Shown: positions 1-64,000 of the stretch, piece by piece | How positions within the stretch are numbered: position 1 is the first letter of the stretch | Layout: each line of letters starts with the position of its first letter | Source: Actinomucor elegans | Lineage: Eukaryota > Mucoromycota > Mucoromycetes > Mucorales > Mucoraceae | DNA: 64,000 nucleotides | Direction of reading: 5' to 3' | Assembly: GCA_026027325.1 (NCBI GenBank) | Contig: JAMSLZ010000016.1 | Location: 1 to 64,000, forward strand | Translations under genes and position numbers: made by a program | Notes under the pieces: generated by a model | Told to the model about the DNA's origin: nothing | The model's database searches: none | The model's input: the letters and a program-made list of their open reading frames with translations, nothing else

Positions 1-1766
1 ACTCTACATTAAATAACATAAACCGCTATATCACTCACGTATGTCAATCGAACTTACCATGGTGCCACGAATACTAAGAACAATGGCATTCAATTTTCGA
101 TCTCTAGCAATATAATAGCTTGGCCTAAACGCAGCTGCTGTTCTTAACTCATAAGCTAGCAGATCTTCCTTGGGTATTTCTAAATGCTCGCAAATTGACA
201 ACGCGTCAGATTGAGCTCTCACTGCGTCAGAAATATGCCGTTTCCCTTTCCTATAAAATTTAAGCCCTTCCAGCCGTACGATGCCATGGCGTATCTCACA
301 TATAAGAGCCATTTCAATTTCTGAACATCTTCGACTAGATCCCAAGTCCTTTCTCGAGGTAAATCGCTGTAAAACTTTTCTACTACATTGAACCCAGATA
401 ATATCTGTAGATTAGACAGTTCAAACCCTTGACCCTTGTATAGTTGTGTTAATATGCATTTCTGTACAATAATTGTATTACTTACAAATGCAACAAGCAG
501 CTTTCCAATAGCTCGAAATACTTGATTGGTCTCTTTGGCCATTGTCCAAGATCCAATTGTATCCAAGATAGGAAAAGACTTGAGTGTGTCATCATCCGTG
601 TTTGCCAAGAGTTGGCTTCCTTGCAAGGTTTCCTTGTTGATATCTGGTGTTTTGGGTTGGCAGCTTCTGACGCTCGTGGCTACAGATGGATTATTGATAC
701 TTTCATTCGATGTATAACCAAAGAATGAAGATACTGTTTCAAGTATGCCGCCTTTTGTATGATCGTTCGTTGAAGCAATAGACTCTGGTCTCTTTAGGCT
801 ATTAGCGCGTGATATGGGATACGTCAGAGACACTCTTTTGGTTGTATTTCAGATGTCAACCCAGCTTCTCTTCATCATCAACACTACTATCATCTGGATA
901 ATCCACACCATCGTCCTTTTCATTGTGATCTCTTTGTTCAAACTTTTTAAATTGAATATTATCCGTTTTTCGCTGCGACTTGAGGTGCCGATTAAACTCT
1001 TCTATCAGCTCAAGGTCGCTAAGTCGCTGGTTCTCGCTGGTATGAGAGATGTCAATATTATCCATAGATTTGGATAACAAAGCTTTCTTTTGTTGGTCCA
1101 CGAGCCAATTCATTGTTGAGAAATCAAACGACATACTGCGCTGTTCTTCACCCAATTGCTGCTGCTGCTGCTGCTGCGATTTGGATGGGTATCGATACTG
1201 GTACGCTATTTCGGCTTGAATAGCGCCTACACCGGATGTCATGAGCGCTTTTCGACTTACTTGTGATGTGGCACCTAATGACAACTTCTTTTCCAAAACT
1301 TCGTAGTAACTTGTAAATATTTCTGGCATGCCTTCTAAGTTATTAATCGTATTTCCGCTCTGCCAATGTGCTTGTCTATAAAGAAGGTGCCATTATCGTA
1401 TAAATCTAACTGTATTGTATCAAACAATTGATTATGGTATGTGACTTTGAGCTCGAATCCTTCGTTCCATGATCCCTGAGGATATTCGGATATAGATGTT
1501 TTATGGTAATGGTCTTTAACCACTGTTAACATATCTACTTATGGATAATATCGACAATCAGTTACCTCCTAGTGTTATTGTCACATAAGGCCGTTTTACT
1601 GGTGTATTAAGAAAACAATTCTTGATAGTTATCTAATGAAACACACTTCAGATAAATAGTTTGAGAATTTTCTAAATTTGACTGGACTGCTTACTCGTAA
1701 TGTTCCTGGTGACAATGTTGGTGTATGCTTTCTAATGAGCGAAGGTTGATTACCCTTTGAAGTCAT
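1..1766 (-). CDS. C2-domain sn-1 diacylglycerol lipase-like protein (5' part; gene runs off the left edge; frameshifted)
   Basis: Likely a serine lipase that releases 2-acylglycerol from diacylglycerol at membranes. The N-terminal C2 domain can be assembled from short exons: 1766-1695 (ends PGTLR), about 1632-1566 (NCFLNTPVKRPYVTITLG) and the block from about 1532 (ending HIGRAEIRL). Then come the conserved joins LEGMPEIFTSYYEVL, RYAMASYGWKGLNF and EHLEIPKEDLL, and the start of the class-3 lipase domain (NAIVLSIRGTM) before a GTAAGT donor at the left edge. The catalytic serine lies outside the window. A glutamine run (CTG repeats near 1159-1180) sits in a linker. The frame breaks near 1345, 845 and 240, each repairable by 1-nt indels, mostly in short homopolymers, so this is either a decaying gene or sequence error. 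The start at 1766 is chosen because that exon supplies the first C2 strand. The family call is by motif only. Confidence 0.72.
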
Positions 1767-2465
1767 TTCATATATGTACAAAAAAGAAAAAAAATGGTAT
1801 AAAAGAAAGAACGATCAGGTTCTTCTAGTGCTTCAAGGTATTCATGTACCGCGCAGGTAGCCTTTTAGGCTTGAATTGCATTACGCGCTTTTTACGCACT
1901 AATAGTGCTTCTATTATAACAAAATCTCTTGAAAAATTATACACATAGAATAAAGCAAAACTATAACTTTTTACATGCATCATTTTTTTTGGGCACCTAA
2001 TCTTTTTCGAATGACACATGTTTAGCGATGATGGGTGCACCGAAAAGCATTCCCGTTACACAGTCTAGTTTGTTTGCATTGACGTTTTGCTAGTAGAACA
2101 CGGCAAAATGTGCATTACGCTTCTTTTGCTTCTGATAAAATATACACATGAACGTGCTTTCAGTGTGCTTCTCTCAGCCCTGTCATTGGATTTGTATAAC
2201 AACTATTACAGTTTTATGAGAGTTGATATTAGCTGCCTTAAACTTAGTCAGGCTATTCCTCCAAACATAAATATGCTAACTAAGCCCTGCTCTTTAACTT
2301 GCGCAACTAAAAAATGCCAGCAATGTATTTGAACTTTAGAATTTCCCATTTCTTATGGTACTTTTTCTTTAGTAGATCAGCAAGTAACTGCTATGAAATG
2401 TCACCATTTTTATTGGCTACCGGTGATTTAACAAAAAGTGACAACGACGACCGCATAGTGAAAGT
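1767..2465. other. Intergenic stretch, probable upstream region of the lipase-like gene
   Basis: AT-rich with no recognisable gene. A 71-codon open frame on the minus strand (1825-2040) has no domain I recognise and no splice context. A TATAAAAG-like string near 1799 could belong to a promoter, but nothing decides it. Confidence 0.4.
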
Positions 2466-3575
2466 GCTTCAATAGTTCAATCCTACCTACCTACTCCCCG
2501 AGCCATTGATCAAGCCGTTGGTCCCGATGAACTGATTCCTGGTCACCCTGGACTCAGGACACTGCTTGCTACTGATGTATTTACTTTTGATTTTGGATCC
2601 CAAACTATCAGAACACGGGAACGTCATGAACTTCAGCGTTCCCCAGGAGTATCTCGATATGCTATCAACCTGTTCAAAAACAACTATCTCATTCTACATG
2701 CCTTCTTTTATGCACACATACTCAAAGGACCCCGTTCCGCTGATCATTTTGACCTTCGATCTATTGATCTTACTTCATTCTGCCAATCTTTCTTTCGGCC
2801 TGCCATTCTACCTTTATCTCAACCTCCACCAATCAACTCAATCGAACACTACAAATCATTAATCCCAACAAAGACTTCTTCCATTCCTCTTATGTCACCA
2901 ACAATGGAAACTTTTGGAAAATCCAAATTCCACTCCCTGCACGTACAATCTGGTATCGTACTATTCACAACAAGATACCAACCAAAGTCCTCCTCCACAA
3001 ACATATCCAATCAAAACATCCCTCACCAAACTGTCCTCTTTGTTCATCTTATATTCCAACTAGAGAAACACTAGATCACTTTATCTTCGAATGTCTACTC
3101 AAATTTTATGTCTGGCAAACCATCTACTACGCCTATATTCGGCACTCTCTTCCCTCCCCACCACCCAACAGGATCACTCTATCCTCATTCTACCTACTAC
3201 TACACCTTTCATTCCCGACTGTTCATTGAACATCCTATCCACTATTCCCCAAACTCACTTCACTTCAAATCTTCGCATGTACTCTTCAGTGCGTTTGGCA
3301 GGCGCATTGGCGATTTGTTTTCGATGATATTCCTTTTCGTCCCTCAAAAGTACTTAAATCAATAGCACGACTTCTTACCCAGCTTGACTCGGAACTGCAG
3401 CTTGACTCGAACCACAGCCATCAATAGGTACTCTCCTTATGTAACCACCAATTCCTTCCATTCATTCAATTGTCAACTTAATTTATATTATACCAGTCTT
3501 TTATTCCTCTCACACCTGACGTTTAAAGGACCTTAAATAAAAATGGAGCCCGCTCCCCTACAAAAAAAAATAATA
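2466..3575 (+). pseudogene. Degenerate 3' end of a non-LTR retrotransposon (ORF2 tail with RVT zinc-binding motif)
   Basis: Read across frames, the plus strand gives FWKIQIPLPARTIWYRTIHN, then NKIPTKVLLHKHI, then CPLCSSYIPTRETLDHFIFEC. This is the C-x2-C ... H-x4-C pattern of the reverse-transcriptase zinc-binding tail found at the C terminus of many LINE ORF2 proteins. Several frameshifts and stops show it is dead. It ends with an A-rich tail (ACAAAAAAAAATAATAATG, about 3560-3575), as expected for a 5'-truncated LINE insertion. It is not related in sequence to the LINE array further right. It lies between the lipase-like gene and the RhoGAP gene. Confidence 0.65.
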
Positions 3576-3909
3576 ATGCTTCCAAGGTCAATAGCAGTCA
3601 GCCAATGGAATTTGCATATGCACATCATATGGGATATATCTAGTATCAGAGAAATGCTACGATGACGTTAAGAAAATGAAGATGCTAAAGGGATTAACGT
3701 TGCATATGCTAAGGGCTCGAATGTGGCTTGAAAAATACTACCGACTTGGTAATAGCTAGCTCAACCGATAATTGAGTTATAGAGTGAAACTGACACTATT
3801 CAAACATGCGTAATATGGCTTTCTTTTTATATGCTAAAAAGACTGAAGTATACAAAATATAATATGAAGAGTGTATATATATATAACAAAATAAGAAACA
3901 GAGAAATTA
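3576..3909. other. Intergenic, downstream of the RhoGAP gene
   Basis: AT-rich and without a recognisable gene. It includes the 3' flank of the minus-strand RhoGAP gene. A short TATATATA run lies at about 3877-3892. Confidence 0.4.
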
Positions 3910-6900
3910 TTATATATAACCGGCATTCTGACGAGGTGGTACTGCTGGCAAAGTAATACCATCTATCGTATTGTTGGTAGAACAAGATTCTTGTTCGCCT
4001 TTTGATTGGAAGCTACCTAATAACTTACTAAGGTCTTCCCCTCGTTGAAGAGGCGGCAAGTGCATACGACGATGGTCTGCAGCAGATAATGAGGTGATCG
4101 TACTGGTAGCACTTCCTGTGATGGTTTCAATGACAAAGAGAGTGTCCATATGGTTCAATATGAATTCAATAATATTAATTTTGTGGTTCATTTCCAAAAG
4201 GTCACGGTTTTCATCCTGATCTCGAAGTAATGTGGGACCAAATATCACTGCAATGTTCTTGGAGGTCATCAAAGTTTCCTTATTTCGCTGTTGGACCTCT
4301 AAAGTAGGCATTTAGTTATTAGGCAATAAAAGTTAGATTGTGATTTTTTTATACCTGTCTAAATGCTGCATCAAATATTTGAGTGTATTAAAGTTTTCAA
4401 TAGGAAGGGTCTGGATCAGCTGAGTCATCGTTTGTAATTGTTCTGCACTATTTGAAATCCTATTGACTGTGTTAGTACTTGTATACATATGTTGTAAGAT
4501 ACTTACTCATGGCATCCATAAACTTGGGATGCAGCTCATAGGTAAAAAGTGGATTAGGCAGTTCTCTAAAGTACTGCTTGAGTACACTTGTTACTGCGCA
4601 AATATCATTCCATTTCTCTTCATCGATCAAGTTGGGTATTTCGCCCTTTTCGAACGCTTGTTGAATTTGTCTCATTTGTCCTACGCCACCCGACTTTTCT
4701 GTAGATACCCTCATAGTCCATACCTATATAGTAATCAATTAAGAAATGTACAAACTTGCTTATAATTGATGTTTACCTCTGGATTCAACTGATTCAATAC
4801 ACTTTTCAACCACCAATGGCACTTTACTCTTTTCCGCTTGCACTTGCTTGATTAAATCATTACCAAACATGAATCTTGTCGCGTCTGCATCCGATTTATT
4901 CATATCCAGACTTAATTTTCTGTAGCATACTTGTGGAACACTATAAACGCACTTGCTGTGACATACATACCGCACTCTAATATTGCAATTAGTTTTCATA
5001 TAATTATATCTTATTGGACACAACTGTACCTGAGCAATTTCAATTCACTCACTCGCCACATTTTTTCGCTACCTGCTTCACATTAATGGGTCTTATGACT
5101 TGGTTGAGCAAAATGGTGTTACCACCAGCTCGACTCTAGCGAGTCCTTTTTCAACAAGCTTTCAGAGACCGGCTCTAGAGATCTGCGTTTTGGTCATAAG
5201 GATAGAGATGATTTTATCTTCTTGATGTTTATGCTGCCAGAGCCACTTTTATTGCGTCTAAATTTAAACAAGTTTTGGTGCCGCGGATCCATTGAAACTA
5301 TCCCGCTGCGCAAGTTTAGCCGTTGGAAGGTACATCTTTGATATCCGACATACTCGTAGAATGCGTAAGGCAAATAGATCCAGTTGAAAGATTACGTCTA
5401 TGCGCGGGGTTACTGCGGTACTACTACCGCTATTACTATGGCTATGACCTTTCGCAACTTCTTCAGATGTGGTAAAAATCCAGTACTTGTAGGCTGAACC
5501 TTGGCTTCTTGCTCTTTTTCCATCACAACGGCGTGATAGAGTATTGTTTAACTGAGTCAATTCAGCATTCTGGTATTCAACAAAATCTATCTGAAATAAT
5601 GTCTTCTCTACCCTTGATCAACTTGGCATAGTTGGATTAGCAAGCGCCATATCTTTTTGCATCGAATTGAGTTGCTGTTGATAAGCATGCTGCAGTCTTT
5701 CCAGTGCAAATCTTGAGGTTTTTGGACTCGCAAATAGCTTTTCAATGTTCTTGGAGTGTGTTTCCAGTTCACTAACTAAACTATCACGCTCAGATCTGAG
5801 TTCATGACAGATTAGCTCGAGATCGGCCTTGTATGGGTTCAAATCTTCGATCTCCTGTTTGTTATAATGAATAAAATCATTGCTATTGAATATAGAAGCT
5901 TGCTGATAAAAGGTCAGTTCGCTTTTGAGTCGAACAATGGATTGTTCTGCATCTCTTCTGGCTTGAACTTCAGAAGCATAAACCGTCTTTGACCATATGG
6001 AATTCATCTAAAGCTTTTCGACTAATAGTCTGCACGAGTATTTAAGTATATGTACTAAAAGACTCCTATTTATATGTACCTTGATTTTGTTGAATTTGCC
6101 TTCAACTTCTTTTAAACGGGCCTTGCTCTCAGCCAGTTCACGTTTTAATTCACGTATTTGAGTACTGTAGTCGAGATGATCTAGTGCCTCCAATCGATTG
6201 TTATCCATAGAATTTCGATGTGTGTCCTCACTGTTTCTTTGACCCATCAGCATATTATTTAGTTCAGTAATATCATTTGATTCCAGTACAGGCGTTTTAA
6301 GTATATCATCTGCATAAGCATTGACAATGGATGTGGTGGAAGAAGATCTATAAGTAGCATTAGGTCTAGTTGGAGCTACAGTATCGTTGACTCGACTCTA
6401 TTATATAAACTGTGAGTGATTGCATGCAATTTAAGGCGAATTCGTACATTGTTTTCTTTCGTCTCTTCGTTTCAACCTCAAAAGTTTTTCTGGCTTCATG
6501 GCATTTGTGCAATAGATTCCCTTAATAAAAAGATATAAATAAACCCGAGAATTTTGCATGTAATACAAGATGTATACCTTGCTTGTTTGTGTAAATACTA
6601 AATCATCAATCTTTTTGCTACATTGAACGCACCGAAAGCAATCTGCATGATATGCTTCATCACCTACACAAAATGGTTACCATTGGCAGCTATTTCAATC
6701 ATTTTCCGTTTTACCTGTCATAATGGCTTCGTCTTTATTGTCTTTGAACAAGCATGGCAGCTATAAGAACAGGTCTTCGCAAATGGGGCTAACCGTCTCG
6801 TAATAGTAACAAGTTACTATAACATTCGACCAATTTGTGGCACTTGGCACAACGGAAACTATGGAAATACTTAGGTATTTTTTTTTTAGAAATCAAAAAA

Positions 6901-7041
6901 GTATTTACCATTCAAATGCCAAATGCCATCACCAAATTGAACCACTGAACCATCTTCAATAGGCTTTTGGCAGCCTTGACAGTGAGGATCGTCACATTCT
7001 TCTCCAGTTACATTGTCTGCATTCTCATAGTATGAATCCAT
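3910..7041 (-). CDS. LIM-domain, coiled-coil, C1 and RhoGAP protein (Rho GTPase-activating protein, Rga type)
   Basis: Predicted to switch off Rho/Cdc42-type GTPases at sites of polar growth. From the N terminus (ATG at 7041): LIM zinc fingers (CDDPHCQGCQKPIEDG..., then FRCVQCSKKIDDLVFTQ at about 6600-6650); coiled coil with long heptad stretches (5618-6253); a C1-like zinc domain ending VCHSKCVYSVPQVC (about 4930-4975); and the RhoGAP domain from MFGNDLIKQV through GIYR, FRELPNPLFTYEL (about 4560) and KNIAVIFGPTLLR (about 4225), ending at a TAA at 3910. Short GT-AG introns separate the exons, for example about 4312-4355. Two odd points: after GMDYEGIYRK an extra A in a run shifts the frame (about 4702), and the C1 N-terminal half also needs a 1-nt correction near 5085. 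Exon borders are approximate. The order LIM-coiled coil-C1-GAP is known for fungal Rho GAPs. Confidence 0.82.
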
Positions 7042-7231
7042 AACTCCTTTACAAAAACAAAAAGAGTTGGTTTTCTTTTTTTACTTATTTATTTATTTCT
7101 TGGTTCAAATAAAAGAAAAAGAAAAAGGGAGTCTACAACAAAAAAAGAAGAAAAAGAAAAAAGTGTGGCTCAAAAAAAAGCTTAATTTTTATTATTCTCG
7201 GTTCAGGCAACGAAAAAGCGGTGGACCATTT

Positions 7232-9058
7232 TTATTTCTTCATAAGCTCTTGCGCAATACGTAGAACAAACTTGTCATAGCCATATTGACCTAATAATTG
7301 TAATCCGATAGGATTGGTTGTATTAAAAGGTACAGTAATCGCTGGTATTCCCGCTAAATTGGCTGGCAAGGTCATCACATCATCAATATATTCTTCATAC
7401 TGCCATTATTATTAGATTGTGCTAGAGTCGGTTGCAGGTGATGTTGCACTAGGAACCAGTAATATATCACCTGTCCATCATTATGAACTTGATTATATAT
7501 AGATTAGGCAGTTTAAAACTTGATTAAACTCTTCCTGCAAAAGTCTACGCGCTTTTGAGCTGGCAAGAATAGAGTTTCATAGGTTCTGAGTAAATTGTCA
7601 GTATATATGCAAACAATGCGTACATCAAAAATATTACCCTGCTGTTAATACATGCGTACCAAGCAAGATACGTTTCTTGACTTCATCACCAAAGCCAGCT
7701 GAACGCGTGTCTTGATATAATAACTGATTTACATCATCAGGGCTCCGATAGCCTAATAACCATTAATATTAATAATCATTGGGTAGAAAGAGGGAGGTCT
7801 AGAACTACTTGCCATAACGTATGCCATCATATCTCGATAGATTTGAACTTGCTTCGGCTAGAGCAATAATATAATAAGCTGGTAATGCCAAAGAGACATG
7901 AGGTATAGATACGGATACAATAGTGGCACCCAAGTGTTGTAAGCGCTGAATGCCTTGACGCCACACATCAATCACCTGTTTCGAAAGTGAATCCACATAG
8001 AATTCCTGTGGTATACCTACTGTCAATCCTTTTAAATCTGATGAAGGATATCGAGCTGCTAATTCAGTATCATTTTATCTAATTTATCTCGTAAATCAAT
8101 AGGAATAGACGTTGGATCCTGAATATCATAACTTGAGATGATATCTAGTAAGCGTAAGCGGTTGTACATTGTGAATCTTTACGCTTACCATATACATTGG
8201 CACATTGTTCAATATCTTTTGATAATATACCAACAGTATCTAATGAATTAGCATAAGCTATTAAGCCATGTCGTGAACAACGACCATAGCTTGGTTTAAA
8301 TCCGACTAATCCACAATAAGAAGCCGGCATTCGTACAGATCCACCTGTATCCGATCCTATCGCACTAATAAAATATTATTATTATGATGTCGTCTCCATA
8401 GCGGCATTCAATGTACTAACGCTGTACACATGCCCATGGCTACACTAGCAGCACTACCACCAGAGCTACCACCAGCTGACCTCTCTTCAGTGCCGTTCTT
8501 GTAACTGATTGGGTTTACAACGGGTCCAAAGACACTATGGACATTGGCGGATCTATCTTTTTTTATTAGTATTTTGTAAGACCAAATACTGATGTATGTA
8601 CTTTACCCCATCCCAAATTCATCCATGTTGGTCTTACCAATGATCAAAGCTCCTGCCTTGTTCAATAGCTCAACCACCGTCGCATCATAAGGTGAAATGA
8701 AATCTATTCTGGTAATGTCAATACTCATTGACTTCTATAGTGATTATTTTTTTTATACCTTTAAGCATATTGGAAGCACAGGTGGTAGGCAAAAAATTGG
8801 TGCAAAAGTTGTCTTTGACAGCAATGGTAGTTCCGTCCACAGAACTCAAAAGTGCACCTATACAGTCAAACATGTCATTAAAAGGTTATATAAATTAGAG
8901 ATTTTACCTTGTGCACGTCTGTCATCCGAAGCTTTGGCTTTACTTTCTAAAGCAGTCTTGCTATTGACTGAAACAAAAGCATTAATGTCGGTATTAAAGC
9001 GATCAATCCTGTCGAGCGAATTTTTTAAAAGCAATTGTTGAAGAATTTCGATACTAGA
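7232..9058 (-). CDS. Mitochondrial glutamyl-tRNA(Gln) amidotransferase subunit A-like amidase
   Basis: GatA converts misacylated Glu-tRNA(Gln) to Gln-tRNA(Gln) in mitochondria and belongs to the amidase-signature family. Visible blocks in order: [11 protein letters not shown] with the catalytic Lys (about 8820), [20 protein letters not shown] and TNMDEFGMG (8600-8690), the Ser-rich GGSSGGSAA loop with the cis-Ser/Ser nucleophile pair (about 8440-8475), [17 protein letters not shown] (8280-8330), [32 protein letters not shown] (7800-8030), and a C terminus [14 protein letters not shown] ending at TAA 7232. Introns are short, for example about 8140-8191. At least three places need 1-nt corrections (AAAA near 8080; two near 7410-7450). 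The true start was not resolved: the open exon reaches 9058 but no convincing ATG is in frame. Other amidases share the fold, but the tRNA-subunit-specific [13 protein letters not shown] block favours GatA. Confidence 0.82.
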
Positions 9059-9291
9059 ACGCGGTTAGAATGGTACCAAACTGGTTAAATCATAATAATG
9101 CAGTTATTTACGAGCGTGAGAGCAGGGTAATGTTGAATATGCTTGGTAATGGATCGAGATAACATGCCAAATGTATTTGTAGAGACTAAGAATAAAATAG
9201 GTCTGACAAGCCCTGCATTTCTTTGTTGGTTGTATGCGGAATTTGAATAATTGAAATGATATTTGCTCTAGTGTGCATGTTTTAAATATTC

Positions 9292-9685
9292 ATGCTTTCT
9301 TCCGCAAAAAAAAAAATAAAGCCTAAATCATACGCTCAAGCAGCAAAATCGGCCACCCCTTCAGCTAAAATTTCACTACTCCAATCTGAATTTCAAGATT
9401 GTCTGACAACGAGAAGTACAATCTCATTCTACAAACGAGAATTTATCGCACTCCCCGTAACAAAGATGCATGACTTTTGACATTTCAACATTGAAGGGTA
9501 AATGCACCGACCAACAGGTGATGATAGCAGTTAAAGTGCAGCATCCTAGCTCTCATGCCTGTTCACCCCTCAGCGATGGTACTACTTGTTACCTAGAAGT
9601 TTATATTATCTACCCTCACAATGATAACAACGCCATTGGTAAAAAGGGAGTTGTCTTTGAAAACTCCAACCTTAGAATCTGTTGA
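9292..9685 (+). pseudogene. Unrecognised remnant, possibly a retroelement ORF1/Gag N-terminus
   Basis: Two overlapping frames (9292-9480 and 9470-9685) join across a 1-nt shift at MHDF/DISTLKGK, so they look like one broken protein of about 130 residues. The N terminus is basic with SYAQAAK, a string common in retroelement ORF1 proteins. Otherwise I do not recognise it. It is cut on its right by a solo LTR starting at 9680. It could instead be the end of a lost host gene. Confidence 0.3.
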
Positions 9686-9987
9686 GTTTGCACAATAAAA
9701 TAATAAAGAAGATCAAAAGAAGTACTTTTTGAGATTGTGCTTTATTATCAAAGATAAATATAAAGATGAAGATCCTATAACTATGTCTAAACTAAACCTA
9801 TTTATACTAATCGTCTATCTAAGTGTGGTGAAGAGGATTTAAGAAGATGTTATGTTATAGGTCTATGTTCTAGATATATATCCATCTGAGACATGAATCT
9901 TAAACATATCAACTTGAGTACTTCCGTAGAGATGAGATTGATAATGAATAAGTTATTATTCATTACAATAATCTCTATTCTATAACA
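9680..9987 (-). repeat. Solo LTR of the chromovirus family, inverted, without target duplication
   Basis: 308 bp matching, on the minus strand, the 309-bp LTR of the chromovirus at 21035-30102. It runs from TGTTGAGTTTGCACA at the left to CTATAACA at the right. The flanking 5-mers differ (GAATC and CTAAG). The right flank is a Tc1-type transposase fragment and the left flank is unrelated, so this is a recombinant or deletion product and not a clean solo LTR. Confidence 0.8.
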
Positions 9988-10204
9988 CTAAGGTATCTTT
10001 AAGTGATGACTGAAGTATTTCAACGTATAAAGATGAGTTTATCGTGCCTTCAATGATTGTAGTACCATAACCAGGGCCTTTCGCTGTTATGCAGCTCCAA
10101 AACATGACACTACCGCCTTCCTGCTGAACTTGAAGATCGAAATGGTGAGGGCGCACAACATCATTTATGTCGTATACACGCTTATATTCACAGGCTATAC
10201 ATAC
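9988..10204 (-). pseudogene. Fragment of a Tc1/mariner-type transposase
   Basis: The minus strand encodes NDVVRPHHFDLQVQQEGG and then SVMFWSCITAKGPGYGTT, ending LQSSLKDTL, where the inverted LTR cuts it. It is closely similar to the Tc1-type copy at 27166-28824. It keeps a Gln codon where that copy has an in-frame TAG, showing that the TAG there is a mutation. It contains only the middle of the catalytic domain. Confidence 0.7.
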
Positions 10205-10208
10205 GACA

Positions 10209-10632
10209 TGTCTCAATTAAAGCTATCTAACTGCGTAACTGATTGACCCGACAAACAGGTTTCACCAATCAAGCAATCACGCATAATCAATTAAGCTTCT
10301 AGATCGATTCATCATCACTTGTCATTAACATTACTCATCAGTAATAATACAAGAACCAATACAAGAACAGTACGTTTACTTGTATAAACTAATTCTACCG
10401 TAACTTGCAAGTAATCGGCTAAACATGAATTATTGTTTCATTCATTCATTCTCAGCAGTACCTGTCAATCGGTTAAACATAAGACCTTTAACTAATATAA
10501 ATACACCTTCATTTTATGATCGAAATAAAGAATCAATAACTATCTTATTACCAATCAGTAATCTGATTACATATACAAGTCTTATTATTATTACGTGAAT
10601 CTTTGGTCTTTAGCTACTTCGGATTCAACACA
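10209..10632 (+). repeat. Possible solo LTR (unassigned family)
   Basis: It begins TGTCTCAATT and ends TTCAACACA. It contains a TATAAATA-like box (about 10498) and an AATAAAG signal (about 10525) in the order expected of an LTR. The right end abuts LINE sequence (TTGGGTCTAAGG). No matching target duplication was found, and no internal region or second copy is present. Confidence 0.4.
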
Positions 10633-11243
10633 TTGGGTCTAAGGCTCCCTCGTCCTGGTCATTGGAAGAAGTACTGGACAGCTGATCTGGAAGCTGCTGC
10701 TCGAGAACGTGATCGTCTTTATTGCCGTTGGCGTCGTTCATTTGGTGTTGACAAGGCTTATTACTGGCATCTTCATCTACAAGCTCACAAGTCGTTTCGT
10801 CGGTGCTGTTGCTGCTGCAAAAAGACTCTCCTGGAAGAACTTTTGCATGTCACTCCAAAAGGACTTTGCCAAGGCCACTGCGACCATGTCTAGGCTGAAA
10901 CGCCGGAAAGAAACCTCTGCTACGTATGCTCATCCTGATGGCCCTCAAGCATCTCAGTCAATTCTATGGCTACACACCTGGCTACAGTGTATGATGGTTC
11001 TCTTTATCAACTGCTTCTCGTCCCCTGGCTGCTCCTGACTTTGGTTTAGAAGTGCCTTTCCTGGTGTCTGATGAAGAAGTGTCTTGGATTTTCTCGGTGG
11101 AAACCTTGGTTGAGCATATCAAACAGTTGCCGAATCGCAAAGCTCCTGGTCCTGATCATCTAAAAGCTGAAATGCTCAAGGCTGCTGGTGATTTACTTGC
11201 TCCTGTTCTCTCTTTGCTATTCCAGGTTTGTTACCAATGGTGC

Positions 11244-11749
11244 TGTTGTAAACGCTCATAATTATATTAATAAGAGAATACTGTACAGATAGAAAATCGT
11301 ATAGATATCCTTATATATAGCTGCAGAAGTGTATAAAGCATTATTACCAAGAACCAGAATGTAAATGACTGTATTTGATTATGTTAAAATATCTTTATTT
11401 ATATATCACTCTGAGCAAGTAGACGCTAATTGATAAATACTATCTCTCACACCAAATATTACATTCAATACTATTACCTTTGGATATATTGATCCCGACA
11501 CTCCTCGCCGCTAATCTTGGTCCGCTCATTTGGTTATTATCCCTGGTCTTCTTTATACGCAGTCCAACCTTGTTCCTGGCAAATCGTAATATGAATTTAG
11601 AATCAAGTACCGACCAAGAAAAAGTATATAAGAGATGCGTTTTATCACCTTTTGACCAGTTAATCAATTCTTGATCTCTAATAAAAAACTATCCACAGTT
11701 TTAAAAGTATTTCTATCTTCCAAAATCTTTATCTACCACCTTTACAACA
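11244..11749 (+). repeat. LTR, about 500-bp family, at a deletion junction
   Basis: It starts TGTTGTAAACGCTCAT and ends TTTACAACA, an 8-bp inverted TGTTGTAA/TTACAACA end pair. It is related to the LTR at 13880-16028. The flanking 5-mers (GGTGC and CTGAT) do not match. The flanking LINE sequences come from widely separated parts of ORF2, so a deletion or inter-element recombination has occurred here. Confidence 0.75.
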
Positions 11750-11830
11750 CTGATGATTGCTTGATATCATTGCTGAACTCTTCTCGAGACAATTCTCCTT
11801 CTGGTCTTGGCTACACTCGATTGAACAAGC

Positions 11831-12194
11831 TGTTGTAAACATGACTTGTTCAGTGTCCGTCACCAATCAGGTCAATGTTCGACAATGCTTATACTCAGCT
11901 TGTGCTTTGACAGCTTTGTAACGTCGGTTAAGAGATATATATGGAAATCAATGCTTAGTGCAACTAACCTTCATAAACTATCTATCACCGAATATAAAGT
12001 CGTACTAGAATGGATTACTATAAATCCTTGTTAACTCCATGAGCGCAGTCTTTGACTAACTCAATCGTCTATAATATCAAGTTAAATCCGAACTTCAATT
12101 TTGTATAAATAGCTCATCATTTTAATGCTTTAATAAATCAATTCGTTTTATCAGTCTGGTTATTTTTACAGTCTTTATTATATTCGATATAACA
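11831..12194 (+). repeat. Solo LTR with CAAGC target duplication
   Basis: 364 bp from TGTTGTAAACATG to GATATAACA, with identical CAAGC on both sides (11826-11830 and 12195-12199). Removing it and one CAAGC restores LINE ORF2 codons. It contains TATAAATAG (about 12104) and AATAAA (about 12131). Its own family is not otherwise represented in the window. Confidence 0.85.
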
Positions 12195-12423
12195 CAAGCT
12201 TCTATACCTCAATCCTATGTATATGGCATTGCCCAATCCTGTATCTACAGCCTCTCGTCTCAAGTCCTGGTTCTCTGGCTACTGGCAAGATCTCTTTGAC
12301 AAGCAAATGGCTGCTGCTGCTCACACTGGTAAATCGGTTCTTTTGCGTGCTTGTCGGCCCTCTACTTCAAAGCCTGATCCAATACTGTACCTGCCTATGA
12401 CTCGCGCTGCTCGCAGTCGTCTT

Positions 12424-12639
12424 TGTAGTGGACATAACTACTTTACATAGAATAGTAATAGAAGTGGCCTGAATAGTTAACTTGTGTAATCGTGACTAGT
12501 TATATTTACTATATGTAACCACCACCCAGCCTATTAATAACAGAAGGCGGGCAGTGGTAGAATAAATCTCTCTCTTGTTTTCTGTCTCGTTAATTAAACA
12601 CGTACCTAACTAATTACGAACATCTCAGGAAACATCTCA
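12424..12639 (+). repeat. Solo LTR with GTCTT target duplication
   Basis: 216 bp from TGTAGTGGACATAAC to AACATCTCA, flanked by GTCTT (12419-12423 and 12640-12644), inside the plus-strand LINE copy. A truncated sibling starts at 12942. Confidence 0.85.
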
Positions 12640-12941
12640 GTCTTGTTCGATGGCGGTTAGGCCGTTTCGCTAACCGTGATGAATTGTGTCCTTGTTTCAC
12701 TGGTTGCCGGCTCTCTCGAGATCACTTTGTGTTCAATTGCCGTGGCATTGATCCTCGCCTTCTGTGCCAATTACCTGCTGCTCCGCCAGATGTCAATCGC
12801 ATTGATCATGCCCTGAACTTGTTGCCCTTGAAAGCGTCCAATGGTCCACCGCCTTTCTGGTCTGCACTCCTTGAGGTTCTCTATGTGATTGACACGCTGT
12901 GTCATCCTCTTGCTGCTATCGCTCCAGATCCAGATCCTGGT

Positions 12942-13079
12942 TGTAGTGGACATAAAACTACTTTACATAGAATAGTAATAGAAGTGGCCTGAATAGTTAA
13001 CTTGTGTAATCGTGACTAGTTATATTTAGTATATGTAACCACCACCCAGCCTATTAATAACAGAAGGCGGGCAGTGGTA
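12942..13079 (+). repeat. Truncated LTR at an inversion junction
   Basis: The first about 138 bp match the LTR at 12424-12639, then the match stops at GGGCAGTGGTA. The left flank is the C-terminal part of the plus-strand LINE ORF2. The right flank is the endonuclease part of a minus-strand LINE. The LTR therefore sits exactly where LINE orientation flips. Confidence 0.75.
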
Positions 13080-13746
13080 CAGAAAGAGAAGGAGATACCA
13101 TACCAGAACCTCCAATGTTGGTCAAGAACAAATCAATGATACTGCTCGCCACAGCACCATTTCTAAAGGTACAGTATGTATCAATACCATACGCCAAGGA
13201 AGCATTCAACACTGACAGATTGCGTTCTTCAATCCAAGGAAGTAGAGCTAGACCACGAGGATTTGTTGCAGAATCACCAGTAACATCACCAAGGCGTGCA
13301 TTGAAATCACCGCAGATAATACTATCAGAGTGCAGAAGCAGTGAGTTGAGAGAAGAGAGCACCAGGTCACGAGAGAGACTGGGTGGAAAGTAGACACAAT
13401 GCACATTGACTTTGTCAACCTTGATCGACAGAGTATATGCATTGTAAGACGGAAGTTGAGAGACAGTAAAAGGACAGTGAGGAGAAATGAGAGCAGTGAC
13501 ACCACCTGAGCCACGTCCATTGGCATTAGTGACAATTTGACCGTACAGATGATATTGAGACCAATCGGTAGGGATCAACCCAGAGGTAAGCCAAGTTTCA
13601 GTAATCAGGAGGATATCACAAGAGAGAGCATGAGAAAGTACATCATGGATGGTAGTGACCCGAAGGCCATTGGCATTCCACAATGCAAGAGAAAAGGAGC
13701 GGACGGGGGTATCAGAAGGAGTGAAAGGAGGGACTGAAGATGTCAT
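13080..13746 (-). pseudogene. LINE ORF2 N-terminal fragment (APE-type endonuclease)
   Basis: The first about 220 residues of ORF2. It shows ALWNANGLR, LLITETWL and CGDFNARLGDVTGDS of the apurinic-like endonuclease and ends in SLSV at the truncated LTR. The start ATG overlaps the ORF1 stop as TAATG, as in the other array copies. The frame is open, but the RT is lost. Confidence 0.85.
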
Positions 13747-14305
13747 TATTGTGACATTTCAGTATCGCTATCACCTGTAACGTCTTCACCAGATGGCAAA
13801 GCACCAGAACTACGGAATGCAAAAGCAGCCTTCTTGGGATCCTTTTCGGCAAGACGAGAGCGAGCTTCCTTAATGGCTTTGTTGTAAACGCTCATGATTA
13901 TATCAGTAAAGAAGAGGTTGTATAGGCTTTGGTAGCCATATGCCCACCTTTATGAATAGCTTGAAGATGTAACTCATTATTACCCGAATCCAGAATATGA
14001 ACAACTGTGTAATTATTACGCTTTATTATAAAACAAGAAATAGCAGTAAAAGACAAATTCCTAATCGAGTGTTATGCCGAGATATAAATGCTTACCTTTA
14101 TTTACAGTCCGATATGGTACCGCAGTATGTCGGCCATCATCATCATCTTGGAATATCAGCAAGTCACTATGAGCTGCGCAGTCAACAAGCTACTAGCTTA
14201 CGTATACCCATAATATCATTAGTCAACCGCAGCAAGCTGAAAAGTATAAAAGGACGAGCTCTTAGCTGATTAGAAAAAGATCATTCGAAATTTAATTTTG
14301 AAATA

Positions 14306-15952
14306 CAGTGGGTGGAAAAATGGTTCGGGTGTTTTCCAAAATTTTATATAATCTGGAATAAAACAAGAACTATTAATCTGATCAATGTAAAACTAACTTT
14401 GTTAGAAAGCTGAAGCCAATATCAATTATATGCCGGAATATGATATCCCTATATTAGCGGAGGTTTATTTAAATTGAGATTAAAAAAATAGTATACACCC
14501 GAACCATTTTTCAGGGTCGATGCTAATCATAGCTAGTACTTCGTATATCCACCTTTTGCTTTAATAACTGCTTCGATTCTTTTTGGCATACTATCAATAT
14601 ACTTTTGGCAATCCTCTTTTGTAAAAGTATCCCATTCTTTTTCAACTCTTTCCCACAAATCATGGACTCCTTTGGCCCTATCCGGATAAGCGCTAAGTTT
14701 GAGCTTTAGGTGATGCCAAACATGCTCGATTGGATTTAAATCAGGGCTTTGGGGTGGCCAACTATATGTCCAATCAATGTTAAAACCATTGTCCTTGAAC
14801 CATTGCTTTGTAGCCTTGGCAGTATGCTTTGGGTCCTTGTCTTGTTGGAAGTAGACTTCTTTGGGGTCATATCCATACCACTCCATGGTGTCCTTTAAAG
14901 TTGTCTCTAGGATATGGATGTAGTCCTCCTTCTTCATAGTACCATCAAATATTTGGCAGGCATATCCAGGACCATCGTAAGTGATGCAACCCCACATCAT
15001 TAAGCTTCCACCACCATGCTTAACAGTAAGATCCAAATGATGGAACTAGAGCTTATCATCAGGTCTTCTCCAGAAATACTTGCAGCCGTCGGAGCCCCAA
15101 ACATTGATCTTGGTCTCGTCGGAGAAAATCATTCGCCTCCAGTCATCGCTAGTCCAACTTCTATGGGCTTTGGCCCAGTTTAACCTTTGAACCATGTGCT
15201 TTTTGCTAAGGAAAGGTTTTTTTTTTTTATCTCGGCTTGAAAATCCATCGATCTGAGCAACTTCAAGCATCCAGAGTAGCTTATTTTCATTCCTAGATCA
15301 TCAAGGTGCCTTTCTACATCCTTGGCAGTTTTAAAAGTTCCAAGTATAAGCTTCCTGCGAATGTAATTGCGACTTGTAGCATTTACAATGGCATGGCGAC
15401 CAGATGGCAATGGCTTCATTTCTGGAAACCACTTGCGTTTATAACTATTGATCGTAGTTTTTTTGACTCCAGGGATACGCTTCATGATTTGGGAGTAAGA
15501 ATAGCCAGATTCCAACAAGTTTTTGATGTTGTTTTGAGTATCTTTGGGAATGCAGCGTGTCATAGTTGAAAAGTGAAAAAATTGAAAATTGGTGAGCTTA
15601 TCTCTCAGCAAAAACGCTTCTTTTTATACTTTTTTTAAATTTGAGACGCAACATAGTGATTATTAATCACAAATATTAATTAGTAATCCATTGGGGCCTT
15701 TTTATCCTGAGATTTCTAGAAGTTTCGATTTCTAAGCTTGACCCTGAAAAATGGTTCGGGTGTACCTTATATTTTTACTCTCTGATATATACGAACTCAG
15801 TTATCCAATCAGTGCAAAATTAAGAAAATGCATTAATAATAGTTTGTGCTTTCTAATAAAGCTAGTTTGGCGTTGATAGGATTCGTAGTTCCCTGTATAT
15901 TCCTTTTTTTGTAAAATTTTGGAAAACACCCGAACCATTTTTCCACCCACTG
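14306..15952 (-). mobile_element. Tc1/mariner-type element with 41-bp TIRs and extra inner inverted sites
   Basis: 1647 bp flanked by TA (14304-14305 and 15953-15954). The 41-bp perfect TIRs start CAGTGGGTGGAAAAATGG. A second inverted pair of 25 bp lies at 14494-14518 and 15740-15764. It carries the same GAAAAATGGTTCGGGTG core as the outer TIR but in the opposite orientation, giving two facing core sites at each end. It is inserted in a solo LTR, so it is younger than that LTR. Confidence 0.92.
14533..15563 (-). pseudogene. Tc1/mariner-type transposase, DD37E spacing, frameshifted and with a stop
   Basis: It begins MTRCIPKDTQNNIKNLLESG (ATG at 15563), followed by a helix-turn-helix region. 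The catalytic residues are in MIFSDETKINVWG, VYFQQDKDPKHTAK and SPDLNPIEHVWHHLK. Counting from the second Asp to the Glu gives 37 intervening residues, so this is a DD37E-type and not the classical DD34E. A run of 12 A (minus strand, about 15217-15228) shifts the frame. An in-frame TAG (15046-15048) follows DDKL, where a Gln is likely. It is probably dead unless the run is a read error. Confidence 0.88.
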
Positions 15953-16093
15953 TAAAAGACTTACCACAGTTTTGATATTATTCTTCTGTTCTTCTATTAT
16001 AATCCTCTTTCTATCCACGTACACAACAGGCTTGATCAAGATCACCATCATCAATCCATCCAAGTTCCACAAAGGAGCGACCAACAGAAGGGA

Positions 16094-16395
16094 CTGCGGT
16101 AAAATTAAAATATAAAAGCAGGTAGTAAGTCGATTATAACTTGGTTATAGTTTATTCAACTTAAATGTGATTAATTATTTCTAACTAGTTTTTCTAGCTT
16201 GTATTTATACTCGTTGAATTGTGACTGAAGGTTATTTACTTGTGTTCATATAAAAAGTATAAGAAGGACGTATCTCTGTTTAAGGACTGTATCGCTGTAT
16301 AAGGTAATCAATGATGCTTTAGTATGTATGTGCTACAGCTAGGGCGCACAGGCCTCTAGTCTGTCTGTACTTCAATTATGTGGCTATTTCACCAC
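16094..16395. mobile_element. 302-bp non-coding insertion with AGGGA target duplication
   Basis: Flanked by AGGGA (16089-16093 and 16396-16400) inside LINE ORF1. Removing it with one AGGGA restores the codons for SFVRP-like and SVGRSF. The ends are weakly inverted (TGCGGTAAAAT against GTGGTGAAATA). No coding capacity. It could be a MITE or a short LTR derivative. Confidence 0.6.
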
Positions 16396-16447
16396 AGGGA
16401 CCATCACTGGTCGAATGAACGCCAGAGTGCTGATACAGCGAGAGTGA

Positions 16448-16737
16448 CGATCAATTATTATAAGAAAGTTAAAACCATTATTATTAAAGTTAAAATTCAA
16501 ATATAATATTTTAAATTAGTTAATATAATTCTATTTATTTTTAACAATTATGATATTTTATATATATTATCCCAAAAACATTTTGATGGTAATATTAGAT
16601 TTTGATAAACATATTTTGATTTAGAATATGATTAAAGAACGCAATACTGACAATCATATAATGTTTTATACATTTTTGAAATTATTTGTAGCAGTCTTAT
16701 TTTTTTAAGTATTTATTCAATATAATAATCAATCCTC
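16448..16737 (+). repeat. Left direct repeat of element C
   Basis: 290 bp, the same orientation and essentially the same sequence as 18939-19228. It starts CGATCAATTATT and ends AATCAATCCTC. Confidence 0.85.
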
Positions 16738-16766
16738 ATATTAAATAACTTTTAATGCTTTTATTT

Positions 16767-18275
16767 TTATAAATCCTCTATACTATACCAATAGTTTTTA
16801 ATGCACTCTATGTCTTGGAAATCCTTTTCTTTTACCCACGAATTATGGGTTTCATCAAAATTTTTCCATTTTACCAAATATGTATTTTTTTTCTTAACAA
16901 TTTTATGGCTTAAAATATAATCAATTTCATAAATATTAGATTCATCTTCCATGTATACATCATTATCTATTATATCAACATCATCATTGCTATTAACATT
17001 ATTATTATCTGTATTTTTTATTTCTATACTATCAGTATTATCATTTATACTCATGTTTTGTATTATATTTATAAGGTAACTTTCCTGGAATTTAAACTGT
17101 TCTGTTATATAATGTTGCTTATATTCATCTGCAAATAAATGTTTATTTATTGCATTTTCATCATTATTATCATTTACATTCATATAATCAAAATTTTCTT
17201 CAATCCAATATTTAAACATATAATTTCTATCTTCTTTTACATCATAGATTTCACATGCTTTCTTTATATTATATAATACTGAACATAATTTAAATTGAAT
17301 ATAATAAATACTATTTTCTGTTATCCTTACTGCTTTTTCTTTATTAAATCTATGAAATAAAGTGGTGTATTTTAAAAAAAATGTTTCAATATCTGACCTC
17401 ATACTACCAATTTGTTTATTAAAATTTATCTGTTCAGGTGATAATACTTCATTTTTAGGTTTTCTGTTTGGATAACAAAAATTGTTCAGAGATAAACATC
17501 CACCATTAAGATTATTCTTCTCTATAACTTTATTAACATGTAATGTATACCCACCATCAATTAACATACAATCTGTTTGATGTAAACATTTATTTAAATT
17601 AATTTCCTCAAACATTTTACCATCTGTATAATCGCTACATGGTTTTGGTTGCGATATATAAATAATAATGTCATTAATGTCACAAATAAATTGTGTTCTT
17701 AAACCAGAATTTTTAAATTTATAAGAATATAACCTATTTTTATCAAAATGAATGTCTTGATAGACTATTCTTGAATCATATCCATCCATATAACAGGTAA
17801 TATGTTTTAGTAATTTAGGATTTTTTAATTTGGCATAAATTAATCGTAAAGTGTTATTTGAAAAATAATCATTAAGAAGTAAATTGTTTACCCATTCATT
17901 TAGCTCTTTTCTATAATCAACATAAAAAGTTTTATACATATCATGATATGTAGTATATTTAACATAAGAAGACATAGCATTTATAGATTTACCTATTAAT
18001 AGTTGATATAATAATAATAACCCTTTCTCTATATTTTTAAATGGACCTGGTATATTTAATTTGTAGAAGAAATCAGTTAAAAATATAAATATAGGAATAG
18101 CACCTAACTTTTGATAAAGCTCATTTTTAAGATCATTAATAAAGTTTATTTCTTTTAATTCTGTTCTATGATATCGTTTATAATCTATATAAGGATAAGT
18201 ATTATTTAAAAATTTCCATTTCAAACTAATAAGTTTTTGTATTTCTATTTTCTTTAATATTTCTAATTGCTCCAT
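16767..18275 (-). CDS. DDE transposase fused to a C-terminal chromodomain (element C)
   Basis: 502 residues, ATG at 18275. The catalytic core has a Harbinger/IS5-like signature: Asp in CYMDGYDSR, Asp in MLIDGGYTL, Glu in GSMRSDIETFF. The C-terminal about 55 residues (IYEIDYILSHK...YLVKWKNFDETHNSWVKEKDF) form a chromodomain, which binds methylated histone tails and in chromoviruses steers integration. The linker is Asn/Asp-rich. It is homologous over its whole length to the proteins at 43993-45402 and 47770-49206. The frame is intact. Family placement is by motif; a formal profile search was not possible. Confidence 0.82.
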   Translation of the reverse strand: MEQLEILKKIEIQKLISLKWKFLNNTYPYIDYKRYHRTELKEINFINDLKNELYQKLGAIPIFIFLTDFFYKLNIPGPFKNIEKGLLLLYQLLIGKSINAMSSYVKYTTYHDMYKTFYVDYRKELNEWVNNLLLNDYFSNNTLRLIYAKLKNPKLLKHITCYMDGYDSRIVYQDIHFDKNRLYSYKFKNSGLRTQFICDINDIIIYISQPKPCSDYTDGKMFEEINLNKCLHQTDCMLIDGGYTLHVNKVIEKNNLNGGCLSLNNFCYPNRKPKNEVLSPEQINFNKQIGSMRSDIETFFLKYTTLFHRFNKEKAVRITENSIYYIQFKLCSVLYNIKKACEIYDVKEDRNYMFKYWIEENFDYMNVNDNNDENAINKHLFADEYKQHYITEQFKFQESYLINIIQNMSINDNTDSIEIKNTDNNNVNSNDDVDIIDNDVYMEDESNIYEIDYILSHKIVKKKNTYLVKWKNFDETHNSWVKEKDFQDIECIKNYWYSIEDL

Positions 18276-18938
18276 TTTATATTATATTCAAATTCAATTT
18301 TTTTATTGATTATATTTTAAACTGTAATATTATATCATGATAAAAATATCGATTTTAACATTTTGCTGACTAAGCAAAATATAAAATCTTAATTATTTTA
18401 ATAAAATAGAAAATATAAAAATCTTATAGTTTATGTAACAATAAAAAATATACCACAAAATATTTTGTGGTATTTTATATTGTGTACCACAAACATTGAT
18501 TGTTTTAAAGAAAATAATAAATATACCACATTTAAAATGTTCCACATTTTTGAAATTTGTGGTATTTTTTATTTTCATGACAAACAATCGACTTTTCCAG
18601 TCGAATTTTTAATTTTCATTGAAATGACAAATAATTTATCCATACCACACAAAATTTTTGATAATCAACATTTTAAACATTAATAAATTTATTAATTTTT
18701 TACATTTATAGATTTAGATGCCTAAATATCTAAATTAACAAATAAATTATAATTATGTTTTCTTTAAATATATAAAATATCTTTCATAAAAATTTTTATC
18801 ACATTTAAATATTCCACATCTTATATTTTGTAAAAATCATTATAGTTTGTGTACTAATGAATTGATTACTAATACAAATTCATTTGTGTAACAAAAGCAA
18901 GAATTGTTTTTGAAGAATAAAAATAAATTAGCACCAGA
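18276..18938. other. Non-coding part of element C with repeated TACCACA motifs and a 22-bp palindrome
   Basis: No gene seen. A perfect 22-bp palindrome built from TACCACAAAAT and its complement lies at 18451-18472. At least four more TACCACA/TGTGGTA motifs follow up to about 18650. The cluster lies upstream of the transposase start, so it could be a transposase-binding or origin-like region, or a promoter element. Confidence 0.5.
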
Positions 18939-19228
18939 CGATCAATTATTATAAGAAAGTTAAAACCATTATTATTAAAGTTAAAATTCAAATATAATAT
19001 TTTAAATTAGTTAATATAATTCTATTTATTTTTAACAATTATGATATTTTATATATATTATCCCAAAAACATTTTGATGGTAATATTAGATTTTGATAAA
19101 CATATTTTGATTTAGAATATGATTAAAGAACGCAATACTGACAATCATATAATGTTTTATACATTTTTGAAATTATTTGTAGCAGTCTTATTTTTTTAAG
19201 TATTTATTCAATATAATAATCAATCCTC
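18939..19228 (+). repeat. Right direct repeat of element C
   Basis: 290 bp, direct copy of 16448-16737. The right border joins AGTGA and LINE ORF1. Confidence 0.85.
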
Positions 19229-20468
19229 AGTGAACGAGGTTAGCCATCTCGTTTTCACGAGCATTGGCTGAGAGAGAAGCATACTTGGGGTCAGCAAGAT
19301 GGGCTGGGTTTAAAGGATCAAAATCCTTAATGAACTCAGCTTCAGCCGTAGTCATAAGCTCGGTAAACTTTTCAACATACTGCGTATGTATCAGGACACC
19401 AAGGACACCAGTAGCAGGGAAACAGACATCTAACACACGACCAGTGTCAACACCAGCGCGACGTAACCGAGAGCGGACTTCAGTACGGTCAAGTTTGCGA
19501 GATCGACCAAGATAAACATAGGTAAAACCCTGAGGACCCTGGGCCTCAAGGGTTTTGAAGGCGCGAGCAGCGGCTATACGTTTCTTTAGGGAAACGGCAG
19601 CAGGGCGAGAGGGGCGGCTGTCCTTTTTTACAGCGGCTGCAGCAATGGCAGCGAAAGACCGGGCACCATTTTTTTCCTGGGCGGGAGAAGCGACATCCTG
19701 CGGTGGACTACGAGCGGTGGCAGCAGAGAGTTGTGCTCGAAGTTGGTTATTTTCATTAACCAGAGCCTGGTTTTCGGTTTTGAGTCCAAGAATCTCATTT
19801 TTCAAGGTCTGGAGCTCTTCAAATAATGTTTGATGTTGTTGCACTTGCTGAACAAGTGAAAACACCATTTGCTGTAGCTGCTGGAACTGCATTGGCTGCT
19901 GCATTTGGTCCATTGAGCCAGATGGCTCAGATGCATGTTGAACATTGGACATTTCGAAATGTAGAAAAATTCAAGATGTCGAAAACTTGATGGAATGTTC
20001 TGAAAAAAAAACTGCAGATAGTACTTGGCGAGGCGAAGATGGATGTGCAATTTTTATAGATGGATGTATTGTAGTTGTTGAGATATTCGGCTTTGAAAAA
20101 GTGGATTTTTGAAAAAGTTTTCAAAAGCGAAAGAAGAGGGGGGGATGTAGCTCAGTTTAAAGATTATATTTTATTAATAAGTAGTTATATGGGCAAACTC
20201 TATAGAGCAACTAGCCTAACTATATGAAAAAGTGTTTAATATAAACATAGAAAAAAGTATAAAAAACCCTGAGAACCACAAGGGGGAAAAGGTTGAAGAC
20301 AAGAGCGAGAACCAGTAGACTATTGCAGCTCTGAGTGATCCAAAAGGCAAGCCAACAGCTGGGAACTTTGATAATCACTTACCACCGTGGCTGCGCAGTT
20401 GAAAGACAAACAGGCTGGTTCATCAATAGATCAGAGAGAAAGAGAGGCTCAATAAACCAAGGAGAGGT

Positions 20469-21034
20469 TTATATGGCAGGAGCAGCAGCAAACCAGGCAT
20501 CACCAGGATCTGGATCTGGAGCGATAGCAGCAAGAGGATGACACAGCGTGTCAATCACATAGAGAACCTCAAGGAGTGCAGACCAGAAAGGCGGTGGACC
20601 ATTGGACGCTTTCAAGGGCAACAAGTTCAGGGCATGATCAATGCGATTGACATCTGGCGGAGCAGCAGGTAATTGGCACAGAAGGCGAGGATCAATGCCA
20701 CGGCAATTGAACACAAAGTGATCTCGAGAGAGCCGGCAACCAGTGAAGCAAGGACACAATTCATCACGATTAGCGAAACGGCCTAACCGCCATCGAACAA
20801 GACGACTGCGAGCAGCGCGAGTCATAGGCAGGTACAGTATTGGATCAGGCTTTGAAGTAGAGGGCCGACAAGCACGCAAAAGAACCGATTTACCAGTGTG
20901 AGCAGCAGCAGCCATTTGCTTGTCAAAGAGATCTTGCCAGTAGCCAGAGAACCAAGACTTGAGACGAGAGGCTGTAGGTACAGGATTGGGCAATGCCATA
21001 TACATAGGATTGAGGTATAGGAGCTTGTTCAATC
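20469..21034 (-). pseudogene. LINE ORF2 C-terminal part (copy L0)
   Basis: From NKLLYLNPMYMALPNPVP to the stop at 20469. It includes the zinc-knuckle-like ELCPCFTGCRLSRDHFVFNC. It continues on the far side of the chromovirus at 30103, where the frame resumes with GYTRL after one copy of the CAATC duplication is removed. Confidence 0.88.
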
Positions 21035-21343
21035 TGTTATAGAATAGAGACTATTGTATGAATAATAACTTATTCATTATCAATCTCATCTTTACGGAAT
21101 CACTTATGAGTTGATATGTTTAAGATTCATGTCTCAGATGGATATATATCTAGAACATAGACCTATAACATAACATCTTCTTAAATCCTCTTCACCACAC
21201 TTAGATAGACGATTAGTATAAATAGGTTTAGTTTAGACATAGTTATAGGATCTTCATCTTTATATTCATCTTTGTTAATAAAGCACAGTCTCAAAAAGTA
21301 CTCTTTTTAGTCTTCTTTATTATTTCACTGTGCAAACACAACA
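21035..21343 (+). repeat. 5' LTR of the chromovirus
   Basis: 309 bp, TGTTATAGAATAG to TGCAAACACAACA. It contains a TATAAATAGG box (about 21220) and AATAAAG (about 21278). A related inverted solo copy lies at 9680-9987. Confidence 0.93.
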
Positions 21344-21380
21344 TTTTACTTTTTGAATTCAACGCTTTATTCTACTTACT

Positions 21381-24300
21381 ATGTCTGCTCAAGCCCCTGT
21401 TACTGATTCTGGTGTCTCTACCATGGATGGTGTCATTTCTGGTCCTATTGGTGAAGTCGAACAAGCCTTCTCTGATAATCAATCAACCATTGATTCACCT
21501 CCTGATGATGCCTCGGATGTGGTTCAAGCCTTAACTGATAACTCTAGAATGCTGTTTACTCGTTTGGCTGCTCTGGTTCGTCAAGATCCTAACTCTACTG
21601 CTGCCAACGAGGCATATGTGGCTTACAAGTCTGCTGAAGAAAAGCTTGCTCATTTCAAACAGGCTCAAAATTCTTACCTGAAGATTATGGATGAATCTTC
21701 ATCCACTTCTGGTCCTGTCTCTGCATCCCATCGCCCTGCGATTGTGCCTGCTGGTCTACCTTTTCTTCAATTAAGAGGTGAACACCAATGGAAGCCTCGT
21801 GAAGACATGTATGACTCGGCTCATGATTTTTGCGTTTGTTTCGAGAAGGTACTCCGTGCCCATGTTCAAGACTTGGATACCAATTGGGAGCGCTTGTTGC
21901 CTATGTGTTTAAACAACGAGCAAAACTCTTGGTTCGAAGAAGCACTGTTGTCTAAGGGTATGTCTTGGTCTGCTGCTCGTTCTTCTTTGTTGGATCACTT
22001 CGATACTCCGTATCGTAAATTTTTGTTAATGGCCAAAGTTGGTTCTATACGTCAAGAAAGATACGAAACCAACCGTGAGTATGCAAGCCGGTTCCAAAAG
22101 TTGCGTCGTGAAGCTGGTATGGAAGACAACACGCAACTAGCTGTTACTTTCTTTGTGTCTCTGCGTGAGGAGGTTCGTGGCCGGTCCCAACAGGCCATTG
22201 CTTGTCACTTTGGCAAGAAGCTACCTAACTCCATTGGTGAGCTTATTGATTTGGTGATCGCTTCAGGTGATGACTCGTCTTTCTTGTCCTTGAATGGAAA
22301 ACGTCCCCGAGTGGACTCTGACTCTGGTTTCTTGGACAAGATTGAACCTAATAAGGCCAATAATAAGGTCAATAAAGGTTTTATTCCGTCTCCTTCTCAT
22401 AAGAATAGCAAGTTTCATGGTCGGGGATCTGGATCTGGTTCTAGTTCTGGTTCCAATAATAAACTCTGCCATTATTGTAAGCGAGTATGGAACTATGGAC
22501 ATCGCTGTAACGAATTTATAGAGGCTAAGAGTCATGTGAACTCTGGTGAACCTCGTTTCCAGCCCATAAGTCGCATGTCTGAGCGAACAAACGCTGGAAA
22601 TATCGATATTAGTGAACAAGTTAATTCGCAGTTAAATCGGTGTGCCTTAGAATGTAAGTATTCATCTAAAAATACAATAACTAAGGATTTCAAAAATATT
22701 AACGATTCTATTACGTTTCCTATTCTCGTCATTAGAAGGAACTACATACCGGAACGTCTGGTGTCTATACTAGATACGGGTGCAAATCATAGCGCTATTA
22801 ATAAAGACGTTGTTAAAAAATTAAACCTACCTATACTTCCTATTTTAAATGATGACATCAAGCATATTAAATTAGCTGACTCTAAATCTACTGTAAAAAG
22901 AATTGGCACTACAGAAGTCACCTTAAGATGCAATAACAAAACACTTACTCGTAAACTGGAAGTTATGGAACTTACAAATAATTACGATTTAAGTATTGGC
23001 ATTGACTTAATGACTTCTTTTGGAATTGGTATAACTGGACTTCCTATAAAGTATGATGAATCCAATTCTGAACATAATAAACTTGACTCCATAAGACGAT
23101 ATAACAATGACAGTGAATTGTTAGAACAAGTCAAACAAGAACTCAATGAGCTTGGCGATAATCCTACTGGAACCACAGAGGAATATGAACAAGCAATGAG
23201 TTATATTCAACCTTTCATAGCAGCAAATGAGGAAAGAACAAAAGGAAAGTTCTGCACTATTCCTGAAAGCGTGGTATACATTAATACACCACCTAATGTA
23301 ACTGCTTATCGTAAGCCATATCCTGTACCAATTACATATCATGAAGTTGTAGATAAGCAAATAAATGAATGGTTGAATGAAGGTTTTATAAAACGTGCTA
23401 CTGATCATTCTGAATGGAATTGTCCTATAACAGTAGTTCCAAAAACCAATGGTAAAGGCGAAATAACAGGACATCGAGTCTGTCATGATCCTAGACACGT
23501 TAATGCACTATTGCAATCGATTGATCGTATGCCATTACCTATTATCAATGAATTATTTGAAGAGCTTAAAGGCGCATCCATTTACAGTACTTTGGATCTG
23601 AAGTCTGCTTTCAATTCATTATTGCTATATCCTGATCATGCACATAAACTTAATTTCACTTGGCGTGGAATTCAGTATACTCCAATTGGCACTGTGTTTG
23701 GTGTTAAGCATGTATCAAGTGTCATGCAAAGGACAATGAGTATTGCTCTTGAAGGTATGCCATTCGCTAGATGCTTTGTAGATGATGTAGTAATTAAAAG
23801 TAACTCTATTGAGGAACATAAGCATCACTTAAGCCTAGTAATTAATAAATTGACAGAAGTCAATCTTAAACTGCAACCCAAAAAATGTAAGTTTTTCCAG
23901 AATAAGATCAATTTACTAGGTTTCACGATTGCTCCTCGTGGCATATCGATGGATCGTCGCAAGTTGATCAACGTTCTCGAGTTTCCTCGTCCACGTACTG
24001 GTAAAGACATCATGAGATACACTGGATTGATTTCTTATCTGAGATCTTTAATTCCAAAAGTATCCACTTTAATGGCTCCTCTTGATGCATTACGCAATGA
24101 AAAATCACTGGATAAGATCTGGAATATTACACATGAAAATGCTTTTAACAATCTAAAGAAAGCTTTATTAAATGATACAGTGATTTCATATCCTGACTTA
24201 AATCATCCTTTCTGTGTAGCTACGGATGCATCCAACGTAGGAGTAGGTGCTGTCCTTTACCAGATCATAAACGGTGAAATCAAATACCTATCGATGATGG

Positions 24301-26105
24301 CTAAAAGCCTTTCCTCAAGTGAACGCAATTATTCCGCTACTAAACGTGAATTACTGGCTGTTGTGTATGCTTTGCAAAAATTCCATAAATACTTGTGGGG
24401 TAACCATTTCACTCTGTATACGGATCATAAGGCATTAACTTACTTACACACACAAAAAATCGCCAATGCTATGATGATAAATTGGTTAGATATTATATTA
24501 CAATATGATTTTAAAGTCGTTCATTTGCCAGGCATCGACAATATTTTACCTGACACACTATCCAGACTCTTTGAATCTGAGCATCCTGAAAATGAACTGG
24601 GAGGGGATAAAGCATTATATAATAAGAGCGCTACGATCGATAACCTACCCAGTGATGACAGCGGTGAATATATGACACCCGCGGATCCAGAAGAACGCAA
24701 GTTGCTCCTAATGAGAGAACACTTAAAGGGTCATTTTGCTTCTGATGCAATCTATTATGGATTAAAACGTAAAGGCATATACTGGGCTAACCTAAAAAAT
24801 GAAGCTATTGAACTAGTAAAGTCTTGCGTCCAGTGTCAGCAATTTAATATTGTAAAAAAGGGCTACAATCCATTAAGACCCATAACAGCATCATTGCCAG
24901 GTGATAGCTGGGGTATTGATTTAGCTGGACCATTTAAAACATCGATTCAAGGTAACAACTACCTGTTGATAATGGTCGACATAGCTACTCGTTACTGCGT
25001 ATTAAAACCCATTCCTGATAAGTCTTCCTTATCTATTGTCAACGAATTAGTAAACCTCATGGTAACGTTTGGTATACCTCGAATAATCCAATCTGATAAT
25101 GGAACAGAGTTTGTAAACGAAATGATGTCTTTATTAGCCGAGCATTCTGGTTTCGAGCATAGACTCATAAGTGCATACCATCCAAGGGCAAATGGCGTTA
25201 GTGAACGTTGGGTACAAAGTAGCGTAAATACTATAAAAAAACAAGTGAATGGTATGAATGCTGACTGGGATCTTTATGTTGGACCCACACAATTGTATTT
25301 AAATACTAAATACAATGAAAGAACTAAAACACCACCATTCACTTTAATGTTTGGTAGAAACGCAAATGACTTTGAAGATTTCAGTAAAGAAAAAGATAAC
25401 GCAACGCGAAAGAAAATAAATAATGACCTTCAAGAAAAAGTCAAAATGATGACGGAAATAGTATTTCCTGCCATCTATGAGCGTACCAAACTAGTTACAC
25501 AAAAGCAAAAAGAATCTTTTGACAAAACTCACAAGCTCATTGACATTCCAGTTGGTTCTGAAGTAATGGTCAAAGTGCTTCAAAAGAATAACAAGTTAGA
25601 TCCCAATTATATTGGAACTTATAAAGTACTTAGAATAACCAAAGGCGGATCTTATGTACTACAAAATGAAAAAGGTCAGATAGAACCACGTAACTATCCA
25701 CCTTCATTACTAAAACTTGTTAACGGTGATCCCATCAAATCCAATGATAAATTCTTCGATGTCGAAGCCATCATTGCCCATAAAAAAGTAAATGGCCAAT
25801 ATCTTTATAATGTAAGATGGAAAGACTATACTGAAGAAGATGATACTTGGGAACCCAGTGAGAGTTTTGTTGATCCTAGATTCATTAAAGAATACTGGAA
25901 ACGTATTGGTGTAATACCAGAGGATTTCTCTTGGAAACAAAAGTACAAGAATGATGTTATTAATAAATCTCCAAAATTACTATCAGGTAAACGAGAAATA
26001 CCATCCACTTCTTATAATACTAGTTACCCTAATTCTCAATTAAATATGCATAAAAGCAGCAGTAATTACAAGGTAACAAGTAATAAAAGATTTAGACGGT
26101 ATTAA
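21381..26105 (+). CDS. Gag-Pol polyprotein of a chromovirus
   Basis: 1574 residues in one open frame from ATG 21381. In order: Gag, with a zinc knuckle of the CHYCKRVWNYGHRC type (about residue 363); aspartic protease SILDTGANHSA (about 464); reverse transcriptase with LDLKSAFN and the FVDDV active site (about 800); RNase H (ATDASNVGVGAVLYQ, about 947); integrase zinc domain (H-H-C-x2-C, about 1113-1153) and core (Asp in GIDLAG, Asp in QSDNGTEF, Glu in VSERWVQ, about 1178-1275); chromodomain FDVEAIIAHKK to DDTWEPSESF (about 1458-1510). No stop separates Gag from Pol. All catalytic residues are present, so the protein may be functional. The 3' LTR it depends on is split. Confidence 0.96.
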   Translation: MSAQAPVTDSGVSTMDGVISGPIGEVEQAFSDNQSTIDSPPDDASDVVQALTDNSRMLFTRLAALVRQDPNSTAANEAYVAYKSAEEKLAHFKQAQNSYLKIMDESSSTSGPVSASHRPAIVPAGLPFLQLRGEHQWKPREDMYDSAHDFCVCFEKVLRAHVQDLDTNWERLLPMCLNNEQNSWFEEALLSKGMSWSAARSSLLDHFDTPYRKFLLMAKVGSIRQERYETNREYASRFQKLRREAGMEDNTQLAVTFFVSLREEVRGRSQQAIACHFGKKLPNSIGELIDLVIASGDDSSFLSLNGKRPRVDSDSGFLDKIEPNKANNKVNKGFIPSPSHKNSKFHGRGSGSGSSSGSNNKLCHYCKRVWNYGHRCNEFIEAKSHVNSGEPRFQPISRMSERTNAGNIDISEQVNSQLNRCALECKYSSKNTITKDFKNINDSITFPILVIRRNYIPERLVSILDTGANHSAINKDVVKKLNLPILPILNDDIKHIKLADSKSTVKRIGTTEVTLRCNNKTLTRKLEVMELTNNYDLSIGIDLMTSFGIGITGLPIKYDESNSEHNKLDSIRRYNNDSELLEQVKQELNELGDNPTGTTEEYEQAMSYIQPFIAANEERTKGKFCTIPESVVYINTPPNVTAYRKPYPVPITYHEVVDKQINEWLNEGFIKRATDHSEWNCPITVVPKTNGKGEITGHRVCHDPRHVNALLQSIDRMPLPIINELFEELKGASIYSTLDLKSAFNSLLLYPDHAHKLNFTWRGIQYTPIGTVFGVKHVSSVMQRTMSIALEGMPFARCFVDDVVIKSNSIEEHKHHLSLVINKLTEVNLKLQPKKCKFFQNKINLLGFTIAPRGISMDRRKLINVLEFPRPRTGKDIMRYTGLISYLRSLIPKVSTLMAPLDALRNEKSLDKIWNITHENAFNNLKKALLNDTVISYPDLNHPFCVATDASNVGVGAVLYQIINGEIKYLSMMAKSLSSSERNYSATKRELLAVVYALQKFHKYLWGNHFTLYTDHKALTYLHTQKIANAMMINWLDIILQYDFKVVHLPGIDNILPDTLSRLFESEHPENELGGDKALYNKSATIDNLPSDDSGEYMTPADPEERKLLLMREHLKGHFASDAIYYGLKRKGIYWANLKNEAIELVKSCVQCQQFNIVKKGYNPLRPITASLPGDSWGIDLAGPFKTSIQGNNYLLIMVDIATRYCVLKPIPDKSSLSIVNELVNLMVTFGIPRIIQSDNGTEFVNEMMSLLAEHSGFEHRLISAYHPRANGVSERWVQSSVNTIKKQVNGMNADWDLYVGPTQLYLNTKYNERTKTPPFTLMFGRNANDFEDFSKEKDNATRKKINNDLQEKVKMMTEIVFPAIYERTKLVTQKQKESFDKTHKLIDIPVGSEVMVKVLQKNNKLDPNYIGTYKVLRITKGGSYVLQNEKGQIEPRNYPPSLLKLVNGDPIKSNDKFFDVEAIIAHKKVNGQYLYNVRWKDYTEEDDTWEPSESFVDPRFIKEYWKRIGVIPEDFSWKQKYKNDVINKSPKLLSGKREIPSTSYNTSYPNSQLNMHKSSSNYKVTSNKRFRRY

Positions 26106-26111
26106 TCATAC

Positions 26112-26125
26112 CTGGGAGGGGATAA
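26112..26125 (+). promoter_or_regulatory. Polypurine tract of the chromovirus
   Basis: TGGGAGGGGATAA immediately before the 3' LTR, the usual site of plus-strand DNA priming. The primer-binding site after the 5' LTR (21344 onward, TTTTACTTTTTG) was not recognised as matching a specific tRNA. Confidence 0.7.
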
Positions 26126-26214
26126 TGTTATAGAATAGAGACTATTGTATGAATAATAACTTATTCATTATCAATCTCATCGGGTCATTATGCATCTAAC
26201 TCTCATATAATTTT

Positions 26215-27153
26215 TTATACCATTTCTTCAATTAATTTTATAAAACTATCAATTGAAGTCTTCTTTATACTATTAAATGTATATAAAGGAAAAACTAAAT
26301 TACTATTAATTATTTTTTCATTACTACATATTTTGAAACTTATTTCTAAATTTTTTAAAAACCTTGATTTGTTTTTATCATACATTTCATAAATATTATC
26401 ACTATTTATTTGATTATTTTTAATTTTTGTATATAAATCATTAAACAATTTTAATGTATTTCTATTATTAACAATTACATCATTAAGCAAATTAACATCA
26501 TCTTTACATTTAAGTAAATTCAAATTGTTCTTTTTTAATCTATTTATTACCTTTAAGTTTTCTTCATTATTATTTATTTTAATATAATCTTTTCTTTGTT
26601 TTTTATTATTATTACTGTTTGTAGTGGTACTATAATTACTTGTATTACTGGTTATAGAACTATTATCATCATATTCTTCAATATCATTACCGCTGCTAAT
26701 ACTATTATTTTCCTCATATAACTCATCTTCTATATCTTCTAAATCACTTTCTAATATTTCATCTTCATAGCTTTTATTTTTATTATTATTACTTTCTAAA
26801 AATTCATCATATATATCTTCTTCGATTACTTCTTTATCTATTTTATTATTTTGTTCATGATATTCTATAACTTTAAAATGATTTAAGCAATATAAATTAT
26901 TATTAACTAACCAATTACCAACTTCATTGCATTTATCATTATAGCATTTTTTACTTTCTAATTTTAATGTATTTCTATTAATATTATTTAATTGATTTTT
27001 TAATTCTTCATTTATTTTTTTATAATTATTATTTTCATCTGTTAATATTTTATTATTTTTTGTTAAAAATGAAATCTTTTTAATGAGATAATAATAATCC
27101 TTCTTGTTAATTTTAATGTATTTTAATTTTTTATTTGGTCTTACTCTACTCAT
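26215..27153 (-). CDS. Accessory protein of the Merlin-type element (unknown function)
   Basis: 312 residues from ATG 27153 (MSRVRPNKKLKYIKINKK). An upstream in-frame extension reads into the Tc1 TIR and is not real. N-terminal Lys/Asn-rich coiled coil, then a possible zinc site KCYNDKC...YCLNHF (Cys-x4-Cys ... Cys-x2-His), a long acidic stretch rich in Glu/Asp/Ser, and a Lys-rich C-terminal half. I do not recognise it. The identical protein is at 53717-54655. Most Merlin elements are described with only a transposase, so a conserved partner gene is notable. It might bind DNA or the transposase, but that is a guess. Confidence 0.75.
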   Translation of the reverse strand: MSRVRPNKKLKYIKINKKDYYYLIKKISFLTKNNKILTDENNNYKKINEELKNQLNNINRNTLKLESKKCYNDKCNEVGNWLVNNNLYCLNHFKVIEYHEQNNKIDKEVIEEDIYDEFLESNNNKNKSYEDEILESDLEDIEDELYEENNSISSGNDIEEYDDNSSITSNTSNYSTTTNSNNNKKQRKDYIKINNNEENLKVINRLKKNNLNLLKCKDDVNLLNDVIVNNRNTLKLFNDLYTKIKNNQINSDNIYEMYDKNKSRFLKNLEISFKICSNEKIINSNLVFPLYTFNSIKKTSIDSFIKLIEEMV

Positions 27154-27165
27154 ATTTTTATTATA

Positions 27166-28824
27166 CTGTATGCGAAAAAAGGGTTTCAATGTTTTATAAA
27201 TTAACCTTTTTCTCTTTACACAGCTGTCTAAAATAAAACTATGCGGTTGATGTTAGTATCAATAGAGGGCTAAAACTTTGGCCTTTTTTCCTATATGTTT
27301 TCCTTTACTGCGAACTCTATTTAAAACTACGGAGCTAAGGCGAATTTGAGAAATTTTGATTTTTTGATTTTTCAAAATTCGTCATTACTTAGCGTCGCAT
27401 AAAATTATTTTAAATTGAGCTATCGAAGAAATTTAAAACATGTTCCAAAACAATGGGACGTTCTTTATGAATAGGAAAATTAAAATAAAGAATAAAAGAA
27501 GCTGGCTCGTCCTGTCCAAATTGAATATTTTCATCACTTTTTTTTTATAAAAAAATTAACATCATTATTCGTTCTATTACTAAAGATAAGCAAGACACTC
27601 TCAAGTCACTGTTGTCAACAAACACTCCATACTCAAGAATCCAGAAACAACTACCAAATATTTCTCTAGCCACTATTAGTAGATATAAAGCAAAGTTTTT
27701 TCCTACTACGAAGCCTGCTATCACTGGAAGGCCATGTTCAATAAGCAATACAACAAAGAAATACATTCGAAATAAGATGAAAGCCGGTCAATTCAAATCA
27801 CCACAAGATAAAAAGGCTTATCTTATTTCAGTTGGAATTAATATGACAATCAGGAACATTCAGTTAATGCTTCATTCTATGGGCTTCAAAGCAAAAAGAA
27901 AGCAGGAGTCTGATTTCATCTCCCAAAGCAATAGAAAAAAGCGACTTGCGTGGACTAAACAACATTGGGTGTTAGCCAAGGACAACTGGCGTAAGTGGAT
28001 ATTTTCAGACAAAACAAAGGTTAACATTTGGGCTTCAGACGGTATTAAGTACTATTGGTCTCAGCTAAATGATGTTGTTCGCCCTCACTATTTAGATCTC
28101 CAAATTCAGTAGGAAGGGGGTAGTGTCATGTTTTGGACTTGTATAACAGCGAAAGGCCCTGGTTATGGTACTACAATCATTGAAGGCTCGATAAATTCAT
28201 CTTTGTACGTTGAAATACTTCAGTCATCACTTAAAGATACCTTAGACTATTATGAGTTGGATTCAAAACATGTTCGTTTTCAACGAGACAAGGCCACTCC
28301 TCATAGATCAACTATTGCTAAAAAGTTGTTTCCCAAAAACAAGTTCAATGTGGACCAAATTTATAACTGGCCACCACAAAGCCCGGATTTGAACCCAATT
28401 GAACATATGTGGCACCAATTGAAAAACCGTTTGGGACAGTACCCAAGTAAACCTCATACTGTAGAAGAACTAGAAAAGAGAATCAATATAGAGTGGTATA
28501 AATTTACTAAGGAGGACTGCCTGAAATAGATTGATAGCATGCCTGGTAGAATTGAAGCTGTTATAAAAAGTAAAGGTCAACAAACAAATTATTAATTTTT
28601 TTTCCGTAATTTTTAGCAAGCTTAATTTTTTACTTTTTAACTTTATACTTATATAAGTACTAATAAACTTTTGTTTGTTAAGAACAAAGCATATATCATC
28701 TGAAAGCCCTTCATTTCTTCTACAACTTTCTCTAAGTAACATGTTTGTTCTATAGAGTTATAAGCTGCTTATATGATGAAATATTCAAAATTGGAAAACA
28801 TTGAAACCCTTTTTTCGCATACAG
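27166..28824 (+). mobile_element. Tc1/mariner-type element with 30-bp TIRs, inside Merlin copy 1
   Basis: 1659 bp with perfect 30-bp TIRs beginning CTGTATGCGAAAAAAGGG, flanked by TA (27164-27165 and 28825-28826). The empty site is visible in Merlin copy 2 between its two genes (TTATTATATAATG), which proves a TA duplication. It is the most deeply nested element: LINE, then chromovirus, then Merlin, then Tc1. Confidence 0.95.
27561..28595 (+). pseudogene. Tc1/mariner-type transposase (DD37E) with two TAG stops and no clear start codon
   Basis: The frame runs from SITKDKQDTLKSLL through a helix-turn-helix region (SLATISRYKAKFF) to RIEAVIKSKGQQTNY. Catalytic Asp in IFSDKTKVN, Asp in RFQRDKATPH, Glu in SPDLNPIEHMW. 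From the second Asp to the Glu I count 37 intervening residues. TAG codons interrupt it at 28110-28112 (a paralogue at 9988-10204 has Gln) and 28527-28529. The start ATG seems mutated (ATC ATT ATT). It is recent enough to have perfect TIRs, so it was probably moved by a transposase made elsewhere. Confidence 0.88.
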
Positions 28825-28842
28825 TATAATGAAATTCAATTT

Positions 28843-29721
28843 TTAATCTTTCAAAAAGTTTTTCCAAATATTATATTCTCTATTTTTTTTTCTCCATTGA
28901 TATTCCCTGAGATATAGAATTATGTCTTTCTTGTTTCTATTTCTAGGTATAATACTTTGTTTTAATCCATTCCATGTTCCTTCTATGGTATTTGTATGAA
29001 TTCCTGTTATAGGATCTTTAAAATGTTTTTTATGATTTACTGTTTTATGTTTATACCCAATTTTATTTAAATCATTATAACCTTTCCAACAATCTGTGTA
29101 TATAGTTGTACCTTTCTTAATATACTTACTAATTATTTGATTAATATTCTCTATATTTCTTTCTTCAATAGGTTCTAAAAATACTTTTTTATTTTCATTT
29201 GTAACCTTATTCTTTAATCTACTTCTTTGTATTCCACCAATAACCCAAGCACCTTCAACTTTATGTCCCTTGTTATATTTTCTTTTTGCAATTTTAGTTT
29301 CATCAATTTCTACAATTTCATTTCTTCCACCTATTTTATTACTTGGTTTAATAAGTTGTTTATTCTTAATGTATTTTCTGAAAATTTTATTATATCTACT
29401 TACTGTATTTTTATCAATTTGTAAACTTGAGGATATAAAAGATGAGGGTGCTTTTCCTAAAAATAAATACAATATGTGTAACTGGATATTTAACGGTAAT
29501 CTTAATTTACTAAATATTGTTCCTTTCAATGGTGATATAGCTTTTCTACATTTATAATATTTACAAACATACAATTTTTTTTTCAAATTTAATTTCATAT
29601 CATGTCCACATTCATTACATTTTTCAATCTTATTCACATAATTATTTTTAATTAAATATTCCAATGCATCATCTTCATTATCGAATATATGCTTCAAACT
29701 TTTATAAGATTCTATAAACAT
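28843..29721 (-). CDS. Merlin-type DDE transposase (ISXO2-like), copy 1
   Basis: 292 residues from ATG 29721 (MFIESYKSLKHIF). N-terminal zinc ribbon CNECGH...CKYYKCRKAISPLKGTIF, then an HTH-like segment, then the ISXO2-type DDE core: Asp in IVEIDETKIAKRKYNKGH, Asp in TIYTDCWKGY, Glu in HTNTIEGTWNGLK. The length is normal for the family. The same protein is encoded at 52810-53688, and a diverged relative at 58726-59607. Intact and probably active. Strong AT bias in codon use. Confidence 0.93.
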   Translation of the reverse strand: MFIESYKSLKHIFDNEDDALEYLIKNNYVNKIEKCNECGHDMKLNLKKKLYVCKYYKCRKAISPLKGTIFSKLRLPLNIQLHILYLFLGKAPSSFISSSLQIDKNTVSRYNKIFRKYIKNKQLIKPSNKIGGRNEIVEIDETKIAKRKYNKGHKVEGAWVIGGIQRSRLKNKVTNENKKVFLEPIEERNIENINQIISKYIKKGTTIYTDCWKGYNDLNKIGYKHKTVNHKKHFKDPITGIHTNTIEGTWNGLKQSIIPRNRNKKDIILYLREYQWRKKNREYNIWKNFLKD

Positions 29722-30102
29722 AATAGATAATAATATCTTGGGTATTTAATTTAATAAATTATGAAAATTCAATTTTGATGAAAAACAATTTTAATAATTC
29801 GGAGTTTAAATATAACCTGAGACCTATATGCAGATACATCCATCTCATCTTTACGGAATCACTTATGAGTTGATATGTTTAAGATTCATGTCTCAGATGG
29901 ATATATATCTAGAACATAGACCTATAACATAACATCTTCTTAAATCCTCTTCACCACACTTAGATAGACCATTAGTATAAATAGGTTTAGTTTAGACATA
30001 GTTATAGGATCTTCATCTTTATATTCATCTTTGTTAATAAAGCACAGTCTCAAAAAGTACTCTTTTTAGTCTTCTTTATTATTTCACTGTGCAAACACAA
30101 CA

Positions 30103-30707
30103 CAATCGAGTGTAGCCAAGACCAGAAGGAGAATTGTCTCGAGAAGAGTTCAGCAATGATATCAAGCAATCATCCGGAAGCCATTGCGATCGTAGGGCAT
30201 ACTTGGTAACCAGGACATTGTACCGATGCTTCATGGAAGGGATACAAGTGATGTGCTTCGTGACATTGAACCATCGGGAGCCAACAAACATACCAACTAA
30301 CCGGTTCTGAAGGTTATCCAAAGCAGTAAAGTCAGCAGCAGAGAGCCTAGATATAGCAAGACCGTACTCAAACTTGGGCCGAATGAAGGTAGTATATAAC
30401 CGAGAACAGAGCAAGAGAGAGAAACCATTACGGTTGACACCAACCGAATTCAGTAGAGCCATGGTTTTGACAGCACCACCAGACCGTTTAGCCAGGATAC
30501 CCGGACCATCAAGACCTTTCTTGTTGAATGGCATACCAAGATACGTGAACTCGTTCACTGCAGGCAGAGGAACATCATAGAGACTCAGTCTAAAGTTGGT
30601 AGACGTAGAGGAGGTCACAGAAGGAGCGTTCAGGACAGCACACTTGGTAGGATTCCAACGATAGCCCAGTACTCTTGAATGATCAGCAGCTAAGTTCAAC
30701 ATATTTT
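30103..30707 (-). pseudogene. LINE ORF2, part after the RT core (copy L0)
   Basis: It encodes LAADHSRVLGYRWNPTKCAV, then FTYLGMPFNKKGLDGPGILA, then SRLYTTFIRPKFEYGLAISR to LGYTRL. The same protein in the copy at 62186-64000 is uninterrupted. It is bounded by the CACTA element on the right and the chromovirus on the left. Confidence 0.88.
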
Positions 30708-30729
30708 CACTATGGCGAAAATATTGTCG

Positions 30730-32010
30730 GTTTTTTGCCCAAAAGTTGATAATATTAGGGGTAAAATCGACTATAGTTCTGCTAATAATTATTGTCAATT
30801 TCTAGGCAGTGTTTTTTCGGCGGTTGATAATATTAGTGACTCTTATTCGATAATATTATGGGTAAATACTATAATATTAAGGGTTTTCCTTCAATATTAT
30901 TATGGGTAAATTGTATAATAGTAGTGGTTTCCAGTCAATAATAGTATGGATTAATCCCTCCATATTGATGATTTATAATCAATATTATTATTAGTTTTCT
31001 ATCATATATTCACAATACACTACTAATAATATTATAGTCATTTTGGTTATTCAGATAATAATTTAATTGCTATTTTTTTTATTTATATAATATATAACTT
31101 CAACAGATATTACTCTAATACACACTAGCCTTCAATAGCTGAATATACAATAACCAGCTTTCTATCACACACGAACAGTATTTAACTTACCTTATTGTCA
31201 TACAAGTATAAAAGAATTTATGTCCCACTGGCAAGTAACAGGTAAATGAATTAAGCAAATAACTGTATAAATAATGTCAGTTATCGTTGATGAAACAATA
31301 TTTTAAGAGTATATTTGAACTAACCTTTAGAAGAATGGCCCACGCTTGTATAATAGCATATTTTAATCATCTTTTCCTAAAGTAAGTAATGATTAGATTC
31401 TTGAATGAAACTCGCTATTGCTACAGACTTACCAACACTATATCAGACACAATCAATTATAATTCACTGGGCTACAGTTTTAATAGTCTTCGTCTTGTAT
31501 ATATACACAACTAAATCTATTATAACAGTATTAGATTAATATACAAAGAAATTAATGGATTAGTAATCATTGCACTTACTTAATGGTTATTAGCTTTAAA
31601 ACTAATAGTAAAGGTTCAAAAGCTATATGGCATTACTGGCTATAAGTATTACTGAAGTGGTATAAGTATTTAAGAATACAAGTCAGTATAAGAATATAAG
31701 CAGTATGAATGACGACGTATTTATAGATAATTACGACATTAAGAACGAGGGAAATATTCGAAAGCTTGGAAAAAAAAACACAATTACAAGCTGACATTGA
31801 GGTTAATTCCTATTATACAGAAGCTTCAGTTAAAGTGTTGTGCGCAATAAGAGTGACAAATGTCAAGAAACCTTACGTTTAATGTGCCAATTTAGCAAAC
31901 GAAAAAAAAGAAAGAAACTCAAGATTGGTGTAAAAAAGTTTTTCTTAATACTGAAAAGCCGCAGAAAAATGCTACGTCAGCTACTTAAACCAATAAAAAA
32001 ACGTCTATAT
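30730..32010. other. Sub-terminal and non-coding left part of the CACTA element
   Basis: Repeated TAATATTAGGGGTAAA-like motifs to about 30960, then AT-rich sequence. No convincing gene. Lys-rich open frames near 31840-31990 look like AT-rich noise. Confidence 0.5.
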
Positions 32011-32289
32011 TTATTTCGTTTTTTTTGTATTTTTCTTAGAGCGTGGTTTACGCTTATTGGAATCCGCTTCTTTGGAACGATTGTCAGATCCAGCCTCCTC
32101 ATCTTCACCAACGTCAGGTTGAACCGTAATGGCTTTTCTTTTCGTTGATGAGCGAGCAGAATGTAGATCCAACAAGCTAGCAATTGGAGATGCAAGACCA
32201 ACTGGAGCAACAGAAGTAGCTAGACGATCAACAAGGATATGCTGATTATCCACACTAGACGCTCCAATTATTGTTGTTGTTGTTTGACA
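32011..32289 (-). CDS. Possible second CACTA gene, terminal exon
   Basis: A minus-strand open frame follows a TATAG acceptor (about 32289). It reads SSVDNQHILVDRLATSVAPV and ends in a Lys/Arg-rich tail (STKRKA; SNKRKPRSKKNTKKTK), like a nuclear localisation signal. It is divergent from the transposase gene at 32696. Plant CACTA elements make a second, DNA-binding protein, and this could be an analogous partner. Upstream exons were not resolved. Confidence 0.3.
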   Translation of the reverse strand, partial: CQTTTTIIGASSVDNQHILVDRLATSVAPVGLASPIASLLDLHSARSSTKRKAITVQPDVGEDEEAGSDNRSKEADSNKRKPRSKKNTKKTK

Positions 32290-32695
32290 TAGCTATAAAG
32301 TAAATATATTATAAAGAAAAGTGATTGAATGATTTGAGCTATTTAACTGTTTTATAAGCGTACTTTACCATTTATCCATTAGTAATCCTTACTAATGTCC
32401 AAAGAGCTTTCTGGAAAGTAAGCTTACTGACAGGTATGACTGACTTGGAAAGGAATTAGCTTGATTAGAAATCATAAGGATCCATTAAAATGTATTCGAT
32501 ATCTGAATAATCTGGAAGGCTGAGTAATATGAAAAGCTGATTAGTTTAAAGGATTCAACAGCCTAAAACAATGAATTACCATTGAGAACTCTGTCAATTG
32601 TAGACCAAGCAAACGTATTTAAGACCTGCTTTTTCTAAACAACAAAACCGCTATTCATTAATTCGATATATTTACTTGTTTTTACTTATCTTTAA

Positions 32696-35668
32696 ATGGG
32701 CAAAGTTTCCTCTTCTGCTACACCATATAAATATACTTGCGCTACTTGTTTGAGGCCATTCAAAACTGTTAAAGCTAGGAGTAATCACTATAGCCATAAT
32801 CGTGATCATAGAAAACAAAGGGTCGTCCAAACGCAAGAAGCTAGCATTCCTGTCCAAGGTGAGTTAACAGATATATTACTAAAGCTTTTAATTTAACAAT
32901 ATACCTTGTTTGAAATAGAGCCTACTCCAATTGCTTACAACGTCAAATCCTCGGATCAAAACCTTTTCACCAATACGGAATTAAATAGCATCCAATTGAG
33001 AGATATTTGCGACACGTATGGTATTCCTCGAGAGGCTCAAAGAGAACTTGTCTATCTAATGCGTACCATAATCAAAAACAATGAAGAGAGCCGTAAAACC
33101 GATGGATTGGGTATGTATCTATTCAAATAGAGTTAAAAAAAAAGTACTTATCAGCTTTTATTCCCATTATATATAGGTTACCTACCATCCACTCTCATGT
33201 TCCCTGATACCTTGGATCGTACTCTTAAAGCAAAAACCAATATTCAATGTCATTTTCATGATGTCTGCGTCAATGGTTGCATGCTGTTTGAAAAGGAAGA
33301 TATAGAGACTATTCAATGTAAAAACCCTGCCTGTAAAGAAAATCGCTTTGATGATCATGGTAAACCTCGTCGCTCTATGAAGATGCTTCCTATTGGTGAA
33401 CAAGTCGCTCAAATGCTTGCGAATGCAAAGACAAGAGACTTGATGAAATACCGCTACAACTATAAATCAACTGACGGTGAATATAAAGATTACTTTGATG
33501 GTGCAGCATACAAGTACTTTAAGGATAATAGCATTCTGTTTTCCGGTGAAGATGATGTCGCAATGGTTCTTTTTGTCGATGGTTTCTGTACTAGCAAGAA
33601 TCATAAAGGGGACAAGTTAACAATCATCCATCTCTTGAATATGAACATTCCCCCAGAATACCGCTACCAAGACGAATACATGCTTCAATTGGCGATCTTG
33701 CCAGGTCCAAACTACCCAAAGTACATGCATACCTTTTTAAAGCCTATTATTGATGAGTTTCATGCTCTGTCTACCAAAGGCATGCTTGTACAAAAGGATG
33801 GTGTAATTGTTTGTCAAGCTAAAGTCAACTTGGTGATGGCTACTGGTGATCTTCCTGCTGCAGCTGAGCTTGCAAATCATATTGGTCATATGGCTACGTT
33901 TGGTTGCCGTATTTGTCGTGTCCAAGCTGAACGTCATGATTATCATAATTGTTTTTTAACGATCGACAATGAGATCAGAAGCAGAAACGATTTCATTTCC
34001 CCAGATGCAGCGAATGTAAGTACTATAATCAGCATTAATCTTTACAAGTTTTTAACATTTCTTTTTCTTTTTACCTCATAGAGCTACAGTATCAAGTCTG
34101 CAACACCATTTGCAATACTTCCCAGTTTTACTGGCGCTACTTTTTTTGGTTTAGACGAAATGCATCTTCTCGGACAAGGTATCGCTCAACACGTATTCAA
34201 TATGCTGACAGTCGACATGGGTAAAGAGTACAATGCAGCAAGAAAAACTCGATATAAGCCCAATGAAGATGAATTGAGTGATGCCCGATTGAAGTCTGCT
34301 GATGAATGGCCGTATACTTTCTATATTCCAAAATTATCGCTCATCAAAATTGGTAAACTTGTTGAAGCTTCTAGAGCCACTGTACCGACATCCTTTTCAT
34401 CCAAATGGGAAGATCCAATTATCAAGAGTGGTGGCAAACGTGCTGTTGACTGGATTGATATTTTCTTATATATGATTCCCACCTTGTTCGTTCCTGAATT
34501 GATTCAAGAATCCGCTAAGAAACCATTGATTCATCTGACAAAAGCTGTCGCATTGGCTCTTAAATGGGAACTTTCTATTGAAGACCTTATTCTGATGGAA
34601 AGGTAAATATATTTTTTTTGTACTCATAAATCTAGTTTACTTACATACTTTCCAAAGATATATCAAAGAATGGCAAGAATTTTTGTTGGCAGAAATCAAG
34701 GCAAAGCGTATTCATTCCGGTGTATTCAAGCCTGTTCAACACTACCTTTCGCATATAGTCTATATGATCAAACAACAAGGTGTGTTGAGAGCATATTCCG
34801 CCCGATCAATGGAAAGAAGCATCGGAAAATACAAAAAGCTCATCAAGTCAAAGGTTGATGCTGGCGCAAACGCTGGTAATATCTTGGAAAGACTCATAAC
34901 GCGTAATCATATAAACAGCCAGACTTGGGATGTTCATACTGAGCTTGACCTGATCACTCCTCGAAAATACAGCGAATCCACTTTCAGGAATAACCCTTCT
35001 GGTGATGCTAGTGATCCACAATTATGGGCTCCCTTTAGTAATATTTCAGTGGATACTCTTCCCTTTGGTGTCTCCACTCAAACTTTTTTGAAGGCGCTAT
35101 TGCATTACTATCGCCGTACTGAAGCAAATGGTGTAAATATTGCTGAAATTGATTCGTTGAATAGTATTTCCATCGCTGGTCGTGCCTGGGCATATGGCAA
35201 TGTATATACGTCTACCATGTATAAAAGCCATATAAATGAATATCGTCGAGGAAACAATTACGTGATGATCACTGCCAGCTACTTGAAGTAAGTAATTAGC
35301 TCAAGAACAAAAACCTCTTTGATTAACCAACCTTTGTTAATAGTCGAAATAATTCCATTCGTGAAAGCTGGTTCATTGGTTCTATCGTTTTCTTTTTCGA
35401 GCATTCATTCAATGGTAGACCACAGTATTTGGCTTTGGTTGATTTAGCGAAAAAGAATGCAACTACCAAATATGACAAGACTATTGCTTTGGTTGAGCTG
35501 CACAGTAGCGGTGCACACAGTTACGCTGTCTGTCGGTTTGAAGATATTGTTGCCAGTGTAGGTCTTGTGCGTTCAAGTGAATCTAATGAGAAAGAGTTCA
35601 AGATCATCTCTCATCATATATTTAAACAAGATCTAGAGCAAAATGCTGGCATATTAAGTCGTTTGTAA
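32696..35668 (+). CDS. CACTA/EnSpm transposase (tnp2 family), six exons
   Basis: Splice sites define exons 32696-32858, 32919-33110, 33177-34015, 34082-34602, 34658-35287 and 35344-35668. Each join has GT-AG ends and keeps the frame. The sum is 2670 nt, that is 889 residues plus the stop. The N-terminal zinc finger is of the form YTCATCLRPF...HYSHNRDHR. The central tnp2 signature is ILFSGEDDVAMVLFVDGFCTS, then LNMNIPPEYRY, LPGPNYPKYMHTFLKPIIDE, ATGDLPAAAELANHIGH and GCRICR. A FFGLDEMHLLGQG block follows. Introns are 55-67 nt. No stop or frameshift was seen, so the element may be autonomous. It cuts and pastes by recognising the CACTA TIRs. Confidence 0.9.
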
Positions 35669-37307
35669 ATAGCATGAAGACAAGAGCAAAAAGCGTTTTA
35701 TTTTGAAATAAAATTGTTCTCTGAATTGATTATGTATTTAAACCACCGAAAATAATATAAAGCTTCCCTCCAAAAGGACTTCATCATAATATAGCAAAAG
35801 TAAAATAGGTATTTACACTTTCTGTAGTAGATATAAACTATAGATAATTTAACTCGTTTTTATATATCATGTTATTAATTCGAGAGAAAGGTATTAGCAA
35901 TCTTGCAACAGAATGTAAAAACATTTCTTAATCAAAATTTAACCCATTTCCCTGATGTTTAAGAAATTATTTCATAATATCAGAAATATAGAACCAGGAT
36001 AACCCAAGTTATACAGTTCTATATTCATCATTCAATAATGTTAATTGACTATTTAGTTGCTCCAGTTAATCTTTAAAACCAAATGTAAAATATGATTAAT
36101 GCTCTTGTTTATCTTTATAGTAAAATTAGTTTATTATCAAGCAATGCGGATTAATTTTCCAACAGACAGCAAAAATGTTCATCGATTGTAGTTTTCTAGC
36201 ACCTAAAAAAACGTGCATGTTTTTGAAGCTTTCGATCGTCATTAAGAATTCTATCATAATCATCAATTACTCGAAAGTCCAAAAACGAACGCGTTTTTTT
36301 GTAGTTTGAGAAGTGGATATATGATTTTGACAATAAATCATCTAGTTAAATAACCGCCTAGCAATAATGACTAAGATTACTGGCAATTAATAATCGCTAC
36401 TTGACCTATTTTTTTTTTACACAATAATTTATCTCTTTTTTTACGCAATATATTTCTTTTTTTTTTACGCAATGTATTTCTTTTTTTTTACGCAATGTAT
36501 TTCTTTTTTTTTTTAACGCAATGTATTTTCTTTTTTTCTTTCTTTCTTTCTTTATTCTATAATTTTACTAAACATAAAATTGAGTAAATTAGACACTTAA
36601 TGGCAGCTCATTCTTAATGTCATTCAGCATTTTAAATACACAGCTATTAGCCAAAGGCTAAATCACGGCAATGAAAGTGCTCAGCTTATTAAATGGAACT
36701 AGCGATTCGTTCTTGTTTCCAAAAGAGTAATTTACAAGAGAATTTTTTGCAACCTGACCTGTATAAGAGACTTTTCAACGAATAATAAACGCATTTGAAA
36801 GACAATTGTTCAACATTATTTTTGACAAACGTTGAAATTAAACGTTTCTAGGAATTTACATAAAAGATCGTTGAAACGAAAAGCAGAGTTCATTTTAGTA
36901 AATAAAATAAACGAGGATTATGTTGTTGCGTACAAGCATCAGAATTTCATGTACTCATTTATAAGAAGTTTGCAAGATTTGGCTTTCATCGGCAAAAGAC
37001 AAGAATACATAAAAATTGTTTGCAAATAAAATGGAGTTCAGGCTTTTCTTTCTTATTGTCAATTTATGTTATAATATTGACTAAACCCATAACATTATTG
37101 TCTGCTTTCCACTAATATTAGGAGTAACCACTAATAAATGAGCAAAGCACTGTTAATTGCGCAGCCATAGAAAATAATTGCTCTAATTTCATTGGTTCGC
37201 AGATTATTATTAGTAGGTAAATCTATAGTATTAGTAGGTAAATGATAATAAAATCGTCGTTTTACCACATAATATTATGGGTAGCACACAATATTTTCGC
37301 CATAGTG
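35669..37307. other. Non-coding right part of the CACTA element
   Basis: AT-rich 3' flank without a recognisable gene. It contains a tandem array of about 24-bp units (a T-run followed by ACGCAATGTATTTC), at least four copies, near 36412-36535. The sub-terminal TAATATTA-type motifs start near 37070. Confidence 0.55.
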
Positions 37308-37397
37308 TTTTGCACCTCATGTTTGGAGCCAAAGATCGCCACATCGTCGGCAAACAGAAGACAGTTAATGGCCACAGCCTCAGCAGATCCAGGAGGA
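37308..37397 (-). pseudogene. LINE ORF2 RT fragment at the broken 5' end of copy L0
   Basis: Encodes SADAVAINCLLFADDVAIFGS-like sequence; the FADD catalytic motif of the RT lies at about 37340. The frame stops at CCAGGAGGA, where the next LINE's 3' end begins. Confidence 0.8.
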
Positions 37398-37810
37398 GGG
37401 GATGTAGCTCAGTTTAAAGATTTTGTTTATTGATAGTATTCTATATGCATTCGCTCTATGGAGCATTTAGTTGCAATACCAGGAGCAAAGCAGCAAAAAG
37501 TCTATATTATAGGTTGTACAATAAATCCTAAGCTCCTAATGGAGGTTTAGACCAAACTATAAAAAGACAACAAAAAACTACGGGAAAGAAAAGAAGAACA
37601 TAAAAAAGATGAAAGATGAGAAGCAGCAGAAGATTGGGGGTGGGAACTGTTCACATGGGGAACACCTCGACAGACACACCGCAGCCAAACCAAAAGACAT
37701 ACACCAACATCCGGGAATCCACAAAAAAAGCAAGAAAAAAAGGAGAGAACTAAGAAGCAAAAGCAAACAGCGTTGGAAAGGGTACTAGGACCAGAAGAAA
37801 AGAAAGATCA

Positions 37811-37845
<35 letters not shown>

Positions 37846-37881
37846 CGACCAAAGCGGCGAGCGAGAGAAAAAACGGGGGAA
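37398..37881 (-). other. 3' UTR of the ORF1-only LINE
   Basis: Holds the conserved 3' terminus and, near the stop codon, a (GA)n run at about 37808-37836. The matching region of copy 2 (near 51333-51350) has a shorter, interrupted run, so this microsatellite is changing length. Confidence 0.65.
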
Positions 37882-38898
37882 TTACTCGGTCATCATCTCC
37901 GCTTCTTCCACTTGAGAGACAGTCGGAGAGGGGACGCGAGACAACAGAGACGCAGTTTCCTTGTCATGATGAAGGAGATAGCTTAGATAGCACAAGCGCT
38001 GTTTCCTTGCTAACCTCTTTTCATCAGAGGGTGGACTTGAGGAGGAGCTGGTGGGACCAGGAGGAGAAGAAGCAGAGCGGGCAGCGAGTTCTTCAGCCAA
38101 AATGGAATCGAATTGCTTTTGGTTTATTCGCTCTTTTTCAAGAAACGAACGAGCAACAGAGACACGAAGAGGACGACGGACAAACGAGACAGCACGGAGA
38201 CAACGAAGGTTTTCAACCTCGCGAGCCTTTTGGACTCGCAAGTCACCAGAAAGAGAAGCAAACTTGGGATCCTTGAGGTTGGCAGGGTCGTAAGGATCAA
38301 AATCCAGGCAAGGGGAACCACCACGGCCATTGGCATGCATAGCTGTAGTAAATTCTAGTGTATAGTCGTTATGCAACAGGAACGAAACAACACGACTTGT
38401 AGGATATTGTATATCCAGAATGCGAGAGTTGTTCAAGCCAATGGCCTGAAGGGACTGACGCAGTTCTTTCAACGGACGGCGAACAGAGGTAGAGTAGTAC
38501 ACAAACTGATATCCTGGAGGGATACCAGTGTTAGGGCCAAAGAGGCGAGCAATTGTGGCGGCAGCACGGCGAGGTGGTGGAAGCAAAGTCTTCTTTTTTG
38601 GTTTCTTGCTGCACACATTGGTGGCAGCAACAGAAGCATAGCTAGCTGTTGACTTACCAACAACAGCAGCACCAGAAGAAGGAAGAGGAAGAGTAACAGC
38701 CTTGGCGGTGATTTTAGCCTTTTTAGGGGCCAAAAGAGAGGCAACTTGAGCTTCGAGAGCTCGGCGAGCAGATTCAGATTCTGCAAGAGCCTTTTGCAGT
38801 CGAAAGATTTCGCTATAAGCGTCTTCAAGTCGACTCAAACGCTGATTGACCTCTTGCATGAATGGTTGTAATGCTGATTGATCAACAATACCGGTCAT
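37882..38898 (-). CDS. Gag-like ORF1 protein of the ORF1-only LINE, copy 1
   Basis: 338 residues from the first ATG (38898, MTGIVDQSALQPFMQEVNQR). The open frame extends upstream to 39249 without an ATG. Coiled coil (LSRLEDAYSEIFRLQKAL) with heptads, then a core aligned with the autonomous ORF1: PPGYQFVYYSTSVRRPLKEL against PQGFTYVYLGRSRKLDRTEV, then FDPYDPANLKDPKFASLSGD against FDPLNPAHLADPKYASLSAN, then SFVRRPLRVSVARSFLEKE. The extra Ser/Pro-rich and acidic C-terminal tail is specific to this family. Likely an RNA-binding, RNP-forming protein. Neighbouring autonomous LINEs would have to supply the RT. Confidence 0.85.
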   Translation of the reverse strand: MTGIVDQSALQPFMQEVNQRLSRLEDAYSEIFRLQKALAESESARRALEAQVASLLAPKKAKITAKAVTLPLPSSGAAVVGKSTASYASVAATNVCSKKPKKKTLLPPPRRAAATIARLFGPNTGIPPGYQFVYYSTSVRRPLKELRQSLQAIGLNNSRILDIQYPTSRVVSFLLHNDYTLEFTTAMHANGRGGSPCLDFDPYDPANLKDPKFASLSGDLRVQKAREVENLRCLRAVSFVRRPLRVSVARSFLEKERINQKQFDSILAEELAARSASSPPGPTSSSSSPPSDEKRLARKQRLCYLSYLLHHDKETASLLSRVPSPTVSQVEEAEMMTE

Positions 38899-39716
38899 TT
38901 TGGTGGTAGTGGGAGCAGTAGCTGGTGAAAAATCCAAACTGAAGGCTGGTGGTGTCTGTAGTTTGGTTGGCTTGAGGTGTGAGTAGCTGGTCGACGTTTT
39001 TTTAAGTGAAAATAAATCGGCTTGAAAAAGAGGTGGTGAAAGCGATGAAAACTGCCTTTTAACACCCAATGAAAAAAATTCAGCGTGCTTTTGGGGCGGA
39101 GAGGAAGGTTCTGACAAAGTTTGCACTTGATCGGAAGAGATGATGTTGCGATCTTGCTTCGTAATGTTTTCACAATGGAGAGATGGCGAAATCGGACAAA
39201 TGTGTTCAGAATTTGACGAGATTTTGTCAGATGAAGGAGATGAAGACACAGAAATGTTGGCCAGTACTGTTTTGATAGATTGGTTATTAGTTTTGCTGAG
39301 GTTAGTCGTGTTTAAACTGCTTAAAAAATTTTTTCACTACAACAAGTGTAGAAAAATTTGGTTAGCGGAAGAAGAGTGGGGATGTAGCGGGGATGTAGCT
39401 CAGTTTAAAGATTATATTTTATTTATAAGTAGTTATATGGGCAAACTCTATAGAGCATCTAGCCTAGCTATATGAAAAGTGTTTAAAATAAACATAGAAA
39501 AAAGTATAAAAAACCCTGAGACCCACAAGGGAGAAAAAGGTTGAAGACAAGAGAGAGAACCAGTAGATTATTGCAGCTCTGAGTGATCCAAAAGGCAAGC
39601 CAACAGCTGGGAACTTTGATAATCACTTACCACCGTGGCTGCGCAGTTGAAAGACAAACAGGCTGGTTCATCAATAGAGCAGAGAGAAAGAGAGGCGCAA
39701 TAAACCAAGGAGAGGT

Positions 39717-42700
39717 TTATGTGGTAGGAGTGGCAGCAAACCAAGCATCGCCTGGATCCGGATCATGAACAAGTGTGGCAAGAGGATGACACAGCGTGTC
39801 AATCACATAGAGTAGTTCAAGAAGAGCAGGCCAGAAAGTAGGTGGACCAGCAGAGGCTTTGGTAGGCAAGCAATTGAGAGCATGATCGATGGCATTGACA
39901 TCCGGAGGAGTATCAGGCAGTTGAGAAAACAAGCTTGGATCAATACCGCGGCAATCAAAGACAAAATGGTCTCGAGAGAGTCGGGAGCCAGAGAAACAGG
40001 GACACAGTTCATCACGGTTGGTGAACCTACCAAGACGCCATCGAACCAACCGACTACGTGCAGTGCGAGTCATTGGAAGATACAAGATTGGATCAGGCCG
40101 AGAAGTACATGGTCGACAAGCACGCAAGAGAACAGATCTACCAGATGTAGCAGCAGCAGCCATTTGGTCATCAAACAAGTTTTGCCAGCATTGTGAAAAC
40201 CAAGAGCGGAGACGCGAGACTGTTGGAACCGGATTAGGGAGCGCAAGGTACATGGAATTGCATTTTAAAAGCTTTTCCAGCCGAGTATACGGGATACCAG
40301 AATCACCTGAATTCAGCATGGACACCAGGCAGTCATCAGGAAGCCACTGAGAGCGCAGAGCATACTTGGTCACAAGAACATTATAACGGTGCTTCATCGA
40401 AGGGATACAAGTCAGATGCTTTGCAACATTGAACCAGCGAGAGCCAACGAACATACCAACAAGACGATTCTGGAGCTGATCCAGGGCAGTAAAGTCAGTA
40501 GCGGACAGTCGAGAGATGGCAAGCCCATATTCGAACTTGGGTCGAATAAAGGCTGTATACAACCGAGCACAGAGCAACAGAGAAAAGCCATTCCGGTTCA
40601 CACCGACAGAGTTCAAGAGAGCCATGGTCTTGATAGCACCACCAGATCGTTTTGCCAGAATACCGGGACCAAAGAGACCTTTCTTGTTGAAGGGCATGCC
40701 AAGATAAGTGAACTCATCAACAGATGGTAGAGCAACCCCATAAAGAGTCAGTCTAAAATTTGTTGAAGTGGAAGATGTCACAGAAGGAGCGTTCAGAACA
40801 GCACACTTGGTAGGATTCCAGCGGTAACCGAGAGATTTTGAATGGTCAGCCGCCAAATCAAGCATTTCTTGCACCTCATATTTCGAGCCAAAGATTGCCA
40901 CATCATCAGCAAACAAGAGGCAGTTGACAGGAACAGAGCTCATGGTACCAGGTGGAGACACTTTACTTGCAGTAGCAGAGGCAGTTGAGCGCAGTAAACC
41001 AGGCAGAGAGTTAATGTACAAGGAGTACAGGTGTGGACTTAACACCGAGCCTTGGAGAACCCCAGTAGCAGGCGCAAATGCAGCCGAAGAATGGTTGTTG
41101 ATTAATACTGAGATAGAAACATCGTCAAACAAGTTGACTAGCAAACCAAGAACAGCACGAGGCAAAGAAGAGTTGGCAAGAGCATCCCAAATAACGCGTC
41201 GATCCACAGTATCATATGCAGCTTTGATATCCAAGAAAGCCACCACAGGATAGTGATGGTGAGCCAAGAAGTAATCATGCATCAAGTCATGCAAGCAGAG
41301 GGCTTGATCCAGAGGACTACGCTGAGGACGGAAACCACCTTGTGCAAGATCCAAAGCCGGAGAGTGCTCATACAGACATGAAGATAACGATATCTCAAAG
41401 AGTTTTCGCATAACAGAGGTCAAGGAGATGGGTCTATAGTTGGCTGGATCATCTGCATCACCTTTCTTGAAGATCGGAAATACTTGAGCCTGACGCCAGA
41501 TCAACGGTGTATAACTCCATTGGAAGCATACCAGAAACAGCAGAGAGAGTACAGGAGCCAGAAGTTCAGCAACAGCTTTGAGCATTTCAGCCTTGATATG
41601 ATCCGGACCAGGAGCTTTGCGATTTGGAAGCTTCTTGATGTGAAAGACCAATTCCTCCACGGAGAACAAGCTATCGGCAACCTCATCATCAACCATGTAT
41701 GGTGTTTCAAGAGCAAAGTCAGAATCAAAAGAAGGTCGAGAAGCAGCAGCCAACAGAGAACCATCATATACGGAAGCCAAGTGACTAGCCATTGTATCCA
41801 CAGAGGCTTGGGGACCATCTGGGTGGCTATAGGTAGCAGTGGACTCTTTGCGACGCTTGAGACGAGCAATAGTTGCAGTGGCTTTGGCGAAATCCTTTTC
41901 CAGAGAAGTACAAAAGTTTTTCCAGGATAACCTTTTGGCAGCAGCAACAGCACGACGAAACGACTTGTGGGCTTGCAAATACACATTCCACCAGTAGGCC
42001 TTGTCAACACCAATAGAGTATCGCCAACGACAATACAGACGATCGCGTTCTTGGGCAGCAGCTTCTAGATCAGTAGTCCAGTACTTCTTCCAATGACCAG
42101 GACGGGGAGCCTTAGACCCAATGGATTCATCCATCGCCTGATAGAGACACTCATTCAGAGATGCATTGAGTGAATCTATAGATGGACGACTATCCGGAGG
42201 AGAACCAACCAGACCAGCCAGAGTATCCTTCAAGGGAGCAACCAGACACCGAAACCGAGAATGGAACAGAGCCAAAGGCTCAGACTCAGCCAGCCGGCTG
42301 AGGTTCCATGTCCTACGAGGAGCCAGCACCGAAGAGTCACCTACACCAGAAGAGCCACCAGAAACAGCAATGTACTCGAACCTCAACTGCAGCAAACGAT
42401 GATCAGAGCCCAAAGATAGATCGGATGCCACAGAAAGAGAAGGAGACACCATACCAGAACCACCAATGTTGGTCAAGAACAAGTCAATGATACTGCTCGC
42501 CACAGCACCATTTCTAAAGGTACAGTATGTATCAATACCATACGCCAAGGAAGCATTCAACACTGAGAGATTGCGTTCTTCAATCCAAGGAAGCAGAGCT
42601 AGACCACGAGGATTTGTTGCAGAATCACCAGTAACATCACCAAGGCGTGCATTAAAGTCACCGCAGATAATAGTATCAGAGTGAAGAGGCAGTGAATTGA

Positions 42701-43115
42701 GTGAAGATAGCACCAGATCACGAGAGAGACTGGGTGGAAAGTAGACACAATGCACATTGACTTTGTCAACCTTGATCGACAGAGTATATGCATTGTAAGA
42801 CGGAAGTTGAGAGACAGTAAAAGGACATTGAGGAGAGATGAGAGCAGTGACACCACCTGAGCCACGTCCATTGGCATTAGTGACAGTTTGACCGTACAGA
42901 TGATATTGAGACCAATCGGTAGGGATCAACCCAGAGGTAAGCCAAGTTTCAGTAATCAAGAGGATATCACAAGAGAGAGCATGAGAGAGTACATCGTGGA
43001 TGGTAGTGACCCGAAGACCATTGGCATTCCACAATGCAATAGAGAAGGAGCGGACAGGATTGTTCAAAGGAGTGACAGGAGTAGCAGAAATGAAAGGAGG
43101 GACTGAAGATGTCAT
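39717..43115 (-). CDS. LINE ORF2: endonuclease-reverse transcriptase
   Basis: 1132 residues. The start ATG shares one base with the ORF1 stop (TAATG at 43113-43117), suggesting termination-reinitiation. The N-terminal APE-type endonuclease has ALWNANGLR, LLITETWL, GDFNA (about residue 152) and GSDHR (about 236). The RT has NRKAPGPDHIKAEM, FKKGDADDPANYRPISLTS, QGGFRPQRSPLDQAL, FLDIKAAYDTVDR, GVLQGSVLSPHLYSLYIN, the FADD active site and YLGMPF. The C-terminal cysteine motif is ELCPCFSGSRLSRDHFVFDC. All motifs are intact and the frame is unbroken, so this copy could still supply RT in trans. The ortholog at 55230 differs by few residues. Confidence 0.95.
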   Translation of the reverse strand: MTSSVPPFISATPVTPLNNPVRSFSIALWNANGLRVTTIHDVLSHALSCDILLITETWLTSGLIPTDWSQYHLYGQTVTNANGRGSGGVTALISPQCPFTVSQLPSYNAYTLSIKVDKVNVHCVYFPPSLSRDLVLSSLNSLPLHSDTIICGDFNARLGDVTGDSATNPRGLALLPWIEERNLSVLNASLAYGIDTYCTFRNGAVASSIIDLFLTNIGGSGMVSPSLSVASDLSLGSDHRLLQLRFEYIAVSGGSSGVGDSSVLAPRRTWNLSRLAESEPLALFHSRFRCLVAPLKDTLAGLVGSPPDSRPSIDSLNASLNECLYQAMDESIGSKAPRPGHWKKYWTTDLEAAAQERDRLYCRWRYSIGVDKAYWWNVYLQAHKSFRRAVAAAKRLSWKNFCTSLEKDFAKATATIARLKRRKESTATYSHPDGPQASVDTMASHLASVYDGSLLAAASRPSFDSDFALETPYMVDDEVADSLFSVEELVFHIKKLPNRKAPGPDHIKAEMLKAVAELLAPVLSLLFLVCFQWSYTPLIWRQAQVFPIFKKGDADDPANYRPISLTSVMRKLFEISLSSCLYEHSPALDLAQGGFRPQRSPLDQALCLHDLMHDYFLAHHHYPVVAFLDIKAAYDTVDRRVIWDALANSSLPRAVLGLLVNLFDDVSISVLINNHSSAAFAPATGVLQGSVLSPHLYSLYINSLPGLLRSTASATASKVSPPGTMSSVPVNCLLFADDVAIFGSKYEVQEMLDLAADHSKSLGYRWNPTKCAVLNAPSVTSSTSTNFRLTLYGVALPSVDEFTYLGMPFNKKGLFGPGILAKRSGGAIKTMALLNSVGVNRNGFSLLLCARLYTAFIRPKFEYGLAISRLSATDFTALDQLQNRLVGMFVGSRWFNVAKHLTCIPSMKHRYNVLVTKYALRSQWLPDDCLVSMLNSGDSGIPYTRLEKLLKCNSMYLALPNPVPTVSRLRSWFSQCWQNLFDDQMAAAATSGRSVLLRACRPCTSRPDPILYLPMTRTARSRLVRWRLGRFTNRDELCPCFSGSRLSRDHFVFDCRGIDPSLFSQLPDTPPDVNAIDHALNCLPTKASAGPPTFWPALLELLYVIDTLCHPLATLVHDPDPGDAWFAATPTT

Positions 43116-43491
43116 TATTGTGACATTTCAGTATCGCTATCACCAGAGATGTCTTTACCAGAGCGACGGAAGGCAAAAGCAGCCTTCTTAGGATCTTGTT
43201 CAGCAAGCCGGCGACGAGCATCCACCATGACATGGTCAAGAGTTTCATCATCCATCCATCCTTTCTCAACAAAGGAGCGGCCAACAGAGGAGACAAGCAA
43301 GGGACGTACAAAAGACAAGGTATTGATGCATCGAGAATGGACAATCTTGGCCATTTCATTAGCCCTAGCATCCAATGAAAGAGAGTCATAGCGAGGATCA
43401 GCTAAATGGGAAGGGTCCAAAGGATCAAAATCCTTGATGAATTCGGCTTCGGCAATAGTCATAAGCTCAGTGAACCTGTCTACATACTGAG

Positions 43492-43913
43492 GAGGTCATA
43501 CAGATACTCGCAATTGTTGTACAATTACTCGTACAGGTTCTGGGTTAGTGGATGACCGGGTGCAATAGAATGTGGTTATACAATATGTCTCCGGCATTCC
43601 AAATATTTCTAGCCGTTTTAAAAATTGGAAATAGCCATTTAAATGGGTACACATATCCAGAGAACATCACAGCAGCCAAAAATATGCCCATGAGTAAATA
43701 CCTAAGGTCATCCACTAACCCAGAACCTGTACGAGTAATTGTACAACAATTGCGAGTATCTGTATGACCTCCTAGTGGGATATCTCACCACACACTGGTA
43801 GACATACGTTCCATAGCAAGGTAGTAGAGAGGGGGGGGGCCAAAAGGGATGATCTTGTCCAGAGACCTGAATAGTTTCAGCCCCCCTGGGAATGGAAACT
43901 AAGGAGCCTAAGG
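43492..43913 (+). repeat. Left terminal repeat of element A (palindrome with 148-bp loop)
   Basis: The outer unit is 43492-43771: arms 43492-43557 and 43706-43771 are perfect inverted copies (GAGGTCATACAGATACTCGC at the tip), loop 43558-43705. The inner part 43772-43913 (TAGTGGGATATCTCACC... to CCTAAGG, with a run of nine G) is the inverted copy of 49735-49876. Within the loop a CCATTTAAATGG palindrome and a TTCCAA/TTGGAA pair could form side arms. Confidence 0.9.
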
Positions 43914-43992
43914 CTACACTGTAGGACTGGGAGTGAACAACAGCATTTGGTAGCATACAACTCCTATTATACTACAGCATTCTTAAATAAAC

Positions 43993-45402
43993 ATGTTTCC
44001 GAAAGAAATAGTAGATGCGTTTACGTTGCTTATGGCGACTTACTGGCAGTTTCTTTCTAAAGATTGGCCAGTGTTGGAAAAGACTAAGTATCACCGGTCT
44101 GAGGTTAAGCCTGTAAAAGATATCCAGCATGTAAAAACTTATGTGTTGGAGCATCTTGGCTACATACCTGTTTTTTTCTTTCTCGTAGAGCTGTTTGCAA
44201 ACCAAGAATATCCTGGTCCATATTCCAACGTGGACAAAGGATTGTTGATAATCTACCAGCTTCTTACCGGTTGTTCTATTGCGCATATGGCACGTTTCAT
44301 CCCTTCTAGTAGCTACCATGCTATTTACAATGCCTTTTATACAAAATACGGAGAGGAGCTGAATACCTGTTTGGACTATTGCCTACGAAAGATGTTCTCC
44401 TCAACAAAGCTGCGAATTATGTGTGCTCTTCACCGAAACCCTGAAGATTTTAAGCATGTTACCTTGATGATAGATGGACATGATTCTAGAGCAACATATA
44501 TCAACGCTGCAGATCATGCCATGTTCTATTCGTATAAGCTTAAGAAGTCTGGCTTCCGAACACAAGTATGTACAGATGTTAATGGGATGGTGTTGTTTGT
44601 CTCCGATGCGGCACCATGTTCAGATAACAACGATGGGTCTATGCTTGCTGATATGCGGTTGAAGAAGAAGATTAGTAAGTACGATTGTGTTGTCGTTGAT
44701 GGTGGATACACTACTTTTATAGATCGTATTGTAGCAAATAATCGTCACCTGGATCGCCATAATTTTGTATTCCCTATCCGTAAGTCTCGAGGAGTGGGTC
44801 TGAAACAAGAAGAAGTTAATTACAACTCCATTCTTGGAAGCTTTCGTTCCTCGATAGAAGCAACGTTTGGAGAGATTGGAACCTTATTTCAACGATTCAA
44901 CGGTAAAGGCGTTATTCGAGTTACCGAGATGGAGACATTCACGGTACAGTTCAAGCTTGCATGTCTTCTTGCAAACATCAAGAAGTTTGTTAACATTGGG
45001 TGTGTTTCTAGCTCTGAACAACATACTTTTTGGATGCAGCCTAACTTCGACTTTCCAAATGGCAGCAGTAAGAATGTCTATGACGTAGTAAGTACCCTTA
45101 CAATTGCAGAAAAGTCCCAAGATGCTGAGATGGTAAAAGAAATACAGCAGCAGTTTCTCTCTTTGGGGGTGAACGAAGATAATGGCTCTGATGACGAACC
45201 CATCGACGAGGACTTACCACAAGGACACTACGAGGTTGAGGCCATTGTTGGGCATCGTGGACCAAAGCATCGTAGAGAGTATTTGGTTAGGTGGGTAGGC
45301 TATGATGAGAGTAGCAATAGTTGGCTTTCTCCTAACAACTTCGACGACTCTGATATTATTATCGAGTATGAGAAAGACGTTAGAAGAAGGCGGAAGAAGT
45401 AG
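43993..45402 (+). CDS. DDE transposase with C-terminal chromodomain (element A)
   Basis: 469 residues, ATG 43993. Catalytic residues by motif: Asp161 (MIDGHDSR), Asp236 (VVDGGYTT), Glu289 (FRSSIEATFGEIG). The upstream YPGPYSNVDKGLLIIYQLL block is shared with the other two family members. Residues about 410-460 form the chromodomain (HYEVEAIVGHR...YLVRWVGYDESSNSWLSPNNF) with the aromatic cage positions partly kept. It resembles Harbinger/IS5-type enzymes in its DG and DGGY motifs, but those families usually lack chromodomains and use a separate Myb-like partner. Its codon use is balanced, unlike the very AT-rich relatives B and C. The frame is intact. Confidence 0.85.
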   Translation: MFPKEIVDAFTLLMATYWQFLSKDWPVLEKTKYHRSEVKPVKDIQHVKTYVLEHLGYIPVFFFLVELFANQEYPGPYSNVDKGLLIIYQLLTGCSIAHMARFIPSSSYHAIYNAFYTKYGEELNTCLDYCLRKMFSSTKLRIMCALHRNPEDFKHVTLMIDGHDSRATYINAADHAMFYSYKLKKSGFRTQVCTDVNGMVLFVSDAAPCSDNNDGSMLADMRLKKKISKYDCVVVDGGYTTFIDRIVANNRHLDRHNFVFPIRKSRGVGLKQEEVNYNSILGSFRSSIEATFGEIGTLFQRFNGKGVIRVTEMETFTVQFKLACLLANIKKFVNIGCVSSSEQHTFWMQPNFDFPNGSSKNVYDVVSTLTIAEKSQDAEMVKEIQQQFLSLGVNEDNGSDDEPIDEDLPQGHYEVEAIVGHRGPKHRREYLVRWVGYDESSNSWLSPNNFDDSDIIIEYEKDVRRRRKK

Positions 45403-46934
45403 GTTCCACAAGGGGATGTTTTTTAAAACTTGTTAAAATATATGGAATATTTAAGCCTTTTAAAGCACATGGTAGCATATTCTAAGCATATACTACACAA
45501 TGCCCCTTAGTAAAATCTTTATAGATTACAACCAATACCTTAGTAATATCTATGGTGTCGATTACACTTGTGGTAGCGCGACGAGAGAACGTGTGGGCTG
45601 GGATTATGTTAGCGCAGTATTCTGCGACAGCATTGTCTTCTGGTGTGCTGTACATTGGGAACAAGAGAAGCTAAGTTCTGCTGTAGGAATGTACATGAGC
45701 ATTCTTCGGCTTCTTCTATCCCGTCACCTACAAGTGGAGCAGTTCAAGCTCTTTTACACTGGTAGGGGTAAATGGCATGCTGGTGAAGATAAACTTGTCA
45801 ACGACATCCAACAAAGGGAGGCAAAAGAATCAGGTATTAGCTGGGATAAATACCAGCCAGGCTATATATCGCTGAGAGTTTCGTTTGAGAATATCAGCTA
45901 TGGGGAACTGTGGCCAAAGCTTAAGAAGATATGCTGTAAGGTTGCAAAGAATTATATCCTTTTACATGACTTGGATATAAGCATCGACTGCGCCTACATA
46001 TCAACACGCGATATTATTAAGGAGTACATTACTTCTAATGGCGTAGAAGATAAAGATATTGTCAACGATCGTCACTCAGTCGGTGATAACTGCTTATCAT
46101 GGAGGCAGCATGATAGTTCTAGTGCTAAGATACCCTTACGAATAAAGATCTATAACAAGTTTGTCCAAATGCTTGAAAGCCGTGAATTAAGGTCTTTAAT
46201 CGGCTCCCAATTGCACCACTTGGTTTCTAACCCTGACAAAGATTTTCAAGAGCGCCTTAATAAGTATCGTGGTAATGGTATGACCAGAATAGAAATTACG
46301 TTTTATAACACCCAACTCAAGAAGGAAAGCTATTATACCAAAACTATGTCTAGGGTCCTTGAGTTCCTTGATAATTGTCCAACATACAAGGTCAGCTTCG
46401 ACAGACAATGGAAGCAACTAGCTAAGAACCTTACGCAAATGGCAGCTATATATGTTCCCAAAACAAAGACTTTCGCTTACTGCCATTGGTGGAACTCCCT
46501 TACCAAGCGAATGCAAGGCATAATTCATACAAAAGTACCAGAAGAGTACGTAATGCTCCATCTTGCAAACTTTAGCTTTAACGATAGGCCCATCCACTAT
46601 CTGGTAGTTAAGTTTGAGAAGAATAGTCATGAATATAAGATACTCGAAGACAGCATATATCGTCGTGAAGAAGGATGTTCTGCCATCACGTTGGTTCCAG
46701 GGATATCTAACTCCTTAACACCCTATAGAAAGGATTTAACCAACAAAGCAGCTTCTTTTGGTGATTTAGGGATTTGTTCTTTCCGCAACATCACCCTCGA
46801 ATGGCCAAAAAGTAGACTGCGACCTGAAAGAGGAGATAAACTTGCGACCATCAGGTTGGCCAAGGAGACACATGATGATAAACTATTACAGCATCTAGAT
46901 CCCTTCCCAGTGTCTGGAGCTAAACCAGATTATT

Positions 46935-47155
46935 GAAGAACATTTAGTATTACAGAAATATGTTCAAAATAGTACAATATATAAAAAAATTAGGAAATAA
47001 TAGATTTTTTTGAATACAAATAATAATATAAATAAATTTTATTCTAAAATAGAACAAGTAACCAACATTTTATTTATGGATAAAAAGGCAACATTATATT
47101 TATGCCTTGATTTTTTAGGAAAGTTAAAAATATTAAGTAGTTGTAAATGTTTATC
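46935..47155 (+). repeat. Left direct repeat of element B
   Basis: 221 bp, GAAGAACATTTAG to AAATGTTTATC, same orientation as 49218-49438. It contains an AAAAAGGCA...TGCCTTGATTTTT stem. Confidence 0.9.
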
Positions 47156-47310
47156 TTGTCCTATTTTTAGACTTCCATTGCGTTTAATCACATTGAGAAA
47201 TCTAAAAACAACTTCCTTGGCATCTAATTCTTGGCATGATATTTTGGAAAATATAAAAGTATCTATAATATTTGAGAATTATTTTTAAAATAACATCAAT
47301 ATTATATTTA

Positions 47311-47679
47311 ATGGAAAAAATCTATTATTATGCTGTGGTTTTAACTCTAAATCCTGAAAAAAAAGATGTCAAGAATAAATCATCCGAAATATTAAACAAG
47401 AAAATACTGCAATGGGTTGGAAATATAAAAAATATTGATAAAATTTTATATAGTGGTCCTTTCTATGATGTTGGTGAAAACAATACAAATATCCATGCCA
47501 ATTTAGTGATAAAAACAATTTTAGATGATAACGAAAAAGTTAGAAATGAATATTTCAAATCCTGGTGTTTAAGAAAAGGATATGTTAGTATTAAAGAAAT
47601 TTATAATTTTAAATCATGGTTAGATTATGCAAAAAGAAATCATAAGTTCTTGGAAAATATAGAAAATATTAAAAATTGA
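47311..47679 (+). CDS. Small protein of element B with HUH-endonuclease-like motifs (tentative)
   Basis: 122 residues from ATG 47311. The motif order recalls rolling-circle Rep domains: a strand YYYAVVLTLNP near the N terminus (compare motif I), NIHANLVIKT in the middle (compare the H-x-H motif, but the second His is Asn), and SIKEIYNFKSWLDYAKRN near the end (a Tyr/Lys segment like motif III). The size fits a lone HUH domain. The missing second His and the short similarity mean this may be coincidence. It lies 90 bp upstream of the transposase. Element A has a Rep-like partner in addition to its transposase, which makes the idea worth testing. Confidence 0.35.
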   Translation: MEKIYYYAVVLTLNPEKKDVKNKSSEILNKKILQWVGNIKNIDKILYSGPFYDVGENNTNIHANLVIKTILDDNEKVRNEYFKSWCLRKGYVSIKEIYNFKSWLDYAKRNHKFLENIENIKN

Positions 47680-47769
47680 ATTTTCATATATAAATAAAAG
47701 TTTATTAAATATAGAAAATATTAAAAATTGAATTTCTCTTTATATAAAAATACATCATTTTATTTGTTT

Positions 47770-49206
47770 ATGAACACTCATATAGACTTATTAATTGAAA
47801 ATGAATACAGAAATATTTACAATAGGTATTGGAAATTTATGAAAAATGAATATATATATAAAGTTGAATTGAAATATCATAGATCTAAAATAACGAGTAT
47901 ACCAAATATTGATAGAATTAAAAAAAATATATATATTAAATTAGGAAGTATTGCTCCATTTGTATTTTTGACAGATTTATGTAACAATATAAAACTACCA
48001 GGTCCATATATAACAGCAGATAAAGTATTGATATTATTAGAACATTTATTAAATGGAAAATCTATAAATGAAATGGAAATGTATATTCCATCTACTAGTT
48101 TTTATAAATTATATCAATCATTATATATAAATAATTATGATTTATTGGAAAAATGGATAAATAATAAATTAGAAAAATGTTTTTCTACACATACATTGAG
48201 ATTACTTTGTGCTAAGAAATTTAATCCAATGATGTTAGATAATGTAACATTACTAATTGATGGTCACCATAATCGTATAACATATCAAGATATTAATCTA
48301 GATAAAAAAGAGTTATTCTCGTATAAATTAAAAAGAAATGGATTAAATACACAATTTATTATAGATATTAATAGAATATGTGTTTATATATCTGATTCCT
48401 TACCTTGTAGAAATAATACTGATGATAAAATGCTTTTAGACATAAATATCAATAAGTTTTATAATGAAATAGATTGTATATGTTTTGATGGATTATATGA
48501 AAACACAGTAAAAGAATTTATAGAAAAATTTAGTAATATTGGATTTAATATATCCTTGAAAAATTTTTGCTATCCTATAAAAAAAGATAAAGGAGTTGAA
48601 TTAACCATAGATGAAAAAAAATTCAATGAAGAATTAGGTGGATTAAGGTCAAAAATAGAAAAATATTTTGCAGAATTAGGTAGTATTTTTAAAAGATTTA
48701 GTGGACAAAATAAGATTAGAATAACAGATAATAAGACATATAATATACAGCTAAAATTAGCAATAGTATTACTGAACATAAAATATTTTACAGAGTTATT
48801 TGGAATTGAAGAAAATGCCCATTACAACAAATGGCTAAATGATAATTTTGATTATTATTATAAAAATAATATTGAAATGAATAAAGAAGTAACATTAAAA
48901 ACACAATATAAAATAGAAAATATCGTTGATATAAAATCATTACAAAATCAATTTTTAAATAATTTAAATATAAATGAAGTGAATATAGATATTATGGATC
49001 AAATGGAGGAAGATATCACTAGTAATAATGATCAAAATATATATGAAATACAATATATAATTAAACACAAAAAAGTAAAGAACTTATATGAATATTTTGT
49101 AAAATGGAAAAAGTATGGTAAAGAACATAATTCATGGGTAAAAGAAAAAGATTTTACATCACATGATACTATTTTGAATTATTGGAAATCAATAGAAAAT
49201 AATTAA
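47770..49206 (+). CDS. DDE transposase with C-terminal chromodomain (element B)
   Basis: 478 residues from the first ATG (47770, MNTHIDLLIENEYRN). Catalytic motifs: Asp in LLIDGHHNRITY, Asp in CICFDGLYENT (DGLY instead of DGGY), Glu in GGLRSKIEKYFAELG. The LPGPYITADKVLILLEHLL block is shared with elements A and C. Chromodomain at the end (IYEIQYIIKHKKVKNLYEYF then VKWKKYGKEHNSW). Extremely AT-rich codon use. The frame is intact. Confidence 0.84.
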   Translation: MNTHIDLLIENEYRNIYNRYWKFMKNEYIYKVELKYHRSKITSIPNIDRIKKNIYIKLGSIAPFVFLTDLCNNIKLPGPYITADKVLILLEHLLNGKSINEMEMYIPSTSFYKLYQSLYINNYDLLEKWINNKLEKCFSTHTLRLLCAKKFNPMMLDNVTLLIDGHHNRITYQDINLDKKELFSYKLKRNGLNTQFIIDINRICVYISDSLPCRNNTDDKMLLDININKFYNEIDCICFDGLYENTVKEFIEKFSNIGFNISLKNFCYPIKKDKGVELTIDEKKFNEELGGLRSKIEKYFAELGSIFKRFSGQNKIRITDNKTYNIQLKLAIVLLNIKYFTELFGIEENAHYNKWLNDNFDYYYKNNIEMNKEVTLKTQYKIENIVDIKSLQNQFLNNLNINEVNIDIMDQMEEDITSNNDQNIYEIQYIIKHKKVKNLYEYFVKWKKYGKEHNSWVKEKDFTSHDTILNYWKSIENN

Positions 49207-49217
49207 TCAATTAATAA

Positions 49218-49438
49218 GAAGAACATTTAGTATTACAGAAATATGTTCAAAATAGTACAATATATAAAAAAATTAGGAAATAATAGATTTTTTTGAATAC
49301 AAATAATAATATAAATAAATTTTATTCTAAAATAGAACAAGTAACCAACATTTTATTTATGGATAAAAAGGCAACATTATATTTATGCCTTGATTTTTTA
49401 GGAAAGTTAAAAATATTAAGTAGTTGTAAATGTTTATC
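49218..49438 (+). repeat. Right direct repeat of element B
   Basis: 221 bp, direct copy of 46935-47155, ending at the TATT duplication in the Rep-like gene. Confidence 0.9.
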
Positions 49439-49734
49439 TATTCTTTCATGAAAGTAGGTGTGAAGTACCAAGTAACCGGATATGGTTATGGTACATTCCG
49501 AAGTAAGAACTATCTCCACTTACGGCTGTCCAATGGTACCTCAGTCCGTTGCAGTCCAGGTTTAAAACAAGTTGTAGAGAAGCAACTAGAGAAGCATACC
49601 TTGTTCTATGTTTGTCTAATTCGAGTAAAGAAAGTACGTGGTGTTCGTGATGTAGAATGCGAGATCACCAACGTATGAGTACTTGTTTTTTAAAAGCTTC
49701 GCCCAACTGTCAACACATGTTACTCGTACTACAA

Positions 49735-50156
49735 CCTTAGGCTCCTTAGTTTCCATTCCCAGGGGGGCTGAAACTATTCAGGTCTCTGGACAAGATCATC
49801 CCTTTTGGCCCCCCCCCTCTCTACTACCTTGCTATGGAACGTATGTCTACCAGTGTGTGGTGAGATATCCCACTAGGAGGTCATACAGATACTCGCAATT
49901 GTTGTACAATTACTCGTACAGGTTCTGGGTTAGTGGATGACCGGGTGCAATAGAATGTGGTTATACAATATGTCTCCGGCATTCCAAATATTTCTAGCCG
50001 TTTTAAAAATTGGAAATAGCCATTTAAATGGGTACACATATCCAGAGAACATCACAGCAGCCAAAAATATGCCCATGAGTAAATACCTAAGGTCATCCAC
50101 TAACCCAGAACCTGTACGAGTAATTGTACAACAATTGCGAGTATCTGTATGACCTC
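49735..50156 (+). repeat. Right terminal repeat of element A
   Basis: The inner part 49735-49876 is the reverse complement of 43772-43913, including nine C opposite the nine G. The outer unit 49877-50156 has arms 49877-49942 and 50091-50156 and loop 49943-50090. The loop reads in the same direction as the left loop, so relative to its own end it is inverted. Confidence 0.9.
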
Positions 50157-51397
50157 CTGAGTATGTAACAAGATACCAATGACACCAGAGGCGGGGAAAC
50201 AGACATCAATCACACGGCCAGTGTCAACACCAGCACGACGGAGACGGGACCGGACTTCCAAACGGTCAAACTTGCGAGAGCGACCAAGATACACGTAGGT
50301 AAAACCTTGTGGGCCCTGGGCTTCTGCGGTCTTGAACACACGGGCTGCAGCAATGCGTTTCTTCAGCGAAACAGAACCAGAATTCTTACTCTTTTGGCGA
50401 GTAGGAGCAGCGGCAACAGAAGCAAATGTGGGTTTAGCCACTTTTACTTCAGGGGAGACTTGAGAATTAACCAATGGCTGATCAACATTGGCAATGGGAT
50501 TCGAGATTTTGGACATGAGCTTTGAGATCTCGGTACGTAATTGCTGGTTTTCATCAGCAAGGGCTTGTTTTTCTGACTGTAAGGTTTGAATTGTGTCTTT
50601 CAGAGCTTGAAGCTCTTGAAAAACAGTTTGGTGTTGTTGCACTTGTTGAACGACAGAAAAGACCATTTGCTGCAATTGCATTTGGTCAATTAGGCCAGAT
50701 GGCTCAGAGGCATGTTGAACATTGGACATTTCGAAATGGAGAAAATTTCAAGATGTCGAAAACTTGATGAAATGTTCTGAAAAAAAAACTGCAGATAGTA
50801 CTCGGCGAGGCGAAGATGGATGTGCAATTTTTATAGATGGATGTATAGTAGTTGTTGAGATATTCGGCTTTGAAAAAGTGGATTTTTGAAAAAAGTTTTC
50901 AAAAGCGAAAGAAGAGTGTGGGGATGTAGCTCAGTTTAAAGATTTTGTTTATTGATAGTATTCTATATGCATTCGCTCTATGGAGCATTTAGTTGCAATA
51001 CCAGGAGCAAAGCAGCAAAAAGTCTATATTATAGGTTGTACAATAAATCCAAAGCTCCTAATGGAGGTTTAGACCAAACTATAAAAAGACAACAAAAAAC
51101 TACGGGAAAGAAAAGAAGAACATAAAAAAGATGAAAGATGAGAAGCAGCAGAAGATTGGGGGTGGGAACTGTTCACATGGGGAACACCTCGACAGACACA
51201 CCGCAGCCAAACCAAAAGACATACACCAACATCCGGGAATCCACAAAAAAAGCAAGAAAAAAAGGAGAGAACTAAGAAGCAAAAGCAAACAGCGTTGGAA
51301 AGGGTACTAGGACCAGAAGAAAAGAAAGATCAAGAGAGAGAGGGAGAGAGAAAAAGGAAAACGACTAAAGCGGCAAGCAAGAGAAAAAACGGGGGAA

Positions 51398-52414
51398 TTA
51401 CTCGGTCATCATCTCCGCTTCTTCCACTTGAGAGACAGTCGGAGAGGGGACGCGAGACAACAGAGACGCAGTTTCCTTGTCATGATGAAGGAGATAGCTT
51501 AGATAGCACAAGCGCTGTTTCCTTGCTAACCTCTTTTCATCAGAGGGTGGACTTGAGGAGGAGCTGGTGGGACCAGGAGGAGAAGAAGCAGAGCGGGCAG
51601 CGAGTTCTTCAGCCAAAATGGAATCGAATTGCTTTTGGTTTATTCGCTCTTTTTCAAGAAACGAACGAGCAACAGAGACACGAAGAGGACGACGGACAAA
51701 CGAGACAGCACGGAGACAACGAAGGTTTTCAACCTCGCGAGCCTTTTGGACTCGCAAGTCACCAGAAAGAGAAGCAAACTTGGGATCCTTGAGGTTGGCA
51801 GGGTCGTAAGGATCAAAATCCAGGCAAGGGGAACCACCACGGCCATTGGCATGCATAGCTGTAGTAAATTCAAGTGTATAGTCGTTATGCAACAGGAACG
51901 AAACAACACGATTTGTAGGATATTGTATATCCAGAATGCGAGAGTTGTTCAAGCCAATGGCCTGAAGGGACTGACGCAGTTCTTTCAACGGACGGCGAAC
52001 AGAGGTAGAGTAGTACACAAACTGATATCCTGGAGGGATACCAGTGTTAGGGCCAAAGAGGCGAGCAATTGTGGCGGCAGCACGGCGAGGTGGTGGAAGC
52101 AAAGTCTTCTTTTTTGGTTTCTTGCTGCACACATTGGTGGCAGCAACAGAAGCATAGCTAGCTGTTGACTTACCAACAACAGCAGCACCAGAAGAAGGAA
52201 GAGGAAGAGTAACAGCCTTGGTGGTGATTTTAGCCTTTTTAGGGGCCAAAAGAGAGGCAACTTGAGCTTCGAGAGCTCGGCGAGCAGATTCAGATTCTGC
52301 AAGAGCCTTTTGCAGTCGAAAGATTTCGCTATAAGCGTCTTCAAGTCGACTCAAACGCTGATTGACCTCTTGCATGAATGGTTGTAATGCTGATTGATCA
52401 ACAATACCGGTCAT
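51398..52414 (-). CDS. Gag-like ORF1 protein of the ORF1-only LINE, copy 2
   Basis: 338 residues from ATG 52414, nearly identical to 37882-38898, with very few substitutions (for example KITTKAV for KITAKAV, and YPTNRV for YPTSRV). The frame is fully open. The Merlin insertion lies upstream of the first ATG, so the protein itself is not interrupted. Two intact copies of a gene without an RT suggest selection or very recent amplification. Confidence 0.85.
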   Translation of the reverse strand: MTGIVDQSALQPFMQEVNQRLSRLEDAYSEIFRLQKALAESESARRALEAQVASLLAPKKAKITTKAVTLPLPSSGAAVVGKSTASYASVAATNVCSKKPKKKTLLPPPRRAAATIARLFGPNTGIPPGYQFVYYSTSVRRPLKELRQSLQAIGLNNSRILDIQYPTNRVVSFLLHNDYTLEFTTAMHANGRGGSPCLDFDPYDPANLKDPKFASLSGDLRVQKAREVENLRCLRAVSFVRRPLRVSVARSFLEKERINQKQFDSILAEELAARSASSPPGPTSSSSSPPSDEKRLARKQRLCYLSYLLHHDKETASLLSRVPSPTVSQVEEAEMMTE

Positions 52415-52809
52415 TTTGGTGGTAGTGGGAGCAGTAGCTGGTGAAAAATCCAAACTGAAGGCTGGTGGTGTCTGTAGTTTGGTAGGCGTGAGGTGTGAGT
52501 AGCTGGTCGACGTTTTTTTAAGTGAAAATAAATCGGCTTGAAAAAGAGGTGGTGAAAGCGATGAAAACTGCCTTTTAACACCCAATGAAAAAAATTCAGC
52601 GTGCTTTTGGGGCGGAGAGGAAGGTTCTGACAAAGTTTGAACTTGATCGGAAGAGGTGATGTTGCGATCTTGCTTCGTAATGTTTTCACGGATGTATCTG
52701 CATATAGGTCTCAGGTTATATTTAAACTCCGAATTATTAAAATTGTTTTTCATCAAAATTGAATTTTCATAATTTATTAAATTAAATACCCAAGATATTA
52801 TTATCTATT

Positions 52810-53688
52810 ATGTTTATAGAATCTTATAAAAGTTTGAAGCATATATTCGATAATGAAGATGATGCATTGGAATATTTAATTAAAAATAATTATGTGAATA
52901 AGATTGAAAAATGTAATGAATGTGGACATGATATGAAATTAAATTTGAAAAAAAAATTGTATGTTTGTAAATATTATAAATGTAGAAAAGCTATATCACC
53001 ATTGAAAGGAACAATATTTAGTAAATTAAGATTACCGTTAAATATCCAGTTACACATATTGTATTTATTTTTAGGAAAAGCACCCTCATCTTTTATATCC
53101 TCAAGTTTACAAATTGATAAAAATACAGTAAGTAGATATAATAAAATTTTCAGAAAATACATTAAGAATAAACAACTTATTAAACCAAGTAATAAAATAG
53201 GTGGAAGAAATGAAATTGTAGAAATTGATGAAACTAAAATTGCAAAAAGAAAATATAACAAGGGACATAAAGTTGAAGGTGCTTGGGTTATTGGTGGAAT
53301 ACAAAGAAGTAGATTAAAGAATAAGGTTACAAATGAAAATAAAAAAGTATTTTTAGAACCTATTGAAGAAAGAAATATAGAGAATATTAATCAAATAATT
53401 AGTAAGTATATTAAGAAAGGTACAACTATATACACAGATTGTTGGAAAGGTTATAATGATTTAAATAAAATTGGGTATAAACATAAAACAGTAAATCATA
53501 AAAAACATTTTAAAGATCCTATAACAGGAATTCATACAAATACCATAGAAGGAACATGGAATGGATTAAAACAAAGTATTATACCTAGAAATAGAAACAA
53601 GAAAGACATAATTCTATATCTCAGGGAATATCAATGGAGAAAAAAAAATAGAGAATATAATATTTGGAAAAACTTTTTGAAAGATTAA
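52810..53688 (+). CDS. Merlin-type DDE transposase (ISXO2-like), copy 2
   Basis: 292 residues, identical in translation to 28843-29721. Zinc ribbon, then the DDE core with EIDETKI, YTDCWKGY and NTIEGTWNGLK. Identity between the two copies implies very recent movement. Confidence 0.94.
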   Translation: MFIESYKSLKHIFDNEDDALEYLIKNNYVNKIEKCNECGHDMKLNLKKKLYVCKYYKCRKAISPLKGTIFSKLRLPLNIQLHILYLFLGKAPSSFISSSLQIDKNTVSRYNKIFRKYIKNKQLIKPSNKIGGRNEIVEIDETKIAKRKYNKGHKVEGAWVIGGIQRSRLKNKVTNENKKVFLEPIEERNIENINQIISKYIKKGTTIYTDCWKGYNDLNKIGYKHKTVNHKKHFKDPITGIHTNTIEGTWNGLKQSIIPRNRNKKDIILYLREYQWRKKNREYNIWKNFLKD

Positions 53689-53716
53689 AAATTGAATTTC
53701 ATTATATAATAAAAAT

Positions 53717-54655
53717 ATGAGTAGAGTAAGACCAAATAAAAAATTAAAATACATTAAAATTAACAAGAAGGATTATTATTATCTCATTAAAAAGATTTCA
53801 TTTTTAACAAAAAATAATAAAATATTAACAGATGAAAATAATAATTATAAAAAAATAAATGAAGAATTAAAAAATCAATTAAATAATATTAATAGAAATA
53901 CATTAAAATTAGAAAGTAAAAAATGCTATAATGATAAATGCAATGAAGTTGGTAATTGGTTAGTTAATAATAATTTATATTGCTTAAATCATTTTAAAGT
54001 TATAGAATATCATGAACAAAATAATAAAATAGATAAAGAAGTAATCGAAGAAGATATATATGATGAATTTTTAGAAAGTAATAATAATAAAAATAAAAGC
54101 TATGAAGATGAAATATTAGAAAGTGATTTAGAAGATATAGAAGATGAGTTATATGAGGAAAATAATAGTATTAGCAGCGGTAATGATATTGAAGAATATG
54201 ATGATAATAGTTCTATAACCAGTAATACAAGTAATTATAGTACCACTACAAACAGTAATAATAATAAAAAACAAAGAAAAGATTATATTAAAATAAATAA
54301 TAATGAAGAAAACTTAAAGGTAATAAATAGATTAAAAAAGAACAATTTGAATTTACTTAAATGTAAAGATGATGTTAATTTGCTTAATGATGTAATTGTT
54401 AATAATAGAAATACATTAAAATTGTTTAATGATTTATATACAAAAATTAAAAATAATCAAATAAATAGTGATAATATTTATGAAATGTATGATAAAAACA
54501 AATCAAGGTTTTTAAAAAATTTAGAAATAAGTTTCAAAATATGTAGTAATGAAAAAATAATTAATAGTAATTTAGTTTTTCCTTTATATACATTTAATAG
54601 TATAAAGAAGACTTCAATTGATAGTTTTATAAAATTAATTGAAGAAATGGTATAA
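53717..54655 (+). CDS. Accessory protein of the Merlin-type element, copy 2
   Basis: 312 residues, identical to 26215-27153. It starts 28 bp after the transposase stop, so the two genes may be co-transcribed. The short spacer is the site where the Tc1-type element landed in copy 1. Function unknown; a Cys4/His-type site and a strongly acidic middle are the visible features. Confidence 0.78.
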   Translation: MSRVRPNKKLKYIKINKKDYYYLIKKISFLTKNNKILTDENNNYKKINEELKNQLNNINRNTLKLESKKCYNDKCNEVGNWLVNNNLYCLNHFKVIEYHEQNNKIDKEVIEEDIYDEFLESNNNKNKSYEDEILESDLEDIEDELYEENNSISSGNDIEEYDDNSSITSNTSNYSTTTNSNNNKKQRKDYIKINNNEENLKVINRLKKNNLNLLKCKDDVNLLNDVIVNNRNTLKLFNDLYTKIKNNQINSDNIYEMYDKNKSRFLKNLEISFKICSNEKIINSNLVFPLYTFNSIKKTSIDSFIKLIEEMV

Positions 54656-57600
54656 AAAATTATATGAGAGTTAGATGCATAATGACCCGTTTTCACAATG
54701 GAGAGATGGCGAAATCGGACAAATGTGTTCAGAATTTGACGAGATTTTGTCAGATGAAGGAGATGAAGACACAGAAATGTTGGCCAGTACTGTTTTGATA
54801 GATTGGTTATTAGTTTTGCTGAGGTTAGTCGTGTTTAAACTGCTTAAAAAATTTTTTCACTACAACAAGTGTAGAAAAATTTGGTTAGCGGAAGAAGAGT
54901 GGGGATGTAGCTCAGTTTAAAGATTATATTTTATTAATAAGTAGTTATATGGGCAAACTCTATAGAGCAACTAGCCTAACTATATGAAAGGTGTTTAGAA
55001 TAAACATAGAAAAAAAGTATAAAAAACCCTGAGACCCACAAGGGAGAAAAAGGTTGAAGACAAGTTAGAGAACCAGTAGACTATTGCAGCTCTGAGTGAT
55101 CCAAAAGGCAAGCCAACAGCTGGGAACTTTGATAATCACTTACCACCGTGGCTGCGCAGTTGAAAGACAAACAGGCTGGTTCATCAATAGAACAGAGAGA
55201 AAGAGTGGCTCAATAAACCAAGGAGAGGTTTATATGGCAGGAGTAGCAGCAAACCAAGCATCACCTGGATCTGGATCATGAACAAGTGTGGCAAGAGGAT
55301 GACACAGCGTGTCAATCACATAGAGCAGTTCAAGAAGAGCAGGCCAGAAGGGAGGTGGACCAGCAGAGGCTTTGGTAGGCAAGCAATTGAGAGCATGATC
55401 GATGGCATTGACATCCGGAGGAGTATCAGGCAGTTGAGAGAACAGGCTTGGGTCAATACCGCGGCAATCAAAGACAAAATGGTCTCGAGAGAGTCGGGAA
55501 CCAGAGAAACAGGGACACAGTTCATCACGGTTGGTGAACCTACCAAGACGCCATCGAACCAACCGACTACGTGCAGTGCGAGACATTGGGAGATACAAGA
55601 TTGGATCAGGCCGAGAAGTACATGGTCGACAAGCACGCAGGAGAACAGATCTACCAGATGTAGCAGCAGCAGCCATTTGGTCATCAAACAAGTTTTGCCA
55701 GTATTGTGAAAACCAAGAGCGGAGACGCGAGACTGTTGGAACCGGACTAGGGAGTGCGAGATACATGGGATTGCATTTTAGAAGCTTTTCCAGCCGAGTA
55801 TACGGGATACCAGAATCACCTGAATTCAGCATGGACACCAGGCAGTCATCAGGAAGCCACTGAGAACGCAAAGCATACTTGGTCACAAGAACATTGTAGC
55901 GGTGCTTCATCGAAGGGATACAAGTCAGATGCTTTGCAACATTGAACCAGCGAGAGCCAACGAACATACCAACAAGACGATTCTGGAGCTGATCCAGGGC
56001 AGTAAAGTCAGTAGCGGACAGTCGAGAGATGGCAAGTCCATATTCGAACTTGGGTCGAATAAAGGCTGTATACAACCGAGCACAGAGCAACAGAGAAAAG
56101 CCATTCCGGTTCACACCGACAGAGTTCAAGAGAGCCATGGTCTTGATAGCACCACCAGATCGTTTTGCCAGAATACCGGGACCAAAGAGACCTTTCTTGC
56201 TAAAGGGCATGCCAAGATAAGTGAACTCGTCAACAGATGGTAGAGCAACCCCGTAAAGAGTCAATCTAAAATTTGTTGAAGTGGAAGATGTCACGGAAGG
56301 AGCGTTCAGAACAGCACACTTGGTAGGATTCCAGCGGTAACCGAGAGATTTTGAATGGTCAGCCGCCAAATCAAGCATTTCTTGCACCTCATATTTCGAG
56401 CCAAAGATTGCCACATCATCAGCAAACAAGAGGCAGTTGACAGGAACATAGCTCATGGTACCAGGTGGAGACACTTTACTTGCAGTAGCAGAGGCAGTTG
56501 AGCGCAGTAAACCAGGCAGAGAGTTAATGTACAAGGAGTACAGGTGTGGACTTAACACCGAGCCTTGGAGAACCCCAGTAGCAGGTGCAAATGCAGCCGA
56601 AGAATGGTTGTTGATCAATACTGAGATAGAAACATCGTCAAACAAGTTGACTAGCAAACCAAGAACAGCACGAGGCAGAGAAGAGTTGGCAAGAGCATCC
56701 CAAATAACGCGTCGATCCACAGTATCATATGCAGCTTTGATATCCAAGAAAGCCACCACAGGGTAGTGATGGTGGGCCAAGAAGTAGTCATGCATCAAGT
56801 CATGCAAGCAGAGGGCTTGATCCAGAGGACTACGCTGGGGACGGAAACCACCTTGTGCAAGATCCAAAGCCGGAGAGTGCTCATACAGACATGAAGATAA
56901 CGATATCTCAAAGAGTTTTCGCATAACAGAGGTCAAGGAGATGGGTCTATAGTTCGCTGGATCATCTGCATCACCTTTCTTGAAGATCGGAAACACTTGA
57001 GCCTGACGCCAGATCAACGGTGTATAACTCCATTGGAAGCATACCAGAAACAGCAGAGAGAGTACAGGAGCCAGAAGTTCAGCAACAGCTTTGAGCATTT
57101 CAGCCTTGATGTGATCCGGACCAGGAGCTTTGCGATTTGGAAGCTTCTTGATGTGAAAGACCAATTCCTCCACGGAGAACAAGCTATCGGCAACCTCATC
57201 ATCAACCATGTATGGTGTTTCAAGAGCAAAGTCAGAATCAAAAGAAGGTCGAGAAGCAGCAGCCAACAGAGAACCATCATATACGGAAGCCAAGTGACTA
57301 GCCATTGTATCCACAGAGGCTTGGGGACCATCTGGGTGGCTATAGGTAGCAGTAGATTCTTTGCGACGCTTGAGACGAGCCATGGTTGCAGTAGCTTTGG
57401 TGAAATCCTTTTCCAGAGAAGCACAAAAGTTTTTCCAGGATAACCTTTTGGCAGCAGCAACAGCACGACGAAACGACTTGTGGGCTTGTAGATGGAGATG
57501 CCAGTAATAAGCCTTGTCAACACCAAACGAATGACGCCAACGGTAATAGAGACGATCGCGTTCTCGAGCAGCAGCTTCCAGATCAGCAGTCCAGTACTTC

Positions 57601-58725
57601 TTCCAATGACCAGGAAGGGGAGCCTTAGACCCAATGGATGCATCCATAGCCTGATAGAGACACTCATTCAGAGATGCATTGAGTGAATCTATAGGTGGAC
57701 GAGCATCCGGAGGAGAACCAACCAGACCAGCAAGAATATCCTTCAAAGGAGCAACCAGACACCGAAACCGAGTATGGAACAGAGCCAAAGGCTCAGACTC
57801 AGCCAGCCGACTGAGGTTCCATGTCCTACGAGGAGCCAGCACCGAAGAGTCACCTACACCAGAAGAGCCACCAGAAACAGCAATGTACTCGAACCCCAAC
57901 TGAAGCAAACGATGATCAGAGCCCAAAGAGAGATCAGAAGCAACAGAAAGAGAAGGAGACACCATACCAGAACCTCCAATGTTGGTCAAGAACAAGTCAA
58001 TGATACTGCTCGCCACAGCACCATTTCTGAAGGTACAGTATGTATCAATACCATACGCCAAGGAAGAGTTCAACACTGAGAGATTGCGTTCTTCAATCCA
58101 AGGAAGCAGAGCTAGACCACGAGGATTTGTTGCAGAATCACCAGTAACATCACCAAGGCGTGCATTGAAGTCACCGCAGATAATAGTATCAGAATGAAGA
58201 GGCAGTGAATTCAGAGAAGAGAGCACCAGATCACGAGAGAGACTGGGTGGAAAGTAGACACAATGCACATTGACTTTGTCAACCTTGATCGACAGAGTAT
58301 ATGCATTGTAAGACGGAAGTTGAGAGACAGTAAAGGGACAGTGAGGAGAGATGAGAGCAGTGACACCACCTGAGCCACGTCCATTGGCATTAGTGACAGT
58401 TTGACCGTACAGATGATATTGAGACCAATCGGTAGGGATCAACCCAGAGGTAAGCCAAGTTTCAGTAATCAGGAGGATATCACAAGAGAGAGCATGAGAG
58501 AGTACATCATGGATGGTAGTGACCCGAAGGCCATTGGCATTCCACAATGCAAGAGAGAAGGAGCGGACAGGATTGTTCAAAGGAGTGACAGGAGGGATGT
58601 ATCCCAAAGGAACTCTCAGGTCCATATTGAAACTCCTACTACCACAAATTTTATTGTTATATGAAAAAATTGAATTTTTTTTACAAATTAAAATTAAAAA
58701 TAAAAAGGATTTAATAAAATTGCAG

Positions 58726-59607
58726 ATGTTTATAGAACCATATAAATCTTTAAAAAAAATATTCGACGATGAAAAAGAAGCACTATTATATTTAATTAGT
58801 AATGATTACGTTAATAAACATATAAAGTGTAATAAATGTGAACATGAAACTAAATTAAACTTAAATAAAAAATTATATGTTTGTAGATATTATAAATGTA
58901 GGAAAGCAATATCACCATTGAAAGGAACAATTTTTAATAATTTAACTTTACCTTTAAATACTCAATTACACATATTATATCTTTTTCTTGGAAAAGCACC
59001 TTCTTCCTTTATAGCATCAAGTTTGCAAATTAGCAAAAATACAGTGTCATCATACAATAAAATATTCAGAAAATACTTGAAAAATAAACAATTGTTAGGT
59101 AACAGAAATATTAAAATTGGAGGTAGAAATAAAATTGTAGAAATCGATGAAAGTAAAATTGCAAAAAGAAAATATAATAAGGGGCATAAGGTAGAAGGTG
59201 CTTGGGTAATTGGTGGTATCGAAAGAAGTATGCTAAAAAATAAAATAAAAAATGAAAACAAAAAAATGTTTTTATTACCCATTGAAGAAAGAAATGTTGA
59301 TAATATTGATTTAATTATAAAAAGATATGTAAAAAAAGGTACAACAATATATACGGATTTATGGAAAGGGTATAATAACTTGAAAAATATAGGATACAAA
59401 CATTTAACTGTAAATCATTCAAAGCATTTTAAAGATCCAAATACAGGTGTGCATACAAATACAATTGAAGGCACATGGAATGGCTTAAAGCAAAGTATAA
59501 TACCACGAAATAGAAATAAAAAAGATATAGTATTGTATTTAAAAGAATATCAATGGCGTAAGAAAAATAGAGAGTATAACGTATGGAAAAAGTTTTTAAA
59601 GGATTAA
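58726..59607 (+). CDS. Merlin-type DDE transposase, copy 3
   Basis: 293 residues from ATG 58726 (MFIEPYKSLKKIF). Same architecture as copy 1, with Asp in IVEIDESKIAKRKYNKGH, Asp in TIYTDLWKGY and Glu in HTNTIEGTWNGLK. The open frame can be followed upstream into the LINE, but that part is an accident of insertion. Intact. Confidence 0.92.
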   Translation: MFIEPYKSLKKIFDDEKEALLYLISNDYVNKHIKCNKCEHETKLNLNKKLYVCRYYKCRKAISPLKGTIFNNLTLPLNTQLHILYLFLGKAPSSFIASSLQISKNTVSSYNKIFRKYLKNKQLLGNRNIKIGGRNKIVEIDESKIAKRKYNKGHKVEGAWVIGGIERSMLKNKIKNENKKMFLLPIEERNVDNIDLIIKRYVKKGTTIYTDLWKGYNNLKNIGYKHLTVNHSKHFKDPNTGVHTNTIEGTWNGLKQSIIPRNRNKKDIVLYLKEYQWRKKNREYNVWKKFLKD

Positions 59608-59877
59608 TTTTAATTTACATAAAAAATGCAAAAAATTGAATTTTTATATTTATTAAAAATATGATAGAAAATATATTGATAGTTATAAATGTGAAATGCA
59701 TATTTGATATTCATTATTCTTATTACAAGGACCTGACTAAGTCAGTAAACTAGCCTATTTAAGACACAATGATTATGTAATAGATCAGAGACAATTGGGT
59801 ATTACATTATGAGTGGGATTAAATATATCTATTATAAAAAAATAAAAAAAATTGAAAAAGTAATAATATAAAAAGAA

Positions 59878-60174
59878 ATGGATGAAATATTTAATATTAT
59901 TGTAGATGATAAATATAAATACAATATTAAACGAAGTATAATTATAAAAGATATGAAAAAATATGATTTAGCAGAATACAAAATAAAGCAAAAAGATGGG
60001 TGTTATGAAATCTACATGAAAAAAAATGGTTCAAATAAAAGATTAAGAAAAGTATATGAATTTAAGACATATAATAAAGATAAAAACAAAGGTATAAAAA
60101 GAAAAACATTAGATAATAAGAATAATATGATACTTGATGAAATCGCACCCATCATGAAAAAACTTAAATTATAA
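59878..60174 (+). CDS. Small accessory protein of Merlin copy 3 (unknown)
   Basis: 98 residues, MDEIFNIIVDDKYKYNIKRS, Lys-rich. It has no visible similarity to the 312-residue accessory protein of copies 1 and 2. The gap to the transposase (about 270 bp) includes a less AT-rich patch (about 59720-59815), which could be a small further insertion. Function unknown; it may be a truncated or replaced partner. Confidence 0.5.
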   Translation: MDEIFNIIVDDKYKYNIKRSIIIKDMKKYDLAEYKIKQKDGCYEIYMKKNGSNKRLRKVYEFKTYNKDKNKGIKRKTLDNKNNMILDEIAPIMKKLKL

Positions 60175-60716
60175 TTTAAATATATTTTCTAAATTAAATT
60201 TTTCAATATATATTCCATTAATTTTAACATTTATATCATGCTGATAATTATTATCTAAATTAAATTTTTATTTTCTAAGTTTTTTATTTCTTCCTTCACA
60301 ATATCTATTTCTAATAAATTTTCATTATATTCATCATATGAGAAACATTTTAAATATAATTTTATTGTTATTATATATTTTTAATTAATATTTTTATTAT
60401 CTATTACTTGATATATAAAATTAAATAGTTTTAATAGAAAAACAAAATAAAATATTGAAAATAAAGGAAAAAGTAGAATTTATGATAAAAATATGAAAAA
60501 AGAATTATTTTAGAAATTAGTAATAGTAATTATTTAAATACTTTTTGATATATTTATTGGTCATATTAAAAGCTTAAAAAACAAAAAATGTTAAGCATTT
60601 CCCTATGAAGTGTAAAATAAAATATTATGTATTATTAGTATAAATTAAATCTGAGACCTCGTTTGGTAATCACCCGACAGGAGTAGCAGAAATGAAAGGA
60701 GGGACTGAAGATGTCA

Positions 60717-61661
60717 TTATTGTGACATTTCAGTATCGCTATCACCAGAGATGTCTTTACCAGAGCGACGGAAGGCAAAAGCAGCCTTCTTAGGATCTTG
60801 TTCAGCAAGCCGGCGACGAGCATCCACCATGACATGGTCAAGAGTTTCATCATCCATCCATCCTTTCTCAACAAAGGAGCGACCAACAGAGGAGACGAGC
60901 AAGGGACGTACAAAGGACAATGTATTGATGCATCGAGAGTGAACGATTTTGGCCATTTCATTAGCCCTAGCATCCAGTGAAAGAGAGTCATAGCGTGGAT
61001 CAGCTAAATGGGCAGGGTCCAACGGATCAAAATCCTTGATAAATTCGGCTTCGGCAATAGTCATAAGCTCAGTGAACCTGTCTACATACTGTGTATGTAA
61101 CAAGATACCAATGACACCAGAGGCGGGGAAACAGACATCAATCACACGGCCAGTGTCAACACCAGCACGACGGAGACGGGACCGGACTTCCAAACGGTCA
61201 AACTTGCGAGAGCGACCAAGATACACGTAGGTAAAACCTTGTGGGCCCTGGGCTTCTGCGGTCTTGAACACACGGGCTGCAGCAATGCGTTTCTTCAGCG
61301 AAACAGAACCAGAATTCTTACTCTTTTGGCGAGTAGGAGCAGCGGCAACAGAAGCAAATGTGGGTTTAGCCACTTTTACTTCAGGGGAGACTTGAGAATT
61401 AACCAATGGCTGATCAACATTGGCAATGGGATTCGAGATTTTGGACATGAGCTTTGAGATCTCGGTACGTAATTGCTGGTTTTCATCAGCAAGGGCTTGT
61501 TTTTCTGACTGTAAGGTTTGAATCGTGTCTTTCAAAGCTTGAAGCTCTTGGAAAACAGTTTGGTGTTGTTGCACTTGTTGAACGACAGAAAAGACCATTT
61601 GCTGCAATTGCATTTGGTCAATTAGGCCAGATGGCTCAGAGGCATGTTGAACATTGGACAT
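60717..61661 (-). CDS. LINE ORF1 (Gag-like RNA-binding protein)
   Basis: 314 residues from ATG 61661 (MSNVQHASEPSGLIDQ). Coiled coil with clear heptads (LQALKDTIQTLQSEKQAL), a basic linker (SVSLKKRIAAARVF), the conserved core GPQGFTYVYLGRSRKFDRLE, then VRSRLRRAGVDTGRVIDVCF and FIKDFDPLDPAHLADPRYDS, and an acidic end DSDTEMSQ. The stop overlaps the ORF2 start (TAATG at 60715-60719). Expected to trimerise through the coiled coil and coat LINE RNA. No zinc knuckle is visible. This is the only uninterrupted ORF1 of the autonomous type in the window. Confidence 0.92.
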   Translation of the reverse strand: MSNVQHASEPSGLIDQMQLQQMVFSVVQQVQQHQTVFQELQALKDTIQTLQSEKQALADENQQLRTEISKLMSKISNPIANVDQPLVNSQVSPEVKVAKPTFASVAAAPTRQKSKNSGSVSLKKRIAAARVFKTAEAQGPQGFTYVYLGRSRKFDRLEVRSRLRRAGVDTGRVIDVCFPASGVIGILLHTQYVDRFTELMTIAEAEFIKDFDPLDPAHLADPRYDSLSLDARANEMAKIVHSRCINTLSFVRPLLVSSVGRSFVEKGWMDDETLDHVMVDARRRLAEQDPKKAAFAFRRSGKDISGDSDTEMSQ

Positions 61662-61849
61662 TTCGAAATGGAGAAAACTTCAAGATGTCGAAAACTTGAT
61701 GAAATGTTCTGAAAAAAAAAACTGCAGATAGTACTCGGCGAGGCGAAGATGGATGTGCAATTTTTATAGATGGATGTATAGTAGTTGTTGAGATATTCGG
61801 CTTTGAAAAAGTGGATTTTTGAAAACTTTTTTCAAAAGCGAAAGAAGAG

Positions 61850-64000
61850 TTGGGGATGGGGATGTAGCTCAGTTTAAAGATTATATTTTATTAATAAGTA
61901 GTTATATGGGCAAACTCTATAGAGCATCTAGCCTAACTATATGAAAAGTGTTTAAAATAAACATAGAAAAAAGTATAAAAAACCCTGAGACCCACAAGGG
62001 AGAAAAAGGTTGAAGACAAGATAGAGATGCAGAGGATTACTGTAAGACTGAATGATCCAAAAGACATGCCAACAGCTGGGAACTTTGATAATCACTTACC
62101 ACTGCGGCAGCGCAGTTGGAAGACAAGCAGCTTAGTTCATCGGTAGCCAAGAAGTCGCGAAGAACGTAGTAGCCATCAAGGCCTACTAGACAGAAGGAGC
62201 GAAGAACCAGGCATCACCAGGATCTGGATCTGGAGCGATAGCAGCAAGAGGATGACACAGCGTGTCAATCACATAGAGAACCTCAAGGAGTGCAGACCAG
62301 AAAGACGGTGGACCATTGGATGCTTTCAAGGGCAACAAGTTCAGGGCATGATCAATGCGATTGACATCTGGCGGAGCAGCAGGTAATTGGCACAGAAGGC
62401 GAGGATCAATGCCACGGCAATTGAACACAAAGTGATCTCGAGAGAGCCGGCAACCAGTGAAACAAGGACACAATTCATCACGGTTAGCGAAACGGCCTAA
62501 CCGCCATCGAACAAGACGACTGCGAGCAGCACGAGTCATAGGCAGGTACAGTATTGGATCAGGCTTTGAAGTAGAGGGCCGACAAGCACGCAAAAGAACC
62601 GATTTACCAGTGTGAGCAGCAGCAGCCATTTGCTTGTCAAAGAGATCTTGCCAGTAGCCAGAGAACCAGGACTTGAGACGAGAGGCTGTAGGTACAGGAT
62701 TGGGCAATGCCATATACATAGGATTGAGATATAGAAGCTTGTTCAATCGAGTGTAGCCAAGACCAGAAGGAGAATTGTCTCGAGAAGAGTTCAGCAAGGA
62801 TATCAAGCAATCATCAGGAAGCCATTGCGATCGTAGGGCATACTTGGTAACCAGGACATTGTATCGATGCTTCATGGAAGGGATACAAGTGATGTGCTTC
62901 GTGACATTGAACCATCGGGAGCCAACAAACATACCAACTAACCGGTTCTGAAGGTTATCCAAAGCAGTAAAGTCAGCAGCAGAGAGCCTAGATATAGCAA
63001 GACCGTACTCAAACTTGGGCCGAATGAAGGTAGTATATAACCGAGAACAGAGCAAGAGAGAGAAGCCATTGCGGTTGACACCAACCGAATTCAGTAGAGC
63101 CATGGTTTTGACAGCACCACCAGACCGTTTAGCCAGGATACCCGGACCATCAAGACCTTTCTTGTTGAATGGCATACCAAGATACGTGAACTCGTTCACT
63201 GCAGGCAGAGGAACATCATAGAGACTCAGTCTAAAGTTGGTAGACGTAGAGGAGGTCACAGAGGGAGCGTTCAGGACAGCACACTTGGTAGGATTCCAAC
63301 GATAGCCCAGTACTCTTGAATGATCAGCAGCTAAATTCAACATATTTTGCACCTCATGTTTGGAGCCAAAGATTGCCACATCGTCGGCAAACAGAAGACA
63401 GTTAATGGCCACAGCCTCAGCAGATCCAGGAGGAGACACCACAGCAGTAGTATCCGAAGCTTCAGACCGAAGGAGCTCAGGCAAGGAGTTGATGTACAAA
63501 GAGTACAAGTGAGGACTCAACACCGAGCCTTGGAGTACACCAGTGGCAGGGGAGAAAGAGGAAGAGATGTGGTTGGCAATCAATACGGAGATGGATACAT
63601 CATCAAATAGATTGACCAGCAGACCAAGGAGAGGCCGAGGCAGAGATGAATTCTCAAGAGCATTCCAGATCACACATCGATCAACAGTGTCATAGGCAGC
63701 CTTAATATCCAGAAAAGCAACAACAGGATAGTGGTGATGAACCAAGAAGTAGTTGTGCATCAGGTCGTGCAGACAGAGGGCTTGATCCAGAGGACTACGC
63801 ATGGGACGGAAGCCACCTTGTGCGAGATCTAGAGAAGGCGAATGGTCATAGACGCTTTGTGCAATGGTAATCTCAAACAACTTACGCATCACCGAAGTCA
63901 AAGAAATTGGCCTGTAGTTGGCAGGATCAGAAGCATCACCTTTCTTGAAGATAGGAAAGACCTGAGCTTGACGCCATAGAACCGGTGTATAGCACCATTG
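61850..64000 (-). mobile_element. LINE of the second subfamily, 3' half, running off the right edge
   Basis: The 3' end at about 61850 shows two terminal repeats (TTGGGGAT then GGGGATGTAGCTC). 3' UTR to 62185, then ORF2. It belongs to the subfamily of copies P and L0 (CPCFTGCRLSRDHFVFNC; NLLPLKASNGPP). Confidence 0.9.
62186..64000 (-). CDS. LINE ORF2, C-terminal 600 residues (partial)
   Basis: Open from the right edge (QWCYTPVLWRQAQVFPIFKK) to the stop at 62186. The RT core is complete from NYRPISLTS through FLDIKAAYDTVDR, GVLQGSVLSPHLYSLYIN and LLFADDVAIFG to YLGMPFNKKG. Then comes the C-terminal cysteine motif. No stop or frameshift. The endonuclease and ORF1 lie outside the window. Confidence 0.93.
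   Translation of the reverse strand, partial: QWCYTPVLWRQAQVFPIFKKGDASDPANYRPISLTSVMRKLFEITIAQSVYDHSPSLDLAQGGFRPMRSPLDQALCLHDLMHNYFLVHHHYPVVAFLDIKAAYDTVDRCVIWNALENSSLPRPLLGLLVNLFDDVSISVLIANHISSSFSPATGVLQGSVLSPHLYSLYINSLPELLRSEASDTTAVVSPPGSAEAVAINCLLFADDVAIFGSKHEVQNMLNLAADHSRVLGYRWNPTKCAVLNAPSVTSSTSTNFRLSLYDVPLPAVNEFTYLGMPFNKKGLDGPGILAKRSGGAVKTMALLNSVGVNRNGFSLLLCSRLYTTFIRPKFEYGLAISRLSAADFTALDNLQNRLVGMFVGSRWFNVTKHITCIPSMKHRYNVLVTKYALRSQWLPDDCLISLLNSSRDNSPSGLGYTRLNKLLYLNPMYMALPNPVPTASRLKSWFSGYWQDLFDKQMAAAAHTGKSVLLRACRPSTSKPDPILYLPMTRAARSRLVRWRLGRFANRDELCPCFTGCRLSRDHFVFNCRGIDPRLLCQLPAAPPDVNRIDHALNLLPLKASNGPPSFWSALLEVLYVIDTLCHPLAAIAPDPDPGDAWFFAPSV

What the first reader, a model, noticed from the sequence alone, without database searches (positions are those of the whole stretch)
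43492..50156. Element A has parvovirus-style hairpin termini in flip/flop arrangement
Each 422-bp end is arm, loop, inverted arm, then an inner block. The inner blocks are inverted copies as for normal terminal repeats, but the 148-bp loops read in the same direction, so one is flip and the other flop. In AAV-like genomes this follows from rolling-hairpin replication with terminal resolution. In a chromosomal fungal transposon with a DDE enzyme it is unexpected and suggests an episomal, self-priming replication stage.
Basis: partly seen in the sequence, partly recalled or inferred. Interest (0 to 1): 0.92.

Follow-up and report, generated by a model that had tools for sequence, protein, structure and literature searches.

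The report
Fungal transposon with flip-flop hairpin ends
A mobile DNA element, in what is most likely a fungal genome, has ends that can fold into long hairpins whose loops point either way from copy to copy, and it carries, beside its transposase, a protein that resembles a bacterial plasmid-replication nicking enzyme, which hints at an unfamiliar way for a transposon to copy itself.

Summary
Element A (43491-50157, TSD TGA) has a 282-bp hairpin unit (67-bp perfect arms, 148-nt loop) at each end; the units are direct here, the adjoining inner blocks inverted. I found 21 copies plus solo units. The loop can face either way: of 17 ordinary copies 5 are LR, 5 RL, 7 RR, 0 LL; the only LL copy is a snapback made of one end twice. 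Three related DDE families in this genome keep one unit arrangement. 16 of 18 copies have exact 3-bp TSDs, so integration looks transposase-made. Two loop variants, each private to one copy, occur at both its ends, so ends exchange sequence. Best reading: a DDE transposon whose hairpin ends are processed, and loops swapped, by a Rep-like nickase in an extrachromosomal stage before integration. Not shown: the episome, and that flips precede integration; chromosomal recombination between arms is a serious rival. The fused tail-to-tail pair has no TSD and is best read as recombination.

The parts
43491..50157 (+). Element A, whole (6667 bp here; about 4.16 kb in copies without the nested AT-rich element, e.g. 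L011)
   Evidence: ends GGAGGTCAT...ATGACCTCC, TSD TGA on both sides, gap-free empty site at 60943-61242
43488..43490 (.). left copy of 3-bp target-site duplication TGA
50158..50160 (.). right copy of 3-bp target-site duplication TGA
43491..43772 (+). left hairpin unit: arm 43491-43557, loop 43558-43705, inverted arm 43706-43772 (state L)
43773..43913 (+). left inner block (DDE-gene end)
43993..45402 (+). transposase, 469 aa: DDE_Tnp_4 (PF13359, E 1e-11) plus C-terminal chromodomain (PF00385, E 5e-10); putative catalytic D161, D236, E289 picked by eye
   Evidence: full-length 100%-identity copies elsewhere
45500..46934 (+). REP gene, first 478 codons or so; in the window its 3' end is split off by the nested AT-rich element. 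Intact copies read 556 aa (L011:2625-4295). Predicted Rep_trans-like nicking enzyme
46935..49439 (+). nested AT-rich cousin element with 222-bp terminal DIRECT repeats (46935-47156, 49218-49439), TSD ATT, its own DDE_Tnp_4+chromo gene (47728-49206) and small ORF (47311-47679)
49440..49678 (+). right TSD copy of the nested element (ATT) and remaining C-terminal part of REP, up to its stop codon
49735..49875 (-). right inner block (REP-gene end), inverted copy of 43773-43913
49876..50157 (+). right hairpin unit, direct copy of the left unit (state R): arm 49876-49942, loop 49943-50090, inverted arm 50091-50157

Best explanation
Element A is a DDE (DDE_Tnp_4 + chromodomain) DNA transposon of early-diverging fungi (Mucoromycota/Mortierellomycota) whose two 282-bp terminal units are snap-back hairpins, and which also encodes REP, a Rep_trans-like tyrosine nickase. 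Proposed cycle: (1) the element leaves or is copied out of the chromosome; (2) in single-stranded or nicked form the unit folds into a 67-bp hairpin; (3) REP (or the transposase, whose end sequence recurs at the arm/inner junction) nicks at or near the hairpin, and copying through it moves the hairpin to the other strand and reverses the loop, as in parvoviral terminal resolution; in this stage the two ends also exchange sequence; (4) the transposase inserts the product with a 3-bp stagger. SHOWN: anatomy, TSDs, loop flip between copies, shared private variants at both ends of a copy, a snapback derivative with TSD, conservation of REP and of residues matching a Rep_trans active site. INFERRED: the host group, the extrachromosomal stage, that REP is a nickase and acts on the hairpin, and that flips come before integration.
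For: Loop flips among near-identical copies: 17 ordinary copies LR 5, RL 5, RR 7. TSD exact in 16 of 18 copies with both tips. Private loop variants A141G (L027) and T33C (L030), each at both ends of that copy; the other element loops are identical; inner-block variant C70G is at both ends in 4 of the 5 copies that carry it. L017 is hairpin-inner-DDE(1-222)/DDE(250-1)-inner-hairpin with TSD ATA and both ends in state L, as expected if one end was copied by fold-back; AAV snapback genomes are the known parallel (PMC8235507, start of abstract in the listing). REP: model pLDDT 93.7; the only PDB Foldseek hit with E<=0.001 is Rep_trans initiator RepDE 4cwc (E 9e-4, prob 0.91), with 4cwe and four 4cij chains at ranks 7-11 and TBP, whose fold the Rep_trans catalytic domain shares (PMC4797284), at ranks 5-6; inovirus Rep models at ranks 3 and 13 of BFVD; one homologue, P0013, hits phrog_702 'replication protein', E 1.6e-6, over residues 133-288. 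K216-x-Y218-x-K220-x-x-Q223 is invariant in 67 of 67; D163 67, D159 65, D43 65, E265 66 of 67, in the order given for Rep_trans (D; D; Y with R/K at -2, K at +2, Q/E at +5; E). Three cousin families, which have no REP match, keep one unit arrangement.
Confidence: 0.5

Rival explanations
1. Ordinary cut-and-paste transposon with long snap-back ends; loops are flipped after insertion by homologous recombination or gene conversion between the two 67-bp arms, or with any of the other hairpin units in the genome. No episome is needed.
For: Hairpin units seem to recombine on the chromosome: L013 is two tail-to-tail elements sharing one hairpin with unmatched flanks (TAA/ACT); L019 (ACT/AAA) lacks a TSD; solo units with TSD look like solo LTRs (8 of 11); 57 loop matches in the genome give many partners.
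Against: Four segmental copies of one solo hairpin (L037, L038, L039, L042; about 1.5 kb compared, 99.3-100% identical) all keep the same loop orientation, and so do L040/L041, while elements whose DDE pieces are 99.1-100% identical to the window copy differ in state; few independent comparisons, so weak. Private loop variants stay within one copy although many other donors exist. The snapback copy has the state expected from copying one end.
Confidence: 0.33
2. Composite transposon of the KolobokP kind: the 282-bp unit is itself a mobile MITE; excision of a unit by the transposase leaves a gap that is repaired from another unit, and the symmetric arms let repair run in either orientation.
For: Solo units with TSDs; each unit is bounded by the same end sequence GGAGGTCAT...ATGACCTCC; cousins with direct terminal units, and units lying away from any listed DDE copy (12 of 40 AT, 9 of 40 B); LTDR excision is reported for KolobokP (PMC9587614 section 8).
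Against: No end lacking a hairpin unit (the expected by-product, frequent in one KolobokP family) is among the 42 inner-block ends found; the nearest is L029, which misses 23 nt of an outer arm. It does not by itself explain the snapback or the conserved REP.
Confidence: 0.12
3. Two chance insertions of an independent 280-bp MITE near the ends of an older transposon.
For: Solo units exist.
Against: The unit abuts the inner block at one junction at all 42 ends found, and the TSD lies outside the unit in 16 of 18 copies.
Confidence: 0.02

Closest known systems
Parvovirus (AAV) inverted terminal repeats, flip/flop and rolling-hairpin replication
   Same: terminal arm-loop-arm palindrome followed by a unique inner block; loop orientation varies at either end; nicking-enzyme-like gene; a snapback form with one end at both sides (L017). 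AAV facts from PMC1131931 passages and PMC8235507 (start of abstract in listing)
   Different: integrated DDE transposon with 3-bp TSD; loop without clear sub-hairpins; nickase candidate resembles the TBP-fold Rep_trans class rather than HUH Rep (AAV Rep as HUH is recalled), no helicase domain recognised; LL state missing in ordinary copies
[quoted passage not shown] abstract, passages and section 8 read)
   Same: DDE transposase plus an accessory nuclease or nuclease-like gene between two terminal units that have their own inverted termini; solo units; units that may be mobile; circular intermediate considered
   Different: animal Kolobok lineage with short unit termini (11-18 bp), direct units, His-Me finger nuclease; here DDE_Tnp_4, 67-bp arms and variable loop orientation. 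The AT-rich, B and D cousins in this genome are closer to KolobokP in layout
Rep_trans (PF02486) rolling-circle initiators and relaxases (RepDE, RepSTK1, MOBT) and archaeal Rep-Arvir (PMC4797284, PMC6499999, PMC13107129; passages read)
   Same: predicted fold, order of catalytic strands, Tyr with flanking K/R, K and Q, three acidic residues
   Different: no PF02486 profile hit; 556 aa; in a eukaryotic transposon, whereas PMC13107129 calls the family apparently restricted to bacteria before its archaeal find
PIF/Harbinger (PHIS) DNA transposons
   Same: DDE_Tnp_4 transposase, 3-bp TSD
   Different: TSD without fixed sequence (a TWA-like preference of Harbinger is recalled); chromodomain; second gene is REP, no Myb/SANT match shown in the Pfam scans; hairpin ends

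Membership tests
Parvovirus-type rolling-hairpin replicon | terminal palindromes that occur in two orientations | tested here: met
   17 ordinary copies LR 5, RL 5, RR 7
Parvovirus-type rolling-hairpin replicon | all four end combinations, about equal | tested here: not met
   LL 0 of 17 ordinary copies, P 0.0075 at 25%; LL only in snapback L017 and half of fused pair L013
Parvovirus-type rolling-hairpin replicon | extrachromosomal linear or single-stranded form | not testable with these tools
   assembly only, no reads
Parvovirus-type rolling-hairpin replicon | HUH Rep with superfamily 3 helicase (recalled definition) | tested here: not met
   intact REP has no Pfam match at E<=1 (member 1); nearest structures are Rep_trans and TBP
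Rep_trans nickase | TBP-like catalytic fold | tested here: met
Rep_trans nickase | catalytic Tyr with R/K at -2, K at +2, E/Q at +5 and three metal-binding acidic residues on other strands | tested here: met
   K216, Y218, K220, Q223, D163 in 67 of 67; D159 and D43 65, E265 66 of 67, against residues in PMC4797284; by motif and order only, no residue-by-residue superposition
Rep_trans nickase | match to profile PF02486 | tested here: not met
   no match in own genome, control rings in B. subtilis; not among the 25 of 40 families shown for 67 members
Rep_trans nickase | nicking activity | not testable with these tools
   bench assay needed
PIF/Harbinger (PHIS) | DDE_Tnp_4 transposase | tested here: met
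   PF13359 E 1e-11, above cut-off
PIF/Harbinger (PHIS) | 3-bp TSD | tested here: met
   16 of 18; sequences vary
PIF/Harbinger (PHIS) | second gene with Myb/SANT domain | tested here: not met
   second gene is REP, intact form without any Pfam match at E<=1 (member 1)
KolobokP (LTDR composite-like) | terminal units direct | tested here: not met
   7 of 17 ordinary copies of element A have inverted units; direct in the scored cousins AT and B
KolobokP (LTDR composite-like) | His-Me finger nuclease | tested here: not met
   no such Pfam hit in either gene
KolobokP (LTDR composite-like) | Kolobok-type transposase | tested here: inconclusive
   best profile is DDE_Tnp_4; no transposase tree was made

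The most novel reading that the evidence does not exclude
A eukaryotic transposon that replicates episomally like a parvovirus or rolling-circle plasmid: a Rep_trans-type nickase, not known to me in eukaryotes, resolves terminal hairpins in a rolling-hairpin or rolling-circle cycle, and a DDE transposase inserts the products; a widespread lineage of early-diverging fungi between transposon, plasmid and ssDNA virus.
Probability: 0.33. Interest if true: 0.95.

Novelty: new variant of a known kind. Interest (0 to 1): 0.82.

Why it matters
If right, a DDE transposon has joined a rolling-circle-type nickase and viral-style hairpin ends, a possible bridge between cut-and-paste transposons and small replicons, and one answer to how a cut-and-paste element multiplies. 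It would be a eukaryotic case of a nickase class that a 2026 paper (PMC13107129, passages) describes as bacterial with one archaeal branch. The copies in one genome also record their end states, so the mechanism can be tested directly with long reads. Even if the flips prove to be recombination, REP and the set of cousin families with direct, inverted or flipping terminal units make a natural series for studying how transposon ends evolve.

Tried and rejected
Dimer as replication intermediate: L013 (tail-to-tail pair sharing one hairpin) looked like a parvoviral dimer, but its outer flanks are TAA and ACT and lie in two different repeats, so recombination is simpler. L028 with L040 was first counted as RL, then dropped: its right end is joined through a nested AT-rich element and the tips do not match (ATT/AGT). 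L013a, L013b and L017 were also left out of the 17; L019 (no TSD) and L029 (23 nt of one arm missing) were kept, as their loops are whole. For solo TSDs, L041 and L043 (broken units) were left out and the four-copy L037 group counted once.

Small ORF p122 (47311-47679) of the AT-rich cousin: motifs resemble a HUH Rep by eye; the model is ferredoxin-like by its strand order, and the structure rows are Lrp/ACT, ribosomal S6 and the like with no HUH protein among the 50 shown, so inconclusive; the plain PDB search for it got no slot.

Viral contigs: 42 stretches matched a pattern, none a REP relative. tblastn of P0013 against phages and plasmids: no match at E<=5. Sequence search of REP against solved structures: none at E<=1 (the 478-aa piece) or E<=10 (profile). 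NCBIfam: nothing consistent. Independence of the two ends cannot be rejected (Fisher P 0.24) although R is commoner (24 of 34, P 0.024), so no strong weight is put on missing LL. A profile-profile comparison with Rep_trans was not made, for lack of yardstick sequences in hand.

Literature: the listings of searches (open-access PMC papers; titles and abstract starts, capped lists, e.g. 15 of 3,998) showed no report of flip/flop hairpin ends in a transposon or of a fungal Rep_trans protein; subscription papers were not seen.
Full report
OBSERVATION. The described ends are real. With the 3-bp target-site duplication taken off, element A runs from 43491 to 50157; each end is a 282-bp unit (67-bp perfect inverted arms around a 148-nt loop) followed by a 141-bp inner block. 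Units are direct repeats, inner blocks inverted repeats, both 100% identical. A single strand of the unit folds at -95.6 kcal/mol against -25.2 (sd 3.5) for shuffles; the loop alone is unremarkable. The element interrupts an ORF that I read as ORF1 of a non-LTR retrotransposon; the joined flanks align gap-free to the uninterrupted copy at 60943-61242 (97.3%).

COPIES. The window belongs to a 36.5-Mb, 27-contig genome without a name. A loop pattern (up to 2 mismatches) gives 57 loops, 28 forward and 29 reverse. The inner block has 42 candidate places (40 scored), which pair into 21 element copies once the loci are fetched and annotated; these account for 41 of the 57 loops (L013 shares one), the other 16 being solo or broken units. 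Intact copies are about 4.16 kb; 8 of 21 are 2.4-kb forms, before nested insertions, that lost REP. State was named L or R by loop direction relative to the inner block and ordered DDE-end, tail-end. Of 17 ordinary copies: LR 5 (window, L012, L016, L019, L029), RL 5 (L009, L014/15, L018, L020/21, L022), RR 7 (L010, L011, L023, L024/25, L026, L027, L030), LL 0. Dropped: L013a, L013b, L017, L028. R is commoner (24 of 34 ends, P 0.024); LL = 0 has P 0.0075 under equal use, but the two ends are not significantly dependent (Fisher P 0.24).

INTEGRATION. Tips are GGAGGTCAT...ATGACCTCC, and 16 of 18 copies with both tips have an exact 3-bp TSD of no fixed sequence; the exceptions are L013 and L019. 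L028 (mismatched through a nested element) and L029 (truncated tip) were not in the 18. Solo units have a TSD at 8 of 11 tested loci. So insertion looks like a DDE-type reaction, and the unit belongs inside the element.

EXCHANGE BETWEEN ENDS. Loops are nearly invariant: the 40 scored of 62 candidates were all 100%. L027 carries a private change (A141G) in both its loops and L030 another (T33C) in both its loops; the other element loops are identical. The inner-block variant C70G is at both ends in L011, L012, L023 and L026, and at one end only in L024/25. Against complete homogenisation, the length of the G-run next to that site differs between the two ends in 12 of 21 copies, and a C-run differs in L018. 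Hence sequence passes between the two ends of one element, by replication or by conversion, but not at every event.

SNAPBACK AND DIMER. L017 is a palindromic element: hairpin, inner block, DDE nt 1-222, then DDE nt 250-1, inner block, hairpin, with TSD ATA and both ends L. AAV makes such snapback genomes (PMC8235507, start of abstract in the listing). L013 is a tail-to-tail pair sharing one hairpin, but with unmatched flanks in different repeats, so it is best read as recombination.

STABILITY ON THE CHROMOSOME. Four segmental copies of one solo hairpin (99.3-100% identical over about 1.5 kb) keep one orientation, as do L040 and L041. This argues against fast chromosomal flipping but rests on few independent comparisons.

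GENES. The transposase is DDE_Tnp_4 (E 1e-11) with a chromodomain; 13 full-length copies score at least 1091 bits in this genome (91 of 425 candidates scored). REP is 556 aa in an intact copy; a search with the window's 478-aa part gives eight full-length places among 16 matches, all 16 inside copies of element A. In the window a nested AT-rich element splits off the C-terminus. REP has 107 database matches at E<=0.001, itself included; the organisms named there are Apophysomyces and Rhizomucor (Mucoromycota) and Mortierella and Gryganskiella (Mortierellomycota), the rest metagenomic or unnamed. This is my ground for calling the host a fungus of that kind. A 970-aa Rhizomucor pusillus protein holds DDE_Tnp_4 and REP in one predicted chain (P0087), and several REP and DDE matches have a longest contig of the same length, such as 3383, 3585, 3607, 3698 and 3700 bases, which suggests linkage.

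COUSINS. Related DDE_Tnp_4 families in the same genome have about 210-232-bp terminal units, and none has a REP match. Unit strand equals gene strand for 28 of 28 units near a DDE copy (AT; 40 of 101 candidates scored) and 31 of 31 (B; 40 of 111), with unit pairs direct in 8 of 8 and 12 of 12 (DDE places picked by score). Family C has 210-bp inverted repeats, 14 of 14 pairs inverted, 28 of 28 candidates scored. Family D has 221-bp direct repeats in the one copy read (L051). Of the four repeat-ended families with several copies looked at, only element A flips. The AT, B and D layout resembles KolobokP (PMC9587614), whose authors wrote 'Unlike any other DNA transposons' of its direct terminal repeats.

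MECHANISM. The unit carries the transposase end sequence at both its outer tip and its junction with the inner block, so nicks at the two edges of one unit, by REP or the transposase, would free a 282-nt strand that folds on itself. Re-ligation and a nick on the opposite strand, with copying, reverses the loop and regenerates a full end; this is parvoviral terminal resolution in kind (compare PMC1131931 passages). Default direct arrangement (10 of 17) plus flips of one end would give RR and LL; RR only is seen. The same events might occur on the chromosome without REP, or plain recombination between arms may do it. Confidence: REP is a Rep-like nickase 0.8; flips arise from hairpin processing in a pre-integration stage 0.5; chromosomal recombination 0.33. 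These are judgements, not computed values.

VERDICT.

Noticed in passing
window 46935-49439; L009 1904-4144 and 5462-7800; L051 1269-3368: AT-rich DDE_Tnp_4 cousins with 220-232-bp terminal direct repeats (99.6-100% identical) and units lying apart from any listed DDE copy: a fungal counterpart of the KolobokP layout in another transposase type.
   Followed up: partly
L050 1518-1727 and 3120-3328: Cousin family C has 210-bp terminal repeats in inverted orientation (14 of 14 pairs), so direct and inverted layouts coexist among relatives.
   Followed up: partly
window 47311-47679: 122-aa ORF with invariant LT, NxHxN and W-x-x-Y-x-K motifs that recall a small HUH Rep; ferredoxin-like model; structure comparison inconclusive; 62 matches in the genome.
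   Followed up: partly
L013 612-8651: Two elements tail to tail sharing one hairpin, flanks unmatched: probably a chromosome rearrangement through hairpin units.
   Followed up: yes
window 28843-29721 (-) and 52810-53688 (+): Identical 292-aa ORFs in opposite orientation, each beside the same 312-aa ORF; look like another transposon family with an accessory gene (IS1595-like by recollection only).
   Followed up: no
L022 2226-2510: A 285-bp insertion in the DDE gene; its last 37 bases also begin the right flank of L013, so perhaps a separate MITE family.
   Followed up: no
L037, L038, L039, L042: A solo hairpin carried inside a larger repeated segment (four copies, two shared loop changes), possibly an older lineage of the unit, without a TSD.
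   Followed up: partly
21 of 104 REP matches with a contig length have a longest contig of 3.3-3.75 kb, near the 3.6-kb core between hairpins of element A; short-read assemblies may break at the hairpins.
   Followed up: no
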